From a virus: a DNA stretch of 21,983 nucleotides. Shown here piece by piece: positions 1 through 21,983 of the stretch (positions are counted from its first letter, which is position 1; the number at the start of each line of letters is the position of its first letter). Location: positions 1-21,983 of IMG/VR virus record IMGVR_UViG_3300009001_000106. One strand, written 5' to 3'. The notes under the pieces are model-generated. The model searched no databases. It saw only the letters and a list, made by a program, of their open reading frames with translations, and was not told the origin of the DNA. Made by a program: the position numbers and the translations under genes.

Positions 1-393
1 ACGGCTCTGGGTAAGTTGTACATAGCATTTGCAACAATGGACCCGACAGAGTACCAGTTCGCTACTGCAGTCTTTGGTAGTTGGGAAGTCTGGGAAAAGA
101 TGCAGACGACTGTGCCACTCAAGAAACCTATTGAGAAGTGGCGTAGAGAGGCAGAAGTAAAACGTAAATCACTTGCCTTTGAGTCTGTTATAAAAGAAAT
201 ACAAGAGGGTGGGCGTAGTAGTTTCACTGCAGCTAAGTTCTTAATCAACGAAGAATGGAAAGCTAAAGAAGACGGACGTGCTGCTCGTAAAGAAAAGAAT
301 CTAAAAGACAAGACTACATCTGAAGAAGCTTTCGAAAGAGCAGGTGTAAACGAAGACTTGAAGCGATTAAAAGATCAGGGTTTAATAAACTGA
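1..393 (+). CDS. Probable terminase small subunit, 5'-truncated
   Basis: The frame is open from base 1 and ends at TGA 391-393, so only the C-terminal 130 residues or so are visible; a TTG at 16 is not a convincing start because the frame continues upstream. The visible part is charged and helical: a WEVWEKMQ segment, then a PIEKWRREAEVKRKS stretch, then GRSSFTAAKFL followed by a Lys/Glu-rich tail. The order 'E-W-R-x-E-x-E-V-K-x-K-S ... G-R-S-S-F-x-A-A-K-x-L' is one I associate with small terminase (DNA maturase A) proteins of marine podoviruses, which recognise phage DNA and hand it to the large subunit. The large subunit lies 4.8 kb downstream rather than next door. Assignment is by remembered family resemblance, so moderate confidence. 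Confidence 0.55.
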   Translation, partial: TALGKLYIAFATMDPTEYQFATAVFGSWEVWEKMQTTVPLKKPIEKWRREAEVKRKSLAFESVIKEIQEGGRSSFTAAKFLINEEWKAKEDGRAARKEKNLKDKTTSEEAFERAGVNEDLKRLKDQGLIN

Positions 394-415
394 TTCAAAA
401 GGGAGGCGCAAGCGA

Positions 416-709
416 ATGGCTAAACGGCCTACAGTAAATACGATTAGTTCTGGCTATGCTTCACAGAGTCAGTTAAATGAAAACTTTACAAATCTTAAAA
501 ATGGATTTAATAATACTCTGTCACTAGATGGTAGTGCTCCGAATGCTATGCAAGGTGACTTAGACCTAAACGATAATGATCTTTTAAATGTACGTGCTAT
601 CTATGTAGATGGTGTTAATGTTCTTAATGTCTTAGACAATGTTACTGTTAGTACAGCAAGCCCTACAGGTGGTGAAGACGGTGACATCTGGTTTAAAGTA
701 TCTAGTTAA
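416..709 (+). CDS. Short tail-fibre adaptor-like protein
   Basis: A 97-residue protein starting at ATG 416, with a strong GGGAGG ribosome site at 401-406. Residues about 1-60 carry the pattern 'Q-L-N-E-N-F ... F-N-N-T-L-S-x-D-G-S-x-P-N-x-M-x-x-D-L-D-L-N', common at the N terminus of podovirus and myovirus tail fibres, where this region attaches fibre to virion. The C terminus (SPTGGEDGDIWFKV) resembles the end of small collagen-like or fibre-tip proteins. The protein therefore looks like an attachment module joined to a short terminal motif with no long shaft between them. It opens a run of fibre-type genes, which supports a role at the tail. Exact role is inferred. Confidence 0.6.
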   Translation: MAKRPTVNTISSGYASQSQLNENFTNLKNGFNNTLSLDGSAPNAMQGDLDLNDNDLLNVRAIYVDGVNVLNVLDNVTVSTASPTGGEDGDIWFKVSS

Positions 710-749
710 CAAATAAAGCATAAGCGAAAGCAAAGAAGGAATATAAAAT

Positions 750-1136
750 ATGGCTGCTCTTTCAGATCACGCAGAAGACCTACTACTAGACTTCCTAATG
801 ACAAGTGGCACTGCTACTCGTCCTACAGCCTGGTATCTAGCTCTATTCACTGCTGCACCTAATGACGCAGGTGGTGGTACAGAAGTATCTACAGGTGGAT
901 ATACACGTCAGACGATTGCATTTAGTGCTGCTTCTGGTGGTGCTACAAGTAATACTGCTGACGTAAGTTATACTGCTTCGGGTGCTAACTACGGCACAGT
1001 TACTCACGTGGGTATATTTGATGCAAGTTCTGGTGGTAACCTACTATGGCACGGTGCGATGACTGCATCTAAGACTGTTGAAGATGGCGACACAATTACA
1101 TTTGCTGCAGGTAACGTAGACCTTACACTAGCATAA
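750..1136 (+). CDS. Phage tail-fibre-like virion protein
   Basis: 128 residues, starting at ATG 750 after an AAGGA site (736-740) and ending in tandem stops TAA-TAG. The sequence follows a recognisable phage family: 'W-Y-L-A-L-F-T-A-A-P-N-D-A-G-G-G-T-E-V' at about 28-46, a middle Ser/Thr/Gly-rich beta region, then 'G-T-V-T-H-V-G-I-F-D-A-S-S-G-G-N-L-L-W-H-G' at about 82-102, and a C-terminal 'G-D-T-I-T-F-A-A-G' block. Proteins of this type are usually annotated as tail fibre or structural proteins and are predicted all-beta. The position in the adhesin cassette fits a tail-tip or fibre accessory component. Biochemical function is not known to me. Confidence 0.6.
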   Translation: MAALSDHAEDLLLDFLMTSGTATRPTAWYLALFTAAPNDAGGGTEVSTGGYTRQTIAFSAASGGATSNTADVSYTASGANYGTVTHVGIFDASSGGNLLWHGAMTASKTVEDGDTITFAAGNVDLTLA

Positions 1137-1154
1137 TAGCAAAGGGCTTCTGTC

Positions 1155-2450
1155 ATGGCTAATATATACAGAGGCGCAACCGTAAGGCCAGTCTTCTACT
1201 ACGAGAATACAAGTGGTGGTTTTAGGGCTGACCTTCAGCTTGATCTAATTAGTTTAGACGGTACTACTTATAGTTTTGAGTCTAGCGGTAATGGGTTTGA
1301 AACTACTACTACCTCAACAGATATAAGTAATTATGATACTGCTAGTTGGACTACTGTATTAACAGGTACTACATCAGGACGGTTTAACAGAGACACAGCA
1401 GGAACAGGTTCATCTGGTACTGGTCTAAATACTGCTGCTGCAGGTAGCTACTACTTATACGCTGAGACATCTAGCCCTGCGACTGCTGTAGGATTTGATT
1501 TTCTTCTTAGAGGACCGCAAGTAACTTTAGGGAATGACCCTGACTTTACTTTCTATGAGGCTCGTTATAGTAGCGACAGTACAATGGGTACGCTTAAAGT
1601 GTACCTTGAAGTTATTACTTCTGGTGCAGGTGGTGCTCCTACAGGATTATCTCCTTTACTTCTTACTACCACAGGAAACACTGCTTCTTGGGTACAACAG
1701 ACAGTAGATATTCAATCTGTTGAAGGTTTCCGTATAGATGAAGCAAGTAATACACGTATTGCTGAGAACGGTGATGTACGTATTACAGAACAGTTCGTTG
1801 AAGGTTTATCTGCACTATCAGGATCAGGTGCTCTAGCTTCTGTAGCAAATACTACTTATCAGGCTGCGTCTAGTTTATCGTCTATTGGTTCTAAGCTTAC
1901 TGCTGCAGGATTAACATCTGAAGCTGATCCTATTACCCTGAGTGCTACAGGAACTATGACTGCTACAGGCGGTGCGTTGTTCCAAGACTCAGTAAGTGTA
2001 TCAGGAACAGGTACTGCTACGTTCCTTGGATTGAATAGCTTCGATATTAGTAAAGCATTCAGTGGAACAGGTACAGCAACCTTCGATGGTATACGTATTA
2101 AGAATGCTTCTGGGTCGTTTAGTGCATCAGGTACGTTTAGCAATGTTTATGACTTTGTACACTACGGTGCTTTACTTACAGAAGACGAAGAGTTTACACG
2201 TATTACTGAAGCAGGTGACACTCGTATAGACGAAGCAGGTAATACACGAATTGTTCTAATTGCAGGAAATGTCGGTGAAGGCTTCTTAGAAGCAGACTGT
2301 ACACAGATTATCTTTAGTTCTACTGCGTATATAAAATGGAATGGTCAGTGGACTACCTTCACACCTAAAGTTAAACAAGATGGTACGTGGGATGACCCTC
2401 TAGCTATCTATAAAAAGATTGATGCGAATACTTGGAAGAGGGCTTATTAA
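1155..2450 (+). CDS. Tail fibre with MAM/ConA-like lectin domain
   Basis: 431 residues from ATG 1155. Residues about 38-190 resemble a MAM-type (concanavalin-like jelly-roll) domain: an initial FE, W65, then GSYYLYAETSS (97-107), LLRGPQVTL (117-125), FTFYEARYSSDSTMGTLKVYL (131-151), and the closing SWVQQTVDI (178-186). Such domains bind glycans or proteins. Octapeptide repeats of the form [TFV]-R-I-x-E-x-[GS]-[DN] occur at 192-212 and 348-366, flanking a Gly/Ser/Thr/Ala-rich middle with a duplicated SGTGTATF (283-290 and 303-310). The C terminus (about 390-431) ends in an aromatic YIKWNGQW ... YKKID ... WKRAY segment. A role as a receptor-binding tail protein is inferred from the domain and the neighbouring fibre genes. 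Confidence 0.6.
   Translation: MANIYRGATVRPVFYYENTSGGFRADLQLDLISLDGTTYSFESSGNGFETTTTSTDISNYDTASWTTVLTGTTSGRFNRDTAGTGSSGTGLNTAAAGSYYLYAETSSPATAVGFDFLLRGPQVTLGNDPDFTFYEARYSSDSTMGTLKVYLEVITSGAGGAPTGLSPLLLTTTGNTASWVQQTVDIQSVEGFRIDEASNTRIAENGDVRITEQFVEGLSALSGSGALASVANTTYQAASSLSSIGSKLTAAGLTSEADPITLSATGTMTATGGALFQDSVSVSGTGTATFLGLNSFDISKAFSGTGTATFDGIRIKNASGSFSASGTFSNVYDFVHYGALLTEDEEFTRITEAGDTRIDEAGNTRIVLIAGNVGEGFLEADCTQIIFSSTAYIKWNGQWTTFTPKVKQDGTWDDPLAIYKKIDANTWKRAY
1266..1724 (+). other. Region encoding the MAM-like lectin domain
   Basis: Residues 38-190 of the 431-aa fibre. The order of features (FE at start, W, 'G-x-Y-Y-L-Y-A-E-T-S-S', 'L-x-x-P', 'F-x-Y', 'M-G-T-L-x-V-Y-L', closing 'W-x-x-x-x-V-D-I') is that of the MAM family. 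The cysteines of the animal MAM domain are absent, as expected for a cytoplasm-assembled phage protein. Confidence 0.5.
1728..1790 (+). repeat. Octapeptide repeat block 1 (fibre)
   Basis: Encodes two full octapeptides and a partial third: FRIDEASN, TRIAENGD, VRITE (residues 192-212). Period is exactly 24 bases. Confidence 0.75.
2196..2252 (+). repeat. Octapeptide repeat block 2 (fibre)
   Basis: Encodes TRITEAGD, TRIDEAGN and the start of a third unit, TRI (residues 348-366), in the same eight-residue register as the first block about 135 residues upstream. Confidence 0.8.
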
Positions 2451-2453
2451 AAA

Positions 2454-3071
2454 ATGGCTAATATTAAAATCTCAGATATGACTGCTGCAGCCAATGCTTC
2501 TGGTACGCAGGAATACGAAGTAAATGAAAGTGGTACTACTAAGAAAGTAACTGGTGCTCAGATTTCTACTTATGTCAGAGGTACTGTAACCCTAGCTGAC
2601 TTGAGTGTAACTGCTTCAGCTACTGAATTAAACTATAATGACATTACGACTCTAGGTACATCTGAAGCAAGTAAGACTGTTACTGCAGATGCTAACGGTG
2701 ATGTTAACTTAACAGAAGAACTAAAAGCTAAATCATATAACGAGACATACGCTGCAGTTACTTCTACCTCTAACGCTACAACAGTTAACTGTGAGAACGG
2801 TAATGCATTCAGTCATACTCTGACAGAGAACACTACATTTACTTTTAGTAGTCCACCTGCAAGTGGCACTGCATTTAGTTTTAGTTTAGAGATTATTCAG
2901 GATGCATCAGCAAGCGGCTACACAGTCACATGGCCTACGTCTGTTGATTGGCCCTCTGCTACGGCTCCTACATTAACTGCAACTGCATCCGCTAAAGATG
3001 TCTTCGTGTTCTATACACGAGATGGCGGTACTAACTGGTATGGATTCACTGCAGGTCAAGCACTAGGTTAA
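2454..3071 (+). CDS. Small phage fibre/structural protein
   Basis: 205 residues from ATG 2454, three bases after the preceding stop; no good ribosome site lies in the gap, so translation may depend on the upstream gene. Residues 1-42 (M-A-N-I-K-I-S-D-M-T ... S-G-T-T-K-K-V-T-G-A-Q-I) form an N-terminal module widespread in marine-phage fibre proteins. Next is 'V-T-A-S-A-T-E-L-N-Y-N-D' (about 52-63), a motif typical of tail-fibre shafts. The C-terminal half is a Thr/Ser-rich beta domain with TVTWPTSVDWP (about 160-170) and a closing GGTNWYGF. No enzymatic residues were recognised. Likely a fibre or tip subunit alongside its neighbours; the specific role is unknown. Confidence 0.6.
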   Translation: MANIKISDMTAAANASGTQEYEVNESGTTKKVTGAQISTYVRGTVTLADLSVTASATELNYNDITTLGTSEASKTVTADANGDVNLTEELKAKSYNETYAAVTSTSNATTVNCENGNAFSHTLTENTTFTFSSPPASGTAFSFSLEIIQDASASGYTVTWPTSVDWPSATAPTLTATASAKDVFVFYTRDGGTNWYGFTAGQALG

Positions 3072-3084
3072 GGAGTAATAACTA

Positions 3085-4746
3085 ATGGCTTCTAAGAAAA
3101 AGTTATTACAAGCTGCATCAGGTGTATCTACAGGTATTCCAGGTGCATGGGACTTAGCCTATGCTTTTCCAGACGATCCTAATACTTATGTAACTTATGG
3201 TATGGGAATTAATGATTCTTCTAGCGGAGTTTTTGCTGAAGGTTCAAATCCTTTTACAGTATTCTTTAAACCTGACGGTACAAAGATGTATGTCATTATC
3301 AGCGCAGGTGCTTCAAGTGGTGATAACGACACAGTATTCCAATACTCTCTGAGTACGGCTTGGGATGTGACTACAAAAAGTTACGATAGTAAAAAGTTTT
3401 CTTTTGCATTACAAGAGACTAGCCCTTGGGGGTTGTGGTTTAAACCAGATGGTACTAAGATGTATATGTCTGGCTCTTTAAACGATACTCTTTTTCAGTA
3501 TTCTTTATCTACTGCTTGGGATGTATCTACAGCATCTTATGATAGTGTATCTGTAGTTTTGTCAAGTTTTGCAGGGGATATAATAGCCACCGCTACAAGC
3601 ATCTTTTTCAAGGATGATGGTACTGAATTTTATGTAATAGACCCTGGTAATGATGATGTCCACCATTTTACTTTATCTACTGCTTGGGATTTAACTGCAA
3701 GCAACTGGACAAGACAAACAGACTTTTATGTTGGGGGTGAAGAATCTTCTCCTGCAGGTATAGCCCTTAGTCCTGACGGTAAGTATATGACAATACTTGG
3801 ATACGCAGGAGATGATTTTACTAGCTTTAAATTAAGTACTGCATGGGACACATCAACTGCTACTCTTATAAACGGTAGCCAAGTTTATGTTGGAGGTCTT
3901 GAAACTTCGCCAAGAAGTTTTGTTTGGGGGGAAGATGGTCGTGCTCTTTTCTATACTGGAACTGGTAGTGATCAAGTTCGAAAGTTATATGTGGGTGGAT
4001 GGTCTTTCCTTTCTGAAGGAACAGCCCCAAGAGACATAGCTTTCAATGATGATGGCACTATAATGTACATCCTAGATGATGCAGGGAATGACATTAACTA
4101 TTATGACTTAACAATTCCTTATGATACGTCAGAAGATAATGTTGTTGTAGATGGTGCAAAAAGATTCAGTCAGAATGAAAGTGTACCCAACGCACTTGAC
4201 TTTAAAGCAGATGGAACAAGTCTTTACGTTAGTACTGAAAACAATATTACACAATATGATATGAGTACTGCATGGGATACATCGACTGCTTCAACAGGTA
4301 GTACTTTTAATCATACACCAACTGGAGCCACGGGTATGAGATTTAGACCTGATGGCACTCAGGTGTTTGTAAATTATCAAGCTGATGATACTGTAAAAGC
4401 TTTAAATTTAAGTACTGCTTGGGATATATCAACTGCTTCATATGCAACAGGACAATCTTTTGATTATTCAACTCAATCTGCAAATGCTTGGGGAATAGAG
4501 TTTAAACCTGATGGTAAGAAATTATACATTCATTCTGAACAAGATGACAAGATATATCAGTATAGTTTAAGCACCGCATGGGATTTAACTACTGTTAGTT
4601 ATGACAATACTTTTTATGACGCACGAACAAAGATAGGTAATGTATCGCCACATGGGATCAGGTTTAAACCAGATGGAACAAAGTTGTTTTATCTTGATAG
4701 TAATGAAGATAGAGTCATAAGAATTGGTGTTGAAGATACATCGTAA
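3085..4746 (+). CDS. Beta-propeller receptor-binding/fibre protein
   Basis: 553 residues from ATG 3085, with AGGAG at 3071-3075. The protein is almost wholly made of repeats of about 53 residues. Each has a [FVL]-x-x-D-G-[TKR]-x-[LMF]-[YF] strand motif followed by a 'Y-x-L-S-T-A-W-D-x-[ST]-T-A' turn. I count ten such DG motifs (Asp at about 64, 122, 178, 231, 284, 323, 376, 423, 476, 530). One interval is shortened to 39 residues (284-323), where the STAWD turn has decayed. This is a beta-propeller type common in marine phages and bacteria. The N-terminal 20 residues may attach it to the virion. Codon use differs sharply from neighbours (one CTA among 31 leucine codons). The receptor-binding role is inferred from location before a tail chaperone. 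Confidence 0.65.
   Translation: MASKKKLLQAASGVSTGIPGAWDLAYAFPDDPNTYVTYGMGINDSSSGVFAEGSNPFTVFFKPDGTKMYVIISAGASSGDNDTVFQYSLSTAWDVTTKSYDSKKFSFALQETSPWGLWFKPDGTKMYMSGSLNDTLFQYSLSTAWDVSTASYDSVSVVLSSFAGDIIATATSIFFKDDGTEFYVIDPGNDDVHHFTLSTAWDLTASNWTRQTDFYVGGEESSPAGIALSPDGKYMTILGYAGDDFTSFKLSTAWDTSTATLINGSQVYVGGLETSPRSFVWGEDGRALFYTGTGSDQVRKLYVGGWSFLSEGTAPRDIAFNDDGTIMYILDDAGNDINYYDLTIPYDTSEDNVVVDGAKRFSQNESVPNALDFKADGTSLYVSTENNITQYDMSTAWDTSTASTGSTFNHTPTGATGMRFRPDGTQVFVNYQADDTVKALNLSTAWDISTASYATGQSFDYSTQSANAWGIEFKPDGKKLYIHSEQDDKIYQYSLSTAWDLTTVSYDNTFYDARTKIGNVSPHGIRFKPDGTKLFYLDSNEDRVIRIGVEDTS
3265..4692 (+). repeat. Ten propeller-blade repeats of about 160 bases
   Basis: Ten in-frame repeat units encode the DG-strand motif; most also encode STAWD. 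Some copies stay alike in DNA: 'agtactgcatgggat' or a one-base variant appears near 3837, 4264 and 4412. Unit spacing is about 140-175 bases except for one of about 117. Confidence 0.75.
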
Positions 4747-4757
4747 GGAGAACTGTT

Positions 4758-5231
4758 ATGTATTATGTAAAAATAGAAAATGATGTAGTTGCACAGTATC
4801 CTTATTCTGTAGCAAACTTAAAAAGTGATAATCCTAATACTAGCTTTCCTGCTAGTGTTTCGGATACCGTTCTTGAAAGATACGGCGTACACCCTGTTTC
4901 TTTTGAAGCTCAACCGTCTTATGATCCTGCTACAGAAAGAGTACAGCATAGTACTTCACCAGTTTTAAAAGATGGTACTTGGACTATTACAAAAACTGTT
5001 GTTGCTTTAAATGATGAACAAATTGCAAGTTATGCAAATCATGTAAGCGGTAAGAATAGAGAAAAACGTGATACTCTATTAGCTAATACTGATTGGACTC
5101 AGATGAATGATAGTCCGTTGTCTAATGAAGACAAGACTGCATGGGCTACGTACCGTCAAGAACTACGTGACATCAGTGATCTAGATGCATGGCCTCACTT
5201 AGCAGACGAGGACTGGCCTGTAGAACCATAA
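4758..5231 (+). CDS. Tail fibre assembly chaperone-like protein
   Basis: 157 residues from ATG 4758, 11 bases after the propeller gene, with AAGGAG at 4745-4750. Residues 99-157 match the phage tail-assembly chaperone (Phage_tail_APC) pattern: 'K-R-D-x-L-L-A-N-T-D-W-T-Q' (103-115), 'K-T-A-W-A-T-Y-R-Q-E-L-R-D-I' (126-139) and a terminal 'W-P-V-E-P'. The N-terminal half is variable and matches nothing I recognise. Genes of this type usually follow the fibre whose folding or attachment they aid, so the propeller protein is the likely partner. Leucine codons hint at mosaicism: the four in the N-terminal half contain no CTA, whereas the C-terminal domain uses it three times in six. Confidence 0.7.
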   Translation: MYYVKIENDVVAQYPYSVANLKSDNPNTSFPASVSDTVLERYGVHPVSFEAQPSYDPATERVQHSTSPVLKDGTWTITKTVVALNDEQIASYANHVSGKNREKRDTLLANTDWTQMNDSPLSNEDKTAWATYRQELRDISDLDAWPHLADEDWPVEP

Positions 5232-5240
5232 GGACACATC

Positions 5241-6785
5241 ATGGCAAAGCAAGCATTAGACCAGATAAGGCAAGCTGCTGAGAATGATCTAGAGTTCTTT
5301 ATTCAGTTGATTGCTCCACAACAGGTCTTAGGGGATTGCCATAAAGAGGTCATAGAATGGTGGACAAGAGAGGACGCACGTAACTATCAGCTTCTTCTCT
5401 TTCCACGTGACCACGGTAAGTCAAGGCTCATTGCTTACAGGGTAGCATGGGAACTAACTAAAGACCCTACACTACGTATCCTGTATATCTCTGCTACAGC
5501 AAACCTCGCTGAGAAACAACTTAGTTTCATTAAAGGTATCCTTACCTCAGAAATCTATAGACGTTACTGGCCTGAACATGTACACGCAGAGGAAGGTAAA
5601 CGTACACGGTGGACTAACTCAGAGATTAGCTTAGACCACCCACTACGTAAACAAGAAAACGTCCGTGACCCTAGTATCTTTACAGGTGGTCTGACTACAT
5701 CACTGACAGGTTTACACTGTGACATTGCTGTACTTGATGACGTAGTTGTAGCTGAGAATGCTCTTACCCTAGAGGGTCGTAACAAGGTAGCAAGTCAGTA
5801 CTCATTACTGTCGTCTATCGAAGGTGCTGACGCTAGGGAGTGGGTAGTAGGTACACGGTATCACACCAAGGATTTGTACAACGATCTAATGGAGATGAAA
5901 GAAGTTCTCTACGATGATCAGGGTGAACAAGCAGGTGAAGATCAGATATACGAAATCTTCGAGAAGCCTGTAGAAAATCGTGGTGATGGTACGGGTGAGT
6001 TCCTATGGCCCAAGCAACAACGTAAAGATGGTAAGTGGTTCGGTTTCGATATAGCTACACTTGCTAAGAAACGTGGTAAGTATCTAGACAAAGGTCAGTT
6101 CAGAGCACAGTACTACAACGATCCTAGTGATCCAGATAACGTACCTGTAAGTAGAGACAAGATACAATACTTCGATAGGAAGCACGTAGTCTTAGACAAT
6201 GGGTTCTGGTACTACAGAGGTAACAAACTAAACCTATTCGCTGCTATCGACTTTGCGTTTAGTACGAGAGCGAAAGCTGACTACACTGCTCTAGTTCTTG
6301 TAGGTGTAGACGCAGATAATAATGTTTACGTTCTAGACATCGACAGGTTTAGAACAGAACGTATATCAGAGTACTTTGATCACATCTTTGATATGCACGA
6401 CAAGTGGTCATTCCGTAAGCTACGAGCAGAGGTTACTGTTGCTCAGATGGCTATCGTGAAACAACTAAAAGAGTTAATTAAGGAACACGGTCTAGCTTTA
6501 AGTATTGATGAGTTCAGACCTAACAAACAACAAGGTAATAAACAAGAGCGTATTGCTGCAGTTCTAGAACCTAGATATGACAACCTTCAGATGTGGCACT
6601 ACAGAGGTGGTAACACACAGTACCTAGAGGATGAATTATCTAGTAGGAACCCACCGCACGATGACGTTATCGACGCTCTAGCATCTGCCGTAGATATGGC
6701 TGTGCGTCCAACTCGTAACCTTAACAGGAAACGTGATAGTAATATTGTCTGGGCGAATAGCCGTTTCAGAGCAGGGAGTAGGTAA
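5241..6785 (+). CDS. terL: Terminase large subunit (packaging ATPase-nuclease)
   Basis: 514 residues from ATG 5241, with an AAGGA site 10 bases upstream. It is the motor that pumps DNA into the procapsid and cuts concatemers. ATPase domain: Walker A-like FPRDHGKS at 54-61, with the Arg-first P-loop usual for terminases; Walker B IAVLDDVV at 162-169; and a coupling-type VVGTRYH at 202-208. Nuclease domain (RNase H fold): AAIDFAF around Asp337, LRAEVT with Glu397, and HDDVIDALA with Asp474/475 and Asp478, the expected acidic set. The length is in the usual range for podoviral large terminases (T7 gp19 is a little longer). Its stop overlaps the portal start by one base (TAATG), which suggests coupled translation. 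Confidence 0.95.
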   Translation: MAKQALDQIRQAAENDLEFFIQLIAPQQVLGDCHKEVIEWWTREDARNYQLLLFPRDHGKSRLIAYRVAWELTKDPTLRILYISATANLAEKQLSFIKGILTSEIYRRYWPEHVHAEEGKRTRWTNSEISLDHPLRKQENVRDPSIFTGGLTTSLTGLHCDIAVLDDVVVAENALTLEGRNKVASQYSLLSSIEGADAREWVVGTRYHTKDLYNDLMEMKEVLYDDQGEQAGEDQIYEIFEKPVENRGDGTGEFLWPKQQRKDGKWFGFDIATLAKKRGKYLDKGQFRAQYYNDPSDPDNVPVSRDKIQYFDRKHVVLDNGFWYYRGNKLNLFAAIDFAFSTRAKADYTALVLVGVDADNNVYVLDIDRFRTERISEYFDHIFDMHDKWSFRKLRAEVTVAQMAIVKQLKELIKEHGLALSIDEFRPNKQQGNKQERIAAVLEPRYDNLQMWHYRGGNTQYLEDELSSRNPPHDDVIDALASAVDMAVRPTRNLNRKRDSNIVWANSRFRAGSR

Positions 6786-8524
6786 TGAACACTATTGATA
6801 TTGAAAATCTTATTGATCCAGATAACCTTGCTGTAGACATTGCAGATAAGTGGAGACTGTGGCATCAGCTACGTAACTCTTGGATGGAAGGTACTAAGGA
6901 GTTACGTAACTACGTATACGCTACAGATACCACGACTACTGCTAACGCAATCCTTCCTTGGTCTAATACAACGACTACTCCTAAGATTACACAGATCGCA
7001 GATAACCTACACGCTAACTATTTCGCTACGTTGTTTCCACAACAGAAGTGGATGAAGTGGGAAGCAGACACTCGTGACTCAGCACGTAAAGAGAAACGTG
7101 AGATCATTCAATCCTACATGGATAACAAAGTATCTCAATCAGGTTTCGTTACTACAGTCTCTGACATTATTCAGGATTGGATTCTGTATGGTAACTGTTT
7201 CGGTATGGTTGAGTGGCACGATGGTTTTACTACAAAGGAAACTGGCGAATACATTCCTAAGTATGTAGGACCGAAGCTTGTTCGTATCTCACCATACGAC
7301 ATCTGTTTTAATCCAACAGCATCATCATTCGAAGACTCACCTAAGATCATTAAGAGCATCAAGTCTCTTGGTGAGATTAAGCGTATGATTGACTCAGACC
7401 CTAACAACGAATACTTACAGGGTGTGTTCGACAAGATGATGTCTGCTCGTAAGAATGTACGAGGCACAGACGGTCACTTCGATAAGGCTGAAGGTTTTAT
7501 TGCTGATGGCTTCACTAGCATTGAGCAGTACTACGAATCAGACTACGTAGAGATTATGACATTCTACGGAGACATCTACGATCAGATGTCAGGTGAGCTA
7601 ATGGCAGATCGTGTGATTACTATCGTAGACCGTGCTCACGTACTAGACAACCAAGAGAATCCATCATGGATGGGCAAGGCTCCTATATTCCATAGTGGAT
7701 GGCGTAACCGTCCTGACAACCTATATGCAATGGGTCCACTAGATAATCTTGTAGGTATGCAGTACCGCATTGATCACCTAGAGAACTTGAAAGCAGATGT
7801 GTTTGATCAGATCGCTTACCCTATCTTGAAAGTCAAGGGTGACGTAGAAGACTTCGACTTCGAACCTGGTGCTCGTATATACATGGGTGAAGAAGGTGAT
7901 GTAGGTTACATGGCTCCTGATGCTACTGCACTAAACGCAGACCTACAGATTCAAGTCTTAGAGAACAAGATGGAAGAGATGGCAGGTGCTCCTCGTCAAG
8001 CTATGGGTATCCGTACCCCAGGTGAGAAGACTGCATTCGAAGTACAGACACTACAGAACTCTGCATCTCGTATCTTTGAACACAAGGCTGCACACTTCGA
8101 GCGTACATTCATTGAACCTATCTTGAATACAATGCTTGAGAATGCACGTCGATACATGAACAGATCAGATACTATTCGTGTACTAGATGAAGATCAGGGC
8201 TTTATGAAGTTCCTAGATATTACTCGTGAAGACATTACGTCTAGCGGTAAGATTGTACCAGTAGGAGCAAGACACTTTGCTGAACGTGCTCGTAGACTAC
8301 AGAATCTAATCCAGATGGCTGCAGTCAAGGCACAAGACCCTACTGTTGCACCGCACTTGTCAGGTAAAGAACTAGCTCGTATCATTGCCTATGAACTTGG
8401 TGAACCAACCTTGTTTGCAGATAATGTTGCAATAGATGAACAAATGGAAACACAATCTAAAGTTCAAGACCTACAAGCTGCAAATGAAGAGAGACTAATG
8501 GAAGCCTCAGAGATGGGACTATAA
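6785..8524 (+). CDS. Portal protein (head-tail connector)
   Basis: 579 residues from ATG 6785. The portal forms the dodecameric ring at one capsid vertex through which DNA enters and leaves. Evidence: immediate position after the large terminase and before scaffold and capsid; length close to T7 gp8 (536); and the characteristic block near residues 395-450, 'M-A-G-A-P-R-Q-A-M-G-I-R-T-P-G-E-K-T-A-F-E-V' followed by 'R-I-F-E-H-K-A-A-H-F-E'. That block is shared by podoviral portals and sits in the stem/tunnel-loop region. An N-terminal P-W-S-N-x-T-x-x-P-K segment and a 'P-I-F-H-S-G-W-R-x-R-P-D-N-L-Y-A-M-G-P-L-D' segment (about 298-318) also fit the family. The C terminus is Glu/Gln-rich and helical. 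Confidence 0.9.
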   Translation: MNTIDIENLIDPDNLAVDIADKWRLWHQLRNSWMEGTKELRNYVYATDTTTTANAILPWSNTTTTPKITQIADNLHANYFATLFPQQKWMKWEADTRDSARKEKREIIQSYMDNKVSQSGFVTTVSDIIQDWILYGNCFGMVEWHDGFTTKETGEYIPKYVGPKLVRISPYDICFNPTASSFEDSPKIIKSIKSLGEIKRMIDSDPNNEYLQGVFDKMMSARKNVRGTDGHFDKAEGFIADGFTSIEQYYESDYVEIMTFYGDIYDQMSGELMADRVITIVDRAHVLDNQENPSWMGKAPIFHSGWRNRPDNLYAMGPLDNLVGMQYRIDHLENLKADVFDQIAYPILKVKGDVEDFDFEPGARIYMGEEGDVGYMAPDATALNADLQIQVLENKMEEMAGAPRQAMGIRTPGEKTAFEVQTLQNSASRIFEHKAAHFERTFIEPILNTMLENARRYMNRSDTIRVLDEDQGFMKFLDITREDITSSGKIVPVGARHFAERARRLQNLIQMAAVKAQDPTVAPHLSGKELARIIAYELGEPTLFADNVAIDEQMETQSKVQDLQAANEERLMEASEMGL

Positions 8525-8528
8525 GGAG
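8523..8528 (+). promoter_or_regulatory. Strong ribosome binding site for the 25-aa peptide
   Basis: AAGGAG overlaps the portal stop and lies 6 bases before ATG 8535. It is among the best ribosome sites in the window and is the main reason to accept the tiny gene that follows. Confidence 0.75.
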
Positions 8529-8534
8529 TTTATC

Positions 8535-8612
8535 ATGCCCGCAAAAGGACAACCTTACAAAAAGCCTATGCCTAAAAAGCCTAAGCCTAAGAAAAAGAAG
8601 GTTATGAAATAA
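8535..8612 (+). CDS. 25-residue Lys/Pro-rich basic peptide
   Basis: A tiny gene between the portal stop and the next start: ATG 8535 to TAA 8610-8612, immediately abutting the following ATG at 8613. The product has about 12 lysines and 6 prolines, no acidic residue, and repeats of the form K-K-P-x-P-K-K-P-K-P-K. Net charge is about +12, so nucleic-acid or acidic-scaffold binding is plausible, but that is inference. Support for being real: an excellent ribosome site, the exact fit between two genes with no other use for the space, and the frequent occurrence of short basic peptides at this point in marine podovirus maps. I do not know a function. Confidence 0.6.
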   Translation: MPAKGQPYKKPMPKKPKPKKKKVMK

Positions 8613-8861
8613 ATGCACTCAGCTTGGACGAAAGGTCTAAGGGGTGAGGAAAAAGCCAAGCGCATCGAAGAAGTACTCTACTACAGAAATGCCTTTGATG
8701 ACTTGCAAGATGTTATCGAACAGACACTATATAAGAAAGAATCTGTTCGTGACTACGGCCCAGGATGGGCTGAAAAACAAATAGCAGTGAATGAGTACAA
8801 TGCTGCTCTAGATGATCTGCTAAGACTAATAGACCTCAACCGTAAGGATCATAAAGAATAA
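8613..8861 (+). CDS. Small conserved-type podoviral protein, function unknown
   Basis: 82 residues. ATG 8613 directly follows the TAA of the basic peptide, and its own TAA overlaps the scaffold ATG by one base. Sequence: N-terminal 'W-T-K-G-L', a long charged helix with paired basic/acidic residues, then 'Y-G-P-G-W-A-E-K-Q-I-A-V-N-E-Y-N-A-A-L-D-D-L-L-R-L-I'. That layout (WTKGL at the start, a P-x-W-x-x-K-Q block, then a hydrophobic helix) recalls a family of small proteins next to the portal gene in other T7-like marine phages. No domain with known activity was recognised. The location between portal and scaffold suggests a part in procapsid assembly. Confidence 0.7.
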   Translation: MHSAWTKGLRGEEKAKRIEEVLYYRNAFDDLQDVIEQTLYKKESVRDYGPGWAEKQIAVNEYNAALDDLLRLIDLNRKDHKE

Positions 8862-9652
8862 TGTCAGTTTTTGATGAAGACAAGTCTGTAGCCACCCAAC
8901 CACAGGAGACTCAGACACAATCCGATACTATGCAGCAAGAAACCACACCACAGGAATCTTACTTGCAGAAGATCGTAGAGACACGTGGTGAGAACTGGAA
9001 AGACCCCGAAGTACTTGCTAAAGGTAAACTTGAGGCTGATGCCTATATCAAGAACCTTGAGGATCAACTTGCTAGTATGCGAGAAGATTTATCTAAACAA
9101 GACTATGCGGCCCAGTTGTTACAACAACTAGAGACAAAGGCTTCGGCTACCACCAACGAAAAACCTCTAGAGTCCAATAACTATAATAACGGTGGCACGA
9201 ATACTGAAGGTAACACCAACCTCGCAGTGAGTGAAGATGATTTAAAAAGCCTTGTTGAAAAAACTCTTACAGAACGTGAGAAGCAAGCTACTGTTCAGGA
9301 GAACATTCGTCAGGTGGATGTAACACTTGAAGAAATCTACGGAACAGAAGCACGTAACGTACTCATTAACAAGTCGCAAGAACTTGGAATTAGTATGGAG
9401 CGTATGCAGGAACTTGCATCTGAATCTCCCTCTGCTCTCTTTGCTTTACTAGGAGAGAAGCAACAAACCTTTAAGCCTATAACTCAAGGGTCAGTTCGAA
9501 CAGAGTCTGTAGGGACAACAACTGGCGGTGAGCGTGATTTTAATTATTATCAGAAGCTTCGCCGTGAGAATCGTAACCTATACTACACACCAAAGGTACA
9601 ACAACAGATGATGGAAGATCGTCAACGCCTTGGTAATAGGTTCGGTATTTAA
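8861..9652 (+). CDS. Capsid assembly scaffolding protein
   Basis: 263 residues from ATG 8861. Scaffolding proteins guide capsid subunits into a procapsid and then leave. Evidence: position directly before the major capsid gene; highly charged, Gln/Glu-rich, no hydrophobic core; Gln/Thr-rich disordered N terminus (about 10-35); helical block 'L-A-K-G-K-L-E-A-D-A-Y-I-K-N-L-E-D-Q-L' (about 52-70), typical of podoviral scaffolds; Asn/Gly-rich linker near 105-120; and a C-terminal 'N-Y-Y-Q-K-L-R-R-E-N-R-N-L-Y-Y-T-P-K-V-Q-Q-Q' block (about 228-248), the part expected to contact the capsid protein. T7 gp9 is 307 residues. Translation is probably coupled to the preceding gene through the TAATG overlap. 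Confidence 0.88.
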   Translation: MSVFDEDKSVATQPQETQTQSDTMQQETTPQESYLQKIVETRGENWKDPEVLAKGKLEADAYIKNLEDQLASMREDLSKQDYAAQLLQQLETKASATTNEKPLESNNYNNGGTNTEGNTNLAVSEDDLKSLVEKTLTEREKQATVQENIRQVDVTLEEIYGTEARNVLINKSQELGISMERMQELASESPSALFALLGEKQQTFKPITQGSVRTESVGTTTGGERDFNYYQKLRRENRNLYYTPKVQQQMMEDRQRLGNRFGI

Positions 9653-9679
9653 TCACAACTTTAAATAAGGAGAGTCAGT

Positions 9680-10642
9680 ATGTCTATGACAACTGGTAAC
9701 GTTTCTCTCTTAACTCGTGCAGAGGTATGGTCGGGCGAGCTAAAAGAGATTCTACGTGACGAGATGATGGCACAACGCTACGTGCGTATGCTTGAAGGTT
9801 TCCCAGATGGTGACACATTCAAGATTCCATCAATCGGTCAAGCGCAAGTGGACAACTACGCTGAAGATACAGCGGTTCAGTACCGTCCACTAGATACAGG
9901 TCAGTTCACATTCAGTGTTGACAAGTATCTATCATCAGCTACTTATATCACTAAGAAAGCTAAACAAGACATGTTCTACATGAACGAAATGGTTTCTCGT
10001 TTTGTTCCTGAACAAGAACGTGCTATCATGGCGCACTTCGAAACAACAACTATGGCTGCTCCAGAAGCAGGTGTTTCAGCAAACTCCAACGAGTCTATCG
10101 ATGGCGTTGAACACCGTTGGGCAGCAGGTGGTACAGGTGCTATCATTACACTTGAAGACTTCGCACGTGCACGTCACGTATTGAAGAAAGCAAATGTTCC
10201 TGATCGTAACCTAGTTGCTATCGTTGACCCATCAGTAGAGTACACATTGAATACTCTATCTAACATCACAAACGTTTCAAACAACCCACGTTTCGAGGGT
10301 CTTGTTCGTGATGGTATTGCGTCTGGTATGCAGTTCGTTGCAAACGTTTATGGTTTCGACGTATACTGCTCGAACTACCTAGCTGACGTTACAGACGGTG
10401 CTCTACCAACATCTGCGGATGCTAATGTAGACTTCGGTACTGATAACGGTAAAGCTAACTTGTTCTTCTCTGCGGATCAGACTGCTAACCCATTCGTGGG
10501 TGCATGGCGTCAGATGCCAGAAGTGGACTACGAATACAACAAAGACTTCCAACGTGACGAGTTTGTTACAACTGCTCGTTATGGTGTCAAGTTGTACCGT
10601 CCAGAGAACATGGTTCGTGTTGTATCGAAAACTAACGTCTAA
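9680..10642 (+). CDS. Major capsid protein (HK97-type fold, T7 gp10-like)
   Basis: 320 residues from ATG 9680, with AAGGAGA at 9666-9672. It forms the icosahedral shell. Evidence: location just after the scaffold; length near T7 gp10A (345); an N-terminal arm with 'R-A-E-V-W-S-G-E-L-K-E-I-L-R-D-E' ; 'F-K-I-P-S-I-G-Q-A' (about 47-55); 'R-N-L-V-A-I-V-D-P-S-V-E-Y-T-L-N' (about 176-191); 'N-N-P-R-F-E-G-L-V-R-D-G-I-A-S-G-M' (about 206-222); and a C-terminal 'A-R-Y-G-V-K-L-Y-R-P-E-N-M-V'. All are typical of podoviral capsid proteins. No frameshift-type minor form is evident. Proline is nearly always CCA (about 10 of 12 codons), unlike neighbouring genes, consistent with selection for high expression. 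Confidence 0.92.
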   Translation: MSMTTGNVSLLTRAEVWSGELKEILRDEMMAQRYVRMLEGFPDGDTFKIPSIGQAQVDNYAEDTAVQYRPLDTGQFTFSVDKYLSSATYITKKAKQDMFYMNEMVSRFVPEQERAIMAHFETTTMAAPEAGVSANSNESIDGVEHRWAAGGTGAIITLEDFARARHVLKKANVPDRNLVAIVDPSVEYTLNTLSNITNVSNNPRFEGLVRDGIASGMQFVANVYGFDVYCSNYLADVTDGALPTSADANVDFGTDNGKANLFFSADQTANPFVGAWRQMPEVDYEYNKDFQRDEFVTTARYGVKLYRPENMVRVVSKTNV

Positions 10643-10663
10643 TTAAGATAAGGGGAAAGATAC

Positions 10664-11143
10664 ATGTCTTACAATAACGCAGACGGACTTCGTGTTCTAA
10701 CTAATGCTGATCAGGGTGCTGCAGTTGATGCAGGTACTACAGCCGTATCAGAAGTAAAAACACTTGTAATTGATATTGCAGATGCGACTGAGCTAGGCTC
10801 TTCGGCTGCAACACCAACAGCGAATGATGCATTCATTCCTGCAAACTCTTACATTACAGGTGCTCACTTGTTGGTAACAACAGCCTTTACTTCAGGCGGT
10901 TCAGCAACCTTGACAATCGGTGCGTATGACTCTGCAGGTTCTGCTATTGATGCTGATGGTATCGATGCAACCATTGCACTTACAGCAATCAACGCTACAA
11001 CTAAAGCAGTCGCATGTGACGGTGCTTTAGTAGGTGGCGCAGTGATGACAGGTGCTTCAGATGCATACATTAAACCTAACTACGGTACTGCAGCGTTTAC
11101 TGCAGGTGCTGCTAAGTTGGTTATTACTTACATCGAAACATAA
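10664..11143 (+). CDS. Beta-rich probable capsid decoration protein
   Basis: 159 residues from ATG 10664, with an AAGGGG-type site and 21 bases after the capsid gene. Composition is rich in Ala, Gly, Thr and Ser with few aromatics; the pattern 'I-P-A-N-S-Y-I-T-G-A-H-L-L-V-T-T-A-F-T-S-G-G-S-A-T-L-T-I-G' (about 58-86) alternates as in a beta sandwich, and the end (KLVITYIE) is another strand. This type of protein commonly follows the major capsid gene in marine phages, where it is thought to coat or spike the head. That role is inferred from place and fold-like pattern. A terminator-like hairpin follows directly, as if capsid and decoration protein close one transcription unit. Confidence 0.6.
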   Translation: MSYNNADGLRVLTNADQGAAVDAGTTAVSEVKTLVIDIADATELGSSAATPTANDAFIPANSYITGAHLLVTTAFTSGGSATLTIGAYDSAGSAIDADGIDATIALTAINATTKAVACDGALVGGAVMTGASDAYIKPNYGTAAFTAGAAKLVITYIET

Positions 11144-11151
11144 TACTATTA

Positions 11152-11173
11152 GGTAGTCCCTTCGGGGGCTACC
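11152..11173 (+). terminator. UUCG-loop terminator-like hairpin
   Basis: A 9-bp stem, ggtagtccc pairing with ggggctacc (one G-T pair), is closed by the ultra-stable tetraloop C(TTCG)G. It starts 8 bases after the decoration-gene stop. The following bases are ttacttgctc, so the T-tract is weak and termination is probably partial. T7 likewise has a partial terminator after its capsid gene. It could also protect the 3' end of the capsid message. Confidence 0.75.
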
Positions 11174-11199
11174 TTACTTGCTCAAGGAGAAACAATTAA

Positions 11200-11658
11200 A
11201 TGGCAAACGTAAACCACTCAGCACTTACAGACCCTTATCTCCATGAGCCGAAGGGTGCATCTACTGCTAGTTCAGGCGATGTGTATATTGCAAATGGTTC
11301 AGGGTCAGGTGCGTGGACTTCACGTCGATCTATGATCACTGCACACTTTGAAGATATTTCTACAGCAGCAGATATTTACTTACCAATGCCCTATGCAGGT
11401 ACGATCTCTAAGATACAGTCAGTAGCATCAGGAGCAGTTGCAGGTGGAGATGTTACGTTTACATTCCGTAACTCTGCAGGAAACTCTATGGGAACTATTG
11501 TAGTTACTTCAGCAGGTTCTGCTGCAGGAGATGTAGATACTCTAGCTCCTTCATCTAACAATACAGTCACAGCAAGTGATTACATTAGAGTAAGTTGTGA
11601 TGGCGGTGCTTCCTCACATACTGAATTGTGGTTTGTAGTTTCAGTGGATGGCTCATAA
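11200..11658 (+). CDS. Second beta-rich capsid/virion surface protein
   Basis: 152 residues from ATG 11200, with AAGGAGA at 11184-11190, downstream of the hairpin. The N terminus (about 1-45) is Ser/Gly-rich and probably extended. From about residue 47 the pattern 'I-T-A-H-F-E-D-I-S-T-A-A-D-I-Y-L-P-M-P-Y-A-G-T-I-S-K-I-Q-S-V-A-S-G-A-V-A-G-G-D-V-T-F-T-F' reads as a beta-sandwich of the kind seen in head fibres and other surface proteins of phages. The end (ELWFVVSVDGS) is a final strand. It shares no close sequence with the previous gene, but has the same composition and size. Function is inferred: head decoration or fibre. Its stop overlaps the adaptor start by one base. Confidence 0.55.
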   Translation: MANVNHSALTDPYLHEPKGASTASSGDVYIANGSGSGAWTSRRSMITAHFEDISTAADIYLPMPYAGTISKIQSVASGAVAGGDVTFTFRNSAGNSMGTIVVTSAGSAAGDVDTLAPSSNNTVTASDYIRVSCDGGASSHTELWFVVSVDGS

Positions 11659-12389
11659 TGAAAAGAACATTACTACAGATAGTACAGAACATTCTCTCAG
11701 ACATGGATTCTGAGGATGTCAACAGCATTAGCGACTCTATAGAAGCTGAACAAATAGCATCTGTAGTACGTGATGTTTACTACAACATGGTATCTACTCG
11801 TATGATACCTGAACACCAAGAATTAGTTAAACTTGTAAGTCTGTCTAGTTCAGCACGTCCGACACACTTTCAAGTACCCGACTCTGTAAAACGCATAGAC
11901 TTCATTCGTTATAACGTAAGTACTACAAGCGAGACAGAGTTTAAAGAGATACAATACATAGAACCTCTGTTGTTCTTAACCTTACACCAAGACGGTGCTA
12001 ATGTAACTACAGTCTACGATGTGAACGGTAACACACCATTACTTATTCGTAATGATCAGATGCCTACTTACTACACGTCATTCGATGATCTGCATATCGT
12101 AATGGACTCACACAAGAGTGACACAGATCAGATTCTAGCAGAGAATAAAACACAAGCACTAGGTCATAAGATTCCTACATTCACAATCAGTGACACTTTC
12201 ATTCCAGACTTAGATGAAGTATTGTTCCCATACTTGATTGCTGAATCTAAATCTACATGCTTCTCATTATTCAAGAGTGGTGTAGATCAGAAGATAGAAC
12301 AAGCTGCACGTAGACAGAAGTCATATATGCAGAGTGATATGTATAGAGTGAAGAAAGAAAATAAAAGGCCGTACTATGGTAGACGTTGA
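11658..12389 (+). CDS. Tail adaptor (T7 gp11-like tail tubular protein A)
   Basis: 243 residues using ATG 11658, which overlaps the previous TAA (TAATG). The frame extends 30 bases further up but only to a weak start inside the previous gene, so ATG is preferred. The adaptor forms a ring between portal and nozzle. Evidence: location before the nozzle gene; N-terminal 'L-L-Q-I-V-Q-N-I-L-S-D-M-D-S-E-D-V-N-S-I-S-D' helix; 'A-S-V-V-R-D-V-Y-Y-N-M' ; a central beta part with 'F-Q-V-P-D-S-V-K-R-I' ; and the C-terminal 'F-P-Y-L-I-A-E-S-K-S-T-C-F' plus 'A-R-R-Q-K-S-Y-M-Q-S' helices ending Y-G-R-R. These blocks are typical of marine gp11-like adaptors. T7 gp11 is 196 residues. Confidence 0.85.
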   Translation: MKRTLLQIVQNILSDMDSEDVNSISDSIEAEQIASVVRDVYYNMVSTRMIPEHQELVKLVSLSSSARPTHFQVPDSVKRIDFIRYNVSTTSETEFKEIQYIEPLLFLTLHQDGANVTTVYDVNGNTPLLIRNDQMPTYYTSFDDLHIVMDSHKSDTDQILAENKTQALGHKIPTFTISDTFIPDLDEVLFPYLIAESKSTCFSLFKSGVDQKIEQAARRQKSYMQSDMYRVKKENKRPYYGRR

Positions 12390-12690
12390 TTTCGAGATTG
12401 ATTACGACAACAAAACCTTAAAGGCGACATGCACAGAAAAACTAAGCACTCCTATCCATGTAAGAAAATCACCAGATGGCTTTATATTCTTCGAGGTCCA
12501 TGTAGAAAAAGGCAAGGTTCCAGGCGATTTAAGTGGAAAGTACACATCTCTAGATAACGCTAAGAAAGCTATACAAGTATACCTAAATAATATTACTCCT
12601 TCTAAGGCTGTTCGCAGAGAGGCTTTCGGTAAGGACTACGAGGAGCGTAAGAAACGAAATGCCACAGAGTCTAACGCAAAGGGTAGTTAA
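12376..12690 (+). CDS. Unrecognised 104-aa protein between adaptor and nozzle
   Basis: Starts at ATG 12376, overlapping the adaptor by 14 bases, and ends overlapping the nozzle gene by 32 bases. It fills the gap exactly, which supports its reality, although its ribosome site (AAAAGG) is modest. The first 55 residues look like a small beta domain ('F-E-I-D-Y-D-N-K-T-L-K-A-T', 'H-V-R-K-S-P-D-G-F-I-F-F-E-V-H'). After 'G-K-Y-T-S-L-D-N-A-K-K-A-I-Q-V-Y-L' comes a very basic helical tail (R/K-rich, about 74-97). I do not recognise a family with known function. Genes of similar size and tail occur at this place in related phages as far as I recall, so a tail-assembly role is likely but unproven. Confidence 0.7.
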   Translation: MVDVDFEIDYDNKTLKATCTEKLSTPIHVRKSPDGFIFFEVHVEKGKVPGDLSGKYTSLDNAKKAIQVYLNNITPSKAVRREAFGKDYEERKKRNATESNAKGS

Positions 12691-14827
12691 CACATTTGTT
12701 AAAGGTTTGATTACTGAGGCAGGTGAACTTACTTTCCCACCAGATGCATCAGTAGATGAACTAAACTGTGACCTTCGTCGTGACGGTTCTCGCCGTAGAC
12801 GTAAAGGTGCAGCTAAAGAAACTAACTTCGAACTGTCTAGTTTTACTGTAGCAGATGATGCTATTACTACAACAGGTGTGTGGTACAACGTAGGTGGTCA
12901 GTCAGGTCTAGAGTTTCTAGTATTTCAGAATGGCTCTACCCTTTACTTCTTCAATAAGTCTGGTGCTCCTTTCTCAGCTAACATTGAAACAGCTACAGTA
13001 AACTTACTTACTTATGAAGTAGCAGGTAGTGTTGGTGCATCACAGGCTAAGTGTTCATTCACTTCTCTTAAAGGTGCATTGATTGTAGTATCAGAAGCTA
13101 TTGATCCTATCTACATTGAACGTGATAACGTAGCAGAAACACTTACAGTTACTCAGATTGATTTCCGTGTACGTGACTTTGATTGGCAGGGTGACACTAC
13201 AGAGTATGATGAATCTAAAGCAAGCCCTTCAGATGAACGTAAGTATGATACACAGAACGCAGGGTGGGTAGCTCCTAATGGTGACTCTGCATTAACTGCC
13301 TATCAATCTGCAAACTCTAGTAAATATCCACCTCTAACACATGCTTGGTATTCAGGTAAAGATGCTACAGGTGCATTCTCTGCAAGTGAATGGGCAGAGA
13401 TTTATAGCGGTAATAGTCTTACAGGCAACGGTCACTACATTCTAGACTTTTTCAGTAAAGATCGTGCTACTGCATCAGGTATCTCAGGACTTACTACAGA
13501 GACTGAATCTAGTAGATTTAAATCAGTAGCCACCTTTGCAGGTCGTGCATTCTACGCAGGTCTTGACAGTACTACAAACACAGACATCATTCTGTTCAGT
13601 CAGTTGATTGATAACTTCTATCAGTTAGGTGAGTGTCTACAACAGAACGATCCTACATCAGAGTTAATCAGTGATGTTCTTGATACTGATGGCGGTACAA
13701 TACGGATAGCAGGTGCTGTTGGTATCAAAGTACTTTATGTAATTGATGCTAGTTTGTATATCTTTGCAGAGAACGGTGTGTGGCGTATTGAAGGTATTGA
13801 TGGTGTCTTTAGTCCTACAGCGTTTGCTATTAAAAAGATTACAGATGTAGGTATTGTTAGTCAAGGTAGTTTTGTTATTGCTGATGGAACTCCTCTGTGG
13901 TGGAGTAAGAATGGTATTCACACATTGCAATTTGATGCAACAAGTGGTCGCCCTGTAGAAAGTAACTTGACTATTTCTACTATTCAAGCTTATTGGGATC
14001 GTATTCCTAACGAGTCTAAGAATAAACTTACGTCTATCTTTGATCCTGTAAACAAACGTGCTTACTGGGCATGGCCTGATGACGGTGAAACAGTAGAGTC
14101 TAAAGTAAATAATATTCTAGTTCTTGATGTACCTCTAAAAGCATTCTATCCTTGGTATGTTGAAGATGAAACTACAAACACAGATGCTATTATTGGTATA
14201 GAGTTCTTCTCTGGCTTTGGTGCTGCAGCGTCTACGCTTGATGTTGTAACTAGCGCAGGGGATGACGTTATAACTTCTGCAGGAGATGATGTTGTCTCTA
14301 TTCAGAACTTAGCAACTACAGGTTCACCTGCAATCATCTTGATCATACGTGATGGTGATACAAACAAAATGACTATGGGTTCCTTCACAGGAGATGACTT
14401 CTTAGATTGGGGTACTACAAACTATAGTTCTTACGCAGAAGCAGGTTATGACTTTATGGGTGACCTACTCTTGAAGAAGACTGCACCCTACATTACAACT
14501 TACATGCGCTTAACTGAGACTGCATGGGAAGGTAATGAAACTGATGGATACGCCCCAGATAAACCATCCTCTATGTTAGTATCTGCATTCTGGGACTTCA
14601 AGAATACTACTTCAAGTAACCCTCAACAAGCCTATAGATTTAAATCAATGCCTGTTGTAGATTCAGGAAACCTCTTGAACTTTGATTACCCTGAGTCAGT
14701 AATCACTACTCGAATGAAAGTACGTGGTCGTGGTCGATCAATGCGTATCAAGTTCGAAAGTGAACAAGGTAAGGACTTCGTTCTACTTGGATACTCAGTT
14801 CTTGGTGGAGTTAACCAAACACACTAA
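12659..14827 (+). CDS. Tail nozzle (T7 gp12-like tail tubular protein B)
   Basis: 722 residues from ATG 12659, with AGGAG at 12641-12645 inside the upstream gene. The nozzle is a hexameric tube at the tail end that holds the fibres and gates DNA exit. Diagnostic N terminus: 'Q-R-V-V-N-T-F-V-K-G-L-I-T-E-A-G' then 'L-T-F-P-P-D-A-S-V-D-E-L-N-C' (about 7-36), a block I know from marine tail tubular B proteins, followed by 'R-R-D-G-S-R-R-R-R-K-G'. Later parts read as beta-propeller-like strands, for example 'F-A-G-R-A-F-Y-A-G-L', 'V-W-R-I-E-G' and 'W-W-S-K-N-G-I-H'. Residues 528-547 hold a tandem octapeptide (DVVTSAGD, DVITSAGD) like that in the lectin fibre. T7 gp12 is 794 residues. Confidence 0.9.
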   Translation: MPQSLTQRVVNTFVKGLITEAGELTFPPDASVDELNCDLRRDGSRRRRKGAAKETNFELSSFTVADDAITTTGVWYNVGGQSGLEFLVFQNGSTLYFFNKSGAPFSANIETATVNLLTYEVAGSVGASQAKCSFTSLKGALIVVSEAIDPIYIERDNVAETLTVTQIDFRVRDFDWQGDTTEYDESKASPSDERKYDTQNAGWVAPNGDSALTAYQSANSSKYPPLTHAWYSGKDATGAFSASEWAEIYSGNSLTGNGHYILDFFSKDRATASGISGLTTETESSRFKSVATFAGRAFYAGLDSTTNTDIILFSQLIDNFYQLGECLQQNDPTSELISDVLDTDGGTIRIAGAVGIKVLYVIDASLYIFAENGVWRIEGIDGVFSPTAFAIKKITDVGIVSQGSFVIADGTPLWWSKNGIHTLQFDATSGRPVESNLTISTIQAYWDRIPNESKNKLTSIFDPVNKRAYWAWPDDGETVESKVNNILVLDVPLKAFYPWYVEDETTNTDAIIGIEFFSGFGAAASTLDVVTSAGDDVITSAGDDVVSIQNLATTGSPAIILIIRDGDTNKMTMGSFTGDDFLDWGTTNYSSYAEAGYDFMGDLLLKKTAPYITTYMRLTETAWEGNETDGYAPDKPSSMLVSAFWDFKNTTSSNPQQAYRFKSMPVVDSGNLLNFDYPESVITTRMKVRGRGRSMRIKFESEQGKDFVLLGYSVLGGVNQTH
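14240..14299 (+). repeat. Octapeptide tandem repeat in the nozzle gene
   Basis: Two 24-base units encode DVVTSAGD and DVITSAGD, followed by the beginning of a third (DVVS). Several third-position differences separate the copies, so the duplication is not very recent or is kept at the protein level. Confidence 0.8.
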
Positions 14828-14840
14828 CTTAGGAGACTTC

Positions 14841-15299
14841 ATGTCTTATAAAATACGTAACGCTAACCAAAGCGATACCTTCGATATTGTACTTCTTTAT
14901 AAACAATTCTCTAAAGAAATACCTCACAAAGCTTTTTCTAAAGTAAACACAAACAAGACAGTTGAGCTTATCTCTAATCTTATTCAGTATGAAAACGGTT
15001 TTGTACATGTAGCTACTTTTAATGATGAAGTCGTAGGTGTTCTTGCTGCATTTTTATCAGAGTTACCAGTAAATGATTTTAAAATGTGTCAAGAGATTAT
15101 ATTCTTCGTAGAACCTAAACACCGAAATGGTAAAACATCTTCTAAATTAATAGATGCTTACGTAGAGTGGTCTAAAAGTATCGGATGTAACTTTGTAAGA
15201 CTTTCTTCTTTAGACCCTGTTCTTAATAGTAAAGCAGGGGTTTTGTTTAAACGTAAAGGTTTTTTAGAAACCGAAACAGCATATGTAAAGGAATTATAA
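14841..15299 (+). CDS. GNAT-family acetyltransferase-like protein (T7 gp13 position)
   Basis: 152 residues using ATG 14841, chosen because AGGAGA (14831-14836) lies five bases upstream; the frame is open further up but runs into the nozzle gene. GNAT features: N-terminal 'Y-K-I-R-N-A-N-Q-S-D' strand; 'V-V-G-V-L-A-A-F-L-S-E-L' (64-75); motif A region 'I-F-F-V-E-P-K-H-R-N-G-K-T-S-S-K-L-I' (87-104); and motif B 'L-F-K-R-K-G-F' (135-141). The acetyl-CoA loop is degenerate, R-N-G-K-T-S where R-G-x-G-x-G is usual. It lies between nozzle and gp14-like genes, as T7 gp13 does, so it may act in virion assembly rather than catalysis. All 14 leucines avoid CTA, hinting at acquisition from elsewhere. It could also be an active modifier of host or phage proteins. 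Confidence 0.75.
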   Translation: MSYKIRNANQSDTFDIVLLYKQFSKEIPHKAFSKVNTNKTVELISNLIQYENGFVHVATFNDEVVGVLAAFLSELPVNDFKMCQEIIFFVEPKHRNGKTSSKLIDAYVEWSKSIGCNFVRLSSLDPVLNSKAGVLFKRKGFLETETAYVKEL

Positions 15300-15300
15300 A

Positions 15301-15978
15301 ATGGCTATATTTACTGCGATTGGTGCAGTCGTTGGTGCTCTTGCAGGTGCTGCCGTTGCTACGACTGCTGTAGCAGGTGCTATTGGTTTAACTACTACGG
15401 CTGCTGTTATCGGTGGTGCTGTTATTGGTGGACTTGTAGGTAGTAAAGTAGATAAGAACATTGAAGCTGCAAAACAACAACAAGCTGCTGCTGCTGCTAC
15501 TGCTACTCAGATAGCAACAATTCAAGAAGAAGTTACAGATATATCTGCAGCACAAGTAGAAATACAAAAACAAACTATACAAACCCAAGCAGAACAAGAT
15601 AGGTTAGCTGTACGTAGACAACGACGAAGTGCTATCCGACAAGCTCAGATCGCAAGAGCACGTCAACAGAATATCGCACAAGCTGCAGGGGCTGCAGGAT
15701 CATCTGCCGTATCTGGTGGTGCTGCGTCTATTGGTTCTAACTTGTCGGCTGCTCTTGGTTACTCTACACAACAGTCTGGTTTATCTGAACAGATTACACA
15801 AGCTAACCAAAGGACTGCAGACCTACAAGGTCAGATCAATGCGCTATACGGTCAAGCTAACGTCCTACAAGGTCAGCAACAACTAGCTCTATCACAAGCT
15901 TCATTGTATCAGAGCCGTGCATCTAGCATTATGGGTATTGCAAGCACTGCATTCCAAGTGGGCGCAGGTATTATCTAA
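15301..15978 (+). CDS. Internal virion protein (T7 gp14-like)
   Basis: 225 residues from ATG 15301, one base after the GNAT stop. Residues about 5-50 are a long Ala/Gly hydrophobic segment with glycine-zipper spacing ('G-A-V-V-G-A-L-A-G-A-A', 'A-V-I-G-G-A-V-I-G-G-L-V-G'), suited to entering a membrane. Residues about 55-120 are a Gln/Ala-rich helix likely to be a coiled coil, with a basic patch 'R-R-Q-R-R-S-A-I-R'. The C-terminal half is Gln/Ala/Ser-rich helix. T7 gp14 (196 residues) is ejected into the outer membrane as the first part of the DNA channel. The same size, hydrophobic part and position before the giant internal proteins support that role here. Confidence 0.75.
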   Translation: MAIFTAIGAVVGALAGAAVATTAVAGAIGLTTTAAVIGGAVIGGLVGSKVDKNIEAAKQQQAAAAATATQIATIQEEVTDISAAQVEIQKQTIQTQAEQDRLAVRRQRRSAIRQAQIARARQQNIAQAAGAAGSSAVSGGAASIGSNLSAALGYSTQQSGLSEQITQANQRTADLQGQINALYGQANVLQGQQQLALSQASLYQSRASSIMGIASTAFQVGAGII

Positions 15979-15989
15979 GGGAAACCTAA

Positions 15990-18900
15990 ATGGAAAACTT
16001 AAATCTTACGTTCATTGGTGAGGACAATCATCAATTCCTTGATGAATCCCAAGAACAACAAGACACGTCTATTAAGACAGACAGAGAACAAGATGAAGTT
16101 ATCCTAACCACAGGTAAGCCTCATACGGATGTTAAACTAGCCAAGCAGGACTTCTTAGAACAGAACCGTCCTCTTGAGAGATATGCTGCAGAGCGTCTAG
16201 AATATCTAGATGCAGACCCAGTAGAGTTTCAAGAGAAGATTGAGAGCTATCGCAAGAAAGAACAACAGTTTGTTGAGACTGATCAGTATTGGTACGAACA
16301 AGCATTGGCTCTAAAAGACTCTGAGATAAACGATACTGACACACGTATTGCAACTAACAACCGTATTGCTCAAGAAATTCTAGACACTTACATTGCACGA
16401 GAGGAGACAGGTGCTATCGATACAGTCTTAGACTTCGGGTCTATGGCCTTACGTGAGTTTGTTGTAGCACCTTACACCTTCATTCGAAAAGATGAGCTAG
16501 AAACACTTGGTAATGAAATCCTACAGAATAAAATTACCATGTCTTCTAAAGAGTTTCGTGAGTGGTTTACTGGATTCACAGCAGACTATATGAGACTAGG
16601 TCCACGTGAGGATAATGCATGGCGTTTAGGTTCTCTAATAGAGATGGAGAGAAACAACGGTTTCAGAACTTTCGGTGATAAACTTCTTACTAGAGGTTTT
16701 GCTGCACTAGATGCTGCAGGTGTCGGTAGTCTAGCAGTTAAGGGTGGTCTAAAACTAGCTACTAAAACTGCACGTCCACGTACACTTGTAGGTCGTGTAG
16801 CTGCTAATGAAGGACCAGAGGCTGCTGCAGATGTAGCAGAGGCAACACTAGCTAAACGTCTAGACCCTGAAGTTACTAATGATATTGGCCCTTCATCTTT
16901 AAACCCTCATGCTGACATTGCAAAGGTTTCTGAGTCTCGTGTAAGCCGTATCTTGCAAGAAAATAAAATTATTCAAGATATACAAAAGTACTATAAGAAC
17001 AATGCTATTGGTAAAGTTCTACCCGAAGAGACTGTTAAAAGACTTGCCTCAGAAACAGCAGCACTTATTGGTAAGAAGTTCGGAAACCCTATCTACAATG
17101 CAGATCATGTAGGTGATGATCTAGGTAACTACACTGTTACTGTACAGTTCGGACGTGCAACAGATGGTCAACCCTACAAAGCTACATCTAAAGGTAACCC
17201 ATCAGTAGGTGCTAAAGAAGCTGCGAAGCGTTCAGGTGGTGAACTTATACCTGTAGATGATGGTAAAGGTTTCGTAATTCAGTTACGTGAGAACCTAAAC
17301 CTAGCTAAAGAGATCAAGGGTATTGATGACATCTTTGAAGGTGCAATGGCCCTTGAACGTGGCACTGCTCGTAACATGATCAACGATGTCTTAGGCGGTG
17401 TAGGTCGTTTTATAAGTAATGCTTCTGAGCGTGGTCTGCGTAACACAACAGAACTAGCACAACTTGGTGAAGGTGCGGCTGCAGCTATTGGTAAGTTAGT
17501 AAAAGAAACTGCAAGACCTATTGAAGCCTTAGATAACACTGACCGTGCAGCACTGGCATTCATTACACGTGAGCTTCGAGATAACCCTAAAAAGTCTGCT
17601 AGACGTGGATGGTATAGTGTAGAAGAGTTCTCTAATTACTATGTGGAGTTCACAAAACGAGAATTTACACAAGGTGTTCAAGAAGCATACGAAGCTCTTG
17701 TAGAAATTAGCGATGCAGCGTACCTTCTACAGGCAAGTAACATTATGCAACGGTATGTCCAGAAGGGCTACCGTGCTGTTAAATTGCCTAACGGATTCCG
17801 TGTACCTGCAAAGAATATAGGTAAAGCATCTATTCCTGAGAACGCAAGAATCTTAGATGTTGTAGATAATCAGGTTACATACAAAGAGTTTGTAGACCCT
17901 AAGACAGATATATGGCGTTTAGATAAAACATATGAGGGTGTCGAGTATGTAATTCGTCCTAAGAATGTTGATGCGCTAGACCCATCAGATGTACTAGGTT
18001 ACAATGCAGGTGGTCCTCGTACAAACCCTAACGCTCGTTGGTTTGTTGTAGCAGGTGACTACACTAAAGGTCGTCTTAAAACTTGGTTATCTGCATTTAC
18101 TGAAGAAGACGCTATAAAAGCTGTTAACGAGATTAACACTATTCTCGCTAATAGAGGTAAGGCTAACATAGATGACATTGTAAAAGAGAATAACTCTTGG
18201 AATCCAGATGTACAAACCTTTGATGGCTTTGAGTTCGAAGCTAAAAGTAATGGGTGGAGTTTAGACAACATCTCTGAGTTAAAAGTTAAAGAACGTAACG
18301 TACCTTTGTCTTCTGCAGATGGGGACGATGACGTATTTAATGGTATGGCTGCAGGTGATTTCATTGAGAATGATATGCGCCGTAGTGATAGCGTACTACC
18401 TCATTTCGGTGGTGTAAAAAATGTAAACTTCGATCCTACTGCTAATGTTGTAGCAGGTATTAATAGTGCTATCAACGAATTTAGCTACAGAGCATACACT
18501 GTTAATTCTATGGTTTCTTGGGTCAAGAGAGCTAAGAGAGTTTCAGGTATTAAACTACCTAGCAATGTTCCTGAAAATGATTTCTACAATCAATTCATGG
18601 GTGCTCAGTTTACAGGGACAGGGGCAGAAGTAACTCGTATGAAAGAGTTATGGACTATTGATCGTCGCCGTATGAGTGTTAAACGTGCAGACGAAATCGC
18701 CATGATTAATCTTGGTAAGTCTGTAGCTAACTTTGTGTATAAAGGTTCACGTGAAATACAAAAATTACGAGGCAAAGAAAAACCTAAAGGAGTAGAGATC
18801 GACTTTAATGATCCTACTAATTTTATGCTTAAAGTAGGATTCTTGTCTAAGTTCGGATTCTTAAACCCTAAACAAGTAATTGTTCAAGCCCACCATACTA

Positions 18901-20372
18901 CTTCTATTATGGCTATCTCTCCTACTCACGGTCCTCGTGGGGCAGGTTTAGCACTACTTATGCGTGGTATGTACATATGGCCTCAAATGGCAGAGAAGGG
19001 TTTGTCAAGGATTGCTAAACGATACAACCTTAACGAAGATCAAGTAAAAGAGATCATGGAATATGTACGTTCATCTGGACGTGCTGACTTGGATACTGAG
19101 ATCGCTGAACTTAACACAGGTTATGGTCGTGGTATCTCTGGTTTTGCAGGTGAAGACTACACACCTAGTAAACTAGCTAGTACATGGGCAGCTACACGTA
19201 AGACTGCATCTAAAGGTATGGAGTTAGGTCTTCTACCTTTCCGTGAAGGTGACCGCCTAGCACGTATGACAGGTACTTATACAGCTATCCTTGAGTACAT
19301 GGCGAAGAACCCAGGTGCGTCTATCCTGACTGAACAGGCTCGTAGGCAGATTGCTCGTCGTGATCATGCTTTGAACTTTCATATGTCGTCTATCTCTAAC
19401 TCACCTTGGCAGCAAGGTGTACTACGCCTACCATCACAATGGCTTTCTCATACCATTAGATCAATGGAAATTTTATTTAATGGTAAAGAATTTACTGTAG
19501 CTGAACGTGCAAGATTGGGGGCTGTACTTGTACCTATGTATGGTGCTGCAGGTTTCGGGTTTGCTAATGCTGCAGATTACATTGCAGAGAAACTAAACAT
19601 ATCTACAGACCACGAGTTCTTCACATTTATGAAATGGGGTTTGATTGATGGTTTAACTGACGTTCTTATGACAGACGAGAAAGGCCGTGTAGGTACAGGT
19701 CTAACAACAAGCCTTGCACCTATGGGTCAGGTGCGTGAAACATTACGTATGATTCAAGAGGGTCAGTTCTTAGAAGTTTTAGGTGGTCCTTCTACTCAGA
19801 TTGGTGGAGACATCATATCTTCTTTGTGGAATGCTATTATAAATCTTACAGACGGAAATGGCACACTTATGAAAGAGGATGTTATTAAAACCTTCCGTAA
19901 CATCACGACACTAGATAACGCTGCTATAGCCCTTGGTATTAAAAACAATGGCTACTATCGTAGTAAGACAGGTGCTAGAGTTCCTGGTGAAATGTCTATT
20001 ACTGAGGCTTGGATGATTGCTTTAACAGGTATTAAACCATTAAAGGTACAAGAGTTCTACTCAGTCAAGACTAATATTTATAATGATGACAGAAAATTAC
20101 GTAAAGAACGTCGAGACATTAACCGACTAGCAGATAAAGCTCATACTATGATTAAGTCAGGTGATCCACAACAATACGAAGAAGGCTTCAAACTACTAGA
20201 AGCCTTGAAGCTACGTATTGATTTAAGTGGTGCATCAGAGATAAATAAAATGAGTTTACGTAAATCATTGGTAACTCCACTACAAGATGAACTACCTCAA
20301 CTAATTCTTAAACTACGTAAGAATGATAAGACTGCTATGGCTGAACGTCTAGCTGCAACACTAGGAAACTAA
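15990..20372 (+). CDS. Giant internal virion/ejection protein (gp15/gp16-like)
   Basis: 1460 residues from ATG 15990, with AAGGGA upstream. Such proteins are stored in the capsid core and ejected to carry DNA across the envelope. The N-terminal 150 residues are charged helix ('F-L-E-Q-N-R-P-L-E-R-Y-A-A-E-R-L'). A conserved-looking C-terminal block includes 'P-F-R-E-G-D-R-L-A-R-M-T-G' (about 1083-1095) and 'N-F-H-M-S-S-I-S-N-S-P-W-Q-Q-G-V-L-R-L-P' (about 1129-1148), followed by hydrophobic segments with 'Y-G-A-A-G-F-G-F-A-N-A-A'. I recognise this block from large internal proteins of marine podoviruses. I see no lytic transglycosylase motif at the N terminus, unlike T7 gp16 (1318 residues). 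Whether it corresponds to gp15 or gp16 cannot be settled from sequence alone. Confidence 0.8.
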   Translation: MENLNLTFIGEDNHQFLDESQEQQDTSIKTDREQDEVILTTGKPHTDVKLAKQDFLEQNRPLERYAAERLEYLDADPVEFQEKIESYRKKEQQFVETDQYWYEQALALKDSEINDTDTRIATNNRIAQEILDTYIAREETGAIDTVLDFGSMALREFVVAPYTFIRKDELETLGNEILQNKITMSSKEFREWFTGFTADYMRLGPREDNAWRLGSLIEMERNNGFRTFGDKLLTRGFAALDAAGVGSLAVKGGLKLATKTARPRTLVGRVAANEGPEAAADVAEATLAKRLDPEVTNDIGPSSLNPHADIAKVSESRVSRILQENKIIQDIQKYYKNNAIGKVLPEETVKRLASETAALIGKKFGNPIYNADHVGDDLGNYTVTVQFGRATDGQPYKATSKGNPSVGAKEAAKRSGGELIPVDDGKGFVIQLRENLNLAKEIKGIDDIFEGAMALERGTARNMINDVLGGVGRFISNASERGLRNTTELAQLGEGAAAAIGKLVKETARPIEALDNTDRAALAFITRELRDNPKKSARRGWYSVEEFSNYYVEFTKREFTQGVQEAYEALVEISDAAYLLQASNIMQRYVQKGYRAVKLPNGFRVPAKNIGKASIPENARILDVVDNQVTYKEFVDPKTDIWRLDKTYEGVEYVIRPKNVDALDPSDVLGYNAGGPRTNPNARWFVVAGDYTKGRLKTWLSAFTEEDAIKAVNEINTILANRGKANIDDIVKENNSWNPDVQTFDGFEFEAKSNGWSLDNISELKVKERNVPLSSADGDDDVFNGMAAGDFIENDMRRSDSVLPHFGGVKNVNFDPTANVVAGINSAINEFSYRAYTVNSMVSWVKRAKRVSGIKLPSNVPENDFYNQFMGAQFTGTGAEVTRMKELWTIDRRRMSVKRADEIAMINLGKSVANFVYKGSREIQKLRGKEKPKGVEIDFNDPTNFMLKVGFLSKFGFLNPKQVIVQAHHTTSIMAISPTHGPRGAGLALLMRGMYIWPQMAEKGLSRIAKRYNLNEDQVKEIMEYVRSSGRADLDTEIAELNTGYGRGISGFAGEDYTPSKLASTWAATRKTASKGMELGLLPFREGDRLARMTGTYTAILEYMAKNPGASILTEQARRQIARRDHALNFHMSSISNSPWQQGVLRLPSQWLSHTIRSMEILFNGKEFTVAERARLGAVLVPMYGAAGFGFANAADYIAEKLNISTDHEFFTFMKWGLIDGLTDVLMTDEKGRVGTGLTTSLAPMGQVRETLRMIQEGQFLEVLGGPSTQIGGDIISSLWNAIINLTDGNGTLMKEDVIKTFRNITTLDNAAIALGIKNNGYYRSKTGARVPGEMSITEAWMIALTGIKPLKVQEFYSVKTNIYNDDRKLRKERRDINRLADKAHTMIKSGDPQQYEEGFKLLEALKLRIDLSGASEINKMSLRKSLVTPLQDELPQLILKLRKNDKTAMAERLAATLGN

Positions 20373-20373
20373 T

Positions 20374-21983
20374 ATGGCACAAGATATATTTGCACCTAAA
20401 ACATCCTTCGATATAGGCTATGAACGTCCTCAACAGGGTGTAGTAGACAACACTGAAAAGATTAAAGCAGACTTTCAAGCAATGTCTCTAGGTGCTCAAG
20501 CCAAGGCAGTGCAGGGACAGGCTGCTCTTGAACGTGCTGAAGCAGGTCTTATTCAATCTGCTATTGGTATTGCAGGGGATGCTTATACTATTAATATTAA
20601 AGGCAGGGAGAAAGGCGCAGTAGATGCTCTTTTCAATGAGATAAAAAATATAGAATCTCAAGACTCACAAAAGCCCATGCCTTTTGAAACAAAGAAGTCT
20701 AAGTATAATAATGCTATAATGAAAGCTGCTTCAGAGATACCAGGTGGTTACTCAACATTAGCTAAACACAACACTGCTATCAAAGCAGCAACTGGCATGG
20801 ACATTGCTAGTATAGCTAAGTCTACTGAGCAAGAGCAGTACGAACAAATGCAACAGAACCCTGTGTTTCAGACTGCATACCTTGCTTCTAAAGTAACTCA
20901 GCCTAACCTTTCTGAAGAAGATAGATTCATATACGCTCAGAACGAAGCCGCAAAGACTGCTGCAGCAGAGCTTATGCAAACAACTGTTAAGACGGAAGAC
21001 TTATCTAGGTACTATACTGATACTAAACGTACAGTAGAGCAACGACTAACCAACTTAGATACTGCTATTGTTGCATCTATTCAGTTAAAGCGTGATACTG
21101 GTCAGCCTATCACAACACTTGATATTGAAAGTCTTGAAGTACGAGTAGCAGAGGCTCAACGTCTTGTAGATGTCTTAATCCCTAACACTGTTCCTGAAGA
21201 GGAAAGAAGTCAGGTAGATGAATACTTTACAAACCTAAATGATTTTCTTACTCAGATGAAAGAAAGTAAAGACCCTGATAGAATTGCTACAGGTGTTGCC
21301 TCTTATCTAGCTCAGACAGGGCAGACTATGGGTGAGATTCTAGCAGGTGCTAAGATTGCTAAAGCTGAGATACTTTCATCACAAGCAGGTGTTGAAATAT
21401 TTAAGGTAATCACAACTAAGTTGAGTGACGGTTCTTCTACTGCTGCTCTAGCTGTTGGTGGAGATTTAGGTTCTATTTATGACGCTCTTGTTGAAGCACG
21501 TCAGGGTGAGGTTATTGGACCTAACACTATTATGACTCAAGAAGAGTTGAACATAGTGTTTGATACCAGAAACAAGACTCCTAAAGATATGATGGATGAA
21601 CGTGCTGCAGGACTAGAATTAATTAAGTCTCTAGACGTTGGTGAACTTGGCACTGATCAAGGTAAGAGACAACTAGTATCAGGTATTGCATCTGTAGTAA
21701 AGTCTCTTAATAACCTTGATATACAACAAACAGGTTCTAAGTTAAGTGAGCTAGTAATCGACTCAGGTCTTATTGATAAGATTAAGTTCTTAGATAACTA
21801 CGACAAGGCTACTGCTAACCAGATTCGCACACTACTGAATAGTGTTGTAACAAATAACCTACGTTTCTCTGAACTTAAAATAAGTTCTATTGAGACAGAT
21901 GGTAAAGGGTACACAAACCGTAACCCTGGACTTGTATGGGACGAAGCAGAGCAGGTATACTACGCCACTGATAAAGAGTATAT
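20374..21983 (+). CDS. Second large internal virion protein, 3'-truncated by window end
   Basis: An ATG at 20374, one base after the previous stop, opens a frame that continues without a stop to the last base, giving at least 536 residues. Composition is Ala/Gln/Glu/Lys-rich and almost entirely helical, with few aromatics: N-terminal 'F-A-P-K-T-S-F-D-I-G-Y-E-R-P-Q-Q-G-V', then a long helix with 'A-K-A-V-Q-G-Q-A-A-L-E-R-A-E-A-G', and later 'D-L-S-R-Y-Y-T-D-T-K-R-T-V-E-Q-R-L'. No enzyme motif was seen in the visible part. Place and composition fit the remaining member of the gp15/gp16 ejection pair; a peptidoglycan hydrolase domain could still lie beyond the window. No other annotation of this stretch is plausible on either strand. 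Confidence 0.75.
   Translation, partial: MAQDIFAPKTSFDIGYERPQQGVVDNTEKIKADFQAMSLGAQAKAVQGQAALERAEAGLIQSAIGIAGDAYTINIKGREKGAVDALFNEIKNIESQDSQKPMPFETKKSKYNNAIMKAASEIPGGYSTLAKHNTAIKAATGMDIASIAKSTEQEQYEQMQQNPVFQTAYLASKVTQPNLSEEDRFIYAQNEAAKTAAAELMQTTVKTEDLSRYYTDTKRTVEQRLTNLDTAIVASIQLKRDTGQPITTLDIESLEVRVAEAQRLVDVLIPNTVPEEERSQVDEYFTNLNDFLTQMKESKDPDRIATGVASYLAQTGQTMGEILAGAKIAKAEILSSQAGVEIFKVITTKLSDGSSTAALAVGGDLGSIYDALVEARQGEVIGPNTIMTQEELNIVFDTRNKTPKDMMDERAAGLELIKSLDVGELGTDQGKRQLVSGIASVVKSLNNLDIQQTGSKLSELVIDSGLIDKIKFLDNYDKATANQIRTLLNSVVTNNLRFSELKISSIETDGKGYTNRNPGLVWDEAEQVYYATDKEY

Follow-up and report, generated by a model that had tools for sequence, protein, structure and literature searches.

A GNAT-fold protein with a conserved variant cofactor loop, and allele exchange at its locus, in the tail and ejection gene block of a cobavirus-related phage

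The GNAT proteins encoded by cobaviruses have been read in print in two ways, as regulators of host metabolism or as assembly proteins. The gene was described beside those for the internal virion proteins in passages of Bischoff et al. 2019 (PMC6775973), where it was proposed that the product could correspond to gp13 of phage T7 and have a role in virion morphogenesis, whereas text in Zhang et al. 2019 (PMC6918029) suggests that the GNAT of CRP-4 and CRP-5 regulates host metabolism. T7 gp13 (PF11090, PHROG 308) lies between gp12 and gp14, and annotations class it with the internal virion or scaffold-type proteins. A T7-like Pseudomonas phage has, at the gp13 place, a protein tabled as an acetyltransferase via a PDB match (table in PMC10142737), and in the virion mass-spectrometry passages on the T7-like phage phiPsa17 (PMC4517105) the gp13 homologue is unnamed among the proteins detected. 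Another phage GNAT, Rac (gp28 of LUZ19, PHROG 3986), is assigned to a different PHROG from the protein considered here and lies at another genome place; its part in the cleavage of RNA polymerase alpha has been tested, according to the text of PMC7552054 that deals with it.

The gene examined here is the known, annotated GNAT of Cobavirinae and Zobellviridae, represented by gp41 of CRP-4, gp41 of CRP-5, ORF38 of ICBM2 and pc40 of SIO1, all of which share its family (PHROG 1249) and its slot. It was found in a stretch of viral DNA of 21,983 nt (the window), whose nearest named relatives are Roseobacter phages CRP-4 and CRP-5 and Lentibacter phage ICBM2 (Zobellviridae, Cobavirinae); an IMG/VR contig carries GNAT and tail proteins identical to those of the window. 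The gene occupies positions 14841–15299 of the plus strand, from an ATG at 14841 to a TAA ending at 15299, and encodes 152 aa. A ribosome-binding site (AGGAG) can be read in the sequence at 14831–14835 (plus strand), and the stretch around it is common to phages with differing GNAT alleles. Its closely spaced neighbors, all on the plus strand, are a gp12-like tail tubular B or tail appendage gene (12659–14827; PHROG 8094, E 9.7e-192), which serves below as the backbone marker, and a gp14-like gene for an internal virion protein B with a hydrophobic N-terminus (15301–15978; PHROG 8168, E 6.5e-7), the order being that of ICBM2 and ICBM1, where the counterpart is annotated as internal virion protein B. 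These are followed by the gene for a long, IVP-D-like internal virion protein of 1460 aa (15990–20372), recognized by tblastn and by a position as in ICBM2, after which comes a 536-aa ORF (20374–21981) that is open at the window end. The place of T7 gp13, given to the gene in the original prediction, is therefore upheld, the order gp12-like, GNAT, gp14-like being the same as gp12, gp13, gp14 in T7.

The GNAT fold, also part of that prediction, is confirmed by matches to Pfam Acetyltransf_1 (PF00583; 28.6 bits against a cut-off of 20.7, E 1.9e-6, residues 37–136) and to the PHROG 1249 'acetyltransferase' profile (E 2.4e-25, residues 2–151 on profile positions 7–156 of 180), and by a confident AlphaFold2 model built from 56 sequences (pLDDT 90.9, pTM 0.86). 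The top structural matches of this model, by Foldseek and VIA-align, are acetyltransferases. Those closest by Z are acetyl-CoA-bound or active enzymes that match almost the full length of the predicted structure, headed by the acetyl-CoA-bound Ta0374 (PDB 3f0a; Z 18.4, 2.3 Å over 144 residues). T7 gp13 is also predicted to adopt a GNAT fold: its AlphaFold2 model (pLDDT 93.0; best Foldseek E 5.7e-5) aligns with the GNAT domain 4u5y at Z 12.2 (2.5 Å over 127 residues), and its ten best VIA rows are acetyltransferases. The two proteins nevertheless belong to different Pfam and PHROG families. Neither PF11090 nor PHROG 308 is among the profile matches of the window GNAT, and hhalign of T7 gp13 against the window family gave probabilities of 0.1% with a single sequence and 3.3% with a seven-sequence alignment, so that no sequence relation was found. 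The earlier view that the protein takes the place of T7 gp13, a GNAT-like assembly protein, thus holds for position and for the predicted fold of gp13, but not for sequence relationship. Because the models of both proteins are GNAT folds, the slot would be GNAT-like in both the T7-like and the Zobellviridae groups, and common descent is one option for this predicted sharing of a fold.

The pyrophosphate-binding loop of GNAT enzymes typically, but not universally, follows the consensus Q/R-x-x-G-x-G/A. The equivalent loop of the window protein does read R-N-G-K-T-S, as had been stated, at residues 95–100 (15123–15140, plus strand), between the strand at 81–90 and the helix at 97–113 of the model. 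It departs from the consensus in that position 1 is kept while position 4 is Lys and position 6 is Ser, and the protein is placed in the GNAT superfamily on the strength of its fold and family model rather than of the loop motif. Among 84 aligned relatives (the window, 71 of 80 viral-contig loci and 12 named phages), position 1 is Arg in every one and position 4 is Gly in none. Position 6 is S, A or G in all 60 distinct Zobellviridae-type sequences, in which E26, E145, Y148 and K150 are also invariant. Within the 39 distinct Veravirus-type sequences H94, R95, G97, K102 and L103 do not vary, T99 is present in 38, and of the 147 stretches of six residues just 11 surpass residues 95–100 in conservation. 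CRP-4, CRP-5 and ICBM2, with 55–57% identity to the window GNAT, share its loop type (H-R-N-G-K/R-T-S/A). R-N-G-K-T-S is the norm for the clade of close relatives, and so gives no sign of private decay. The eight within-class pairs of class I GNAT alleles that were tried have dN/dS values of 0.02–0.19.

A wider range of loops is seen in the same slot of other Zobellviridae, in a comparison that excluded rows L204 and L206. One PHROG 1249 member, in contig L217, has the canonical loop RNAGVG, and the loops of Vibrio phage 1.015.O, 1.264.O and KZY1-k141_1938105 are R-G-N-G-V-F, R-K-G-R-L-G and R-N-A-S-V-G, respectively. The position-4 Gly is also absent from gp27 of K1E and other SP6-like/Colwellvirinae proteins of PHROG 1249, whose gene lies between those for DNA ligase and portal, whereas that of the window is in the tail/ejection block. 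The loop of Rac, R-N-S-G-V-V, likewise starts with R-N but has G at position 4; PHROG 3986 is not listed for the window protein, Rac matches PHROG 1249 at E 5e-4, and hhalign gives the pair 19%. In the T7 gp13 family the loop is unconserved, although the sequence of T7 itself spells R-L-S-G-K-A near the start of the helix, and by eye no other row of the two gp13 alignments spells the consensus there; since its own sequence fits the consensus, T7 gp13 is not called dead. Judged from these alignments, the family loop drifts around a fixed Arg, with the position-4 Gly absent through most of the family. The conservation of the loop argues against a recent loss of function, without proving catalysis, and the suggestion that the protein is a formerly catalytic and now dead enzyme was not established, given a variant loop conserved across the clade and a canonical one in the same slot.

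How firmly the slot is held by a GNAT was surveyed independently of the GNAT itself, through the tail protein. This recovered 68 contigs, of which 13 with a truncated tail gene were left out and 55 were examined; 51 of these, many of them fragments, run on for 470 nt or more past the end of the tail gene. A PHROG 1249-type GNAT occupies the slot in 49 of the 51, directly after the tail gene in 44, overlapping its end in four, and recognized by profile only in L217. In L203 (4657–4667) about 10 nt separate the tail gene from the gp14-like gene, leaving the slot empty, although on this 9,018-base fragment a GNAT could be located elsewhere. L207 has a 117-aa ORF in the slot (4538–4891) without a family match; by eye it looked as if it might be a GNAT remnant, but it had no library match as such and was not accepted as one. 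With a GNAT in 49 of 51 contigs and none there in L203, the slot GNAT is near-universal yet not strictly required at this place.

The window GNAT differs from other cobavirus GNATs in being a divergent allele on a CRP-4-like backbone, while sister backbones carry another allele. Its tail protein is nearest to those of L049, L052, L059 and L067 (93%), but its GNAT is only 55% identical to theirs and nearest to that of L022 (63%), the closest GNATs found being 63–64% identical; compared with L049, the tail proteins share 93% and the GNATs 55% identity. The grouping of the window with L049, L052, L059 and L067 is rejected by the GNAT data (AU p 1.2e-4), the clades for these tests having been chosen after the trees were viewed. 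At synonymous sites the GNAT gene differs from that of L049 about four-fold more than the tail gene does (dS 1.14 and 0.29), so fast protein change alone is an insufficient explanation. The divergent block has a left edge in the region of the GNAT start codon (14836–14870, plus strand), where identity to L049 is 100% over the 60 nt ahead of that codon, 71% over the first 60 nt after it and down to 48% at +120, as well as a right edge inside the gp14-like gene (15441–15620, plus strand), identity to L049 and L052 being back to 93–96% from about +780. The exchange would therefore have carried over, with the GNAT, the first part of the gp14-like gene that follows it. The 120 nt leading up to the GNAT start codon (14721–14840) are 98–100% identical to L049 and L052, where the tail gene averages about 90%, and this stretch might anchor recombination or have a regulatory role.

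Similar discordance is found on other backbones. L022 and L056 share 98% of tail protein but 60% of GNAT sequence (dS 0.07 and 1.54), and a GNAT clade of L022 with L058, which is identical to L056 in both proteins, is rejected (AU p 2e-31). L021 and L038 share 93% and 61%, and a GNAT clade of L021 with L030, L038, L039 and L042 is also rejected (p 4e-53), while that of L081 with its backbone group is not (AU p 0.084). Twenty-three of the 27 CRP-4-like tree rows carry one allele class, whose representatives are 78–100% identical even with tail proteins 66–67% identical (values that upstream-extended ORFs may overstate); alleles outside that class occur in the window, L021, L022 and L081, and the allele type of L021, L022 and L166 occurs on three backbones. 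Since the same exchange is seen on other backbones, it is a feature of the GNAT locus, passing from phage to phage. That the window GNAT simply diverged fast in place, with no replacement, is very unlikely: its terminal branch is long (0.68, which also weakens its exact placement) and its dN/dS against L049 (0.31) exceeds the class I range, but the synonymous divergence, the sharp break at the start codon and the recurrence of exchange elsewhere all stand against it. Taken from tree discordance, breakpoint and dS, the earlier notion of a recent replacement is supported, the resident allele of the clade having given way, through recombination, to one from a distant part of the same family. In the literature searched, which lacks most subscription journals, no earlier account of exchange between GNAT alleles turned up.

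That notion had leaned on codon usage, which by itself is insufficient. The absence of CTA is real, with none among 14 leucines compared with 149 among the 470 leucines of the remaining 19 ORFs tested (Fisher p 0.007, uncorrected), and of the 18 ORFs that have eight or more leucines this gene alone is without CTA. A comparison with 20 distinct class I GNAT genes (CTA for 110 of 349 leucines) likewise gives p 0.007; CTA is similarly scarce in the GNAT genes of L025 (0/13) and L021 (1/15). Over the whole gene, codon usage is in keeping with that of the window (z +1.37), and the GC content of 31.4%, the lowest of 20 ORFs, goes with a GC3 of 0.21 like that of the neighbors, low GC being common to relatives' GNAT genes relative to their own tail genes. 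Given how many codons, in 20 genes, could have shown such a lack, the codon argument for replacement is weak and cannot carry the claim; at most, the lack of CTA arrived with the exchanged allele.

Three pairs (window/L049, L022/L056, and L080 or L081/L048) have a block of low identity that reaches into the gp14-like gene, whereas in L021/L055 the GNAT is exchanged and the gp14-like N-terminus remains 85% identical. Across 25 phages, GNAT distances correlate with those of the N-terminal 60 aa of the gp14-like protein at r 0.35 and with those of the tail protein at r 0.18, values uncorrected for kinship. With L021/L055 contrary and the correlation modest, co-inheritance of the GNAT with the gp14-like N-terminus was not accepted as an established finding. 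The window and L059 share 93% of tail protein and 58% of gp14-like protein sequence, and 43–63% of DNA in the compared part of the long internal gene. Among close relatives the gp14-like and long internal proteins are mosaic too, and allele exchange extends to the entire ejection block.

As to function, the protein may well still be an acetyltransferase using acyl-CoA and acting while virion proteins are made, the most likely of the readings, held at roughly even probability. It would bind acyl-CoA through the variant loop, which retains R95 and, at position 100, a small residue, and has K98 at the usual Gly site; from gene position, it would act in late infection, and it would probably acetylate a phage or host protein during production of the tail and ejection proteins. 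CoA binding, catalysis and substrate are inferred; speaking for them are the closeness of the model to acetyl-CoA-bound or active enzymes, the constrained loop, the four residues invariant in all 60 sequences, the canonical loop of L217 and the constancy of the slot. The Lys at loop position 4 could block the pyrophosphate, and conservation of the pocket region seems compatible with catalysis or with another use of the pocket. The main rival, which has a smaller but appreciable probability, is a pseudoenzyme, a GNAT fold that no longer catalyzes and would instead help to assemble or scaffold the tail/ejection complex, as has been proposed for T7 gp13. This was the functional idea of the original prediction and is the published one, Bischoff et al. 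2019 having already proposed the gp13 correspondence and a morphogenesis role. It is a live option because T7 gp13, with the same slot and predicted fold, has an unconserved family loop and its structural annotation. The slot adjoins internal virion proteins as in T7, the position-4 Gly is missing from all 84 aligned relatives, and the phiPsa17 virion proteins named in those passages (PMC4517105) fit an unpackaged assembly factor, yet the loop and other conserved residues are strongly constrained, a canonical loop occurs elsewhere in the same slot, and a sequence relation to T7 gp13 was not found.

Next in order of likelihood is a host-directed enzyme like Rac, which would acetylate host proteins and so shift transcription or metabolism, its place in the virion operon being incidental. 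Rac needs its predicted acetyl-CoA pocket for RNA polymerase alpha cleavage, according to the relevant text of PMC7552054; PHROG 1249 genes of SP6-like/Colwellvirinae, between ligase and portal, are near the place of Rac in LUZ19; and the host-metabolism role suggested for CRP-4 and CRP-5 (PMC6918029) points the same way. This reading is nonetheless quite unlikely, as the virion slot is kept in 49 of 51 Zobellviridae-type contigs and Rac is of another PHROG, with the profile and hhalign values given above.

A broader possibility, unlikely as a whole but not negligible, is that in T7-like and Zobellviridae podophages the gp13 slot has long been occupied by GNATs, in which loops range from canonical (L217) through R-N-G-K-T-S to unconserved (T7 gp13 family), and that in cobaviruses it is an exchange locus whose alleles move with the gp14-like N-terminus because the GNAT would modify or chaperone it. 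With opinions on what gene 13-type proteins do still divided, the predicted GNAT fold of gp13, the relative with a canonical loop in the same slot and the natural allele swaps offer direct tests of whether the slot needs acetyl-CoA and whether an allele must match its gp14-like neighbor. If the slot protein is an active enzyme, the label 'structural relic' would be wrong; if it is not, the metabolic-gene label would be.
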